Shown here: positions 1-44,275 of the stretch, in pieces
Layout of the letters: every line of letters begins with the position of its first letter
Numbering within the stretch: position 1 is the first letter of the stretch
Virus record (IMG/VR): IMGVR_UViG_3300042006_000042
Coordinates: 1-44,275 of that record
DNA length: 44,275 nt
DNA from: a virus
Direction: 5' to 3' (one strand)
Position numbers and translations under genes: made by a program
The notes under the pieces: generated by a model
Seen by the model: only the letters and a program-made list of their open reading frames with translations
The model's database searches: none
Told to the model about the DNA's origin: nothing

Positions 1-355
1 CCCACGAACCGTTCTCGCCGGTGAGCGACCACTTCTCGCCAGTTGCCGGAGCTTCATAGTCTGGAATCGAGTTCGCCGCAGCGATCGGTAGGGCCGCCCT
101 GAACTGTTCGAGATATTCGGCTGGCTTCGATCCCCAGCGATTAAGCAGGCACTCGTCATCAACCGGCGCGCCTTCGTCTTCTGGCTCTCCTGACGGTTCG
201 CCCGGCACCATGAAGAACTCACGCTCGACAGCCTGGAGAAGGTCGGAGAAGTGTTTGGTGTTTTCGATGTTGACCAACAGCGTCGACAGTTCGTGGTTGG
301 AGCTGAGGCCGAACAGGTTGTAGATCCGGGCCAGCTCTGGCTTATGCTTGGGCAT
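1..355 (-). CDS. Hypothetical protein, 3' part outside window
   Basis: An open minus-strand frame begins at ATG 355 and runs off the left edge, so about 118 N-terminal residues are visible and no stop is seen. AAGGA sits about 8 bases before the ATG. The visible protein begins MPKHKPELARIYN, is rich in Glu and Pro around residues 48-65, and has no signal peptide or membrane segment. I recognise no domain. Its place at the end of the leftward early gene block suggests a phage left-arm gene, but a host gene cannot be excluded because the prophage's left boundary is not visible. Confidence 0.6.
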   Translation of the reverse strand, partial: MPKHKPELARIYNLFGLSSNHELSTLLVNIENTKHFSDLLQAVEREFFMVPGEPSGEPEDEGAPVDDECLLNRWGSKPAEYLEQFRAALPIAAANSIPDYEAPATGEKWSLTGENGSW

Positions 356-524
356 GACTTCGTCCTTGCCGCTATAGCGGCTAAAATATGTACAAGGGAA
401 TTGGAGCTGTAGAGGTATTGAAACCAGCCGTCCGTAACCGCTTCGGCGCCGTTGCGCTTCGTTCGATCAGGTCTATCTTTGGAGGAGTTTTAAGCCCCTA
501 TCAAGGAACAGGCAGGAGGGCGGT

Positions 525-821
525 ATGAGGCTTCGCGGCGACATTTTCTGGGCTTGGGCAGATCCCGAGATCCACAACCGAACACATGATGAAACTTTCA
601 GTAATGGAACTCACATCGACGTGCAGGTCAGGCTATCTCGTACCGGCGAAACTCAAATGTTCATCGGTGTTTATGCTTCCGGTGGCATGGCGTTGCATGA
701 AGAAACCATTAACCCAAGTCCGGGTGAATCAATGACTAGAGCTATGGCTTGGGGCGTAAGCCGAGCTCGTCAGTTGGCTGCTGCTGGAAGTGCGAGTCCT
801 AAGTCAGCGTCCTCGAAATAG
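525..821 (+). CDS. Small hypothetical protein
   Basis: A 98-residue protein whose ATG follows a strong AGGAGG six bases upstream (514-519), which supports translation. It contains HIDVQVRLSRTGETQMFIGV, a pattern that looks like beta strands, and ends in an Ala/Ser-rich tail. No signal peptide, cysteines or membrane segment. It is one of few plus-strand genes in the leftward early block, converges on the gene ending at 847, and may have its own promoter in 356-524, where I could not identify a clear one. Function unknown. Confidence 0.6.
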   Translation: MRLRGDIFWAWADPEIHNRTHDETFSNGTHIDVQVRLSRTGETQMFIGVYASGGMALHEETINPSPGESMTRAMAWGVSRARQLAAAGSASPKSASSK

Positions 822-846
822 CGGCTGACTTTGAAGGGGGAGGGAG

Positions 847-1377
847 TTACTGCTGGTTTGTGTGACTGGCGTACTGACGTGCAGCCCGCATTTCCGCATC
901 GGTGGCCTTGCGCCCTGATACCCACATGCCGTTCGGATCCTTCCGAAACGTCCAGCCGTAGTGTCCGTTGTTCTCGTCGATCATGATTGCGTACTCGCCG
1001 CCGCGGGCTGCGATCATGCCCTTGATGGGAGCAACTTCTGCGTCTTGCGACATGCTGACGACCAAGCCATCAAAAAACTGCTCGATCTTCTGTCGGATCC
1101 GGTAGGGAAGCCGCGGGCTTGCCTCGTTGTAGGCTTCACGAAGCAGTTCTTTGGATTGTCCGAGCTCATCAATCCGCTGATCCGCTGCGTTCAGGCGCTG
1201 CTGCAGGGCGTCACGCTCGGCTGTGACCCGGTCGAACTCGGAGCCCAGCACATACCGCACTGACTCATGCCCGCATTCGCACGCATCCCACACATCGTCC
1301 TGGCACCATTCACGGCCGTCGATTTTTCCCTGCTCTTGGCAGGCCGGGCCGAGGAAAATCACTTTGAGTTCGCTCAC
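847..1377 (-). CDS. Hypothetical phage protein with central coiled coil
   Basis: 176 residues from GTG 1377. I chose this start because GGAG (1386-1389) lies at proper distance and only a short overlap with the upstream gene (stop at 1392) results; an ATG at 1422 would overlap more and lacks a ribosome site. Residues about 15-40 contain several Cys (CQDDVWDACECGHE), then comes a Gln/Glu/Leu heptad-like stretch (ERDALQQRLNAADQRIDEL), then a C-terminal segment with Trp and Arg (WTFRKDPNGMW). This layout is common in small phage early proteins, but I cannot name a family. It is a member of the leftward operon, downstream of the cupin-like gene. Confidence 0.65.
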   Translation of the reverse strand: MSELKVIFLGPACQEQGKIDGREWCQDDVWDACECGHESVRYVLGSEFDRVTAERDALQQRLNAADQRIDELGQSKELLREAYNEASPRLPYRIRQKIEQFFDGLVVSMSQDAEVAPIKGMIAARGGEYAIMIDENNGHYGWTFRKDPNGMWVSGRKATDAEMRAARQYASHTNQQ

Positions 1378-1391
1378 TTCGAAGGCTCCGT

Positions 1392-1967
1392 TCAATTGTC
1401 GGCACCGGTGTAGGTGCGCCAAGGCACCTTCACGCCGTTTACGAGGAATCCCCAGTCACCGCGCCACTTGCTTGTGATGAAGAGGGTGATGACGCCGCCG
1501 GGTGATACCTGGTCGATGCGGTGGTATTCGCCGTGGTTGAGGCGGGCGGTGTCTCCCGGGCTGCGGGTCCTCATCGACAGCTTGAATAGATCATCCGGCT
1601 CTTCCAGCCACTGAAGAGGGCCTGGCTTCAGCATGTCGACGTTGCTCGCAGGCTCAAGACGCTCTTCCGTGTACCAACCACGCAGGATGATCGTCCGGGC
1701 GTTCCAGGGATGGTCATGCAGGTCGCGATCTTCGTCCGGCCGCATGATGTGGTGAATGCGGAACGACCACGGGCACCACCACAGCGCCGGCTTGTGCGTC
1801 TCCCGGCTGTACGGGTTGAACAGCCACCAGCGGCCCATGTACATCTCGGTGCCGTCGGCGGACATGATGTGCTGGTACGGGGTGAGCTTGGCGCGGGCGA
1901 TGAGCCAGTCGGCGATGGCTGGGCGCGCGAGGACCTTGGCGATGATTCGCCAGAAGAGGTTCAGCAT
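1392..1967 (-). CDS. Cupin-like phage protein
   Basis: 191 residues. The N-terminus is amphipathic (MLNLFWRIIAKVLARP). The central part holds a cupin-like pattern: an acidic and His-rich stretch (DEDRDLHDHPW, around residues 77-87), a glycine turn (ILRGWYTEE), and a later His-containing segment (LNHGEYHRI, around 143-151). The HDH cluster plus the distant His could bind a metal, as in cupins, but which reaction it might catalyse is unknown. It is encoded by a free-standing phage gene whose start is 5' of the Cys-rich hypothetical gene. The cupin assignment is by pattern only. Confidence 0.6.
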   Translation of the reverse strand: MLNLFWRIIAKVLARPAIADWLIARAKLTPYQHIMSADGTEMYMGRWWLFNPYSRETHKPALWWCPWSFRIHHIMRPDEDRDLHDHPWNARTIILRGWYTEERLEPASNVDMLKPGPLQWLEEPDDLFKLSMRTRSPGDTARLNHGEYHRIDQVSPGGVITLFITSKWRGDWGFLVNGVKVPWRTYTGADN

Positions 1968-2054
1968 GGATGGCGTCCTATGCCGGGCATGCCCGGGCGG
2001 TGGAGGGTGGTGAGGGATCAGCTACAGTTCAGCGATCAGCCAATGGAGGTGGGT

Positions 2055-2285
2055 ATGACCTGTTACATCTGCGGGAAAGACGTCGAGGCGATCAAGTTTC
2101 CAGATAGTGAGGAGATCCCTTGCCCTGACTGCTCGCATTACAGGATTTCAGGAACAGCGATCGCTTTGTTCAAACAGCACAACTGGCGATTTGACGTTGA
2201 GCTGGCGCGCCGTTGGATCGCGTCTCAGCAGGGTTCCGGTGTTATCCCGCTAATCGATTCGAGTAGAGCGGCTACCCTGCTTTAG
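2055..2285 (+). CDS. Small zinc-ribbon-like protein
   Basis: 76 residues. ATG 2055 is preceded by GGAGG at 2045-2049. Upstream in-frame ATGs would run antisense through the cupin-like gene and have no ribosome site. Two Cys pairs at the N-terminus, CYICG and CPDCSHYRISG, form a likely CxxC...CxxC zinc ribbon. The remainder is a short helical region ending SSRAATLL. It lies convergent with the methyltransferase gene and overlaps its 3' end by four bases. Single zinc ribbons in phage early proteins often bind nucleic acid or protein partners; the target here is unknown. Confidence 0.65.
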   Translation: MTCYICGKDVEAIKFPDSEEIPCPDCSHYRISGTAIALFKQHNWRFDVELARRWIASQQGSGVIPLIDSSRAATLL

Positions 2286-3205
2286 GCAGCAGCTTTCAGC
2301 GCCTCGATGATTCGCTGGCCAGCAAGCGGCGGAACAGCGTTGCCAGCCATGTGCATGGTCAGGCGATGGTTAGCAGGACGTAGCGTGTGGGCCGGGAATG
2401 ACATCGCGGCAAGCGCTTCATTTGCCGAGAGCATCCGCATTTCATCGCCTCGAACCAGTGCCCAGCGGTCCAGCGTGGTGATCGTGCCGATCGGGCGGTT
2501 GATATCGCGACCGGTCAGCCCGGAGCCTTTGCCGTAGTAGGGCATGATGAACTGATCACCGAATCGCTCTCGGCCGTTGCGCACCCGGTCCAAAGTGGCC
2601 TGCGCGCGCCCTGGCTTCTCGATTGGTGACCAGCGCCCAGCGTCGAACTGCAGGAAGCTGGCGGCGGGAACGTGCTGTCGCCGGTGCAGCTCGAGCATCA
2701 GCGGCGACTTGCTGCGTGTGCAGACCAGGAACAGACGCACGCGGTGCTGTGGCACGCCGAGATCAGCGCAGTCGACTACATGCGGCGCGATCATGTAGCC
2801 CAACGCTGCCATGGCCTGCGACCAGGCTGGATACAGTGCCCAGTCCGTGAACTCTTCGACATTCTCAACCAGCACAACTTCGGGCTTATGGTACTCGGCG
2901 GCGGACACAACCGCCCATGCTGTCGAGCGGGATGCGTCGTGCTGAGCATTGCCTGACTTCTTTCCGCGGGCCTTCGAATGGCCTTGGCAGCAGGGTGACG
3001 CGAGCATGATGTCGTGAGTAGGTACCTTTGACCAATCCGCCTGATGCAGGTCTTGGCAGATGTGGACGGCCTCCGGGTGGTTGGCGCTGTGCCATTCGAC
3101 TGCGACCGGCCAGTGGTTGGCCGCCCATATAACTTCGATGCCGGCATTGCGGGCGCCGGTGGACCATCCGCCGAGACCGGCGAACAAATCGATAGCAGTT
3201 GGCAT
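2282..3205 (-). CDS. DNA (cytosine-5-)-methyltransferase
   Basis: 307 residues with the ordered motifs of C5-cytosine methyltransferases: motif I DLFAGLGGWS (residues 6-15, SAM binding), motif IV SPCCQGHS with the catalytic Cys at about 72, motif VI ENV at 114-116, motif VIII QHRVRLF at 153-159, and motif X GNAVPP near 290. It transfers a methyl group from SAM to C5 of cytosine in double-stranded DNA. No restriction endonuclease is adjacent, so this is an orphan phage methylase, possibly protecting phage DNA from host restriction. Target recognition cannot be read from sequence. It is divergent from the accessory gene at 3247, 41 bases away. Confidence 0.92.
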   Translation of the reverse strand: MPTAIDLFAGLGGWSTGARNAGIEVIWAANHWPVAVEWHSANHPEAVHICQDLHQADWSKVPTHDIMLASPCCQGHSKARGKKSGNAQHDASRSTAWAVVSAAEYHKPEVVLVENVEEFTDWALYPAWSQAMAALGYMIAPHVVDCADLGVPQHRVRLFLVCTRSKSPLMLELHRRQHVPAASFLQFDAGRWSPIEKPGRAQATLDRVRNGRERFGDQFIMPYYGKGSGLTGRDINRPIGTITTLDRWALVRGDEMRMLSANEALAAMSFPAHTLRPANHRLTMHMAGNAVPPLAGQRIIEALKAAA

Positions 3206-3246
3206 TGTTCGGCCTCACCTGTATGTTCACGTAAAAGTAAAGAGTT

Positions 3247-4254
3247 ATGGTTATGGACTTTTCTGACGTGTATCGGCTTTGCAAGAGGAGCCAGTCGCTT
3301 AAGCGTGGAGTGAAATCTGTAAGAGATCGCTTAGATAGCTCAGGCGTGCAATACATTGCGCTCGAAGAAGTGACTGTTAATTATTTTGCTGCGATTCCGG
3401 GCTATCGATTTACAACAATTGAAGGCACCGCTTTCTTTCCTCGCGATTTAACTAAGGTGTCAAATTCTCTGGGTGTGACATGGGTGCGGGATGCATTGAT
3501 TCAAGCGGATATAGTTGTGCCGCCTTATTATGGAATGGGTTTCGTCGGAAGTTATGCGTCACGCATACTTTCGGCCCGAACAGATCAGGACAAGCTTGAT
3601 ATAGGTAGTGAGATGCTCAGGAGGATGTACCCGTCGGATGGTTTGGCAGAACTCATCTGCGGAGTCTGGGCCTTGAGGCAAACGTATGAAACCTTTCACC
3701 AGACGTTGATTGAGTCAGCTAAAGCTTATTCTGTCGGACTGCATAGCGTAGCTATTATTGGTCTGCTCCCATGTATTGAGGGGATAATCAGAGCTCTTGG
3801 TGTGAAGGTGGGGCTGCGCGTAGAAGCCGCCGTTAATATCCATCAGCTGCTTAGAGTATTTGATCGACTTAAGTCAAAAGAGCTGGATATGATGTTTGAT
3901 GGATACGATTGGTTGCCCTCTGACTTGAATAGCAAGCTACTGAGCCGGTTTCATGAAAGAGTTCAGATGTACGACGGCATATCTGAGTATTTTAGTACCA
4001 AACTTTATCAGCACACGAGTGACGTCAGCGATTCGACGTCTCTAAATCGACATGGAATCGCGCACGGGCTATTTTACGGTTATGCGACCGCGGAGAATTA
4101 TCTTCGTCTCTTCAATCTCTTAAGCGCGTTGTCGATGGTTGCAGCTATCGCTGAGGGTAAGGGTAGTATGTTGCATCCAGGAGCAAGCGATAGCTCTAGA
4201 GCGCTAACTCAAAAGTTAGAGATATGTCGGGCTGTTGCAAGGTCGGTTAGGTGA
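3247..4254 (+). CDS. Accessory protein with HEPN-like R-x4-H motif
   Basis: 335 residues, mostly helical, with no signal peptide. Near the C-terminus it carries LNRHGIAHG, which contains R268-x4-H273 with a polar residue right after the Arg. That is the catalytic pattern of HEPN ribonucleases seen in toxins and abortive-infection proteins. A hydrophobic helix around residues 170-185 (VAIIGLLPCIEGII) precedes it. Codons are visibly AT-richer than in neighbouring genes and the gene runs against the surrounding leftward operon, so it looks like an acquired accessory (moron) gene. A second ATG at 3253 is an alternative start. The function as a defence ribonuclease is inference; the motif alone is short. 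Confidence 0.7.
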   Translation: MVMDFSDVYRLCKRSQSLKRGVKSVRDRLDSSGVQYIALEEVTVNYFAAIPGYRFTTIEGTAFFPRDLTKVSNSLGVTWVRDALIQADIVVPPYYGMGFVGSYASRILSARTDQDKLDIGSEMLRRMYPSDGLAELICGVWALRQTYETFHQTLIESAKAYSVGLHSVAIIGLLPCIEGIIRALGVKVGLRVEAAVNIHQLLRVFDRLKSKELDMMFDGYDWLPSDLNSKLLSRFHERVQMYDGISEYFSTKLYQHTSDVSDSTSLNRHGIAHGLFYGYATAENYLRLFNLLSALSMVAAIAEGKGSMLHPGASDSSRALTQKLEICRAVARSVR

Positions 4255-4293
4255 TCCGAACGTTCAAGATTAAATGAACTGCGCGGCTAAGGA

Positions 4294-4608
4294 TTATTTG
4301 TCGTGATGAATGCGAAGTGCTTCGCGGTCAAAGGCAAGCTTTAGTTTCCGCGACACGTTTTCGGGTATCACGTATTCGTGTCGCGGCGGTGGCTCAAGCA
4401 GTGGAAGGGCGCCGCCCGGGCCTAGGCCATGCAGGTGGTGAATCATCAGCGTTATTGCCTCACCCTGTTCCTCGATGCCGCTCCAGGCCATCAGCTCAGC
4501 AAGTGCTCGGCGAGTGCCGGGCAGGCAGTGCAGCCTGATTTCCTCTTCGCCGCGCTCTTTCCTCTTCGCCGCGGCTTTCGCTGAGCGATCTGCATTGCTC
4601 TTGGCCAT
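4294..4608 (-). CDS. Ribbon-helix-helix-like small phage protein
   Basis: 104 residues. A basic N-terminus (NADRSAKAAAKRKERG) is followed by a likely RHH core: a strand EEIRLHCLPGTRR and helices ALAELMAWSG and QGEAITLMIHHLHGLG. This matches the size and order of small Arc/MetJ-like DNA-binding proteins often found in pseudomonad phage early regions. The C-terminal ENVSRKLKLAF is encoded by a DNA element that recurs elsewhere in the phage (see the inverted repeat at 4348-4386). The start at 4608 has GAAGAGG upstream. It is separated from the convergent accessory gene by 39 bases. A regulatory role is likely but not shown. Confidence 0.7.
   Translation of the reverse strand: MAKSNADRSAKAAAKRKERGEEEIRLHCLPGTRRALAELMAWSGIEEQGEAITLMIHHLHGLGPGGALPLLEPPPRHEYVIPENVSRKLKLAFDREALRIHHDK
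4348..4386. repeat. Inverted repeat CCGCGACACG / CGTGTCGCGG
   Basis: Perfect 10-bp arms (4348-4357 and 4377-4386) separated by 19 bases, inside the RHH-like gene. The core CGCGACACGTTTTC is shared with the start of the Rha gene (13031-13050, opposite strand), and CGCGACACGTTT with the intergenic copy at 19114-19153. CGCG centres are 33 bases apart here and 32 at 19114. A protein-binding or methylation role is inferred. Confidence 0.6.
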
Positions 4609-4683
4609 GGCCTACCTCTTCAATTCCGCTGGCCGGCAAGTCCAGCCAGGTCTGTCGTTTGCGTTGTTGGGTGCGAAAACGTC

Positions 4684-5148
4684 TCACGCTGCGACCTTCA
4701 CCTGATGCCAGGCGCCGGCGGCGTAGAACAGCTTCGCTGCTTGGGCTTCGTCCATCGATATCTCGTCGGGGATGGCGATCCAGCCTGATGCCACCAGATG
4801 GGTAGGGTTCGCGCTGTTGCGCAGCTCCAGGTAGTAATGCTCGATCGCATCGGTCAGGCGCTCGACCTTATAGATACCCTCGGGCGAGATCTCCACCGAC
4901 TTGATGTACTCGGCGCCGCGTTCGTCTCGACACATGGCGGCGATGTAGATCGTCCAGCGGTAGGAGAAGTCGAATATCGCGTTGGCGATCGCCAGACTGC
5001 GGATCTGCTTGCAGCTCTTCCAGTTCGCCATGATCTGGCTGCCGCTGGGATCGATGTTCACCACCGCGACGTGGTTGGTGCGCAGCAGCGCCCGGCAGCT
5101 GCGTTCGGCCCGGGCGAAACCGTTGTTGGGTTTGCGTTTCGACTTCAT
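4684..5148 (-). CDS. Hypothetical phage early protein
   Basis: 154 residues; basic N-terminus (MKSKRKPNNGFARAERSCR), then alternating strands and helices, including a segment WTIYIAAMCRDERGAEYIKS and a helix DAIEHYYLELRNSA. No signal peptide or known motif. Its start overlaps the stop of the preceding 80-residue gene (5145), so the two are translationally coupled within the recombination gene operon downstream of the exonuclease. Such placement is typical of accessory recombination or modification proteins, but I do not recognise the family. Confidence 0.7.
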   Translation of the reverse strand: MKSKRKPNNGFARAERSCRALLRTNHVAVVNIDPSGSQIMANWKSCKQIRSLAIANAIFDFSYRWTIYIAAMCRDERGAEYIKSVEISPEGIYKVERLTDAIEHYYLELRNSANPTHLVASGWIAIPDEISMDEAQAAKLFYAAGAWHQVKVAA

Positions 5149-5387
5149 AGCGCGTCCGCCATTTTGCGCAGCGCCTTGCGTTCGGCGGCCGATATCGGCT
5201 TCGGCCGGCGCTTGAGGACCGTTTCAGGGTCTATTTTCTTCGAGCGGGGCGGTGGCAGTGGATTGCGCGGCGGGCTTTTCAGCTGGTCGATCCGTCCGCC
5301 GGCGGCCAGATACTGCGCGATTCGTTCAGCGATCGATTCGGCGTCCGGTCGGTGCTGCTCGACGAGGTTGAGGTGGTTGCTGATCAT
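5145..5387 (-). CDS. Small hypothetical protein
   Basis: 80 residues. The ATG overlaps the exonuclease stop (ATGA arrangement), which indicates translational coupling. N-terminal half helical (AESIAERIAQYLAAGGRIDQL); the middle is proline-rich and basic (SPPRNPLPPPRSKK); the C-terminus is a short basic helix. The pattern of a helix plus disordered basic linker is common for small DNA-associated phage proteins. It lies between the exonuclease and another hypothetical gene in the leftward operon. No family recognised. Confidence 0.65.
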   Translation of the reverse strand: MISNHLNLVEQHRPDAESIAERIAQYLAAGGRIDQLKSPPRNPLPPPRSKKIDPETVLKRRPKPISAAERKALRKMADAL

Positions 5388-6151
5388 GCTGCTTTACTCC
5401 GGAGCTTCGCCTCGTAGCCGTCCACCAGCAGCTTGAACTGCCAGAGGTCTTCTTCGAGCTGCTCGATGTAGTCGTCGTCACGCTTGAATTCTTGCAGCCA
5501 GAGCTGGCGGCCAACGGGCTTTAAGAGAGGGCAGTACATGCCGATGTGCCACCACTTGCGGCCGGTGATCCACATGCAGCCCTGTACCTGGTCGATAACC
5601 TCGCTGGCATCGTTGTCGATGTGGAACGCGCGAAGCTTGTCAGGCGAAAGGAAACATTTGTACTCCGAGCCGCCATCGTCGCCGATGAACCCGTCTGCAC
5701 TGGCGCCGAACACGCCGTCGTCAGTTTTCACCAGCCCGACCTGAGTCACGATCAGGCCCGTCTGGATCTCGTGTTCCATGCGGGCTTCGGGTTCGAGTTC
5801 GTGTCCACGTCGCATCTGCCACGTTTCGAAGCCACCATCCAGCGGCGCACCGCCGATCCGTTCAACGGCCAGTTCGAAGGCGTAGGTGAGTGCGGCGTTC
5901 GATGGTTCGCCGACCTTCTCGCCATCGAGAGCGCGCTGCACGACTTCAGCCTTCGGCCCGGCCTTGTAGCCAGCCAGGTCGCGGGCCTTGCTTTCGCTAT
6001 GGCCGGCCAGGATCGCGTCGACATACTTCCGCTGCTGGGTGGTGAGCCCGTTCACCTTGGATCGGGCGGTGCTGAACATGCTGGCGGTGATGACTCCGGC
6101 GCGACCTTGCAGCCATTCAGCGGAGCCCTGAGTGCAGTTGAGGACGATCAT
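5384..6151 (-). CDS. YqaJ/lambda-type 5'-3' exonuclease
   Basis: 255 residues with the YqaJ viral recombinase fold pattern: N-terminal QGSAEWLQGRAGVITAS (residues 8-24), GHELEPEAR (116-124), and the metal-binding catalytic core FGASADGFIG followed by SEYKC, with D153, E163 and K165 as the D...ExK nuclease residues. Such enzymes resect one strand of double-stranded DNA and hand the other to an annealase. The next gene upstream encodes an Erf-type annealase and overlaps this start by four bases, so the pair is a two-component recombination system. The product acts in the cytoplasm on phage DNA ends or concatemers. Confidence 0.9.
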   Translation of the reverse strand: MIVLNCTQGSAEWLQGRAGVITASMFSTARSKVNGLTTQQRKYVDAILAGHSESKARDLAGYKAGPKAEVVQRALDGEKVGEPSNAALTYAFELAVERIGGAPLDGGFETWQMRRGHELEPEARMEHEIQTGLIVTQVGLVKTDDGVFGASADGFIGDDGGSEYKCFLSPDKLRAFHIDNDASEVIDQVQGCMWITGRKWWHIGMYCPLLKPVGRQLWLQEFKRDDDYIEQLEEDLWQFKLLVDGYEAKLRSKAA

Positions 6152-6906
6152 TGAGGCGCCTCCAGTTTGGCTTTATGGACGGTGACGGCGGTCTTCACTG
6201 TGGAATACCCGTTGGTGTCACCCGATGCTTGCAGGACTTTCAGGCTCGCCTGCCAGACGTCTTTCAGTTCGTCCGGCGTTGTGGTCTGCCCGACACGCTC
6301 AAGGATGTCGGCGACGACCTGGGCGCGCATGTCATCTGTATCCGAACCATCGGCTGATTGCCCGTCGTCGTCGCGGGTTTCGCCGGTGGTGATGTTGAGC
6401 AGCGCGCACATGACGTAGCGCTTGCCATACGTGGTGGAGGAGCCGACCGCCTGCACTTCGTTACGGCCTTTGCCGATATCGACCGGCAAAGTCATGGTTG
6501 TTTGCTCGCGGTGACCGCCTCGGTGCATGAGGATCCCGGTGACCTTGATCACCTTGTCCTCGGTTTCAACCTTGAACGTGATGGCGAAGCCGTGCTCCTG
6601 CATGATCGGTTTCAACGTGTGCGTGATGTGATCGAGCGTGGCGTAGGAGTTGCCGGTGTGCAGATTCACCGCGCCCTCGAACACAGTCGGGATATTGCAC
6701 TGCATCTCGGCCATGGCCGCGTTGAATTCCTGCTCGGCGGTCTTGGCCTGCATGCGCTCATGCATGGCGAGCAGCCGCTCCATCTTTTCGATATCGCAGG
6801 TTGGATCGGCGGCGGCGCGGCTTATGACCGCCATGATGCTGTTGTCCGTCGAGATCGGCACGACGGCTTGCCGGCGCTGCTCCGGCATGATGATTTCGGT
6901 AGGCAT
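6148..6906 (-). CDS. erf: Erf-type single-strand DNA annealing protein
   Basis: 252 residues from ATG 6906, chosen because GAGG precedes it; an ATG 48 bases upstream lacks a site. The Erf core is clear: helix with QAKTAEQEFNAAMAEMQ, LHTGNSYATLDHITHTLKP, HGFAITFK, and the GSSTTYGKRYVMCALLNITTG block near residues 160-180. Erf proteins (P22) form rings on single-stranded DNA and promote annealing, helping circularise or recombine phage genomes. It is paired with the overlapping downstream exonuclease gene. The C-terminal part (after about 190) is variable and may recruit host SSB. Confidence 0.9.
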   Translation of the reverse strand: MPTEIIMPEQRRQAVVPISTDNSIMAVISRAAADPTCDIEKMERLLAMHERMQAKTAEQEFNAAMAEMQCNIPTVFEGAVNLHTGNSYATLDHITHTLKPIMQEHGFAITFKVETEDKVIKVTGILMHRGGHREQTTMTLPVDIGKGRNEVQAVGSSTTYGKRYVMCALLNITTGETRDDDGQSADGSDTDDMRAQVVADILERVGQTTTPDELKDVWQASLKVLQASGDTNGYSTVKTAVTVHKAKLEAPQ

Positions 6907-6913
6907 GGCGACC

Positions 6914-8071
6914 TCAGTAGCTGATTGAAATGGCGGGGATCTTGCGCTGCGCAATCAGGGTGATTGCCTGCTTCGCGCATTCCTCGGTCATGCCGCCCTC
7001 GATGAAGGCTTCCAGCGCGGTGCGGTTGATCTGCTTTTTGTGTTCCAGGTCGGCCTCGCGCACCTGCTGCTGGCGGACGATTTCAGCAGCCGCTGCATCG
7101 GCGCGGCGGCGCTCGTCGGCACGCGCTTGCTCTGCGGCCTGTTCGGCGCGTTTTGCTGCGGCTTGGCGTTCCTGCTCTGCGCGTTGCTCGGCGGCGATGC
7201 GATTCGCTTCCGCCTGCTCTGCCGCCAGTCGAGCCTGCTCGGCCTGCTGCTCAAGCTGGAGGCGCTGGCGCTCGGCCTGTGCTTCTGCGTCACGGGCAGC
7301 TTGCTCGGCAGCACGCTGTGCGGCGGCAGCCTGATCAAGCAACTCTTGCTCGCGGCGGGCGGCGGCTTCTCGTTCGGCCTGTGCACGCTGCTCAGCTTCG
7401 CGGCGGGTGCGCTCTTCAGCTTCCCGGGCGATCTGTGCGTCCCGATCGCGCTGAGCCTGTGCTTCGGCTTCGGCGCGCAAACGGATCAGTTCGGCCTGTT
7501 CGGCTTCGTACCGCGCTCGCTCGGCGTGCAGGGTGCGCAGCTTGATCAGCGTCTGGTCTTTCACTTGGGCGGCTTCGGCCAAGAACTCTTCCCAGTTATC
7601 GCCGATTTCGAGCAGTTCGAGGTCGGCGATGAGGCTGGCCAGCTGGTCGGACGTCGGCGCCGCTTCGAATACGGTCAGGTCCTTGATCTGTTGGATCGCG
7701 TCGACGTGAGCGTCTGTCCGGGCGATCTCAGCTTGCTCCCAGTCCGTCAGCGGCTGGCGAGTGGCATCACGCAGCGCGTCCATCTTGTTCACGAACTCGC
7801 GCAGCTCGGCCTCGACAACCTTCGGCATTTCCTTCAAGCGCTTGAGGTAATCGCGGCCTGGCTTTTCCACGGCCGTCTTCGACTTGCTGACCTTGGCAGC
7901 CAGAGAGGCGATGCGCTCGCGGCCCTTGCGAGTGGTCAGATCTGGAACCTCGGCAGTGACCTCAGCGGCTACCGCGTCGAAGAACTGGCCAAGGCCGCCG
8001 GCGACATAGATGGCCGGTGCGTTTTCTTCGCTGATGTCGTCAATCTTGATGACTTGCTGTTGTGCGGACAC
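6914..8071 (-). CDS. Long coiled-coil protein of recombination operon
   Basis: 385 residues from GTG 8071 with AAGG upstream. Residues 1-190 are globular and helical (TTRKGRERIASLAAKVSKSK, VEAELREFVNKMDALRD). Residues about 190-345 are an extended Ala/Glu/Arg/Gln coiled coil with repeated RAEAEAQAQ- and EQAEAN-like units. The C-terminus (ALEAFIEGGMTEECAKQAIT) is a compact helical domain. The coiled coil can draw TolA-like annotations, but there is no membrane anchor, so those would be misleading. Similar proteins sit beside Erf or RecT genes in many phages and may be DUF1351-like. Its role is unknown, possibly structural support for recombination. Confidence 0.8.
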   Translation of the reverse strand: MSAQQQVIKIDDISEENAPAIYVAGGLGQFFDAVAAEVTAEVPDLTTRKGRERIASLAAKVSKSKTAVEKPGRDYLKRLKEMPKVVEAELREFVNKMDALRDATRQPLTDWEQAEIARTDAHVDAIQQIKDLTVFEAAPTSDQLASLIADLELLEIGDNWEEFLAEAAQVKDQTLIKLRTLHAERARYEAEQAELIRLRAEAEAQAQRDRDAQIAREAEERTRREAEQRAQAEREAAARREQELLDQAAAAQRAAEQAARDAEAQAERQRLQLEQQAEQARLAAEQAEANRIAAEQRAEQERQAAAKRAEQAAEQARADERRRADAAAAEIVRQQQVREADLEHKKQINRTALEAFIEGGMTEECAKQAITLIAQRKIPAISISY

Positions 8072-8114
8072 GGGGAATCCTTGCCGCGACGTGCGCAGCG
8101 CTTGAAGTTGAAAG

Positions 8115-8231
8115 TCAGGAGGTGATGCGATCGGCGAGGGCGCTGAGCAGCATCAGGAAGGTGTAAATCGAGAGGACTCGGAACGATCCGCGCCGAATCA
8201 GGATGCGGCGCGCCCGCTGAAGGCTGGTCAC
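8115..8231 (-). CDS. Tiny membrane protein
   Basis: 38 residues from GTG 8231, which overlaps the stop of the gene before it in a GTGA arrangement. A basic N-terminus (LQRARRILIRRGS) is followed by one membrane-spanning stretch (VLSIYTFLMLLSALA), giving an N-in topology by the positive-inside rule. A longer reading that starts at 8336 in the same frame runs out of frame through the neighbouring small gene and is less likely. No family recognised; small basic membrane proteins in early operons can be toxins or exclusion factors, but nothing shows this here. Confidence 0.45.
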   Translation of the reverse strand: MTSLQRARRILIRRGSFRVLSIYTFLMLLSALADRITS

Positions 8232-8353
8232 CGGAACACGTGATAGGTGGTTGAGCGCGGCACCTGGCACACGCTGGACGAATCGCGAGCCGCACTGTAT
8301 GCAGCCATAACCACCAGCAGGCCAGCGGCAAGACACCAGAACATGATTTTCAT
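8228..8353 (-). CDS. Tiny signal-anchor or secreted protein
   Basis: 41 residues, easily overlooked. ATG 8353 overlaps the TGA of the upstream gene, giving stop-start coupling. The protein begins MKIMFWCLAAGLLVVMAAYS, a textbook signal peptide or anchor, then a short polar tail with one Cys (DSSSVCQVPRSTTYHVFR). The sequence around the Cys is not a lipobox. The end overlaps the following gene by four bases. The overlap on both sides and the hydrophobic design argue for a real gene. Function unknown. Confidence 0.55.
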   Translation of the reverse strand: MKIMFWCLAAGLLVVMAAYSAARDSSSVCQVPRSTTYHVFR

Positions 8354-8544
8354 GGTCGAGCCCTCACCGCGATGCGCCCGCCTTTCATGGTCACCGACAG
8401 GCGCTGCGGGAGGCTGTCGACCAGATCCTCGCGCTTGCGGCCGATCACTTCATTGAAGGGCAGGCCGAAGCCGAGAATCGCGATGCGGCGCTCGATATCG
8501 TCGAGTTGCTCATCGACCAGCGTTTTCACCAGAGGGGTTGTCAT
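8350..8544 (-). CDS. Small hypothetical protein
   Basis: 64 residues, with the start overlapping the stop of the upstream 71-residue gene (ATGA). Sequence includes LVKTLVDEQLDDIERRIAIL, a likely helix, then GFGLPFNEVIGRKREDLVDS and a basic end. No Cys, no membrane segment. It belongs to a run of four overlapping small genes (8115-8756) transcribed leftward. The tight spacing indicates coordinated translation. No known family recognised. Confidence 0.6.
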   Translation of the reverse strand: MTTPLVKTLVDEQLDDIERRIAILGFGLPFNEVIGRKREDLVDSLPQRLSVTMKGGRIAVRARP

Positions 8545-8756
8545 GCAGAAACTCCTTTCAGATGCGTGTTGCGCTCGACGAACTTGGCGTCCAGCGCATC
8601 CCGATAACGATTGGCGGTGCGGGTGTCGATGATCTCGGCGAACTCCGCCATTTCGATCATGCCCATGACGAAGGTGCGATCCGGCACCGGAGTGCAGGAT
8701 TTGCGCATCTTCGCGATTTCAAGGCCCAGCCGGGCCAGTGCTACCTGATTGCTCAT
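8541..8756 (-). CDS. Small hypothetical helical protein
   Basis: 71 residues, starting at ATG 8756 within the end of the preceding gene. The protein is helical (NQVALARLGLEIAKMRKS, FVMGMIEMAEFAEIIDT, NRYRDALDAKFVERN) and without signal peptide. It may be a small protein-protein interaction factor. It is the second of a chain of overlapping genes downstream of the 142-residue gene. No family recognised. Confidence 0.6.
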   Translation of the reverse strand: MSNQVALARLGLEIAKMRKSCTPVPDRTFVMGMIEMAEFAEIIDTRTANRYRDALDAKFVERNTHLKGVSA

Positions 8757-9181
8757 AGCTCGTTGTCCTCGGCCTGGGCGATCAGCGCGTCATCGACAAG
8801 GGGTCGAAGTAGGCCCTCTGCGATTTCGCCAAGCTTGCCCAGTGGGTGGTCGCTGGGGCCGAGCAGTTCGGCGGCGGCGACCTTGTCAGCGTGGCCGCGC
8901 TCGGCGGCGATCAGCAGGTAGCCCAGCGAAGCCGTGGTGACCTCGCAGTCTGCGAGCCGTCCGTTTGCATGCTCATCAACTGCCAGAGCGAACTGAGCGA
9001 GCGTGACGCCCTGAGCCGGCCGCATGCGGCGCTGGAATGAGACGTCGCAGCCGAACCGCGTCAACTGCTCGACCGAGTTGTACAGCCACTCAGCCCGAGC
9101 CACTTCCTGCGCGCTCTCGCTCACCATCGGAGGCAACTGCGCGTCGTGCATGGCCTGACAAATCTTCAGTGCTGCGTTCAT
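8753..9181 (-). CDS. Hypothetical phage early protein
   Basis: 142 residues; ATG 9181 follows GGAGG about six bases upstream. Predominantly helical with RAEWLYNSVEQLTRFG, QGVTLAQFALAVDEHANGRL and TTASLGYLLIAAERGHADKV. The C-terminal part is acidic (LVDDALIAQAEDNEL). Nothing suggests membrane or secretion. It precedes and overlaps the run of small genes at 8115-8756. I do not recognise the family; no catalytic motif is visible. Confidence 0.65.
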   Translation of the reverse strand: MNAALKICQAMHDAQLPPMVSESAQEVARAEWLYNSVEQLTRFGCDVSFQRRMRPAQGVTLAQFALAVDEHANGRLADCEVTTASLGYLLIAAERGHADKVAAAELLGPSDHPLGKLGEIAEGLLRPLVDDALIAQAEDNEL

Positions 9182-9202
9182 GGTTGCCTCCAGACCGGCG
9201 GG

Positions 9203-9463
9203 TCAGTCGTAATAGGCTTGATCGGCCAGATACTCGGAATGCTCATTGATCAGCCATTCCTCCATCAAGGCGATATCGGAGTCGGTCATATGGCTGGTGT
9301 CGTCGGTCGAAGACCACTCAATGCCGACGCTGCCGTAGTACTCGTCGGGGTCGGAGGCGGCAGGGCTGAAAGCCCCTTTCTACCCAGAGAAGGAAACGAC
9401 GGTCAGGCTGACAGAGATGTCTTCGCCGTCCTTGACCCTCCAATATTCGTAAGTGCGTGCCAT
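9203..9463 (-). pseudogene. Small phage gene interrupted by in-frame TAG
   Basis: From ATG 9463, with GGAGG six bases upstream, the frame encodes MARTYEYWRVKDGEDISVSL and meets TAG at codon 28 (9380-9382), then stays open and protein-like to TGA at 9203-9205. The part after the stop is acidic and well formed (ASDPDEYYGSVGIEWSS, ALMEEWLINEHSEYLADQ). Restored, it would be 86 residues. A single substitution, for example from CAG, would explain the TAG, so I call it a nonsense-interrupted gene. Readthrough or amber suppression is an alternative, and a sequencing error is also possible. It is placed at the head of the small-gene run. Confidence 0.55.
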
Positions 9464-9507
9464 GGCGGCCTCCGTTCGCTGATTGATCCAACAAAACTCG
9501 GATGCAC

Positions 9508-9648
9508 TCATCCGTTCCGCTGGTTGCCGTTGGGCGCGTAGGGGAGTGCATTCGGGGTTTGTCGGGGGAGGGTGGGTGCAGATGGCCGGGCGCGAATCCG
9601 GCGAGAGCGGACCCTTTCGAGACGACCGCTCGGAGGAGCAACCAGCAT
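9508..9648 (-). CDS. Tentative 46-residue protein
   Basis: Begins MLVAPPSGRLERVRSRRIRA at ATG 9648, which overlaps the stop of the preceding small frame (TAATG), and ends at 9508. It is Pro/Arg-rich with no domain. The start-stop overlap is the only support, and coding quality is poor. It could be noise between the interrupted gene and the inverted repeat region. Confidence 0.25.
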   Translation of the reverse strand: MLVAPPSGRLERVRSRRIRARPSAPTLPRQTPNALPYAPNGNQRNG

Positions 9649-9842
9649 TATCTGGCGCCTATTAACCTGCGTTTCTCCAGGGCCGCCGAAGCGTTCAACC
9701 CAGCTTTCAACGCCGCATCTGCTTGCCGGTAACGTCTCCGGCGCCGAGTTCCACGGCCGTGTTCAGTTCGCCAGCGCTCGATGACAACCGATTCTGGGAG
9801 TTGGTGCAGGTGGGCGGTTATAGGCCGCTGTTTCGTCCGCAT
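9648..9842 (-). CDS. Tentative small basic protein
   Basis: 64 residues with HLHQLPESVVIERWRTEHGR and a run of Arg (RGTRRRRRYRQ), then an Ala-rich helix (ADAALKAGLNASAALEKRR). The predicted start lies inside one arm of an 18-bp inverted repeat and lacks a clear ribosome site, which lowers confidence. A later start (GTG at the VIERW segment) is possible. If real, it would be a basic nucleic-acid-binding protein. Confidence 0.3.
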   Translation of the reverse strand: MRTKQRPITAHLHQLPESVVIERWRTEHGRGTRRRRRYRQADAALKAGLNASAALEKRRLIGAR

Positions 9843-9922
9843 CGGTCTGCACTCAACCCAAGCTACTTATGGGCGGCCTGCCAGCCACGTTATGGCAGTA
9901 ACGCTGAGTGCAGACCGATGCG
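9838..9922. repeat. 18-bp perfect inverted repeat with nested hairpin
   Basis: Arms CGCATCGGTCTGCACTCA (9838-9855) and its exact reverse complement (9905-9922) enclose 49 bases. Inside, CTGCCA (9878-9883) pairs with TGGCAG (9893-9898). No T-run follows, so a simple terminator is unlikely. It lies between the leftward early genes at 9976 and 9842. Possible roles: a structured leader RNA, a processing signal or a cruciform-binding site. Confidence 0.7.
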
Positions 9923-9975
9923 CTCTCATAGAGAGGATCGGGCAGTTAACGACAGGCTGTCGTGGCGCTGGTTGT

Positions 9976-10491
9976 TCAGTGGAAGAGGACGGCGCCGTTA
10001 TCAGCGGCCAGCTCAAAGCAAGCCTGAAATTCCTGATATTTTTCCCAGAAGTAACCGCCGACCGCTTCTGCTTTTTCAGCGAACTCAGCGTAATCTTTCG
10101 CGAGTTTGGCGCTTATTACCGGGCCAATTGTTCCTTCGCAGTCGCTGAAATTGATCTGCTCTGAGAAAGGGCCGACAGCTCCGTTCCAGCACGAAACGCA
10201 GTGGCTTTCTGCGGCTCGGCCATATTGCTCGTAAGTGCCAATTGGGTAGCCAGCGAGCTTTGCCAGCTCGTCACGCCACCCGTTGTAGCGACCATACCCA
10301 ATGCTCAAACCAGCGCCGTCGCCTTCGATCTTGTAGGCGATGCCCTGAGAGAGCCCTTCAATTCGTCCGGGGAAATCTTTGTTGTCATAGACCTCAGTGA
10401 GGTTTTCGTAATCGACAAGTTCTCCGTCGCTGTCACGTTCAGCGTCAGGAGCTGCGACCAGCTTGCTGTAAGCAGAAATATCCAAACCCAT
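9976..10491 (-). CDS. First gene of leftward early operon, unknown function
   Basis: 171 residues from ATG 10491 (MGLDISAYSKLVAAPDAERD), preceded by GAGGGC at a good distance; longer starts lack ribosome sites. Soluble and acidic with many aromatic residues, e.g. ENLTEVYDNKDFPGR, SIGYGRYNGWRDEL and EAVGGYFWEKYQEFQACFEL. No signal peptide, no known motif. It is the first gene behind the candidate leftward promoter and two operators at 10828-10868, the position lambda uses for N, but it does not resemble N. Expected to be repressed in the lysogen and expressed early after induction. Confidence 0.7.
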   Translation of the reverse strand: MGLDISAYSKLVAAPDAERDSDGELVDYENLTEVYDNKDFPGRIEGLSQGIAYKIEGDGAGLSIGYGRYNGWRDELAKLAGYPIGTYEQYGRAAESHCVSCWNGAVGPFSEQINFSDCEGTIGPVISAKLAKDYAEFAEKAEAVGGYFWEKYQEFQACFELAADNGAVLFH

Positions 10492-10827
10492 CTTCTTGCC
10501 CTCGGTTGTTTTCCCAATGCACCCGTCACCAGGTGCATCAGTGAAAAACTCCGTGTTTCTCCGCACCCGCTTACCAGGTCATTCACTCAGTTCGGTCAAC
10601 ACCTCGTCCGCCGTCGCAGTGGGCTGCGCGTTGGCAGGCTTTCGGGCCTGTCGGATCGCCGGTCGCCGGTAGAGGCAAGTGCGGTTTTGTTCATCGGTTT
10701 ACTGACCTCCCACCGATGGAGCCGGGAGTGACCTAACCGGACTGGCCGGGTAGTCGTTCATGGCGCTGGTTGTTAAAGAGCGGCGGGTCTGTCGACCCTG
10801 GCGCCGATTTGCTTTGGCGTTGAGGCA
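10492..10827 (-). other. Leader of leftward early operon, no clear gene
   Basis: About 340 bases between the candidate leftward promoter and the first leftward gene. Only short weak frames occur. One minus-strand stretch near 10590-10650 looks protein-like (ATADEVLTELSE) but has no start in frame, so it may be a decayed small gene. A nut-like antitermination site would be expected here, but I cannot identify one. Confidence 0.4.
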
Positions 10828-10868
10828 AATCTACAACTGAAAATTGTAATGTGCAAGCAAGAGTTGTA
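10828..10868 (-). promoter_or_regulatory. Leftward operator pair with candidate promoter PL
   Basis: Two 17-bp operators, TACAA-CTGAAAA-TTGTA (10832-10848) and TGCAA-GCAAGAG-TTGTA (10852-10868), lie 3 bp apart. On the minus strand TTGCAC (10856-10851), 17 bases, then TAGATT (10833-10828) forms a promoter-like sequence covered by both. The operators match those between cI and cro, so the repressor should shut this promoter in a lysogen, like lambda OL/PL. Confidence 0.75.
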
Positions 10869-10911
10869 ATTATTTTTGCAGTTATGCATGGGTGGCCTTT
10901 CCTGCGGGCGT

Positions 10912-10935
10912 AAAAAAGCCCGCGCTTGGCGGGCT
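10912..10935 (-). terminator. Terminator of cI operon
   Basis: On the minus strand AGCCCGC pairs with GCGGGCT (10935-10929 with 10923-10917) around a 5-base loop, followed by a run of T (10917-10912). It lies just past the stop of the zinc-ribbon membrane protein gene and closes the two-gene cI operon before the leftward operators. Confidence 0.85.
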
Positions 10936-10954
10936 CATTTGAGATGTGCGGCGT

Positions 10955-11332
10955 TTAGTCTCTGCGCAGCGTTGCTGATCTGCCGTGCTTCGCCTCGAAT
11001 TTGTCGACCATGCCTCGGCATGCGCCGCGCACGAACGTCTTCGTCTGAACGGTTGCGAGCGGATCGTCGTAGTCCTTCCAGCACAGCTCTATTGCCAGGC
11101 GATCACGGTCTTTCTCCGAAGGCGGTCCTGATAGGGCGCCGATCACAAGAAGCAATCCGAACAAAACCAGCGGCACCAATATGAACCACGGCCAGATCGG
11201 CTTACGGGCTGGCCTCGGCGGTTCACCGCTAACCGTTCCAGTGAGCAGGCTGGTACCGCAGTGCTTGCACTTGATGGCTTCGGCTTTGATCGTTTCTGCG
11301 CAATAGGGGCAGGCCTTTACCGCTTCGTCCAT
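10955..11332 (-). CDS. Zinc-ribbon membrane protein downstream of cI
   Basis: 125 residues from ATG 11332 (AGAGG upstream; an ATG at 11392 would lie inside cI). N-terminal zinc ribbon CPYC...CKHC (Cys 8, 11, 22, 25), a Pro-rich linker, one membrane helix at about 48-68 (WFILVPLVLFGLLLVIGAL), then an 55-residue polar domain with two Cys. It follows cI by 16 bases on the same strand and ends at a terminator, so it should be expressed in the lysogen with the repressor. That is the place of lambda rex genes, which suggests lysogenic conversion or superinfection exclusion. This is inference from position; the architecture is also common in host proteins of unknown role. Confidence 0.75.
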   Translation of the reverse strand: MDEAVKACPYCAETIKAEAIKCKHCGTSLLTGTVSGEPPRPARKPIWPWFILVPLVLFGLLLVIGALSGPPSEKDRDRLAIELCWKDYDDPLATVQTKTFVRGACRGMVDKFEAKHGRSATLRRD

Positions 11333-11348
11333 GTTGAAGCCTCTGAAT

Positions 11349-12071
11349 TCAATTCGCGCGAGAGTACATCGCCCACCAAAAAACATGTCCAAGAATCGCT
11401 ATCTGCTGCTCTTGGATCTGCTCAAAGGTGTAGTTCTCGTCCGGGTGTTCGTCGTGGTTGAAGCTGCGCAGTTTGATGCCTGTGGGAGTCCGGTAAACCT
11501 GCTTCACGCGAAGCTGACCGTTGTGGTTCACCGCGTACATCTCGCCGTCGACGATATCGCCGAGCGAGTTTTTGCCCATGTTGACGCCCACTGTGGCGCC
11601 ATCCCGCAGCACCGGCATCATGCTATTGCCGCTCACCGTCACGCACTTGGCATTGCTGAATTGAACACCGTTGTTGCGTAGATCCTTCTTGAAGAAGCGA
11701 AGCCTTGCGCTGTCGCTTTCCTCTATCGCGAATCGCCCAGTGCCAGCCGCCAGCTCGACTTCCTTGAGAAAGGGGACGTAGACCTCGTCGTCACCGAGCG
11801 GCGTCTCGTCATCCCACGTTTCGATTGAGCTCAACGAAGTGTCGGCAGTGCGGCTCTGGCTTTCGAGCGGGCCGGCCTCGCCCATCAGGTAGGCGACCGA
11901 AACCCCAAGCACGTCGCTCAGCATTTTGATCTTCGGATTTCTCGGGACCGTTCGCCCGGATTCCCAGGCTTGGACGGATTGCGGGCTCACATCGAGCTTG
12001 CGCGCCAGCTCGGACTGATTCAGCCCAGCAGCCTCGCGGGCCGCAGCGATTCGGGAAGAGGTAGTAGTCAT
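11349..12071 (-). CDS. cI: CI-like repressor, HTH plus S24 self-cleaving domain
   Basis: 240 residues from ATG 12071 (an earlier ATG at 12119 would run through the operators). N-terminal XRE helix-turn-helix at about 5-60 (REAAGLNQSELARKLDVSPQ), then a LexA/S24 peptidase domain: cleavage-site Ala-Gly at 109-110 (ELAAGTGRF), catalytic Ser150 in SGNSM and Lys190 in LRVKQV. It represses early promoters in the lysogen and should self-cleave with RecA during SOS, inducing the prophage. Operators of matching dyad type lie just upstream. The ATG has no strong ribosome site and sits 12 bases from the first operator, so a leaderless transcript from a repressor-maintenance promoter is possible. Confidence 0.93.
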   Translation of the reverse strand: MTTTSSRIAAAREAAGLNQSELARKLDVSPQSVQAWESGRTVPRNPKIKMLSDVLGVSVAYLMGEAGPLESQSRTADTSLSSIETWDDETPLGDDEVYVPFLKEVELAAGTGRFAIEESDSARLRFFKKDLRNNGVQFSNAKCVTVSGNSMMPVLRDGATVGVNMGKNSLGDIVDGEMYAVNHNGQLRVKQVYRTPTGIKLRSFNHDEHPDENYTFEQIQEQQIAILGHVFWWAMYSRAN

Positions 12072-12082
12072 GGCCGCGAGAA

Positions 12083-12157
12083 TACAACTCGAACTTGTAG
12101 CTAGCATTGCAATTCTCACTTGTAGTCGCGATTCAAAAGCTGTAACTTTGCGTTGTA
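12083..12157. promoter_or_regulatory. Three-operator OR region between cI and cro
   Basis: Three 17-bp sites: TACAA-CTCGAAC-TTGTA (12083-12099), TGCAA-TTCTCAC-TTGTA (12108-12124) and TGTAA-CTTTGCG-TTGTA (12141-12157). They fit TNNAA-N7-TTGTA and match the leftward pair. A possible rightward promoter is TTGTAG (12120-12125), 17 bases, TAACTT (12143-12148), with a weak -10. CI and Cro should compete here. Confidence 0.78.
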
Positions 12158-12180
12158 ATTACCAGTTTAACGAGGACGCT

Positions 12181-12396
12181 ATGGAACAGAACGCAGCAGA
12201 GCGTGCAGCTAAGGCAGCAGGCGGCCAGTCGGCCCTCGCTCGCGTCCTTGGCTGTACGCCACAAAACGTACAGCGCTGGTGCGCCACCGGCCGGGTTCCG
12301 GCCGAGCGTGTAATTCCCGTCGAGCAGGCAACCGGCGTATCCCGCCATGACTTGCGCCCCGACCTGTACCCCAACGAATCCAGTAAAGCCGCCTAA
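12181..12396 (+). CDS. cro: Cro-like repressor
   Basis: 71 residues from ATG 12181 with GAGGA just upstream; in-frame upstream starts would fall in the operators. A short helix-turn-helix protein: AAKAAGGQSALARVLGCTPQ then NVQRWCATGRVPAERVIPVE, like the YdaS/Cro family. Divergent from cI across three operators, so it is the first gene of the rightward early operon and likely the antagonist of CI in the lytic choice. No cofactor domain or peptidase. Gene identity is inferred from position, size and HTH pattern. Confidence 0.88.
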   Translation: MEQNAAERAAKAAGGQSALARVLGCTPQNVQRWCATGRVPAERVIPVEQATGVSRHDLRPDLYPNESSKAA

Positions 12397-12428
12397 CCAT
12401 TTTCCATTCACCAAGGAGCAAGACCCTT

Positions 12429-12623
12429 ATGGCCTACGACGACAGCCGTCACCTGAAGGATCGGGAAATCAAATCCCGCTACGACGATGAAACCTACGAG
12501 GCATTGAAGGCCGTGGCACGCCTTCACAAGTTGCAGCTCGCAGTGTTCGTCCGGATGTGCGTGGAGGAAAAGCTGGAAAGCATCGTCGAGAGCGATGTTA
12601 CCGATGAACGCCACATGGCCTGA
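12429..12623 (+). CDS. Small early regulator, ribbon-helix-helix-like
   Basis: 64 residues. Basic strand-forming start (HLKDREIKSRYDDET) and two helices (YEALKAVARLHKLQLAVFVR, MCVEEKLESIV), typical of Arc/CopG-type ribbon-helix-helix proteins. ATG follows AAGGAGCAAG. It is second in the rightward operon after cro, the position of cII, which it does not resemble. A DNA-binding role is likely; its target is not seen. Confidence 0.7.
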   Translation: MAYDDSRHLKDREIKSRYDDETYEALKAVARLHKLQLAVFVRMCVEEKLESIVESDVTDERHMA

Positions 12624-12641
12624 AGGCCTACAGGAGGCCCT

Positions 12642-12884
12642 GTGCCTGAAACCACGATCTGCCACGGGATCGATGGAAGGCTTTACGAAAAGCTTGTGCG
12701 ACTTGCGAAAGCAGAAGGACTGACGCCAGAGCAGTACGCCGCAAAGCTTGGAACAGAGCGTTTCTTCGAGAAGACCAGGCCAAAAGGCTCCGGAAAGCTG
12801 CGCAATCTTCCGGTGCCTCGGCGAGAACCGCCGCCGGACTTAAAAGGGACTGAAAAAGGATTCGCTGATGAAGTCCAGACATAG
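12642..12884 (+). CDS. Small hypothetical early protein
   Basis: 80 residues from GTG 12642, supported by AGGAGG at 12632-12637. N-terminal half is helical (GRLYEKLVRLAKAEGLTPEQ, YAAKLGTERFFE) and resembles a short RHH-like or toxin-antitoxin-type helix pair; the C-terminal half is basic and proline-rich (LPVPRREPPPDLKG). It is followed by a terminator at 12910-12931. No family recognised. Confidence 0.6.
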   Translation: MPETTICHGIDGRLYEKLVRLAKAEGLTPEQYAAKLGTERFFEKTRPKGSGKLRNLPVPRREPPPDLKGTEKGFADEVQT

Positions 12885-12909
12885 CAAAACCCAAACCGCA
12901 GGCGAAAAA

Positions 12910-12931
12910 AAACCACCAGGCCCGGTGGTTT
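12910..12931 (+). terminator. Terminator after early small genes
   Basis: AAACCACC (12910-12917) pairs with GGTGGTTT (12924-12931), then a T/C-rich tail. A-rich sequence precedes it, so it may work in both directions. It lies between the first early genes and rha, the position of a tR1-like terminator that early antitermination would overcome. Confidence 0.75.
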
Positions 12932-12970
12932 CTTCTACTGCATACAACAAAAGCATCTGTGAGGCGAATT

Positions 12971-13780
12971 ATGCATACCTCTAACCATGATGTACAGGCC
13001 CTCAAAAAGCCCGCGACACCTTTTTGCGATTTAGAAAACGTGTCGCGACACACGATGTCTTCTCGCGAGATTGCTGAACTGGTCGGCTCGCGCCACGACA
13101 AGGTCAAGCAATCCATCGAGCGACTTTCCGCGCGCACCGACGCGAATGGAAACCCGGTGATCGCTCTTCCCCCAATGGGGGAATACCTCGACAGCCTCGG
13201 CCGCAAAGCTTCCGAGTATCTGGTCTGCAAGCGCGACAGCTTCGTCGTGGTTGCCCAGCTCAGCCCAGAGTTCACCGCCGCACTGGTGGATCGCTGGCAG
13301 GAGCTGGAAGGGCAGATCGCCCAACCCCGCGAACTCTCCCGCATGGATCTCATCCAGATCGCGTTCGAGGCTGAGCAGCAGCGTCTGCAGCTGTCGATCC
13401 AGGTCGAGGCGCAGGCCACAAAAATCCATTCCATGGAGAACCTGTTCAAGGAAGGGATGACCCACACCCAGTTCTGCAAGGGCCTCAATGGGGTCAACGT
13501 CATGCAGGTTGGCAAGTTCCTCGAAAGCCGCAACTGGCTCTACAACGAGAGCAAATCCGGCCTGCGCTTCCGTGTGGCTTCCTACGCCCGCGACAAGTAC
13601 ATGACCGAGCATCAGCACGAAGTCACTCCCCACGGCAAAGAGCCGTTCGTTTCCTTCACGCCCGTCCTGCTCAAGAAGGGCGCCGTGCGCCTGTATGACC
13701 TGTACCTGGCCGGCGAGCTGCCAATGAAGAAGACCTGGGACGGGCTGTTCACCCATGACAAAGCACTGAGGGCCGCGTAA
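12971..13780 (+). CDS. rha: Rha-family regulator with KilA-C/ANT-like C-terminus
   Basis: 269 residues from ATG 12971 (GAGG six bases upstream; a GTG at 12959 is in frame but has no site). Rha domain at about 25-115: MSSREIAELVGSRHDKVKQS, EYLVCKRDSFVVVAQLSPEF, then a coiled segment (EAEQQRLQLSIQVEAQATK) and an ANT-like C-terminus (THTQFCKGLNGVNVMQVGKF, RDKYMTEHQHEV). The Rha family was first defined in P22 and phi80 as interfering with growth in IHF-defective hosts; the KilA-C type domain often occurs in antirepressors. Its first codons carry the TCGCGA element found also at 4348 and 19114. It stops on the start of the replication gene (TAATG). Confidence 0.85.
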   Translation: MHTSNHDVQALKKPATPFCDLENVSRHTMSSREIAELVGSRHDKVKQSIERLSARTDANGNPVIALPPMGEYLDSLGRKASEYLVCKRDSFVVVAQLSPEFTAALVDRWQELEGQIAQPRELSRMDLIQIAFEAEQQRLQLSIQVEAQATKIHSMENLFKEGMTHTQFCKGLNGVNVMQVGKFLESRNWLYNESKSGLRFRVASYARDKYMTEHQHEVTPHGKEPFVSFTPVLLKKGAVRLYDLYLAGELPMKKTWDGLFTHDKALRAA

Positions 13781-14562
13781 TGGCCGGGGACTGGATCAAA
13801 ATGCGAATCGACCTTCAGACACATCCGAAAGTTTTCCGCATGGTGTCCGCATTGAAAGCGGACAGACTTCGGATCATTGGTGGACTGCACATTGCGTGGA
13901 GCATCTTCGACACCCATTCCGACGACGGTGTGCTGCACGGTTACAGCGTCGATGCGATGGACGCGGTGGTTGGCTGGCCGGGCTTTACCCAGGCCATGAT
14001 CGAAGTGGAATGGGCGTCCGTGCAGGACGATGGAAGCCTTGTAATGCCTCGCTTTGACGAGCACAACGGCGCCAGTGCAAAGCGCCGGGCCAACGACAGC
14101 GAGCGCAAGCGCAACGACCGCAAAAACAACTCTGTCCGCAATGTGTCCGCAAGCGATGCGGACAAAACGCGGACCAGAGAAGAGAAGAGAAGAGAAGAGA
14201 AGAAAGAGCAAGATCAAAAGCATGGTGCTGGCGCACCGGCGAAGTCTGGCAAATTCGACCCACTCACTGCCAAGCCAGAGAACGTCTCTGAAAAGGCGTG
14301 GGCCGACTGGTGCCAGCACCGCAAGGAAATCCGCAAGCCGCTGACCGCCAAGAGCTGTGAGCAGCAGGCCAAGGCGTTGCTGGGCCATGCCGCGCCGGAT
14401 CAGGTGCTCGCCACCTCGATCTCCAACGGCTGGACCGGCATTTTCCCGGACAAGGTCGCCAGCAACGTGCACCCGTTCCCGCAGTCCCGCCACACCGGCT
14501 TCGCTGACCGCGATTACACCTCCGGCCTGAAAATGCGTGAGGACGGCAGCTATGCGCTCTGA
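13780..14562 (+). CDS. Replication initiator (lambda O-like)
   Basis: 260 residues. N-terminal DNA-binding type domain (WIKMRIDLQTHPKVFRMVSA, VVGWPGFTQAMIEVEWASVQ, LVMPRFDEHNG) followed by a highly charged linker with REEKRREEKKEQ (about 132-144) and a C-terminal helical domain (WADWCQHRKEIRKPLTAKSC, ISNGWTGIFPDK) likely to contact the helicase loader. The gene overlaps the DnaC-like gene, as O overlaps P in lambdoid phages. Repeats of TGTCCGC lie inside it, as in lambda O, where the origin is in the gene. The start ATG overlaps the rha stop. Confidence 0.82.
   Translation: MAGDWIKMRIDLQTHPKVFRMVSALKADRLRIIGGLHIAWSIFDTHSDDGVLHGYSVDAMDAVVGWPGFTQAMIEVEWASVQDDGSLVMPRFDEHNGASAKRRANDSERKRNDRKNNSVRNVSASDADKTRTREEKRREEKKEQDQKHGAGAPAKSGKFDPLTAKPENVSEKAWADWCQHRKEIRKPLTAKSCEQQAKALLGHAAPDQVLATSISNGWTGIFPDKVASNVHPFPQSRHTGFADRDYTSGLKMREDGSYAL
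13844..13864. repeat. Dyad TGTCCGC-N7-GCGGACA
   Basis: Perfect 7-bp arms at 13844-13850 and 13858-13864 in the 5' part of the replication gene. Same heptamer as the cluster at 14133-14174. It may be an extra initiator site or autoregulatory operator near the gene start. Chance occurrence from codon use is possible. Confidence 0.45.
14133..14210. other. Candidate replication origin inside initiator gene
   Basis: Four copies of TGTCCGC-type repeat occur in 43 bases: 14133-14140 and 14144-14151 direct, 14157-14164 and 14169-14174 inverted. They are followed at once by a strand-asymmetric purine tract of GAGAA units (about 14176-14205). Iterons next to a distinctive easily opened tract, inside an O-like gene, is the lambda layout. 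Origin activity is inferred. Confidence 0.5.
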
Positions 14563-15358
14563 GCCAGTCCAAGCCACGCCGGAACTGCCGCCGGGCACTC
14601 GCATTCAGCCAGCCGAGTGCGAAACCCACGGTGCCTACGAGCAGCGGGTCTTTCCTGTGCTGGGTCGGGAGCTGAAAAGCAACTGCCCTGAGTGCACTCG
14701 CATCGCCCGCGAGAAGTCCGAAGCCGCCGAGCAAGCCAACAAGGCGATGGAGCTGCGCATGTCCCTCGCTCGCAAGCTGGGCGATGCGCTGATCCCGAAA
14801 CGCTTTACCACTCGCACCTTGGGTAACTACCAGGCCGAGAACGACGGCCAGCGAAAAGCCCTTCGGTTCTGCCAGCACTACGTGCAGATCTTCGACGAGA
14901 TCCTGAAGACCGGTCGCTGCATGGTGCTGATCGGCAAGCCCGGTACCGGGAAAACGCACCTCGGCGCCGGCATGGCCAACGAGCTGTTGCACAACACGTC
15001 TCGCACGGCCGTGTACCGCACTGTCGGCGCAATCCTTCAGGCGATCCGCTCTACGTACGACAAGCACAGCGAACGCAGTGAGGCCGAGATTCTTTCGAGC
15101 CTGATCGATCCCGATCTGCTGGTGCTGGACGAGGTAGGCGTGAGCAAGGAGCAGCCGAGCGACTTCGAGCTGACGACCCTGTTCGCAATCATCAACGGCC
15201 GGTACGAGCAGGAGCGCCCGACGGTGGTGATCTCCAACCTCGAAGCCAGCCAGTTGCCGGCCGCCATGGGTGACCGCTGCGTCGACCGTTTGCGCGAGGG
15301 CGGAATGATCGTGGTCCCGTTCGAATGGGAATCTCAGCGCGGAAAGGAGGGTTTCTGA
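14552..15358 (+). CDS. DnaC-like helicase loader ATPase
   Basis: 268 residues from ATG 14552, inside the end of the initiator gene, with GAGG nine bases upstream. N-terminal zinc-binding pattern (CETHG ... CPEC, about 23-48), then an AAA+ core: Walker A GKPGTGKTH at 128-136, Walker B LLVLDEVG at 189-196, sensor VVISNLEASQ, and a C-terminal arginine-finger region DRLREGG. DnaC-like proteins load the host replicative helicase on phage origins. With the initiator gene it forms an O/P-type replication module. The gene is typical in length for DnaC (about 250). Confidence 0.92.
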   Translation: MRSEPVQATPELPPGTRIQPAECETHGAYEQRVFPVLGRELKSNCPECTRIAREKSEAAEQANKAMELRMSLARKLGDALIPKRFTTRTLGNYQAENDGQRKALRFCQHYVQIFDEILKTGRCMVLIGKPGTGKTHLGAGMANELLHNTSRTAVYRTVGAILQAIRSTYDKHSERSEAEILSSLIDPDLLVLDEVGVSKEQPSDFELTTLFAIINGRYEQERPTVVISNLEASQLPAAMGDRCVDRLREGGMIVVPFEWESQRGKEGF

Positions 15359-15359
15359 C

Positions 15360-15872
15360 ATGACCATCGACAAACAAAAACTCCAGAAGCTGCTGTGGGC
15401 CGAAGCCGCGTCCTACCGTGCCGACTGCGCAGACTGGAAGCGCAACACCGAGGCGCTGCAGGAATTCCTCGGCGAGAAGACTGTGGAGGAGGTGGCGCTT
15501 GAGCTGCTGGCAGAGAACGATCGACTTTCCGCATCGCCGGAGCGCCAGATCATCCGTGCGGCAGTTACCGAAGCGGTGAAAGGGATCGCCGATGCTGCGG
15601 CCGCAGACGCCAAGGCTGGAACGCTCAAGGAGATTGAGCAGCTCAAGGCAGAGGTTGATTCGCTCACCAGAGAAGCCGACAGGCAATACACGACAATTGA
15701 AGCGTATCGCCACGACGCCGAGCGTTATCGGTTCCTTTGCGAAAAATTCGGCGAGACAAAGCTCCCGTGCGCGCTTGAGCGAATCCTTTCTGGCGATCTG
15801 TATGTGGCTGATGGCAAACCATCCATTGATCTGGCAATCGACACAGTCATGAGCAAGGCGGTGCAGCCATGA
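15360..15872 (+). CDS. Hypothetical coiled-coil early protein
   Basis: 170 residues. Helical throughout with heptad-like segments (VEEVALELLAENDRLSASPE, GTLKEIEQLKAEVDSLTREA, DRQYTTIEAYRHDAERYRFL), ending in a compact segment (RILSGDLYVADGKPSIDLAI). The end resembles phage proteins with a DAERYRxL motif seen in several early-region hypotheticals. It starts one base after the DnaC-like stop and overlaps ninB by four bases, so all belong to one operon. Function unknown. Confidence 0.7.
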   Translation: MTIDKQKLQKLLWAEAASYRADCADWKRNTEALQEFLGEKTVEEVALELLAENDRLSASPERQIIRAAVTEAVKGIADAAAADAKAGTLKEIEQLKAEVDSLTREADRQYTTIEAYRHDAERYRFLCEKFGETKLPCALERILSGDLYVADGKPSIDLAIDTVMSKAVQP

Positions 15873-16267
15873 CCGAGTTCGCAATCCGCAGCCAGCGCGA
15901 TATCAGCCGCCTCATGGGCGTCCTGCATGCAACCGACTTCACCAAACCCAAGATCGTGGTCATCAAGGACGAAAAGCGCCCTGACGTCTGCAACCGGAAG
16001 ATGTGGGCAATGCTCAAGGACGTATCCGATCAAGTGGTCTGGCACGGCAAGAAGCTAACCAGTGAAGACTGGAAGTGCCTTTTCAGTGCCTCGCTGGAGA
16101 AGCAGCGTGCGGAGCCAGGCCTCGACGGCGGCTTCGTCGTGATGGCCGTATCGACCCGCAAGCAGTCGCAGAAGTGGTTCAGCGATCTTTTCGAGCTGAT
16201 GCATGCCTTCGGCGCCGAGCATGACGTCCGCTGGACCGAGCAGGACAAGTGGGGAGGGCGCTATTGA
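15869..16267 (+). CDS. ninB: NinB-family recombination protein
   Basis: 132 residues matching NinB (lambda Orf) in size, order and motifs: RDISRLMGVLHATDF, KPKIVVIKDEKRPDVCNRKM, WAMLKDVSDQVVWHGKKLTS and DWKCLFSASLEKQ near the middle, and STRKQSQKWFSDLFELMHAF at the end. NinB binds single-stranded DNA and supplies RecFOR-like mediator functions in recombination. Adjacent to ninG and overlapping both neighbours, it is in the conserved nin block. Confidence 0.93.
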   Translation: MTEFAIRSQRDISRLMGVLHATDFTKPKIVVIKDEKRPDVCNRKMWAMLKDVSDQVVWHGKKLTSEDWKCLFSASLEKQRAEPGLDGGFVVMAVSTRKQSQKWFSDLFELMHAFGAEHDVRWTEQDKWGGRY

Positions 16268-16869
16268 TGCGCACTGCCCTCAAGGATGTGAAGCAGAAAA
16301 CCTGCAAGGCCTGCGGCGAGAAGTTCGCGCCGATGTTCAACACCACGCAGGTGGTGTGCAGCCCGAAATGCGCGCTGGCTCACGCGCCGGCAAACACCGA
16401 GAAAGCCCGCAAGGCGATCAACCAGCGCGACCGCCGCGAGATCCAGGTACGCAAGGAGAAGCTGAAGAGCAGGGCGGATCACCTGCGCGAGGCCCAGTCG
16501 GCCGTGAACGAATATGTCCGCCTGCGTGATGCGCACCTGCCGTGCATCAGCTGCGACTCGATGCCGAACGACAACGACCTGATGACGGGCAGCCGCTGGG
16601 ACGCCGGGCATTACCGATCCGTCGGCGCCTGTCCGGAGCTGCGTTTCGAGCCGCTGAACATCCACCGCCAGTGCGTGAAGTGCAACCGCAACCTGTCCGG
16701 TAACGCGGTCGAGTACCGCATTCGGTTGGTTCAGCGCATCGGCGCCGAAACCGTGGCTTGGCTCGAAGGGCCTCATGAGCCCCGCAAGTACACCGTCGAA
16801 GAAATCAAAACCATCAAGGCCGAATACCGGGCCAAGACCCGCGAACTGAAAAAGGGGCAGGCAGCATGA
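16267..16869 (+). CDS. ninG: NinG (Rap) recombination nuclease
   Basis: 200 residues from ATG 16267, which overlaps ninB TGA (TGATG), with GGAGGG upstream; an in-frame GTG at 16249 lacks a site. Motifs of NinG: Cys cluster CKACGEKFAP and VVCSPKCA near the N-terminus, Lys/Arg helix NQRDRREIQVRKEKLKSRAD, and CISCDSMP ... GHYRSVGA ... NIHRQCVKCN, a zinc site near the centre. Rap is a Holliday-junction/branched DNA endonuclease in lambda. It works with NinB and the Erf/exonuclease pair. Confidence 0.93.
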   Translation: MRTALKDVKQKTCKACGEKFAPMFNTTQVVCSPKCALAHAPANTEKARKAINQRDRREIQVRKEKLKSRADHLREAQSAVNEYVRLRDAHLPCISCDSMPNDNDLMTGSRWDAGHYRSVGACPELRFEPLNIHRQCVKCNRNLSGNAVEYRIRLVQRIGAETVAWLEGPHEPRKYTVEEIKTIKAEYRAKTRELKKGQAA

Positions 16870-17447
16870 AAATCAACTCAGCGCGCCAGGCTTGGCATGA
16901 CTGCAAATACAACCCGGCCCCCGGCCAGACCTCCGACGTCGTCCAGCTCGGCGTCGTAGTGCAGAACACTGAGCGTGGGCCAACGGCAAATCATGCTGTG
17001 CACGGCGCACTTGCTGGGCACATCCAATCAGCAATCGAGCGTCTACATCCGCAGATCCGCGTCTTCGGTGATTTCATGTACGCAGCCGAGCAGAGCGACG
17101 ATATCCGCGAGGCGGCGGAAGAGGTTGTTTTCGTGCTGGTGCAAACTCGATCGCCGCGCATGACGGCCGCGAAGCGGGAGAAGTTGGAATATGTGGTGAA
17201 GGGGATCATGCGCCGGTACCGGTACATGCACCAAGGCGGCCAATCGTCAAACGAGGACCCGCTGGCCAACGCCGAGAAGTTCCGGGCGTGGATGTGGCAG
17301 GTGTACGAGGTGCGGCTGGAATCGTGCAACTGGGAGCGGGATTGGGGCGGTGTAATCCAGCTGATTTTCGAGTGCTGCGAGGATTTGGATCGCCGCGCCT
17401 TGAGCCCGGTTGCCGCCGTTATTTACGAAATGCGCGAGGCCGCTTGA
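16866..17447 (+). CDS. Probable late regulator in Q position
   Basis: 193 residues; starts MKINSARQAWHDCKYNPAPG and overlaps ninG by four bases. Helical segments such as AAEEVVFVLVQTRSPRMTAA, REKLEYVVKGIMRRYRYMHQ, AEKFRAWMWQVYEVRLESCN and WGGVIQLIFECCEDLDRRAL. It does not visibly match the lambda Q sequence, but it is the last gene of the early rightward operon, directly before a promoter-like site, a terminator and the late genes, exactly the place of Q antiterminators. I call it a candidate by position only. Confidence 0.5.
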   Translation: MKINSARQAWHDCKYNPAPGQTSDVVQLGVVVQNTERGPTANHAVHGALAGHIQSAIERLHPQIRVFGDFMYAAEQSDDIREAAEEVVFVLVQTRSPRMTAAKREKLEYVVKGIMRRYRYMHQGGQSSNEDPLANAEKFRAWMWQVYEVRLESCNWERDWGGVIQLIFECCEDLDRRALSPVAAVIYEMREAA

Positions 17448-17454
17448 GGGCCTA

Positions 17455-17483
17455 TTGCGTTCCCGTGCGGCTCATGGCATGAT
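17455..17483 (+). promoter_or_regulatory. Candidate late promoter (pR'-like)
   Basis: TTGCGT (17455-17460), 17 bases, CATGAT (17478-17483), just after the last early gene and about 50 bases before a terminator. In lambdoid phages Q loads on polymerase at such a promoter and reads through the terminator. Match to consensus is modest (3/6 and 4/6). Confidence 0.45.
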
Positions 17484-17532
17484 TTCGCCACTGTTAGAGT
17501 TTTGCCTCCGGCAACTTACTCAATGATCCACG

Positions 17533-17558
17533 AAACCCGGCCATTGCGCCGGGTTTTT
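17533..17558 (+). terminator. Terminator before late genes (tR'-like)
   Basis: AAACCCGGC (17533-17541) pairs with GCCGGGTTT (17548-17556), followed by T (to 17558). It follows the candidate late promoter closely, so late transcription would need antitermination. Confidence 0.85.
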
Positions 17559-17614
17559 CCGTTTCAGGTAATCGCTGCATGTATCATCTCGGCTCCAACC
17601 AAAAGGAGCTTGAT

Positions 17615-17884
17615 ATGACAACGTATACTCTGAGCCATGTCTCGATCGAGTCCATCAAGGACGATGTTGAGCAGTTGAGCGGTAATAGCTACTTGTGGCG
17701 GGTTGAGTGCGAGGGGGAAGTGATCGCCTATTGCATCGAGAAGGCGTTCGCGGATCGGATAACCGACCTGCCATATATTCGCGCTGTGCGTCCAACAGGA
17801 ACCCTGTTTGCCTTCCCGTCGACTGATGCGCCAGTGGCTATCTGCGTGGGGGCTATCAACGAGTTGCTCAGGCAGTCGAAATAA
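17615..17884 (+). CDS. Small hypothetical protein between two terminators
   Basis: 89 residues from ATG 17615, with AAGGAG 8-10 bases upstream. Sequence: MTTYTLSHVSIESIKDDVEQ, SYLWRVECEGEVIAYCIEKA and PTGTLFAFPSTDAPVAICVG; mixed strand/helix, no signal peptide. It stands alone between terminators at 17533-17558 and 17907-17929, the usual arrangement of a moron. I could not find a convincing promoter of its own. No family recognised. Confidence 0.6.
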   Translation: MTTYTLSHVSIESIKDDVEQLSGNSYLWRVECEGEVIAYCIEKAFADRITDLPYIRAVRPTGTLFAFPSTDAPVAICVGAINELLRQSK

Positions 17885-17906
17885 TCAGCATTAACGAATT
17901 TACAAG

Positions 17907-17929
17907 CCCGGCCACCGCGCCGGGTTTTT
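17907..17929 (+). terminator. Terminator after the 89-residue gene
   Basis: CCCGGC (17907-17912) pairs with GCCGGG (17919-17924), then TTTTTA. It follows the stop at 17884 by 22 bases. Confidence 0.85.
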
Positions 17930-18151
17930 ATTGCCTGAAATTCACCTGCAGCCAGGGCAGCCTTCGGGAAGGCCTGGACGTCGATAGCCGGATAGTGCGA
18001 CGCACGGATCAACGCCGGCAGCCCGCGCACCCTGACCTCACAATGCTTTCAGGGTGGCGCGAGACAGGAACAGCGAGATCGATGCAAAGGGGCGTCGACG
18101 CTGGGAAAGTCTTTGGCCGACAGCTCGGAAAGACGAGCGCACCTATTCAGG

Positions 18152-18176
18152 GCCTCTGCATTCGCAGGGGCTTTTT
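18152..18176 (+). terminator. Terminator-like stem upstream of holin
   Basis: GCCTCTGC (18152-18159) pairs with GCAGGGGC (18164-18171) with G-T wobble, then TTTTT (18172-18176). It would end a transcript of the structured region about 90 bases before the holin start. Confidence 0.75.
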
Positions 18177-18264
18177 AGTTTTCGGCTCCCCACACCCATT
18201 GCCCCGAGCTGGGAGTGCAGCGGACGCCGGATTTATCAATCTCCCCAAGGGGGAGGCAACCCGG

Positions 18265-18588
18265 ATGCCAAACATGCCTGACAAGCCAGACACATGGGCC
18301 AAGCTCTGGCTGGCGTTGAGCAATCCGCTAATGGCGGGCGTCATCATGGCCATCACCGTTTGCTTGCTTCGCGTCATCTACGACGGAAAAGAAACCAGCG
18401 TGCGCCGAATCATTTTCGAGGCGCTGATTTGCGGATCGCTGAGTCTGGTCGCGTCCAGCGTTATTGAGTGGATGGCCTGGCCTTCAAGCCTATCGATCGC
18501 CGCCGGAGGGACGATCGGATTCCTCGGCGTGACAGCCATACGCGAACTGGTGACCCGCTTCCTCGGTCGCAAGGCGGATGCCGCATGA
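18265..18588 (+). CDS. Holin
   Basis: 107 residues from ATG 18265 with GGGAGG upstream. Three likely membrane helices: PLMAGVIMAITVCLLRVIY, FEALICGSLSLVASSVIEW and SLSIAAGGTIGFLGVTAI, with a charged C-terminus RFLGRKADAA. This is the design and length of lambda-type (class I) holins, which pool in the inner membrane and open holes at a set time to release the endolysin. Overlaps Rz by four bases. The endolysin itself is not adjacent; a SleB-type hydrolase lies 22 kb downstream. Confidence 0.88.
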   Translation: MPNMPDKPDTWAKLWLALSNPLMAGVIMAITVCLLRVIYDGKETSVRRIIFEALICGSLSLVASSVIEWMAWPSSLSIAAGGTIGFLGVTAIRELVTRFLGRKADAA

Positions 18589-18971
18589 AGACCTTCGCTG
18601 CTGCAATCATCATCGCCCTGGTCGGCCTGCTCCTCATTGGGATTCAGCAGTCCCGCGTCGTCGCCCTTCGCGGGGAGGTGGCATTCGAGGCCAGCGAGAA
18701 GAAGAAGGCGGTCGACGCCAACCTTGAAAGCCAGGCCACGATCACCACCCTGCGCGCCGAAGCCCAGCGCAACGCCGATTACCAGAAAGACCTGAACAAG
18801 CGTTTACAGGCCAGTCAGGCCAAAGCCAGAAAGGCGGAGAAAAACTTTGAAGAACTCAAACGCAACAGCAAGCCTGTTCGTGATTGGGCTGCTCAGCCTC
18901 TGCCTGACGGCCTGCGCGGGAAAGCCGCAAGTGGTAACAAAGACAGCGGCGGTAAGAGTCGAACCCCCTGA
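18585..18971 (+). CDS. Rz-like inner-membrane spanin
   Basis: 128 residues from ATG 18585. One N-terminal membrane helix (TFAAAIIIALVGLLLIGI) then a long periplasmic helix with Ala/Gln/Lys/Arg heptads (EASEKKKAVDANLESQATIT, AQRNADYQKDLNKRLQASQA), ending in a basic region. This matches i-spanins, which connect to an outer-membrane lipoprotein and fuse membranes in the last lysis step. An o-spanin (Rz1) starts inside it in another frame. Confidence 0.88.
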   Translation: MKTFAAAIIIALVGLLLIGIQQSRVVALRGEVAFEASEKKKAVDANLESQATITTLRAEAQRNADYQKDLNKRLQASQAKARKAEKNFEELKRNSKPVRDWAAQPLPDGLRGKAASGNKDSGGKSRTP

Positions 18972-19113
18972 GCTGGTGCCCTGCGAGCGGGTAGCTGATG
19001 AAGACCTCGCCGACAACGGCCAGCTCTGGGAGCTGAAGAACCAAGCCATCAACCTGCTCGACACCTGTGCAGACCAGGTGGACGCGCAGATCAAGCGCAG
19101 CCAGAGCAAGTAG
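18847..19113 (+). CDS. Rz1-like outer-membrane lipoprotein spanin
   Basis: 88 residues, nested in the end of Rz and running past it, in the +1 frame, the classic Rz/Rz1 architecture. From TTG 18847 the start is MKNSNATASLFVIGLLSLCL followed by TAC, a lipobox (L-T-A-C23). TTG has GGAG six bases upstream; a GTG at 18880 is an alternative. The mature part contains Pro (VEPPELVPCERV) as in o-spanins, then a helix to the end. Processed by signal peptidase II and anchored in the outer membrane, it pairs with Rz. Confidence 0.85.
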   Translation: MKNSNATASLFVIGLLSLCLTACAGKPQVVTKTAAVRVEPPELVPCERVADEDLADNGQLWELKNQAINLLDTCADQVDAQIKRSQSK

Positions 19114-19153
19114 GTCGCGACACGTTTCGCGAGAGTGCAAATTGTGTCGCGAC
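19114..19153. repeat. Inverted pair GTCGCGACAC / GTGTCGCGAC
   Basis: Perfect 10-bp arms at 19114-19123 and 19144-19153, spacer 20 bases, with a third TCGCGA at 19127-19132. Located in the 53-base gap before the zinc-ribbon gene. Shares CGCGACACGTTT with 4349 and 13050 sites. Possible operator of the terminase region or a structural site; not seen at other late junctions. Confidence 0.65.
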
Positions 19154-19166
19154 ACTGGAGAAGGGC

Positions 19167-19472
19167 ATGACCGGAAAGATTCTCGAGTTCAAGCCGCAGG
19201 AGGCGCCGCATTCGGCCGGCGAGGCCATCTGCTCGAACTGTAAGCATGAGTGGGTGGCTGTAGCGCCCGCTGGATGCCGCAATCTCGAATGCCCGTCCTG
19301 CAGCTCTCACCGTGGAGTCTTCAAGTGGCCGTACGGCCCGAGCGAGGGAGAGGAGGGCTACCAGTGCAACTGTGGCTCCGACGACTTCTTAATCATGCGT
19401 CGTGGCACCCAAGCGAACGGCGCTGTGTTCTGCCGAGGCTGTGGCACAGAGGCCACTGGCTGGTTCCAATAA
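19167..19472 (+). CDS. Small zinc-ribbon phage protein
   Basis: 101 residues with four Cys pairs: CSNCKHEW and CPSCSSHRG (first ribbon, about 22-48), CNCGSDDF and CRGCGTEATGW (second, about 67-99). Soluble, no helices. It lies between spanin genes and terminase, where many Pseudomonas phages carry such a gene, and overlaps nothing. Two zinc ribbons suggest binding to nucleic acid or to the terminase, but this is not shown. The start follows GGAGAAGGGC. Confidence 0.75.
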   Translation: MTGKILEFKPQEAPHSAGEAICSNCKHEWVAVAPAGCRNLECPSCSSHRGVFKWPYGPSEGEEGYQCNCGSDDFLIMRRGTQANGAVFCRGCGTEATGWFQ

Positions 19473-19485
19473 TCAAGGATTCCCC

Positions 19486-20085
19486 ATGACAACCAAGCAA
19501 CCCGACTGGGAGGCGATCGAACGAGCCTACCGGGCGGGTTCGCTTTCCATACGAACCATCGCTGAACGCCAAGGCGTGAGCGACACCGCAATCAGGAAGA
19601 AAGCCAAAGCCCTTGGATGGGCTAGAGACCTTTCTGACCAAGTGCGGAAAGAGGTTCGCAGCAAGCTGGTTCGCGGAGAGGTTCGCAACGACCAAGGCGC
19701 GAACTGCGAACTAGATGCAGAGATCATCGAAGAGGCCGCCGAGGAAGGCGCCCGGGTGGTTCGCAGCCACCGGCGAGACATTCGCAAGGCGACGAATCTT
19801 GCGAACCTGCTGATGGATGATCTGTTGTCGACCATTCAGCGCCGCGAAGAGATCGAAGAGGATATCGAGGCCGAGACCTCCGAAGACAACAACGGTATGC
19901 GCCGCGCCTCAATGCTCGCCGCCGTCTCGCTGCCCAGCAATTCCAAAACACTGTTCCAGCTTTCCTCTGCAATGAAGAACCTGCAGGTTCTGGAGCGTCA
20001 GGCCTACAGCCTGGACGAGAAGGAGAAGACGGACGAAGCCGACGAACTCTCGAAGATGATGGACGAACTATCGAAGGACGCCTGA
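19486..20085 (+). CDS. Terminase small subunit
   Basis: 199 residues from ATG 19486. N-terminal helix-turn-helix (WEAIERAYRAGSLSIRTIAE, RQGVSDTAIRKKAKALGWAR), then a long helical region (EIIEEAAEEGARVVRSHRRD) and an acidic C-terminus (ADELSKMMDELSKDA). A recognition subunit of this layout binds the packaging site and recruits the large subunit. It is directly followed by the terminase large gene (1 base gap), and belongs to the HTH (DUF1804-like) class. The pac or cos site is not identified here. Confidence 0.88.
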   Translation: MTTKQPDWEAIERAYRAGSLSIRTIAERQGVSDTAIRKKAKALGWARDLSDQVRKEVRSKLVRGEVRNDQGANCELDAEIIEEAAEEGARVVRSHRRDIRKATNLANLLMDDLLSTIQRREEIEEDIEAETSEDNNGMRRASMLAAVSLPSNSKTLFQLSSAMKNLQVLERQAYSLDEKEKTDEADELSKMMDELSKDA

Positions 20086-20086
20086 C

Positions 20087-21574
20087 ATGAAGCCCGAGCA
20101 CATGAAGCTGCTCCGGGATAAGCGTTGGCGGTTGAACAATCTCTACTTCATCACCGACAAGCAGGGCAAGAAGGTCCGCTTCCGGATGACGGACGAGCAG
20201 ATTGAATACTTCGATGGGATGCACACCCGCAACATCATCCTGAAGGCTCGCCAACTCGGCTTCACTACCGAGTGCTGCATCATCCAGCTGGACGCAGCTC
20301 TGTTCGAGTCGGCCAAGTGCGCACTGATCGCCCACACCCTGAACGACGCCAAGCGCCTGTTCCGAGAGAAGGTGAAGTACGCCTACGACAACCTGCCGAA
20401 AGAGATCCGCGCGGCGAACCCAGCGAGCAACGACGCTGCCGGCGAACTGGTTTTCAGCAAGGGCGGCTCGCTCTACGTCAGTACCTCGTTCCGGGGCGGC
20501 ACGCTGCGTTACCTGCACGTATCCGAGTTCGGAAAGATCTGCGCCAAGTTTCCGCACAAGGCGCGCGAGATCGTCACCGGCGCCTTCGAGGCTGTCGCCA
20601 CCGATTGTTTCGTCACGATTGAATCGACGGCGGAAGGGCGGGCCGGCTACTTCTTCGACTACTCGCAGAGCGCAGAGAAGCAGCTGTTGTCCGGCACGCC
20701 GCTCGGCAAGTTGGACTGGAAGTTCTTCTTCTTCAGCTGGTGGAAGAACAAGGCCTATTGGCTCGACCCAGCCGAAGCGATCATGCCGCAGCGCCTGACC
20801 GACTACTTCAACGAGCTGTTCGCCAAGCACGGCATCGACACCAACCCGGGCCAGCGCGCCTGGTACGCCGCCAAGGAGAAGACCCTCGGCGACGACATGA
20901 AGCGGGAATACCCGTCGATCCCGGCCGAAGCCTTCCAGCAATCGATCGAGGGCGCCTACTACGCCCAGCAGTTCACCAAGCTGTATGCCGCTCAGCGCAT
21001 CGGCACGCTGCCAGACAACAGCCACCTGCCGGTGATGACCTTCTGGGACATCGGCGTCGGCGATTCCACGGCCATCTGGTTCGTGCGTCAGGTCGGCAAC
21101 GAGTACCACGTCATCGACTTCTACCAGAACAGCGGGGAAGGCCTGCGGCACTACATGAAGGTGCTCAAGGACAAGGGTTACACCTACTCCGAGCACTGGG
21201 GCCCGCACGACATCGACAACCGCGAGTTCGGCAGCGATGCCAAGACCCGGCGGGAAATGGCGCGAGAAGGCTACGAGATCGACGGCCAGCACTACCGCAT
21301 GACGTTCCAGGTCGTGCCGAAGATCGGCGTCGACGACGGCATTGATCAGACACGGGAAATCCTCGGGCTCTGCGCCTTTGACGAGGCGAAGTGCGAAGAG
21401 GGCATCACCGCGCTCGAGAACTACCGCAAAGAGTGGGACGACAAGAAGGGCTGCTGGAAAGACCGGCCGCTTCATGACTGGGCGTCTCACCCTGCCGACG
21501 CATTCCGCTACTTCGCTGTAGCCAAGACCAAGCGCGTCACCATGACCCACATTCCTGTCACGTTCACCTTCTGA
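20087..21574 (+). CDS. Terminase large subunit
   Basis: 495 residues. ATPase domain: Walker A-like KARQLGFTT (53-61), Walker B-like LHVSEFG (143-149), C-motif ESTAEG near 179-184. Nuclease domain with D321 in FWDIGVGDST, and HDWASHPADAFRYF near the end with the second acidic site. It pumps DNA into the prohead and cuts concatemers. Its length matches phage terminases (about 500). Upstream neighbour is the small subunit and downstream the portal, the expected order. Confidence 0.95.
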   Translation: MKPEHMKLLRDKRWRLNNLYFITDKQGKKVRFRMTDEQIEYFDGMHTRNIILKARQLGFTTECCIIQLDAALFESAKCALIAHTLNDAKRLFREKVKYAYDNLPKEIRAANPASNDAAGELVFSKGGSLYVSTSFRGGTLRYLHVSEFGKICAKFPHKAREIVTGAFEAVATDCFVTIESTAEGRAGYFFDYSQSAEKQLLSGTPLGKLDWKFFFFSWWKNKAYWLDPAEAIMPQRLTDYFNELFAKHGIDTNPGQRAWYAAKEKTLGDDMKREYPSIPAEAFQQSIEGAYYAQQFTKLYAAQRIGTLPDNSHLPVMTFWDIGVGDSTAIWFVRQVGNEYHVIDFYQNSGEGLRHYMKVLKDKGYTYSEHWGPHDIDNREFGSDAKTRREMAREGYEIDGQHYRMTFQVVPKIGVDDGIDQTREILGLCAFDEAKCEEGITALENYRKEWDDKKGCWKDRPLHDWASHPADAFRYFAVAKTKRVTMTHIPVTFTF

Positions 21575-21585
21575 GGCTATATGCA

Positions 21586-23049
21586 ATGCCCAACTACAGC
21601 GCCATCAGGCAGGAGTACAGCGATGCCTTGCCCGGTTGGCAGCTGGTCAAGCGTTGCGTAGCCGGGCCGCGAGAGGTTCGCAAGTACAACGAATATCTGC
21701 CTATGCCTGACCCGCTGAATCAGTCGCCCGAGAACATCGCGCGGTATGAGCAGCTGAAGAAACGGGCGATGTTCCTCAACGTCACCGGTCGCACTCGTAC
21801 AGGCCTACTGGGCGCGGTGTTCCGCAAGACGGCAGAGATCAAGCTGCCCTCGGCCATCGACTACCTGCTCGAAAACGTCAGCGGTGACGGCTCCAGCCTT
21901 GAGCAGCTGTGCAAGGAAGCAACCGGCGAATGCCTCGACACTGGTCGCGGCGGGCTGCTGGTGGACTTCCCGAAGGTTGAGTTGCCAGAGGGTCAAACCT
22001 CGCTCACTGTCGCCCAGGCTGCAAATGCACGCGCCTACATCCACTTCTACCCGGCCGAGAGCATCATCAACTGGCGCGAGGATGTGATCGATGGCGTGCG
22101 CCGGCTGACGCTGGTGGTGCTGCACGAAAAGATCAACGAGGCCACGCAAGACGGGTTCGAATTCACCGCCAAGGATCAATACCGCGCGCTGATGCTGATC
22201 GGCGGCAAGTACGTGCAGCGTGTGTACACGGAAGACACACCGGACGGCGTCGAGACGAACCCGACTGACAAGACCGGCAAGGCCTTCGACCACATCCCGT
22301 TCCACTTCTTCGGCTCCCAGAACAACGACGCCAGCATCGACAAGGCGCCGCTGGAAGACCTGGCCGAGGTGAACATCCTCCACTACGGCAACAGCGCCAC
22401 GGTGGAAGAGGCGGGCTTCATCAGTTCGCAGCCAACGCTGTTCATCACCACGGATATTCAGCCTGACGAGTTCCTCAAGCTGAACCCGAACGGGATGCAC
22501 ATCGGGTCGCGCCGTGGCCACAACCTCGGCAAGCAGGGCTCCGCCGTCATGCTGCAGGCCAAGGAAACGCAGCTGGCCCGCGAGCTGATGAAGGACAAGG
22601 AAGGGCAGATGCTCATGATCGGCGCCCGTATCGTCCAGCAGGGCGGCGGCGCTGAGACGGCAGAGGCTGTTCGCATTCGCTACAGCTCGGATAACTCGGT
22701 GCTGGGCACGATCGCCGGCAACGTATCCGAGGCTGTGCGTCTGTCCCTGTTCGATGCTCAGCGCTTCATGATGGACGCGGTCGACGAGACAGGGACTGTC
22801 TTCTGGCTCAATCAGGAGTTCTTCGATCAGGTCATGGACGCGCAGTCGATCCTGGCTCAGATGCAGCTCTGGCAACAGGGCATCATCGCCAAGAAGGATT
22901 TGCGCACCAACTTGCGACAGGCGGGCGTGCTGGAGTCGGACCGCACCGACGACGACATCGACGACGATCGCGAGGGCGAAGCGCCGGTGCCGGGTAGCGA
23001 AGGCGATCCACTGACACCGAACGAGCCGCCAGAGGTGAAGGATGAGTAG
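21586..23049 (+). CDS. Portal protein (DUF4055-like)
   Basis: 487 residues; begins MPNYSAIRQEYSDALPGW. Domain signs of the DUF4055 portal class: LVKRCVAGPREVRKYNEYLP, GLLGAVFRKTAEIKLP, GRGGLLVDFP and IPFHFFGSQNNDASIDKAPL; the C-terminus has the typical AQSILAQMQLWQQGIIAKKD and a disordered acidic tail (RTDDDIDDDREG). Portal dodecamers form the DNA gate of the head. Its size fits this class and it precedes the Mu F-like gene (8-base overlap). Confidence 0.92.
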   Translation: MPNYSAIRQEYSDALPGWQLVKRCVAGPREVRKYNEYLPMPDPLNQSPENIARYEQLKKRAMFLNVTGRTRTGLLGAVFRKTAEIKLPSAIDYLLENVSGDGSSLEQLCKEATGECLDTGRGGLLVDFPKVELPEGQTSLTVAQAANARAYIHFYPAESIINWREDVIDGVRRLTLVVLHEKINEATQDGFEFTAKDQYRALMLIGGKYVQRVYTEDTPDGVETNPTDKTGKAFDHIPFHFFGSQNNDASIDKAPLEDLAEVNILHYGNSATVEEAGFISSQPTLFITTDIQPDEFLKLNPNGMHIGSRRGHNLGKQGSAVMLQAKETQLARELMKDKEGQMLMIGARIVQQGGGAETAEAVRIRYSSDNSVLGTIAGNVSEAVRLSLFDAQRFMMDAVDETGTVFWLNQEFFDQVMDAQSILAQMQLWQQGIIAKKDLRTNLRQAGVLESDRTDDDIDDDREGEAPVPGSEGDPLTPNEPPEVKDE

Positions 23050-24085
23050 TGAGGGCTATCTGACGGATGCCACCACTCGGCACCAGGTGTACGTCCAGCG
23101 ATACGCCGGCGGCAACCTGAAGCGGTTGGCGTCATTCATCAGCAAGGCCATCAACACGGCAAAGGCTCGCGTTGCGGCAGGACTGAGCGATTACGGCACG
23201 CGTCGGTACACCTCGCAGATAGAAACGCTCCAAGGCGATTTGCGGGGCATCTACGACGACATGAAGGGCAGGGCGCAGCTCGATCTCGGCGAATTCGCGG
23301 TCTATGAGGCTGAGTTCAACGGCAAGATGCTGGGCAAGGTCATCAAGGCCGTTGTTCAGTTCAACGTGCCATCGGCTGAGATGGTGAGCGCTGCGGCACT
23401 GGCTGACCCGATGCTGCTGGAGGCTCGCAAGGGCGTGCAGCGGATCAGCATCAGCGGTGCGCTTGACCAGTTCGGGACCAAGAAGGCAGCCGAGATCATC
23501 GGCGAGATTCAGATCGGTTCCAGTCTGGGCGAGACCAGCCAGCAGATCGGCCGGAGACTTACCAGCATCCACCAGTTGCATCAGGATCAGGCCTCGTCGC
23601 TCGTCCGCACCATGACCAACCATGTCGCCAGCACGGCGCGCATGGAAACGCTCAAGGCCAACGACGACATCCTGCAGGGCTGGCGCTGGATCTCCACGCT
23701 CGACAGCAAGACCAGCGCCATGTGTCAGGCGAGGGACCAGCACATCTACGGGTGGGAAGATCCCAAGCCGCCTGGCCACTGGAATTGCCGATCGAGCGCG
23801 CTGCCCGTGCTGAAAGATCAGTTTGCCCGCGAGATTCCCGGGTCTACTCGGCCCTCGATCGGCCCTGACGGCGTCACGCTGGTATCCAGCAAGACGAGCT
23901 ATCAGGAGTGGCTTTCGCGCCAGCCTGCTGCGTTCCAGCGAGACATCCTCGGCCCGAACCGCTACGCGCTCTTCACCAAGGGCGAGCTGACGCTGGAGAA
24001 GTTCGTGGATGACAACGGCAAGACGCTGACCCTTCAGCAATTGAAAGACCTTGAGCCGCTGGCTTTCGAGCGAGCAGGGCTCTGA
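23042..24085 (+). CDS. Mu F-like head morphogenesis protein
   Basis: 347 residues. C-terminal region carries the MuF pattern: RWISTLDSKTSAMCQARDQ, then PPGHWNCRSSALPVL (Cys/His residues around 235-262). N-terminal part is helical (LASFISKAINTAKARVAAGL). Such minor head proteins help portal incorporation or head assembly. It overlaps the portal gene by eight bases. After it comes a terminator, then the scaffold-like gene. Confidence 0.9.
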   Translation: MSSEGYLTDATTRHQVYVQRYAGGNLKRLASFISKAINTAKARVAAGLSDYGTRRYTSQIETLQGDLRGIYDDMKGRAQLDLGEFAVYEAEFNGKMLGKVIKAVVQFNVPSAEMVSAAALADPMLLEARKGVQRISISGALDQFGTKKAAEIIGEIQIGSSLGETSQQIGRRLTSIHQLHQDQASSLVRTMTNHVASTARMETLKANDDILQGWRWISTLDSKTSAMCQARDQHIYGWEDPKPPGHWNCRSSALPVLKDQFAREIPGSTRPSIGPDGVTLVSSKTSYQEWLSRQPAAFQRDILGPNRYALFTKGELTLEKFVDDNGKTLTLQQLKDLEPLAFERAGL

Positions 24086-24101
24086 CAACGAACCACAAAC
24101 G

Positions 24102-24124
24102 ACCGGCCTTGAGCCGGTTTTTTT
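24102..24124 (+). terminator. Terminator between MuF and scaffold genes
   Basis: ACCGGC (24102-24107) pairs with GCCGGT (24113-24118) followed by seven T (to 24124). An internal late terminator; readthrough would be needed for capsid expression, in line with antiterminated late transcription. Confidence 0.8.
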
Positions 24125-24166
24125 ATGCCTGAGGCTGAGCCAACGGCAAATCATCCGGGGGATGAC

Positions 24167-24862
24167 ATGAAGTACAAGATCAGCAAGGCGGAATACGAAG
24201 CGCTCGATGCGGCCATGCAGGCGCTCTACAAGGCGATGGGCGATGACTTCGTTCTGAGCGTTGAGGGCTTGCCCGCCGGCGGCGAGGATCTGGAAGGCCT
24301 GAAGCGCCAGAACCAGACGCTGCTGGACGAGGCCAAGGAAGCCAAACGCCTGAAGCGTGAGGCGGACGAGAAGCTCGAGCGCGAAAAGCTCGACGCCGCC
24401 AAAGCGAAAGGCGACTTCGAGCAGTTGTATGCCAGCAGCGAGCAGGCCCTGGCGGCTGAGCGCGCGCGACTGGCCGAGCTGACCTCGAGCATCGAGCGCC
24501 GCGACCTGACGTCGGCAGCCTCGAAGGTTTCCAGCAGCATCGCCGACGGCGAGAACGCCGAGATCCTCGCTGAGTTCGTTCAGCGCCGCCTGAAGATCGT
24601 AGACGGGCAAGTCAAGGTCACGGATGCCGCCGGCAACCTGACCATCGCCACTCTCGAAGACCTGGCAAAAGAATTCCAGCAAGCGCCGCGCTACGCAGCA
24701 TTGGTGCGCGGCACGCAAGCGAACGGCGGCGGGGCTGCCGGGGGTAAGGGTGGCGGGGCCACCAAAACGTGGGACCAAATGACCGGCATGGAGCGCGTAG
24801 AGCTTCGCCGAACCAACCCCGCCGAGCACGCGCGCATGAAAGCCGCTGCTGAGGCCAAGTAA
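24167..24862 (+). CDS. Putative scaffold protein
   Basis: 231 residues from ATG 24167 (an upstream ATG at 24125 is in the terminator T-run and has no site). Helical and charged, with a long coiled coil (LKRQNQTLLDEAKEAKRLKR, ADEKLEREKLDAAKAKGDFE), a Gly-rich hinge (GGGAAGGKGGGA) and a helix-rich end (QMTGMERVELRRTNPAEHAR). Located before the major capsid gene, the typical place of scaffolds that shape proheads. No protease domain is seen, so cleavage of the scaffold is not indicated. Confidence 0.82.
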   Translation: MKYKISKAEYEALDAAMQALYKAMGDDFVLSVEGLPAGGEDLEGLKRQNQTLLDEAKEAKRLKREADEKLEREKLDAAKAKGDFEQLYASSEQALAAERARLAELTSSIERRDLTSAASKVSSSIADGENAEILAEFVQRRLKIVDGQVKVTDAAGNLTIATLEDLAKEFQQAPRYAALVRGTQANGGGAAGGKGGGATKTWDQMTGMERVELRRTNPAEHARMKAAAEAK

Positions 24863-24876
24863 AAGGAAATTCAGCA

Positions 24877-25905
24877 ATGCCAACCATTCTCTCGGACGTC
24901 GTGTTCCGCGATGAGCTGCGCGACTACATCACCGTCAACACCGTTGAGCGCACCGCGTTCTTCCAGTCGGGCATCCTGACCACCAACTCGGACATGACCA
25001 CGCTGCTGGCCAGCCCGTCGAACACCTTCACCATTCCGTGGTGGGTTGATCTGGACGCGTCCATCGAGTCGAACTACTCGAACGACGTGTACACCGACAT
25101 CGCGGTACCGCTGTCGGTCACCAGCGCTTCCATGCAGGCACGCGCCGCGTACCTCAACGAAGGCTGGAACTGCATGAACCTGGTGAAGAACATCACCAAG
25201 CAAGACCCGCTGGAGTTCGTGGCAGGCCGCCTGATCTCCTACTGGCAGCGTGTGGCTCAGCGCCGCACCATCGCCACCGCAGTGGGCATCTACAACGACA
25301 ACATCGCCTCCAATGGCGGCGACATGGTCGTAGACGCCGGCGGCATCATCAATCCAGCGGCAGTGATCCGCGCCAAGGGCACGATGGGCGACTACTCCGG
25401 CCAGCTGGGCGGCCTGAGCGTAATTGCCATGCACTCGGCGGTTCATACCGAGCTTTCCATTCAGAACCAGATCGACTTCGCGCCGGTTGCGGATCAGACC
25501 CCAGAGTTCGGTCGCTTCCAAGGTATGCCGGTCGTTCTGGACGACGGCCTGCCTGTGATCGGCACCGGCCCAACCGCCAAGTACCTGTCGATCATCTTCG
25601 GCCCCGGCGCTATCGGCTACGCCGAAGAGCAGCCAGAAGGTTTGGACGGCCTGGAATACGAACGTGCGCCGGATCGCGGCAATGGTGGCGGTACTGAAAC
25701 CCTGTGGACTCGTCGCAACTTCGTTGTGCATCCGCTGGGCTTCTCGTTCACCAGCGCCACCATCACCGGCACCCCGACCACCACTCGCCCGATCTCGGCG
25801 AACTGGGCGGATCTGGCTCTGGCCACCAACTGGGAGCGCAAGTTCGCTCGCAAGCAGGTGCCTATGGCGTTCATCACCTCCCTCGTTACTGCGCCAACGC
25901 CGTAA
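24877..25905 (+). CDS. Major capsid protein
   Basis: 342 residues: begins MPTILSDVVFRDELRDYITV, with WWVDLDASIESNYSNDVYTD, AGRLISYWQRVAQRRTIATA and FGRFQGMPVVLDDGLPVIGT, ending ITSLVTAPTP. Sequence style and size fit the Gp13-like major capsid family (HK97-type fold in the broad sense). It is preceded by the scaffold-like gene and followed by a strong hairpin (25912-25938). Forms the icosahedral shell. Confidence 0.9.
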   Translation: MPTILSDVVFRDELRDYITVNTVERTAFFQSGILTTNSDMTTLLASPSNTFTIPWWVDLDASIESNYSNDVYTDIAVPLSVTSASMQARAAYLNEGWNCMNLVKNITKQDPLEFVAGRLISYWQRVAQRRTIATAVGIYNDNIASNGGDMVVDAGGIINPAAVIRAKGTMGDYSGQLGGLSVIAMHSAVHTELSIQNQIDFAPVADQTPEFGRFQGMPVVLDDGLPVIGTGPTAKYLSIIFGPGAIGYAEEQPEGLDGLEYERAPDRGNGGGTETLWTRRNFVVHPLGFSFTSATITGTPTTTRPISANWADLALATNWERKFARKQVPMAFITSLVTAPTP

Positions 25906-25911
25906 CCGAGC

Positions 25912-25938
25912 GCGCGGCGGGTGAGTTGCCCGCCGCGC
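25912..25938. other. Strong hairpin after capsid gene
   Basis: Perfect 10-bp stem GCGCGGCGGG (25912-25921) / CCCGCCGCGC (25929-25938), 7-base loop, no T-run. Immediately after the capsid stop; could stabilise the capsid transcript or attenuate downstream expression. Confidence 0.7.
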
Positions 25939-25960
25939 AGCACTGATCCAGGAGAAACCC

Positions 25961-26506
25961 ATGACCGTTAAAAAAGACAACCACATCGACCCGAACATCA
26001 AAGCTCGCTGGGGCTTCTCGGGTGATGAAGGCGAGATCACCGTCGGCCCGCAGACCGTTGGAGAAACTGGTGGCGTCGATCACGCGCGATCGCGCATCGA
26101 AGAAGGTGGTGGCCGTAACAGTGGCGGCGGTGCTGAGCCGTCCCGCGAGGCTCTGCAGCTCGACGCGGTAAACGCTCTGGCCGCTGACCTTGAATCGGGC
26201 GTGCTGAACCCTGTTGAAGGCGACGGCCCCGCGATGCGCCTGTATCAGGCCCTGTCCGGCATTCAGCAGAGCATGCAAGGCCTGGCAGATTCGCGCGACG
26301 CCGCTGTGAGTAAGTCGGAAGAGCTGCAGAAGCAGGTCGATGACTTGCTGGCGCAGGCAGAGAAAGACCGCTTGGCGGCCGGCACCGACCCGCTCGACGA
26401 ACTGACCGTGGTGCAGATCAAGGAACAGCTCGACGCCAAGGGCGTTGGCTACAAGGTCAACGACTCGAAGCCTGAGCTGCTCGCTCTGCTGAAGGCCAAC
26501 CAGTAA
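25961..26506 (+). CDS. Head-tail region protein with HeH/LEM-like end
   Basis: 181 residues. Mostly helical and disordered: KDNHIDPNIKARWGFSGDEG, EALQLDAVNALAADLESGVL and SEELQKQVDDLLAQAEKDRL. C-terminal LDELTVVQIKEQLDAKGVGY followed by SKPELLALLKA is a HeH/LEM-type helical repeat, a DNA-binding motif found in phage structural proteins after the capsid. Placed between capsid and connector genes. Ribosome site GGAGA upstream. Function in head completion is likely but not proven. Confidence 0.75.
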   Translation: MTVKKDNHIDPNIKARWGFSGDEGEITVGPQTVGETGGVDHARSRIEEGGGRNSGGGAEPSREALQLDAVNALAADLESGVLNPVEGDGPAMRLYQALSGIQQSMQGLADSRDAAVSKSEELQKQVDDLLAQAEKDRLAAGTDPLDELTVVQIKEQLDAKGVGYKVNDSKPELLALLKANQ

Positions 26507-26546
26507 TACCCGGGGCTTCGGCCCCACTCATTCAAGCGGAGGCCTG

Positions 26547-26936
26547 ATGGCTACCTACATCACCGTGGCGGACGTTGACGCCGAGCTCGGGCCTTCATGG
26601 GCGCCAGATGACAAGAAAGCCCGAGCCGTGTTGCAGGCGAATGCCTACATGACCTCGCTCAACCTCGTCGGCATCGACATGGACGCCATTCCCGAAGAGG
26701 TGAAGCAGGCCGGCGCTGAACTGGCTGTTGTCGCCTCTGAGGGCAAGCTGTACCAGCAGCAGACCGAGGGATCGCTGGAAGCCAAGACGGTGAAGGCCGG
26801 ATCGGTGACCACCAGCAAGACGTTCGCATCGATCGACACCAGCAAATCCACTGCGCTGCCCGATGGGGTCCAGTTCGCACTGGGGCTGCTCGCGCCATGG
26901 CGTGTCAGCGGCTTCAGCTTCAACGTGTACAGGTGA
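26547..26936 (+). CDS. Head-tail connector, DnaT-like family
   Basis: 129 residues: begins MATYITVADVDAELGPSWAP, with helices KARAVLQANAYMTSLNL and EEVKQAGAELAVVASEGKLY. This pattern belongs to the phage family annotated as DnaT-like ssDNA-binding, located in connector gene clusters; it is most likely a head-tail connector, not a replication protein. Ends with LGLLAPWRVSGFSFNVYR. Upstream: GGAGG. Confidence 0.78.
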   Translation: MATYITVADVDAELGPSWAPDDKKARAVLQANAYMTSLNLVGIDMDAIPEEVKQAGAELAVVASEGKLYQQQTEGSLEAKTVKAGSVTTSKTFASIDTSKSTALPDGVQFALGLLAPWRVSGFSFNVYR

Positions 26937-26939
26937 CCC

Positions 26940-27299
26940 ATGGGCCTACGTGAAGAGATCCAGGCGGATCTGGCCGAGGCCTTCGACACTGATCTGGCGG
27001 ACGCAGTGCAGCCATTCAGTGGCGGCGTGACGCTGCCGGGAGCGTGGGATCCGGTCAATGAAGTGGCGGGCGACCCCGTCGTCATCGCCTACACCGGCCG
27101 GGGCGTGTTCGACGCCTTCAAGATTGCTCAGGTCGACGGTGTGAACATCCGCGCCACCGACCAACTGCTGATCGCTCTGACCAACGAAACGATCGGCGGG
27201 GTTCCGGACATCGGCCACAAGATCAACGATTTCGACGTGGTAAACGTCCAGACCGACCCGGCCGGAGCCCATTACGAGATCCAGCTGAGGAAAGTCTGA
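26940..27299 (+). CDS. Head closure/connector protein
   Basis: 119 residues with the compact beta-rich form of head-closure proteins: LREEIQADLAEAFDTDLADA, VIAYTGRGVFDAFKIAQVDG, IRATDQLLIALTNETIGGVP, and INDFDVVNVQTDPAGAHYEI at the end. Small proteins like this lie between connector and tail-completion genes and cap the head. Start is three bases after the previous stop, and it ends one base into the next gene. Confidence 0.75.
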   Translation: MGLREEIQADLAEAFDTDLADAVQPFSGGVTLPGAWDPVNEVAGDPVVIAYTGRGVFDAFKIAQVDGVNIRATDQLLIALTNETIGGVPDIGHKINDFDVVNVQTDPAGAHYEIQLRKV

Positions 27300-27874
27300 T
27301 GACGAACAAGGCGGGCTGGAGCCATAGCCTCACGGACTTCGCCGATCAGGCTGGCGAGGACATCACTCAGATGGCGCGCGTCATCGCGACCGCCATGCTT
27401 ACGGAGGTGGTGAACCGCTCGCCGGTCGGCAACCCTGACCTGTGGCAGGCCAACGTGGCGCTGCGCACGAAGAACGTGGCGCTGGCAGATGCGTATGACG
27501 CGAACGTCGACACACGCAATGCTGCGCGCACCGGTGGCCGCGCCTTCAAGAAGCTGACCAAGCGCGAGCGCGAGGAGAACTATTTCGTCAAAGCGCAGGC
27601 AGCGGGGAAGGGGTACATCGGCGGCACGTTCCGAGGCAGTCATCTGGTATCGATCGGCGCGCCCGACATGACCGTGACTGACAACATCGACCCATCCGGC
27701 CGCGAAACGATCAGCAAGGGCAGCATGCTCATCAAGGCATCAGGCCAGTTTCCCGTCATCTACATCCAGACCAACAGCCCCTACGGCGAGATGCTGGAAC
27801 TGGGGCATTCCACGCAGGCGCCCGGCGGGGTTTATGACCTCGCGTTCATCGGCGTATCCGAGGCCTACAAATGA
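27299..27874 (+). CDS. HK97 gp10-like tail completion protein
   Basis: 191 residues. Motifs: helical N-terminus GWSHSLTDFADQAGEDITQM; VNRSPVGNPDLWQANVALRT is the signature of HK97 gp10/minor tail proteins (often PVDTGNL- or PVGNP-type), and YGEMLELGHSTQAPGGVYDL near the end is a conserved 'ELG.S..AP.G.' block. Contributes to head-tail joining. Overlaps the next gene by four bases. Confidence 0.85.
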   Translation: MTNKAGWSHSLTDFADQAGEDITQMARVIATAMLTEVVNRSPVGNPDLWQANVALRTKNVALADAYDANVDTRNAARTGGRAFKKLTKREREENYFVKAQAAGKGYIGGTFRGSHLVSIGAPDMTVTDNIDPSGRETISKGSMLIKASGQFPVIYIQTNSPYGEMLELGHSTQAPGGVYDLAFIGVSEAYK

Positions 27875-28266
27875 CCTTCGAGCAGATCAGGACGCTCATC
27901 ACCGGGCGAATGGTGGCCTTCACCGGCATAGACCAGGTGCGGATCGATTACCCGAACCAACCGGAAGTGTTCACGCCACCGACGACCGGCCTCTGGTGCC
28001 GGCTGAACATCCAGTACGCATCGGCATTCATGGCTGGCATGGCCGACCGACCGCATACCCGCAAGCCCGGGCAGATCAGCATTCAGTGCTTCGCCCGCGA
28101 GCGAACCGGAACCAAAGCCATCAACGAACTGGCCGACGCGCTCGAAGCGCACTTCGCCTACTGGATGTCCGGCGACCTTGAATGCATGGAAGCCAGCCAA
28201 GTGGTCGCCGGCGAGTTCGAGGGCTTCTACCAAATCAACGTCAACATCCGGTTTCGCGCCGGCTGA
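27871..28266 (+). CDS. Tail terminator (gpU-like)
   Basis: 131 residues: FEQIRTLITGRMVAFTGIDQ, DYPNQPEVFTPPTTGLWCRL, KPGQISIQCFARERTGTKAI and EGFYQINVNIRFRAG. The pattern 'PP.t..W.R..I......' with C-terminal paired strands is that of minor tail proteins U (DUF4128-like), which stop tail tube growth and allow head joining. Size and position fit. Confidence 0.82.
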   Translation: MTFEQIRTLITGRMVAFTGIDQVRIDYPNQPEVFTPPTTGLWCRLNIQYASAFMAGMADRPHTRKPGQISIQCFARERTGTKAINELADALEAHFAYWMSGDLECMEASQVVAGEFEGFYQINVNIRFRAG

Positions 28267-28274
28267 GAGGGAAA

Positions 28275-28757
28275 ATGCAGAGCGCAAATTATGTGCCGGG
28301 TGTCTCCGGTTGGAAGCTCCAAAAAAACGGAAGCCTTGAATTCAACTCGTCCGGCGATCCATGCCTGTCCAGTGTCGGGAAAGAGGAGTCGCCACAACCA
28401 TTTATCGTCGTCGACGGAGTGACTTACATCCGTCAGGAGTCGGTCGATGAGTCCAGTATTCAGGGGGAGAAGCTGGCCCCGCAGTGGACCGTAAAACTCG
28501 AGTTGCTCAATGGTCAGTATGTTGCTGCCGGCATCGGCCTGGGTATTGCTTCGCAGTTCTTGGTCAGCGCCGATCGCTTCGCAGTCAACGATCGAGATGC
28601 TGAGCAAATCCTCGAAGAGCTCGCGGGTCGAATTTCCCAGACCGAGCTTGTCAGTGCGATGGCTGCGCAAGCCGAGCAAATCAAGCCGATCGCCGAGACC
28701 GTTCGCGAAGTTATCCGCGAAGAGTTGAAGCCTGGCGGAATCCTGCACCGCAAGTAA
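28275..28757 (+). CDS. Small tail-region protein with permuted J-type modules
   Basis: 160 residues from ATG 28275 (AGAGGG upstream). Residues 1-25 (QSANYVPGVSGWKLQKNG...) match J protein residues 957-981 (QSDNYIAGVQGWRIDKAG...). Residues about 71-106 (WTVKLE...QYVAAGIGLGI...QFLVSADRFAV) match J about 874-915. In J these modules come in the opposite order, so the small protein is a reversed arrangement of the same parts. Residues 107-160 are a helix with Glu/Gln (AEQILEELAGRISQ). It lies between tail terminator and tail tube genes and is closed by a terminator. A tail-tip part or a diverged duplication; function unknown. Confidence 0.75.
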   Translation: MQSANYVPGVSGWKLQKNGSLEFNSSGDPCLSSVGKEESPQPFIVVDGVTYIRQESVDESSIQGEKLAPQWTVKLELLNGQYVAAGIGLGIASQFLVSADRFAVNDRDAEQILEELAGRISQTELVSAMAAQAEQIKPIAETVREVIREELKPGGILHRK

Positions 28758-28776
28758 CCCGCCCATTGGGCCAGCC

Positions 28777-28801
28777 AACCCCGCTTTGAGCGGGTTTTTT
28801 T
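28777..28801 (+). terminator. Terminator after the J-module gene
   Basis: CCCGC (28780-28784) pairs with GCGGG (28790-28794), then a run of T (28795-28801). Lies between the small tail-region gene and the tail tube gene. Confidence 0.82.
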
Positions 28802-28824
28802 ATGCCCGCGAATAGGAGGCTCCA

Positions 28825-29745
28825 ATGAGCTCTGGCGCAAAAGTTGTAAGCCACATCATTGCGGAGGTGACGCCCGGCGTTACTCCCACCGGTACCTGGG
28901 ACACGCTGCGCCTGACCGGCAACGCGTTGACCCCGACCGTCAACACCGAAGTCAGCGACGAAATCACCGACACCCGGCTGAGCCAAGGCTCGGTGGCCAC
29001 CAGCATCGATATCGGCGGCGATCTGACGGCAGAATTCTCGTTCGGCTCGTTCGACCAGCTGCTCGAAGCTGCCTTCTACGGCGTGTGGACGGCTGACGTG
29101 CTGCGCGTGGGCGATACACGCCATACCTTCAGCATCGCCAAGGGCTACAACGACGTCGGCGTCTATGGCGTGTTCAAGGGTGCGCACGTCTCGACCTTTG
29201 CACTCGACATCCCGTCGGAAGGTAAGGTGACCGCCACGTTCAACATGGCGTGCCTGGACTACACCGACGGCGACACCCCGATTGTCGTTTCGCCGAATGC
29301 GCCGACCACCACCCCGTTCCTGTCGAACAACAACGTCGGCACGATCCTGGTGAACGGCCAGTCGCTGGAAGGCGTGGCCTGTGTCTCGGCCATGACCGTG
29401 AACCTCGACAACAGCCTGCAAACTCAGCGCTGCCTTGGCTCCGATCGTCTCGGGCCGGGCGCGCACATCGCCACGGAGGCGGCGGTCACCGGCAGCATCA
29501 CGCTGGCCTGGTCGAAGCGCGCGTGGGAGATCTGGAAGAACACCTTCACCAGGACGCCGATCGCAGTTGTGTTCCCGATTACCGACTCGCTGGGCAACAA
29601 GTACACCTTCAACTTCCCAGCCGTGGAAGTGGACGGCGAGCTGCCGAACGGTGGTAAGCGCGACCTGATCGAGGTCACGCTGAACTACACCGTCGCCAAG
29701 CTCAGCCCGACCATCACCCGCGAAGCGGCTGATCCAGCCCCGTAA
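28825..29745 (+). CDS. Major tail tube protein
   Basis: 306 residues. Beta-rich, begins MSSGAKVVSHIIAEVTPGVT; typical blocks are VSDEITDTRLSQGSVATSID, GGDLTAEFSFGSFDQLLEAA and LDIPSEGKVTATFNMACLDY; a second part VSAMTVNLDNSLQTQRCLGS and LPNGGKRDLIEVTLNYT. This matches tail tube proteins of the lambda gpV/phi-type non-contractile class in size and place (after tail terminator, before the G/GT pair). Polymerises to the tail tube. Confidence 0.88.
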   Translation: MSSGAKVVSHIIAEVTPGVTPTGTWDTLRLTGNALTPTVNTEVSDEITDTRLSQGSVATSIDIGGDLTAEFSFGSFDQLLEAAFYGVWTADVLRVGDTRHTFSIAKGYNDVGVYGVFKGAHVSTFALDIPSEGKVTATFNMACLDYTDGDTPIVVSPNAPTTTPFLSNNNVGTILVNGQSLEGVACVSAMTVNLDNSLQTQRCLGSDRLGPGAHIATEAAVTGSITLAWSKRAWEIWKNTFTRTPIAVVFPITDSLGNKYTFNFPAVEVDGELPNGGKRDLIEVTLNYTVAKLSPTITREAADPAP

Positions 29746-29752
29746 ACCCTTT

Positions 29753-29791
29753 GGCTCCCTCGGTTCAAACGCCGGCCGGGGGAGCCCTTTT
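29753..29791 (+). terminator. Terminator after tail tube gene
   Basis: GGCTCCC (29753-29759) pairs with GGGAGCC (29780-29786) with further pairing (CGG/CCG) inside, followed by C-TTTT. May lower expression of the downstream chaperone and tape measure relative to tube protein. Confidence 0.75.
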
Positions 29792-29816
29792 ATTGGCGTG
29801 GCGTTGAGGAACTGAA

Positions 29817-30302
29817 ATGGCTCTGCAACTGGGCAAGAAGAAGCCGGCGGTCGCCGGTGAGCGCTGGGCGAAGTTCGACGAAGACACCAAGATCCTGCTC
29901 GCCAGCATCGACAACCCTGAATATCAAGTCGCCCTTGAGCGCATGCGCCGCCGGATCCAGCGCAACGACGCGCGGTTTGAAGAAGGCCAGGTGGGCGTGG
30001 TCGCCGGCGAAATGACCGAGCACCAGAACCACGCAATGCTACTCAGTCACTTCATCGTGAAAGACTGGGAAGGCGTGCTGGATGCCGACGGCAATCCGAT
30101 CAAATACAGCCCTCCAGTGGCCGCCGAGCTGCTGGAAAACAACATCGAGTTCTTCATCTTCGTTCTGCGAGAAGGCGCGCTGGCTGCCAACGATGCCGCT
30201 GAAGAGCGAGCTGAGTCGGTGGGAAAGCCCTTGCCCGCTTCGAGTGGGAGCAAGAGTGGGGCGGGGAAAGCGAGAAGCGCCGGGCGGTCTACTCGCGGCT
30301 GA
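29817..30302 (+). CDS. Tail assembly chaperone (gpG-like)
   Basis: 161 residues, MALQLGKKKPAVAGERWAKF start. Acidic/helical body: EDTKILLASIDNPEYQVALE, RMRRRIQRNDARFEEGQVGV, VKDWEGVLDADGNPIKYSPP. Standard length and place for G: after the tail tube, before tape measure. It ends in the zero frame at 30302 but a -1 slip at GGGAAAG (30221-30227) gives the GT form that extends to 30544. The chaperone wraps tape measure protein during tail assembly. Confidence 0.85.
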   Translation: MALQLGKKKPAVAGERWAKFDEDTKILLASIDNPEYQVALERMRRRIQRNDARFEEGQVGVVAGEMTEHQNHAMLLSHFIVKDWEGVLDADGNPIKYSPPVAAELLENNIEFFIFVLREGALAANDAAEERAESVGKPLPASSGSKSGAGKARSAGRSTRG

Positions 30303-30544
30303 AAATGGCGATCCCCGGCGAGCCTGAAAATGACCCGCTGACTGCCTACCTGCTCAACCTGTACCGGAACGTGTCTCGCGGCCGCCGGTACATCGCTGGC
30401 ATGGGCGGGGCGTTCCCGCTCCCACTGTCGGCGCGGGAGATCTCCGACTGGTTGGATTCGCACCCATCACCGCTGCCGCGCGATGAGATTGATGACGTGA
30501 TGTTTGCGCTGGATGCGGTGTGCCTCGCTGATAATGGCGACTAG
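29817..30544 (+). CDS. gpGT fusion by -1 frameshift
   Basis: After GGGAAAG the -1 frame reads through without stops from 30215 to 30544, giving T: ALARFEWEQEWGGESEKRRA, VYSRLKMAIPGEPENDPLTA, YLLNLYRNVSRGRRYIAGMG and DEIDDVMFALDAVCLADNGD. Upstream the same frame has stops, so T is only reached by frameshift; a separate start at 30305 has no ribosome site. About 135 residues of G plus about 105 of T. The slippery heptamer is identical to the one in lambda G-T. Confidence 0.85.
30221..30254 (+). promoter_or_regulatory. -1 frameshift signal: GGGAAAG plus stem-loop
   Basis: Slippery heptamer in frame G GGA AAG at 30221-30227. Two bases later CTTGC+CCGCT (30230-30239) pairs with AGTGG+GCAAG (30243-30247, 30250-30254) around a TCG loop with a two-base bulge, placed correctly for stimulation. 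The T frame opens exactly here. Confidence 0.85.
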
Positions 30545-30580
30545 AATGCTGCTCACCCATCAGACGCAGAGATTCCCGTA

Positions 30581-30880
30581 ATGAAGTTAAGTGTCGCTTT
30601 GTGTGTTTCGTTTGCAGCTCTTGTCTCAACCGCTACTTATGCGGCTGGAGACTCTTGCAAGAAAATATCCGCGCTTGCGGGGGAAGCGATGACCGCGCGC
30701 CAGGAGGGCCAGTTACTTGAGGACTCGCTCGAGAAAGTGGGGGATGGCAGCAAATTCGCCAGAGGTGTCGTTCTCAAGGCTTACGAAAAGCAAGTCATGA
30801 TCACCGAAACCATGAAGGAAGAAGCAGTAAAAGAATTCCGCAATGAGGCATATCGAGTCTGCCTCAACGCGAACAGTTGA
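30581..30880 (+). CDS. Secreted small protein (moron)
   Basis: 99 residues. N-terminal Sec signal peptide MKLSVALCVSFAALVSTATY with likely cut after AYA-type site (residues 19-21), then a helical mature protein with two Cys (C26 and C94) that could form a disulphide. Its codons are richer in A/T than the flanking tail genes. It interrupts the GT-tape measure pair, which are normally adjacent, and is followed by its own terminator (30898-30920): a moron. A periplasmic protein made by a prophage inside the tail operon could act in lysogeny, exclusion or host fitness; no family recognised. Confidence 0.8.
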   Translation: MKLSVALCVSFAALVSTATYAAGDSCKKISALAGEAMTARQEGQLLEDSLEKVGDGSKFARGVVLKAYEKQVMITETMKEEAVKEFRNEAYRVCLNANS

Positions 30881-30897
30881 ATCAGCATCAAATGAAT

Positions 30898-30920
30898 AAC
30901 CCGCTCCGGCGGGTTTTTTT
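30898..30920 (+). terminator. Terminator after the moron
   Basis: AACCCGC (30898-30904) pairs with GCGGGTT (30909-30915), loop TCCG, followed by T (to 30920). It separates the moron from the tape measure gene. Confidence 0.85.
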
Positions 30921-30937
30921 GCGCCTGGAGAAAGAGA

Positions 30938-33856
30938 ATGGCTCAGACATCCCGCCTCGTTCTGGAAATCGACAGCCGGGACGCCGAGCAAAAGGCTGCC
31001 GACACACGCAAGGCACTTGAGGCGCTCGAGGGTGCCGGGCTTCGGGCCAAGCCAGTCATGGACAAGCTTGCCGACGGTATCGACAGCGTCGGCCAGTCCT
31101 CGGAGACCACGGGCAAAAAGGTCAAAACGCAAAAAGAACAGTTGGAGGAACTGCTGGGGAGCATCGACCCAGTCACCCGAAAGCTGGGTGAACTGGACAA
31201 GCAAGAGAAGGAACTGGCCAAAAACCGAAAGCTTGGCTTGATCGACGCGGATACCTTTTCCGAGTATCAAACGAAGATCAATACCACGCGAGCAGATCTG
31301 GGGCGCTTCAACGCGGACCTTGGTAAAACCGGCATGACGGCGAAGGCAACAGCCGCCGCGCTGCGTGGCGTTCCTGCACAGTTCACCGATATCGCTGTTT
31401 CGCTGCAGGGCGGACAGGCGCCTCTCACTGTTTTCCTTCAGCAGGGTGGCCAGCTTAAGGATATGTTCGGCGGTGTTGCGCCGGCCGCGAAAGCGTTGGG
31501 CGGCTATATTCTCGGCCTGGTCAACCCGTTCACTGTGGCTGCTGCTGCGGTTGGCGTGCTCGGTCTGGCCTACTACCAAGGCTCGAAAGAGCAAGATGCT
31601 TACCGCCTTTCTCTCGTCACCACTGGCAACGCTGCCGGCACTACCACGATGGCGCTGGCCGAGATGGCGAAGCGTGTCAGCGGAACAGTCGGCACCACGG
31701 CAGACGCTGCGGCGGCTTTGGCCCAGCTCGCCGGTACCGGGAAGATCGTGAGCTCAAGCTTTGAGCAAATCGCAACATCCGCAATCGCCTATGAAAAAGC
31801 CACTGGCAAAGCAGTGTCGGAGACTGTTGCCGAGTTTGCCCGCCTTGCCGACGACCCTGTGAAAGCGGTTGCAGAGCTAAACGACAAGTACAACTTTTTG
31901 ACTGCGTCGGTGTACGAGCAAATCCGAGCCGCTCAACAAATGGGTGAGAAGGAGGCGGCCGCAGCTATAGCTCAGGAGGCATATGCCAAGGCGCTGGGCG
32001 AGCGCGCCGCAACGATGAAGGCGAACCTCGGCACCCTGGAAAAAGCCTGGAATGATCTTGCTGGCGCAGCCAAGAGCGGATGGGATGCCATTCTGAACAT
32101 CGGGCGGGAGTCGAACGACGGTCCTGATGTTCAGGCCATCCAGCAAAAAATCAACTACCTGAAGTCCACGCTTGATACCGGTTATGAGGACGGTAACGCA
32201 AGGGAGCGAATCGCCTCTCTTCAGGCTGAGCTGGACGCCTACAACAAAAAGTCGAAGGCCGAGCAGGAGGCAGCCGAAAAAGCAGCCAGAGCTGCGCAGA
32301 TTCAGCGTGAAGGCCAGGCTGCCTACGAAGGATTCCAAAAAAGCATTGAGGATAATTTCACCAAGCGCCAAAAGATGAACAAGGCGCTGGAGGTCGAGGA
32401 AAAGCGCATCAATGCTGCGCGCGCGGCGGGCTATACGATCACTGCCGAGCAGGAGAAGGCAGCGCTCAAAGCGATTCGCGAGAACTCGATCTACAAGGAG
32501 TCGGCAGAGAAGAAGCCCAAGGCATACCGCGAAGACGCCGGCATGAAGGCGCTCGACCAAGCCCGCCAGCAATATGCCGTGCTGCAACAGCAGAACTCGC
32601 TGATCGGCGTGCAGAAGGGCGAGGTCGACAAGCTTGGCGCCGCCGGGCAGGCGCTGGTGAAGTGGGAGCAGGAGCTCGCCGACATCAAGAGCAAGCAGAT
32701 CCTGACGACCGACCAGAAGGCTCTGGTTGCGAATCAGGAACTGATCACCGCCCAGCTGAAAAAGAACGCCGCGCTTGAGAAGGAAAACCAGCTCAAGAAG
32801 ATCTCCACGGAGGAGACGCAGAAGCTAGCGGCATTCCAGACCAATCTGGCCAGCCAATTGGCAAAGGCACAGACTGGCTTGGACAACAACCTCGCCGGCA
32901 TGGGGATGGGCGACCAGCAGCGTCAGCGCTTGCAGGAACAGCTCAGCATCGAGCAGCAGTACCAGTCGCAGATGGATGCTCTGCAACAGCAGCGCAACGA
33001 GGGGCGGATCAGCGAAAAGCTGTACAGCGAAGAGACTGATGCGCTCCGCTCAGCTCTGCAAACCCGTCTCGCTATGCAGCAGCAGTACTACACTGACGTA
33101 GACAAGGCCCAGTCGGACTGGGCGCTTGGTGCTTCATCGGCGTTTCAGACCTACTCGGAGCAGGCGCGCGACGTCGCCGGTCAAACCCGCAACCTGTTCA
33201 CCAACGCCTTCAGCAACATGGAAGACGGCATCATCCAGTTCGTTAAGACCGGGAAGTTGTCGTTCAAGGATCTGGCGGACGGCATCATCGCCGACCTGAT
33301 CCGCATCCAGGTGCGCCAGGCAGCGGTGGGCATCTTCGGAACGATCTTCAGCGGGCTGACCGCCGGTGGCGCTGCAGCCGGCAATGGTCTAGCCGCCGGC
33401 TCGGCTGGGGCAACGTCCTCCACTCTCGGCGCATCGGCAGCGGGATACAGCTCGAAGTTCGGCTTCTCCGACGGCGGCTATACCGGTGACGGCGGCAAGT
33501 TCGAGCCGAAGGGTGTTGTGCACGGCGGCGAGTTCGTGGTCCGCAAGGAAGCGGTGAGCCAGCCGGGCGCCCGAGAATTCCTCGAGCGCATGAACGCGAA
33601 CGCTAAAGGGTACGCAGATGGCGGCTACGTTGGCGCTACCGCTGCGGCGTCGACCTCCAATGTCGTCCCGATCTCGTCGGGCTCGTCTACTGCTCCGGTC
33701 ATCCAGCAGAGTTTCAGCTTTCAAGGCACGCCAGATGACGCCACCGTCAACATGGTGCGCGAGGCGGCAATGCAGGGGGCGAAGGGCGGCTACGAGCTGG
33801 TCGTGCGCGACCTGAAAATGAACGGAACCATCCGCCAGCTGATCGCGCGGCGCTAA
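30938..33856 (+). CDS. Tail tape measure protein
   Basis: 972 residues, the longest tail protein except J. N-terminal helices and tape motif LRGVPAQFTDIAVSLQGGQA with the hydrophobic LGGYILGLVNPFTVAAAA (about 190-210), a long Glu/Ala/Gln-rich helical middle, and the lambda-type C-terminal domain: FTNAFSNMEDGIIQFVKTGK, LSFKDLADGIIADLIRIQVR. Then Gly/Ser-rich linker and a final RQLIARR. Its length sets the tail length; ejected with DNA. Start follows GGAGA. Confidence 0.92.
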   Translation: MAQTSRLVLEIDSRDAEQKAADTRKALEALEGAGLRAKPVMDKLADGIDSVGQSSETTGKKVKTQKEQLEELLGSIDPVTRKLGELDKQEKELAKNRKLGLIDADTFSEYQTKINTTRADLGRFNADLGKTGMTAKATAAALRGVPAQFTDIAVSLQGGQAPLTVFLQQGGQLKDMFGGVAPAAKALGGYILGLVNPFTVAAAAVGVLGLAYYQGSKEQDAYRLSLVTTGNAAGTTTMALAEMAKRVSGTVGTTADAAAALAQLAGTGKIVSSSFEQIATSAIAYEKATGKAVSETVAEFARLADDPVKAVAELNDKYNFLTASVYEQIRAAQQMGEKEAAAAIAQEAYAKALGERAATMKANLGTLEKAWNDLAGAAKSGWDAILNIGRESNDGPDVQAIQQKINYLKSTLDTGYEDGNARERIASLQAELDAYNKKSKAEQEAAEKAARAAQIQREGQAAYEGFQKSIEDNFTKRQKMNKALEVEEKRINAARAAGYTITAEQEKAALKAIRENSIYKESAEKKPKAYREDAGMKALDQARQQYAVLQQQNSLIGVQKGEVDKLGAAGQALVKWEQELADIKSKQILTTDQKALVANQELITAQLKKNAALEKENQLKKISTEETQKLAAFQTNLASQLAKAQTGLDNNLAGMGMGDQQRQRLQEQLSIEQQYQSQMDALQQQRNEGRISEKLYSEETDALRSALQTRLAMQQQYYTDVDKAQSDWALGASSAFQTYSEQARDVAGQTRNLFTNAFSNMEDGIIQFVKTGKLSFKDLADGIIADLIRIQVRQAAVGIFGTIFSGLTAGGAAAGNGLAAGSAGATSSTLGASAAGYSSKFGFSDGGYTGDGGKFEPKGVVHGGEFVVRKEAVSQPGAREFLERMNANAKGYADGGYVGATAAASTSNVVPISSGSSTAPVIQQSFSFQGTPDDATVNMVREAAMQGAKGGYELVVRDLKMNGTIRQLIARR

Positions 33857-33875
33857 GCAATCTAAGGAGTACTGC

Positions 33876-34460
33876 ATGGCTCTCACGTGGCCGGCTTCGC
33901 TGCGCCCGTCAGAAATGACGTGGGGCATGGTCAACAACAGCAGGGCGTTCACCTCGACGCTCTCGAATGCCCAGCAGATCGTCGGCTACCCGGGCGCCTA
34001 CTGGCAGTGCACCTTGACCTTCGACTTGCTGACCCGAGAGGAGGAGCGACAGTTGTCCTCTTTCCTCGGGAGACTTGACGGAATGATGGGCACCTTCAAC
34101 CTGCCGGCCTTCACGCGCCGGCGCACCAACAGCATCGGCGCGCTCTCAGTGGTCACCGGCAACGCGCAAGCGCGGTCGATGGTCATCGGCGGCGCGCCGG
34201 CGAATGCTGCTGTGTTCGCTGCTGGCGACTACATCACCATCGCGGGCGAGATGTTCGAGATAACCGATGCAGCGTCGGCGAACGCGCAGGGCAGGGTGAC
34301 GGTTTCGCTCAACAAGCGGATCCGTAGGACGCTCACGGCTGGTACCGCCGTCGAGTACCTCAACCCATATTCCGAAATGCGCATGACCACCGACACTTGG
34401 GCCATGTCCGTAAAGCCGGTGATCGCCAACGGCAGCTACCAATTCAGGGAGGCGTTCTGA
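33876..34460 (+). CDS. Distal tail / tail tip protein
   Basis: 194 residues: ALTWPASLRPSEMTWGMVNN start, QCTLTFDLLTREEERQLSSF, GGAPANAAVFAAGDYITIAG, and a C-terminal RMTTDTWAMSVKPVIANGSY then QFREAF. First gene after the tape measure, beta-rich; equivalent of lambda gpM-type or distal tail proteins. Ends on the start of the next gene (TGATG). Confidence 0.75.
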   Translation: MALTWPASLRPSEMTWGMVNNSRAFTSTLSNAQQIVGYPGAYWQCTLTFDLLTREEERQLSSFLGRLDGMMGTFNLPAFTRRRTNSIGALSVVTGNAQARSMVIGGAPANAAVFAAGDYITIAGEMFEITDAASANAQGRVTVSLNKRIRRTLTAGTAVEYLNPYSEMRMTTDTWAMSVKPVIANGSYQFREAF

Positions 34461-35062
34461 TGCCATCAGCATTCCCGTTCAGCCAGAGCGTCGTGAACAT
34501 CATCGCGACCGGCCGCTTCATGCCGGTGTATGCCGTGCAGCTCGACTTCGTCGACGGCATGGTCTTCGCGCATACCGGTACCGGTGATCTGGTGATCGAC
34601 GGCATCACCTACCTCGGCGTGGGTAATTTCGGCCAGGTCAGCCAGTCGCAGGAAAGCGACAACTCCGGGTCGCCCATGTCGGTCGAGCTGACACTCAGCG
34701 GGTTGGATGCCTACATCCTTTCCGAAACCAACGTCCGAGGCTGCCGTGGGCGAATGGCCAAAGTCATGTTCGTGGTGTTCGACGAGGCCGGCAACTACGC
34801 GGCGGACATTCTGTTCTCCGGCCGGATGGACGCGGCGAAGTTCTCTTTCGCCGGCAATGGCGAGGACGGTAACAGCATCACCGTCCCGGTTATCGATCGC
34901 ATGGCCGAGTGGAGCCGCACCGGTACCGAACGATTCACCGACGAAAACCACCGCGCACGCCATCAGGGCGACCGGTTCTTTTACGCCATCGCCCAAATGT
35001 CCGAGTGGCCCATTTACTGGGGCTCGAAAAAGGACGCGCCGACATTCACCTATGGAAGCTAG
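34460..35062 (+). CDS. Tail tip/hub assembly protein
   Basis: 200 residues from ATG 34460. Beta-rich: VNIIATGRFMPVYAVQLDFV, DGMVFAHTGTGDLVIDGITY, LGVGNFGQVSQSQESDNSGS; end RHQGDRFFYAIAQMSEWPIY then WGSKKDAPTFTYGS with conserved aromatic residues of DUF2163/DUF1833-like tail proteins. The order distal tail - this protein - NlpC-like - J is conserved in siphoviruses, where it corresponds to gpL. Confidence 0.78.
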   Translation: MPSAFPFSQSVVNIIATGRFMPVYAVQLDFVDGMVFAHTGTGDLVIDGITYLGVGNFGQVSQSQESDNSGSPMSVELTLSGLDAYILSETNVRGCRGRMAKVMFVVFDEAGNYAADILFSGRMDAAKFSFAGNGEDGNSITVPVIDRMAEWSRTGTERFTDENHRARHQGDRFFYAIAQMSEWPIYWGSKKDAPTFTYGS

Positions 35063-35064
35063 CC

Positions 35065-35463
35065 ATGCGCTACCGAGACTGGACAACCCGTCTGAACGAA
35101 ACGATCAAGGCCGCCCAAGAGCGGCCTTTTTCATGGGGCGAATTTGACTGCTGCCTGTTCGCAGCCGACTGCACGGCTTCGGTGTGTGGTGTCGATCCGG
35201 CGGAGAACTACCGGGGCAAGTACACGACGGAAACCGGCGCCAAGCGGCAGCTGAAGAAGCAGCACGGCAGCCTCGAGGCGGCCTGGGATACCCACTTTGC
35301 CCGGGTGCCACTGCCATTCATCCAGCGCGGTGACGTCGTGCTGTACGACGCGCCCGGCGGCCGAAGCATGGCCGTGTTCTGGGCGGGAGATTACTGGGCG
35401 GCGACCGACGACGGCGCGGCCCGGGTTGAGTGCGAGCCATTGGCCGCGTGGAGAATTGAATGA
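35065..35463 (+). CDS. DUF6950/NlpC-like tail tip protein
   Basis: 132 residues from ATG 35065. RPFSWGEFDCCLFAADCTAS has the conserved WGEFDC block with Cys 28/29; DVVLYDAPGGRSMAVFWAGD near the C-terminus follows the 'GDVVL.......' pattern of NlpC/P60-related DUF6950 proteins, though the catalytic His is replaced or not obvious. It probably corresponds to lambda gpK function (peptidoglycan-related). Overlaps J by four bases. Confidence 0.78.
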   Translation: MRYRDWTTRLNETIKAAQERPFSWGEFDCCLFAADCTASVCGVDPAENYRGKYTTETGAKRQLKKQHGSLEAAWDTHFARVPLPFIQRGDVVLYDAPGGRSMAVFWAGDYWAATDDGAARVECEPLAAWRIE

Positions 35464-38400
35464 GCGGCGGCGTTAAAAAACTCGCATCGGTCGTCATTGG
35501 CGCGGTGGTTGGTTTTGCCCAAGGCGGACCATGGGGCGCGGTCGCGGGCGCAGCACTGGCCTTTTACGCCGCCGAGCAGCAGGAAAAGCTCAACACCAAG
35601 TCACCCCTGCGCGACAACGAGCCGTCTGCCCAGACCGTGCGATCCTCAAAAGCACCGGTACGCTTCATCCTCGGCCGCGTCTCCACCGGCGGCGTATTGG
35701 TGTGGGCGCAAGAGCAGTCCGGCGATCAGGGCGAGGGGGAATGGCTGCACTTGGTGTATGTGCTGTGTGAGGGCGCGATCGATGCCCTCGAAAACATCTA
35801 CCTCGGCGAGGAAGAGATCGGCGCATTTGGCCCGCTGGCCAGCTACGAGCTGGTCGTCAATCCGACCCAAGTGAACGCTTTCCTGAAGGCAAACTGCCCC
35901 GACTGGAAAGACTCGCAGATCGGGCGCGGCCTGTCCTATGTGCGGGTTTCCCTCCGTTACAGCGCAGAGAAGTTTCCATCGGGCATCCCTGACACGCGTT
36001 TTGTGGTTCGCGGCCGCAATGATATCTACGATCCGCGCACCGGGGCGGCGGGTTACAGCGCAAACACGGCGCTCCACCTGCTCTGGTTCCTGCGCAACCG
36101 ATGCAACGTGCCGGACGATGAAATCGTCTTCGAAACCTTTGCCAGCGCTGCCAACGTCTGCGACGAAGGCGTGACCAATGCCGACGGCTCGACGAGTCAG
36201 CGGTACCGCACCGGCTGCGTAATTGGCGCCGACGAGCAGCGCACAGGTGTTCTGCAGAAGCTTGAAGCGGCGTCCGGAGGGCATCTGATCCGTGTTGGCG
36301 GCCGCTGGATGTTCCAGGCCGGCGCCTATTACGGCCCGTACGACTTCGAGATCACCGAGGACATGGTGATCGGCACAGTCACCGGCAGCACTGAGCCAAC
36401 CAATGACACGGCAATTAACACTGTACGCGGCACCTTCATTGATCCTGAGCAGTCGTGGACCGAGACGGATTACCCGGAAGTCAGCGTAGCCGAATGGATT
36501 GTTGAGGACGGCGGCGAGGCGGCGGAGACGCTGACCTATTCCTATGTCACCAATCCGTACCAAGCGCAGCGCCTGGCGAACATGGAGCTACGCCGGCGCC
36601 GTGCCGGTGGCGCTATCAGCATCCCGATGAACTTCGCCGGCTACAACTGCAGGCCGGGTCGCGTGGTGCGCGTGAACCTGCCGTCGCTGAACATCCTTGG
36701 CGAGTTCATTGTCTCCGATTGGTCGATGGGCGATCGCGAGGGCTGCACGGTTCAAGTCAAGCAGTACGAGCCTGCGATCTTCGACGACGCCGTCGGCCAG
36801 CCGTACAACCCCATTGGCTTCATCAATCTGCCTTCCGGCGGACTGGGCACGCCAACGAATCTCGCGTGGACGCAGGACACCACGGCCGAGGTGACGCAGG
36901 GCGTTCTGTCGTGGACGCCTCCTGCTGGCGTGGTCAAGGAGTACATCGTCATCGTCCGGCAGGGCACGACCGCGATTCAGTCGCACAACGTGCCTGCGAC
37001 ATCGACCGAATGCGCCATCAATGGCTTGCCGTCCGGCAACTACACCATGAGCGTGGCGGCTGCCGGCCCGATGGCGCGATCGGGAGAGGTGACGATCACC
37101 GTCAGCATCAACGGCCCACCCATTCCGGAAAGCTGCGTGGTGCAATCCTCGATCGACAATATCGTGCTGATCCCCAGCAACTCGCAGAACGGGCTGAATG
37201 GCGGCACGTACGAGTACTTCTTCAGCACTTCGCCGACCGCAACCTCGGATGACGCCGAGTACTTGGGGCAAGGGCTTTCCTTCACGCACACTGGTCTGGG
37301 CTTCTGGACGAACTACTACTATTTCGTCCGCTCCTCCAATGCGTACGGGAAAAGCTCGTTCCTCTACGTGCCCGCTCAGACCTCGAACGATGTCTCGGCA
37401 TACTTGGCGGCGCTTCTCGGCAAGATAACTCGCACCGAGCTGGGCGAGGACGTCCTGAGCGAGATCGACAAGATCCCCGGGCTTCAGGAGCAGATCGACG
37501 CGCTGGATGGGCTGAAGACTTACAACCCGGACGACACCTACGAGGAGTATGACCTGGTCGTGGTGGGCAAGCGGATCTATCAGGCCACCGGCCCGGTGCC
37601 TATCGAAACCCCACCGCCGAATCCACTCTACTGGCTCGACGTTGGGCAGGCAGTGGAGACGGCAAACGGTCTTGCCCAGCAGGTGGCGACCAACACTGCC
37701 GAGATCATCGAACTCGACGGAGAGGTCACTGCCCAGGCCACGGCGTTCGAAGCCCTTCGCGCCTCTTATCGAGACGACGACGGCGCTGGTGATCTCGCAG
37801 ACGCGATCAAAAGCTACACCAGCACTGCTTCGCTTGCGTCCGAATCGAAGGTTCGAGCCTCCGAAAACGAGGCAATGGCAAGGCGCGTGACGACCTTCGA
37901 CGCAAAAATCGGAGAGAACGCGGCGAACATCACCGAGCTTGAGGAAGTGGTCGTTACGAATCAGCAGGCAACCGCTCAGCAACTGGTCCAGCTGAGTACC
38001 ACGGTCGGCAATCAGCAAGCGGCGATTGAACAGAACACGTCGATCGTCAATGACGTCAACGGGAAAATCACGGCGAGCTGGTCGGTGAAAATGCAGTACA
38101 ACTCCGGCACGGGCCAGTACATCGCTGCCGGTATCGGGCTTGGCATTGAAAACGGGCCAGCAGGATTGCAAAGCCAGTTCCTGGTCAGCGCTGACCGTTT
38201 CGCCATCGTCAACACCATTGCCGGCGGCGCGATCGCGGTTCCGTTTGCGGTGCAGGGCGGGCAGGTGTTCATGAACTCGGCGTTCATCCAGGACGCTTCG
38301 ATCGGAAACGCCAAGATTGGCTTCTTCATCCAGTCGGACAACTACATCGCCGGTGTGCAGGGATGGCGCATCGATAAGGCTGGTAACTTCGAGCTGAACA

Positions 38401-38504
38401 GCCCGCTGGGCGGTGGTGCTCGCCAGGTCATCAACAACAACGGCGGCAAGGTGTTCGATGAGAACGGTGTGAAGCGCTATCAGTGGGGGAATTTGAACGC
38501 ATGA
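35460..38504 (+). CDS. Tail tip host-specificity protein J
   Basis: 1014 residues. N-terminal transmembrane-like segment LASVVIGAVVGFAQGGPWGA, then gpJ hallmarks: KAPVRFILGRVSTGGVLVWA, CEGAIDALENIYLGEEEIGA, YRTGCVIGADEQRTGVLQKL and GRVVRVNLPSLNILGEFIVS. Fibronectin-like middle (GVLSWTPPAGVVKEYIVIVR) and the central straight fibre/DUF1983 type C-terminus with MQYNSGTGQYIAAGIGLGIE, FLVSADRFAIVNTIAGGAI and IQSDNYIAGVQGWRIDKAGN. J binds the host receptor; its C-terminal modules recur permuted in the gene at 28275. Confidence 0.93.
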   Translation: MSGGVKKLASVVIGAVVGFAQGGPWGAVAGAALAFYAAEQQEKLNTKSPLRDNEPSAQTVRSSKAPVRFILGRVSTGGVLVWAQEQSGDQGEGEWLHLVYVLCEGAIDALENIYLGEEEIGAFGPLASYELVVNPTQVNAFLKANCPDWKDSQIGRGLSYVRVSLRYSAEKFPSGIPDTRFVVRGRNDIYDPRTGAAGYSANTALHLLWFLRNRCNVPDDEIVFETFASAANVCDEGVTNADGSTSQRYRTGCVIGADEQRTGVLQKLEAASGGHLIRVGGRWMFQAGAYYGPYDFEITEDMVIGTVTGSTEPTNDTAINTVRGTFIDPEQSWTETDYPEVSVAEWIVEDGGEAAETLTYSYVTNPYQAQRLANMELRRRRAGGAISIPMNFAGYNCRPGRVVRVNLPSLNILGEFIVSDWSMGDREGCTVQVKQYEPAIFDDAVGQPYNPIGFINLPSGGLGTPTNLAWTQDTTAEVTQGVLSWTPPAGVVKEYIVIVRQGTTAIQSHNVPATSTECAINGLPSGNYTMSVAAAGPMARSGEVTITVSINGPPIPESCVVQSSIDNIVLIPSNSQNGLNGGTYEYFFSTSPTATSDDAEYLGQGLSFTHTGLGFWTNYYYFVRSSNAYGKSSFLYVPAQTSNDVSAYLAALLGKITRTELGEDVLSEIDKIPGLQEQIDALDGLKTYNPDDTYEEYDLVVVGKRIYQATGPVPIETPPPNPLYWLDVGQAVETANGLAQQVATNTAEIIELDGEVTAQATAFEALRASYRDDDGAGDLADAIKSYTSTASLASESKVRASENEAMARRVTTFDAKIGENAANITELEEVVVTNQQATAQQLVQLSTTVGNQQAAIEQNTSIVNDVNGKITASWSVKMQYNSGTGQYIAAGIGLGIENGPAGLQSQFLVSADRFAIVNTIAGGAIAVPFAVQGGQVFMNSAFIQDASIGNAKIGFFIQSDNYIAGVQGWRIDKAGNFELNSPLGGGARQVINNNGGKVFDENGVKRYQWGNLNA

Positions 38505-38824
38505 GCTTCGGCATAAGGATATGGGGCGCCGATGGGGCGCTCCAGCTGGACGAGAACTCATTCACGATTCGCGTCGCGCTATCAGTGCAGGTGACCTTCG
38601 CGCTTGGAGCCAGCAAAGGAACGCAGGACTTCGCCGTTCCCGGCGTAGGTCCTGGCAACGGAACCGCAATCGTGATCCCGATCGGTACCTATTCGCAGAA
38701 CCAAATGCAATTCGAAACAGAGATGCTCGACGGAGTCGTCCGCGTCTACAACTACACCCGGACGTACGCGGCGAGTACCACGTCTTCCGGAACCATGCGC
38801 TTGATAGTAATGAGGTGGAGCTGA
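38501..38824 (+). CDS. Small tail-associated protein A
   Basis: 107 residues from ATG 38501, overlapping J stop by four bases (ATGA). Strand-rich: MSFGIRIWGADGALQLDENS start, then FTIRVALSVQVTFALGASKG and MQFETEMLDGVVRVYNYTRT. Its beginning resembles the following gene (MSYGVQFTNNNNVVTLDSEF), suggesting two related tail proteins. Probably attached to J or fibres; no domain recognised. Confidence 0.68.
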   Translation: MSFGIRIWGADGALQLDENSFTIRVALSVQVTFALGASKGTQDFAVPGVGPGNGTAIVIPIGTYSQNQMQFETEMLDGVVRVYNYTRTYAASTTSSGTMRLIVMRWS

Positions 38825-39504
38825 TGAGCTACGGCGTTCAGTTCACAAACAACAATAACGTCGTCACTTTGGATTCAGAGTTTGCACGGCTGATGGTCAT
38901 TGCTTCAGGGCGATATGCACCAAACCAAGAGTCTGGGCTTGGCTCGGTTACCACGTTTGCACGCCCCGTCACCTCGCAAGAGCCTCCGCTCGTATTCGTG
39001 CGGCCGGACACTATCAACGGGGTGGCAGGACTTTGCCGGATGAGTCTTCTCGGCTCTGCTGGTAACTGGACTGGCTTTTATGTCAGGGCGTACGACGTCA
39101 GTGTTGCCGGCCTGAATGGGCGTTATTTCGTTGCCGCCTTTGGTGCCCAGCCTGTTGCTCAATACGGGATGCGCTTGTGGGATGGCGCCAGCAATTTGCT
39201 GTTTGACTCCGGCACGCCGAACGCAACGTTTACCCGCGCATTCCAAAACTGGACGTATGTTCGCTACGACACCACCCCTCAGGGCCTGACGCGGATCTTC
39301 TATAGCGTTCCGTTCAACTTCCCTGAGAACGAGTACATGTTGCTCAACACATTCGGCATGCCGATGACTTCGGGAAGCGGTATCCCGCGTGAGCTTTACT
39401 GCTGGTGGGATTTCCCCAACAGCACGCTCTACGCAATCACCATTGCGGCATCAAACCCCTTCGCCTTCTTCCTGCCGGCAGTGTTCGCCAAACAAGCCGC
39501 ATAA
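38824..39504 (+). CDS. Tail-associated protein B
   Basis: 226 residues from ATG 38824, overlapping the previous stop (TGATG). Beta-rich: MSYGVQFTNNNNVVTLDSEF, FARLMVIASGRYAPNQESGL, VRAYDVSVAGLNGRYFVAAF; ends FAFFLPAVFAKQAA. Many Pro/aromatic residues; likely a tail fibre-related or decoration protein, but no family recognised. Shares N-terminal style with protein A. Confidence 0.65.
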   Translation: MSYGVQFTNNNNVVTLDSEFARLMVIASGRYAPNQESGLGSVTTFARPVTSQEPPLVFVRPDTINGVAGLCRMSLLGSAGNWTGFYVRAYDVSVAGLNGRYFVAAFGAQPVAQYGMRLWDGASNLLFDSGTPNATFTRAFQNWTYVRYDTTPQGLTRIFYSVPFNFPENEYMLLNTFGMPMTSGSGIPRELYCWWDFPNSTLYAITIAASNPFAFFLPAVFAKQAA

Positions 39505-39524
39505 CTCTTTTATAGGATGCACCC

Positions 39525-40505
39525 ATGCCCTGGTACAAAACGGGAACGGTCTCTGTCACCCAAAACTCCAATGCCGTGATCGGCACAGGCACTGCGTTCA
39601 TTGCCAACAGCCGGGTCGGCGACGGCTTCCGCGGTCCGGACGGTCGCTGGTACGAGGTGACCAACATCGCCAGCAATACCGCTCTGTCGATCTCGCCGAA
39701 CTACGAAGGCCCGACGGTGGCTGGCGGTTTTTACTCGATCATGCCAGTACAGGGATATCAGAAGGATCTTTCCGATCAGGTGCGCGCCATCCTCAATGAT
39801 TACGGCGAAAAGCTGGCAGCGCTCGGCACCACTGGTAACTACGATATCTTGCCGATAGCTAAAGGTGGTACAGGAGCAATAACTTCCGGTGAGGCACTCA
39901 CTGGCTTGGGTTTCTCCGACTTCTTTAAGACGCTGGTCGACGACCCGGATGCCGCTACTTCGAGGGGCACGCTAGGGGCTGCCAAGTCGGGTGCAAACAG
40001 CGACATCACATCTTTGTCGGCTCTTACGACAGCACTTTCTCTTGCTCAAGGCGGGACAGGCGGTACGACTGCCGCTGAGGCTCGCAATGGGCTCGGCCTT
40101 GGTAGTGCGGCACTCGCCGCAATTCTGGGCACCGTTTCGCAGAGTAGCGGCGTACCAACAGGCGCTATTTTTGAGTCAGGATCGAGCGCCGCCGGCTCAT
40201 GGGTGAAGTTCGCCTCTGGGCTGATGATCACCGTGCAGTCGTTGAACCTGACATTGAGCTGGAGTGCGGTGGCAGCGAACCGATATGCAGGTCCGGTGGT
40301 AGGGAATACGCCCGCCGCTTTCGCTGCAGCACCGCTGCTTTTCGTTCAAGTGCGAGATCCCTCTGTCGCGGGTCGTGCAGCGTGGTGCCCTGGGGCAGAT
40401 GCAACCAATGGCAATACCTTCAGTATTTTCCTGGCCTCTCCCGCTGCATCGACGGTCTCGTCCAGCGTTATTTTCAATATTTTCGCAATTGGGAGATGGT
40501 TCTGA
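39525..40505 (+). CDS. Tail fibre protein
   Basis: 326 residues: N-terminal beta domain NAVIGTGTAFIANSRVGDGF and RGPDGRWYEVTNIASNTALS, tail fibre repeats AKGGTGAITSGEALTGLGFS and AQGGTGGTTAAEARNGLGLG, then a C-terminal globular domain ending FNIFAIGRWF. The GGTG repeats are typical of phage tail fibres. It probably sets host range; C-terminal part likely variable. Followed by the 109-residue gene and a Tfa-like gene. Confidence 0.85.
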   Translation: MPWYKTGTVSVTQNSNAVIGTGTAFIANSRVGDGFRGPDGRWYEVTNIASNTALSISPNYEGPTVAGGFYSIMPVQGYQKDLSDQVRAILNDYGEKLAALGTTGNYDILPIAKGGTGAITSGEALTGLGFSDFFKTLVDDPDAATSRGTLGAAKSGANSDITSLSALTTALSLAQGGTGGTTAAEARNGLGLGSAALAAILGTVSQSSGVPTGAIFESGSSAAGSWVKFASGLMITVQSLNLTLSWSAVAANRYAGPVVGNTPAAFAAAPLLFVQVRDPSVAGRAAWCPGADATNGNTFSIFLASPAASTVSSSVIFNIFAIGRWF

Positions 40506-40834
40506 TGAGGATTGAATTGCGCCCGTTACGGAGCGACAACACCCTGAGCGTTATCCGCAACGGCGATTCGCTTTTGATCAATGGCGAGGCGTTCGACTTC
40601 TCGCCGCTGGCAGAAGGTGACACCTTGCCGGCGACCGCTATCAACTCACCGTGGTTTGCGGGTCAGGTTGATCGCGTCGGTGGTCAACTGGAGCTGACTG
40701 TATTCTTGCCGCTGCCGATCAATTTTAGCCCGGAGCAGGCATATCCTGAGCCGCTGCTTGATGTTCCTGAAGGTGTTGTGAGTCTTCCCCAGCCCCTGGC
40801 GGATCCTGCTGCGCCTGCGGAGACCGATAAATGA
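40505..40834 (+). CDS. Small fibre-region protein
   Basis: 109 residues from ATG 40505 overlapping the fibre stop. MRIELRPLRSDNTLSVIRNG, SLLINGEAFDFSPLAEGDTL, NSPWFAGQVDRVGGQLELTV and a Pro-rich C-terminus (PEPLLDVPEGVVSLPQPLA). This type of protein often stands between fibre and assembly genes in pseudomonad phages. No known function. Confidence 0.68.
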   Translation: MRIELRPLRSDNTLSVIRNGDSLLINGEAFDFSPLAEGDTLPATAINSPWFAGQVDRVGGQLELTVFLPLPINFSPEQAYPEPLLDVPEGVVSLPQPLADPAAPAETDK

Positions 40835-41196
40835 ATATCGATTGGAGCAAAGTCGTCACCAAGGCGATGAAGGATGCTGTTCTGGCAGCAGAAGCGCTTG
40901 CGCTCGCAAAAGCTGAGCTCGCCACGCGCAACAGTGCAGCGGTGTCGCAGATTGCCCGCATTCAGGATCGAATCGACACGATCGGATTCGGTATCGAAGT
41001 GGGAGAGGCGACAGCTGAGGATGAGGCAGAGCAGGCAGCGTTGCTGGTCACGCTCAAAGCATGGAAAACCTACAAGTTCGCGCTGGGCAAGGTGACTGTG
41101 CAGCCGACCTGGTATCAAGCGCCGGTATGGCCAGCCGAACCACCGACCCCGGAAATCATCGCCGCGCCTTTGCTTAGCGGCCCCGACGCAGCCTGA
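40831..41196 (+). CDS. Tail fibre assembly-like protein
   Basis: 121 residues. Helical: KDAVLAAEALALAKAELATR, AVSQIARIQDRIDTIGFGIE, AEQAALLVTLKAWKTYKFAL, then the fibre-assembly type end VQPTWYQAPVWPAEPPTPE. Length and the 'LKAWKTYKFAL..V' pattern resemble Tfa chaperones. Ends just before a terminator that separates it from the lysis gene. Confidence 0.75.
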   Translation: MNIDWSKVVTKAMKDAVLAAEALALAKAELATRNSAAVSQIARIQDRIDTIGFGIEVGEATAEDEAEQAALLVTLKAWKTYKFALGKVTVQPTWYQAPVWPAEPPTPEIIAAPLLSGPDAA

Positions 41197-41215
41197 GCCG
41201 CATCGAACACCGAAA

Positions 41216-41240
41216 CCCGCCATCGAGCGGGATTTTTTTT
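41216..41240 (+). terminator. Terminator after fibre genes
   Basis: CCCGC (41216-41220) pairs with GCGGG (41227-41231) followed by A and eight T (to 41240). Between tail fibre assembly gene and endolysin. Confidence 0.85.
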
Positions 41241-41255
41241 GCTTGGAGAAAAGTG

Positions 41256-41678
41256 ATGCCAGTAACAGAGAAAGACCGCGACATCCTCGCCCGCACGATT
41301 TGGGGCGAGGCCCGCGGCGAAGGGACTGCCGGCCAGATTGCCGTAGCATGGACGATCCGCAACCGCGTGTTCGATGGAAAGGAAAAGTCCTGGTGGGGTG
41401 AAGGTTACGCCGGTGTCTGCCAAAAGCCGTGGCAGTTCAGCTGCTGGAACAAGACTGACCCAAACTATCAGTTCCTGATCGGCGTGAAGCAGATCCCTTT
41501 CCGCGAGCTGGCGCAATGCCGGGTCGTGGCTGACCAGGTGATCGACGGCAAGGTGCCGGATCCCACCGGCGGAGCCACGCACTATTACGCCACCAGCATC
41601 AAGGCGCCTGCGTGGGCGGCGAAGGCCAAGCAGACACTGAAGCTCGGTCACCACATCTTCTTCAAGGATGTGCCCTGA
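41256..41678 (+). CDS. SleB-type cell wall hydrolase (endolysin)
   Basis: 140 residues from ATG 41256 (GGAG at 41245-41248). SleB-like domain: RDILARTIWGEARGEGTAGQ with the catalytic Glu in GEARGE, AVAWTIRNRVFDGKEKSWWG, GVCQKPWQFSCWN, and C-terminal HYYATSIKAPAWAAKAKQTL. SleB-family enzymes act as lytic transglycosylases on peptidoglycan. No signal peptide, so release by holin is expected. It lies far from holin and spanins at the end of the late region, as often seen in Pseudomonas siphophages. Confidence 0.88.
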   Translation: MPVTEKDRDILARTIWGEARGEGTAGQIAVAWTIRNRVFDGKEKSWWGEGYAGVCQKPWQFSCWNKTDPNYQFLIGVKQIPFRELAQCRVVADQVIDGKVPDPTGGATHYYATSIKAPAWAAKAKQTLKLGHHIFFKDVP

Positions 41679-41726
41679 GGCGGATGCCGCTATCCTGTTG
41701 CTGATCCCAAAAAAGCAGGAGGCGAC

Positions 41727-41957
41727 ATGGAAGGTGTTGAACTGAGCCCGAACATTGAGCGCGCTGCAGATAAGCTTCTGGCTGAGATTGCGCGTGCAGA
41801 TTCGATGATCATCGCAGCCAAGGCAGGTGCCAGGGCTGAGGGATTCGTCTATGGCCTGGAGTCGGCGCGCGCCTTGACCGAGTCCACGATCGATAAGCTC
41901 TACGTGATCTTCGACAACGCGACGGAAAACCGCCTGCGAGCACTGACTTCGGCTTAG
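41727..41957 (+). CDS. Small hypothetical protein
   Basis: 76 residues; ATG after AGGAGG, start convincing. Helical: MEGVELSPNIERAADKLLAE, IARADSMIIAAKAGARAEGF, VYGLESARALTESTIDKLYV. Last rightward gene of the late block, convergent with the SRAP gene. No signal peptide. Function unknown; possibly a lysis-related helper because it follows the hydrolase by 48 bases. Confidence 0.65.
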   Translation: MEGVELSPNIERAADKLLAEIARADSMIIAAKAGARAEGFVYGLESARALTESTIDKLYVIFDNATENRLRALTSA

Positions 41958-41968
41958 AACAGGCTGTT

Positions 41969-42649
41969 TTACTCGATCGGTTTAATCAGATCCGGGCCCT
42001 GATTACGGACATTGCCTACAGCGCGATCGACCTTGAACCATTCGAAAGCCTCGGATGGCTCGCCTTCAAGCAGCACCATTTGTTCGGCGCGCTCTTTGGG
42101 CGTGGCCGGGTCGAGCCATTCGCGCGCGAGCTCTGGCGGGAGAACGACGGGGCGCCGATCATGAACATCGACCATGCCGCCGGCGCTGTCGGCGGTGATG
42201 ATTACAAAACCGTCGTGCTCGCCCGGGCTGTGATCCTCGTTCGGGTATTGGCCGATCGCGGCGCAGAGAATCGGGGATTGGTCCCGATGCCGGATCAGGT
42301 AGGGCTGCTTCTTCGGTCCACCTTCATCGACCCACTCGAACCAGTTGTTGATCGCGATGATTGCCCGGTGCGGCCAGATCGCGCGGAAGAACGGGCCGTG
42401 GGCGACTTTCTCTACGCGGGCGTTGATTGGCGCGGCGCGGTCTTTTGCCCAGTGCGGGCGCCATCCCCAGCGAACCATGTCTGCGTGCAGAAACTCGCCC
42501 TCCTGGTGGAAGAGGGCGAGCTGAGTGGTCGGCGCGGCGTTGTACCGTTCGAAGGGCTGCTCGCCGGTCGAGTTGATGAGCGCGTTCGGCATGCTGAGCG
42601 CCGCCACGAAGTCGTGAATGCCGCTGTACTGGGAAAGTCGTCCGCACAT
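41969..42649 (-). CDS. yedK: SRAP-family abasic-site DNA repair protein
   Basis: 226 residues from ATG 42649, so that the catalytic Cys is residue 2 (MCGRLSQYSG) after Met removal. Key sites: Asn77 in NARVE, Glu105 in WFEWVDEG, His163 in DVHDRRP, the active-site set known from E. coli YedK. SRAP/HMCES proteins form a thiazolidine DNA-protein crosslink at abasic sites in single-stranded DNA. Here it is the second gene of a leftward pair behind a LexA box, so it should be induced by DNA damage, when the prophage also induces. Gene symbol is by family. Confidence 0.92.
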   Translation of the reverse strand: MCGRLSQYSGIHDFVAALSMPNALINSTGEQPFERYNAAPTTQLALFHQEGEFLHADMVRWGWRPHWAKDRAAPINARVEKVAHGPFFRAIWPHRAIIAINNWFEWVDEGGPKKQPYLIRHRDQSPILCAAIGQYPNEDHSPGEHDGFVIITADSAGGMVDVHDRRPVVLPPELAREWLDPATPKERAEQMVLLEGEPSEAFEWFKVDRAVGNVRNQGPDLIKPIE

Positions 42650-42703
42650 TGCCATGCCCTCGGCTGGATCTGATTCAGCGTAGACCCGCCAGCGCTGGCT
42701 TCG

Positions 42704-43075
42704 TCACAAACCTTTTTCGGCGCAGCATTCGCAATGACCCGTCATCTCCTCCCGGTCTCGAGCTTCTCGGAGCAGGCGCTGGTTTTCATTGAACAGATAG
42801 CTTCTGTTGTGCTCGACGTCGGCGAATCTGCGCTTTTCGCTCAACAAAGCCCCTTCGGCGTACTGAAGCTTGGCCTTGAGAGAATCTCTCTCCTGCCTGA
42901 GTGCGTCATTGTCTCTGACCAGGCCTTCGATATTCGCCAGCGCTCGATCGAGCTTGAGAGTGAGCGCCTCGAATTCGTTCTCGTACATCCTGAGCTGGTG
43001 TCGGCAGGTTTCGAGTGGGGTCGGGGTTCCGAGCCAATCGTCGGTGTCTTCTATATAGATGGGGTCCACGGGCAT
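42704..43075 (-). CDS. SOS-linked coiled-coil protein
   Basis: 123 residues: acidic start MPVDPIYIEDTDDWLGTPTP, long coiled coil (residues 25-105: LRMYENEFEALTLKLDRALA, RQERDSLKAKLQYAEGALLS), and a Cys-containing end GHCECCAEKGL that may bind zinc. It precedes the SRAP gene in the same direction, and its start is 12 bases downstream of a LexA box, with AAGG as ribosome site. Function unknown; a DNA-damage related partner of SRAP is plausible from context. Confidence 0.72.
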   Translation of the reverse strand: MPVDPIYIEDTDDWLGTPTPLETCRHQLRMYENEFEALTLKLDRALANIEGLVRDNDALRQERDSLKAKLQYAEGALLSEKRRFADVEHNRSYLFNENQRLLREARDREEMTGHCECCAEKGL

Positions 43076-43087
43076 GCCTTGTTAATA

Positions 43088-43103
43088 CTGTTTGTATATA
43101 CAG
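43088..43103 (-). promoter_or_regulatory. LexA (SOS) box
   Basis: CTGT-TTGTATAT-ACAG on the plus strand (minus: CTGTATATACAAACAG), a perfect CTGT-N8-ACAG site. Its TATATA core can serve as -10 for the leftward pair; LexA bound here would block the promoter until DNA damage. Confidence 0.85.
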
Positions 43104-43200
43104 TAATCGAGGCGCTGCCAGCGGGCGAGGGTGTGGCGACGAGCTGTAGGATTTTTGATTGGTTTTCGGTCGGCAGAACGCCGGAGGAAGGAAAAAGCCT

Positions 43201-43218
43201 GTACCAATTTTTGTACCA
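43201..43218. repeat. GTACCA direct repeat pair
   Basis: GTACCA at 43201-43206 and 43213-43218, separated by ATTTTT. AT-rich spacing of short direct repeats near the end of an integrated phage resembles arm-type integrase sites; assignment is inferred. Confidence 0.35.
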
Positions 43219-43240
43219 CTGTGTGCGTTTTGCTGTAGAT

Positions 43241-43300
43241 CAGTGGGTGTCGCAGAGTAGGCCAACCTCAATAAACATTGGGGTTGGCTACTCAGCACCC
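43241..43300. other. Strong hairpin near prophage end
   Basis: GAGTAG-g-CCAACC-T-CAA (43255-43271) pairs with TTG-G-GGTTGG-CTACTC (43278-43293) with one bulge and one wobble; outer GGGTG (43245-43249) pairs with CACCC (43296-43300). No T-run follows. It could be a small RNA, a barrier to transcription or part of the attachment site. Confidence 0.6.
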
Positions 43301-43437
43301 CATAGCAAAACCCAAAAATAATATTAGGAGTATGGCTGAAGAACTGTCGATGGTTGTTTGTAAGACCTGAAAATCTCGTGAAAAGGCCTGTAAAAAGAGC
43401 GGTTTCCGGCGAACGGTTGAAGTTTTTTCTCAGGCAC

Positions 43438-43462
43438 GAAAAACCCCGCACAAGGCGGGGTT
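43438..43462 (-). terminator. folD terminator
   Basis: AACCCCGC (43442-43449) pairs with GCGGGGTT (43455-43462) and the minus strand continues with T; 23 bases past the folD stop. Ends folD transcription before the prophage. Confidence 0.88.
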
Positions 43463-43484
43463 CTGGCGCAGCGGAAAATTCCGA

Positions 43485-44275
43485 TCAGACGTGCAGGGTT
43501 TCTGCGGCGTAGAGCGTGTTTTCCAGCAGGCAGGCGCGGGTCATCGGGCCAACGCCGCCCGGTACCGGGGTGATCCAGCCGGCGCGGGGCAGGGCGGTTT
43601 CGTAGACAACGTCACCGACCAGTTTGCCGTCGTCCTGACGGTTAATGCCGACGTCGATCACGATCGCGCCTTCCTTGATCCACTCGCCCTTGACCAGGCC
43701 CGGCTTGCCGGCGGCGACGACCACCAGATCAGCACGGCCGACGTGGCCCGCCAGATCCTTGGTGAAGCGGTGAGTGACGGTGACGGTGCAGCCGGCCAGC
43801 AACAATTCCATGGCCATCGGGCGGCCGACGATATTGGAGGCGCCCACGACTACCGCGTCCATCCCGTAAAGATCAGCGCCAGTGCTTTCCAGCAAGGTCA
43901 TGATGCCTTTCGGGGTGCAGGGGCGCAGCAGCGGGATGCGCTGGGCCAGGCGACCGACGTTGTACGGATGGAAACCGTCGACGTCTTTATCCGGGCGAAT
44001 GCGTTCCAGCAGCTTGGACGCGTCGAGGTGTTCGGGCAGAGGCAACTGCAGGAGAACACCGTCGATGGCCGGGTCGTCATTGAGGCGATCGATCAGATCG
44101 GTCAGGGCGTCCTGAGTGGTGTCGGAGGGCAGGTCGTAGGCTTGAGAGAGGAAGCCAACCTCTTCACAGTCTTTACGCTTGTGCGAGACATAAACCTGAG
44201 AGGCAGGATCGCTGCCGACCAGGATCACCGCGAGGCCGGGGGTGCGCAGGCCTTGCTGGCGACGCTCGGCAACTC
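43485..44275 (-). CDS. folD: FolD, 5' part outside window
   Basis: Bifunctional methylenetetrahydrofolate dehydrogenase/cyclohydrolase; converts 5,10-methylene-THF to 10-formyl-THF. About 263 codons visible; the first about 20 residues lie beyond the edge. Visible: [13 protein letters not shown] with the catalytic Lys, [43 protein letters not shown]-binding [12 protein letters not shown], and [19 protein letters not shown] near the end. Stop TGA at 43485-43487. This is host sequence and marks the insertion neighbourhood; in P. aeruginosa folD lies next to a tRNA cluster, a common phage target. Confidence 0.95.

Follow-up and report, generated by a model that had tools for sequence, protein, structure and literature searches.

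Close to one end of a Pseudomonas prophage, a LexA box, a gene for a coiled-coil protein (CC) and a SRAP gene lie in that order on the minus strand. They are best explained as an accessory operon, repressed by LexA, that occupies a slot near the attachment site of a temperate Pseudomonas phage and in which an exchangeable leading gene is followed by the gene for a SRAP cross-linker. The probability of this reading was put at about two in three. The analysed DNA, termed the window, was the whole 44,275-nt IMG/VR record IMGVR_UViG_3300042006_000042 (Table 1). A sequence-only reading of the window had proposed a perfect LexA box before a coiled-coil gene followed by SRAP, and all three were present on the minus strand.

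The window was identified as a temperate Pseudomonas prophage carrying an S24-peptidase repressor, ERF and YqaJ recombination genes and a lambda-J-like tail tip. Prophage-free Pseudomonas genomes aligned at 95-97% from position 43321, next to folD, with nothing aligned before that point, which places the LexA box (43088-43103) 217 bp from the prophage/host junction, on the prophage side. This agrees with the location at the prophage edge given earlier. The interval then assigned to the cassette (42704-43103) contained the box and CC; the SRAP gene was outside it. No match was found between the left end of the window and the sequence beyond the host junction, and the left end stopped short of any integrase. 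The prophage itself should, judging by the domains of its S24-peptidase repressor, be RecA-inducible.

Table 1. Coordinates of the operon, its surroundings and the phage repressor in the window
Feature	Position	Strand	Basis or remark
SRAP gene, 226 aa, YedK/HMCES family	41969..42649	(-)	Pfam PF02586, intact active-site residues
X-gene 3' remnant	42650..42724	(-)	last six CC codons (second half of the Cys tail) and gap up to SRAP
CC gene, 121 aa	42704..43069	(-)	GTG start conserved; N-terminal peptide, long helix, tail HCECCAEKGL
LexA box CTGTATATACAAACAG	43088..43103	(-)	sole perfect CTGT-N8-ACAG in window; kept before CC in 15/15 genome loci
Host chromosome with folD	43321..44275 (folD 43485-44273, minus strand)		prophage end ~43320; alignment of prophage-free Pseudomonas genomes
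Phage repressor, HTH + S24 peptidase	11352..12119	(-)	Pfam PF00717 + PF01381; context, outside operon

The SRAP open reading frame ran from 42655 to 41969 on the minus strand. The likeliest start was set at ATG 42649 (MCGRL...) and not at 42655 because only this start yields the catalytic Cys2, a GAGG is positioned 8 nt upstream and relatives start there. The product matched PF02586 over the full profile (positions 1-214 of 214, E=4.7e-47) and matched YedK structures with E about 1e-51. Residues C2, N76, E105 and H163 aligned with C2, N75, E105 and H160 of YedK, the active site for abasic-site cross-linking (PMC9436759). The Pfam match and the four retained residues upheld the earlier identification as SRAP, and the protein is, from these residues, probably an active YedK-type abasic-site cross-linker. 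It shares its family, the Cys2 start and all four active-site residues with YedK and HMCES; unlike these, it is phage-borne and is encoded by the second gene behind a LexA box, after an exchangeable leader.

The CC open reading frame extended from 43075 to 42704 (minus strand). The ATG at 43075 was not conserved, with ATT, GTG, CTC or others in relatives. GTG 43069, six bases downstream, was conserved and had a Shine-Dalgarno sequence (AAGG) at a suitable spacing, so CC likely starts there and encodes 121 aa. The distance from the box to this start is 18 nt and not the 12 nt originally counted. A dN/dS of about 0.13 indicated purifying selection. The structure model (pLDDT 88.7) consisted of one long helix (18-110), preceded by a strongly conserved, flexible N-terminal peptide, IEDTDDWLGxPTPLE. 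CC is probably a rod-like coiled-coil that would dimerise and present the N-terminal peptide to some partner. One CC copy (L008:6007-6340) was frameshifted early (54 aa, then stop) with the box still in place and represents a decaying copy. No Pfam, PHROG, NCBIfam or PADLOC family matched CC above cut-off, and membership of a known family was rejected, the coiled-coil matches being weak and below cut-offs. Family searches likewise revealed no homology of CC to any named antirepressor or to the DinI family. Inspection of neighbouring genes by eye placed CC at the prophage edge in the genome loci, convergent to lysis genes and at several insertion sites, in prophages with siphovirus-type tail genes in some cases and contractile-type in others.

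Prophage genes directly under host LexA include 186 tum and the Gifsy antirepressors. The cassette would have direct control by host LexA in common with them, and CC matches no named family. An antirepressor or induction helper of this type, whose damage-driven synthesis would free the lytic programme, is consistent with a small LexA-controlled prophage gene and with a predicted all-helical product bearing a conserved binding-type peptide. It was nevertheless judged unlikely, since the occurrence of the CC family in prophages of differing tail types and insertion sites makes a single repressor target improbable, the S24-peptidase repressor of the window prophage should be cut via the RecA route, and CC is without a named homologue.

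The box at 43088-43103 reads CTGTTTGTATATACAG on the plus strand and CTGTATATACAAACAG on the minus strand; no second perfect CTGT-N8-ACAG was found in the window. By eye, a weak -35 (TCGATT) and -10 (TATTAA) with a 17-nt spacer would flank it; no sigma-70 promoter was listed at the box by a consensus promoter scan. A search for a minus-strand terminator ending the operon returned none. CC and SRAP share a strand and are separated by a 54-nt gap, and for this reason they would be co-transcribed.

A CTG-N10-CAG operator, as in the LexA regulon, was found at the promoter and was conserved among relatives. It preceded CC in 15/15 Pseudomonas genome loci, 33-36 nt ahead of the CC start. A second set, collected with no reference to the box, comprised the best 80 SRAP relatives from viral contigs. 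The operon leader was CC at 39 of these loci, a different protein, X, at 36, and neither at 5, four of which start near a contig end; the fifth (L030) has CC ~2.2 kb upstream of SRAP. A strict box preceded the leader in 66 of the 69 loci with sufficient upstream sequence (CC-led, 38/39; X-led, 28/30), and the lone CC-led exception, L085, has CTGCATATCCAAACAG. The SRAP-set loci (592 kb) contained 70 strict boxes, compared with 3 and 2 when the same letters were rearranged into two control patterns; by these counts the box before CC/SRAP operons is not a product of chance. A CTG-N10-CAG box was also present at -37 to -41 in 33/33 X loci. The core CTGTATATNCAA(A/C)CAG was almost fixed in 129 CC promoters, with the bases just downstream variable; many loci of this sample were fetched with the box pattern itself, and the genome and SRAP sets are the fair tests.

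Isolated diverged phages retained CTGT-N8-ACAG with different inner bases: PseuP_222 has CTGTATGCACATACAG before CC-SRAP, SC_8_H2H8_2017 has CTGTACGCACATACAG ahead of CC and in F116 a LexA-type box, CTGTATATTCATACAG, precedes gp69. The lexA promoters of related Pseudomonas hosts carry CTGTATAAAAAGACAG and CTGTATATAATCCCAG, and the cassette box is therefore of the host's own type. Box conservation and enrichment over controls provide strong comparative evidence that the cassette is under host LexA control, in support of the SOS control first suggested for it.

The same 20-nt LexA-type sequence leads a DinI-like gene in the viral contigs L099, L103, L111, L124, L137, L168 and L176 (PF06183 in L103), and prophage SOS genes of several kinds are therefore served by this type of box. 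Further small genes, each immediately following a box of this type, were located at L112:9646-9882 (-), L121:7386-7628 (+), L125:3286-3531 (-) and L149:5198-5494 (+); they comprise two 79-82 aa relatives without a named family, a DUF1654 protein (L125) and one 99-aa protein with no match. Members of the phrog_12397 family (69 aa; L001:2545-2751, and near CC in L006, L011 and L015) were encoded a short distance upstream of the LexA box, on the same strand.

The X protein is ~241 aa long and has a C-terminal CxxC...CxxCxGxGF zinc-ribbon motif and an alpha/beta structure model of moderate confidence (pLDDT 77). It had no Pfam match, no NCBIfam match above cut-off and no Foldseek match at E<=0.001 in viral and PDB libraries. 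Homology of CC and X was ruled out (hhalign probability 0.2%). SRAP followed X in 27/33 X loci, some with broken frames (L220, L226, L228, L237). On the SRAP tree the leader switched between CC and X at least 8 times with box and SRAP staying in place, and the CC-led L029 and X-led L034 have near-identical SRAPs. As compared across these loci, the slot is a two-part arrangement with an exchangeable leader rather than a CC-SRAP partnership.

The window carries a trace of such an exchange. The remnant listed in Table 1 was identical at 69/76 nt to the X 3' end and intergenic gap of L047 (score 114, against a best of 24 in 200 shuffles), and the tail HCECCAEKGL therefore ends in the last knuckle of the X zinc ribbon. 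One base was lost in the remnant, changing GGT TTT GTG to GGT TTG TGA. Read from this identity, the window records a leader swap in which CC displaced X, with the Cys tail and the CC-SRAP gap left over. The tail was present in 19/40 distinct SRAP-linked CC proteins and in 0/62 CC proteins without SRAP. A shared functional role in the CC family was ruled out by the X remnant and this patchy presence, and the Cys tail, by which the sequence-only reading had described the gene, is not common to that family. Its CxxC was kept in 32/32 tailed copies and may have some residual function. At L062:1051-1141 and L040:976-1068, CC stops before any Cys tail and an X 3' remnant is still found in the pre-SRAP gap (43/48 nt in L062; judged by eye in L040).

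The sequence-only reading had also cast CC as the specific partner of SRAP. Dedicated partners in one abasic-site-processing complex, with the Cys tail as a contact or metal site, might be expected from the many different junctions by which CC and SRAP are joined (gaps of 2-142 nt) and from the retention of the tail CxxC in every tailed copy. Most CC genes have no adjoining SRAP, however: in the pattern sample it accompanied 15/74 CC genes and was absent for 54/74, and in the genome sample it was adjacent in 1/15 and lacking in 12/15. Moreover, the unrelated X leads SRAP at 36/80 loci, and the supposed contact site is an X remnant absent from 21/40 distinct SRAP-linked CC proteins. A dedicated partnership was accordingly considered decidedly improbable. 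The survey of SRAP neighbours in prophages that had been proposed thus found the layout to recur, together with its box, across many Pseudomonas prophages, and found CC to be one leader and not the exclusive one.

A passive cassette, in which genes without any selected function are carried along in a recombination-prone slot near the attachment site, is highly improbable. Recombination in the slot is frequent and broken copies of CC (L008) and SRAP (the four loci above) exist; against this stand the dN/dS of CC, the intact SRAP active site and the retention of the box core beside variable spacer bases.

For the preferred reading, a LexA-repressed operon with an exchangeable leader, the following course of events is envisaged. 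In the undamaged lysogen, host LexA would occupy the box and the operon would be silent. Upon damage, RecA filaments would promote LexA self-cleavage and the operon would be induced, with transcription towards the lysis genes and no need for cleavage of the phage repressor. Cys2 of SRAP would cross-link abasic sites in ssDNA, and would benefit damaged host or phage DNA by shielding these sites from breakage and error-prone copying during replication. The leading gene would act as an exchangeable module, CC here and X elsewhere, and CC would be no obligate SRAP subunit.

Parts of this arrangement have precedent. In its accessible text, Aravind et al. 2013 (PMC3765255) linked SRAP to bacterial SOS operons, reported that integrated phages of proteobacteria and also SPBc2 carry it, and suggested that it senses damage and acts as a switch for phage lysis; the SRAP neighbours given in that text include UmuCD, ImuAB-DnaE2, DinB, LexA and Ku, with CC and X not among them. 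In A. baumannii, a species without LexA, one study (PMC3978071) placed A1S_2014, a SRAP gene associated with a prophage, in a group with polymerase components induced by mitomycin C. In the accessible main text of a study of Pf-5 prophages (PMC2647930), folD, DUF159 and coiled coils all go unmentioned. The occurrence of SRAP in prophages and SOS operons has thus already been published. The accessible literature that was searched yielded no account of CC, of X or of the leader swap, and within that scope the earlier view of CC as undescribed stands. The same literature contained no paper combining a LexA box, Pseudomonas, a prophage and a coiled coil, and no LexA binding or damage-induction data for such a cassette.

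Phage PseuP_222 resembles the window in having a LexA-type box, CC and SRAP in this order, beside an integrase. Its CC (L257:2142-2480, WHS04348.1) comes immediately ahead of SRAP, and the label 'minor tail protein' given to it is apparently a misannotation inherited from a coiled-coil match. In phage F116 (L258:1543-3087) the box is followed by gp69, gp68 and the SRAP protein gp67; gp69 is remotely X-like (hhalign 90%), shorter than X and without the zinc ribbon. A LexA site is mentioned in neither annotation. Phage Presto has the same layout as F116.

More tentatively, the slot may be dedicated to LexA-driven damage tolerance, with interchangeable leaders (CC or X) acting alone or with the cross-linker in damaged lysogens, before or without induction, such that the prophage would lend its host a second SOS branch; this is possible, and at present doubtful. 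SRAP proteins are widespread, and the reason for which phages carry them can now be tested at this locus. The apparent placing of SRAP under host LexA and not the phage repressor, and the swapping of the leader while box and SRAP stay, predict a role in the damaged lysogen. CC and X constitute two undescribed families that probably belong to the Pseudomonas SOS response, and PseuP_222 and F116 are sequenced phages in which they can be tested.
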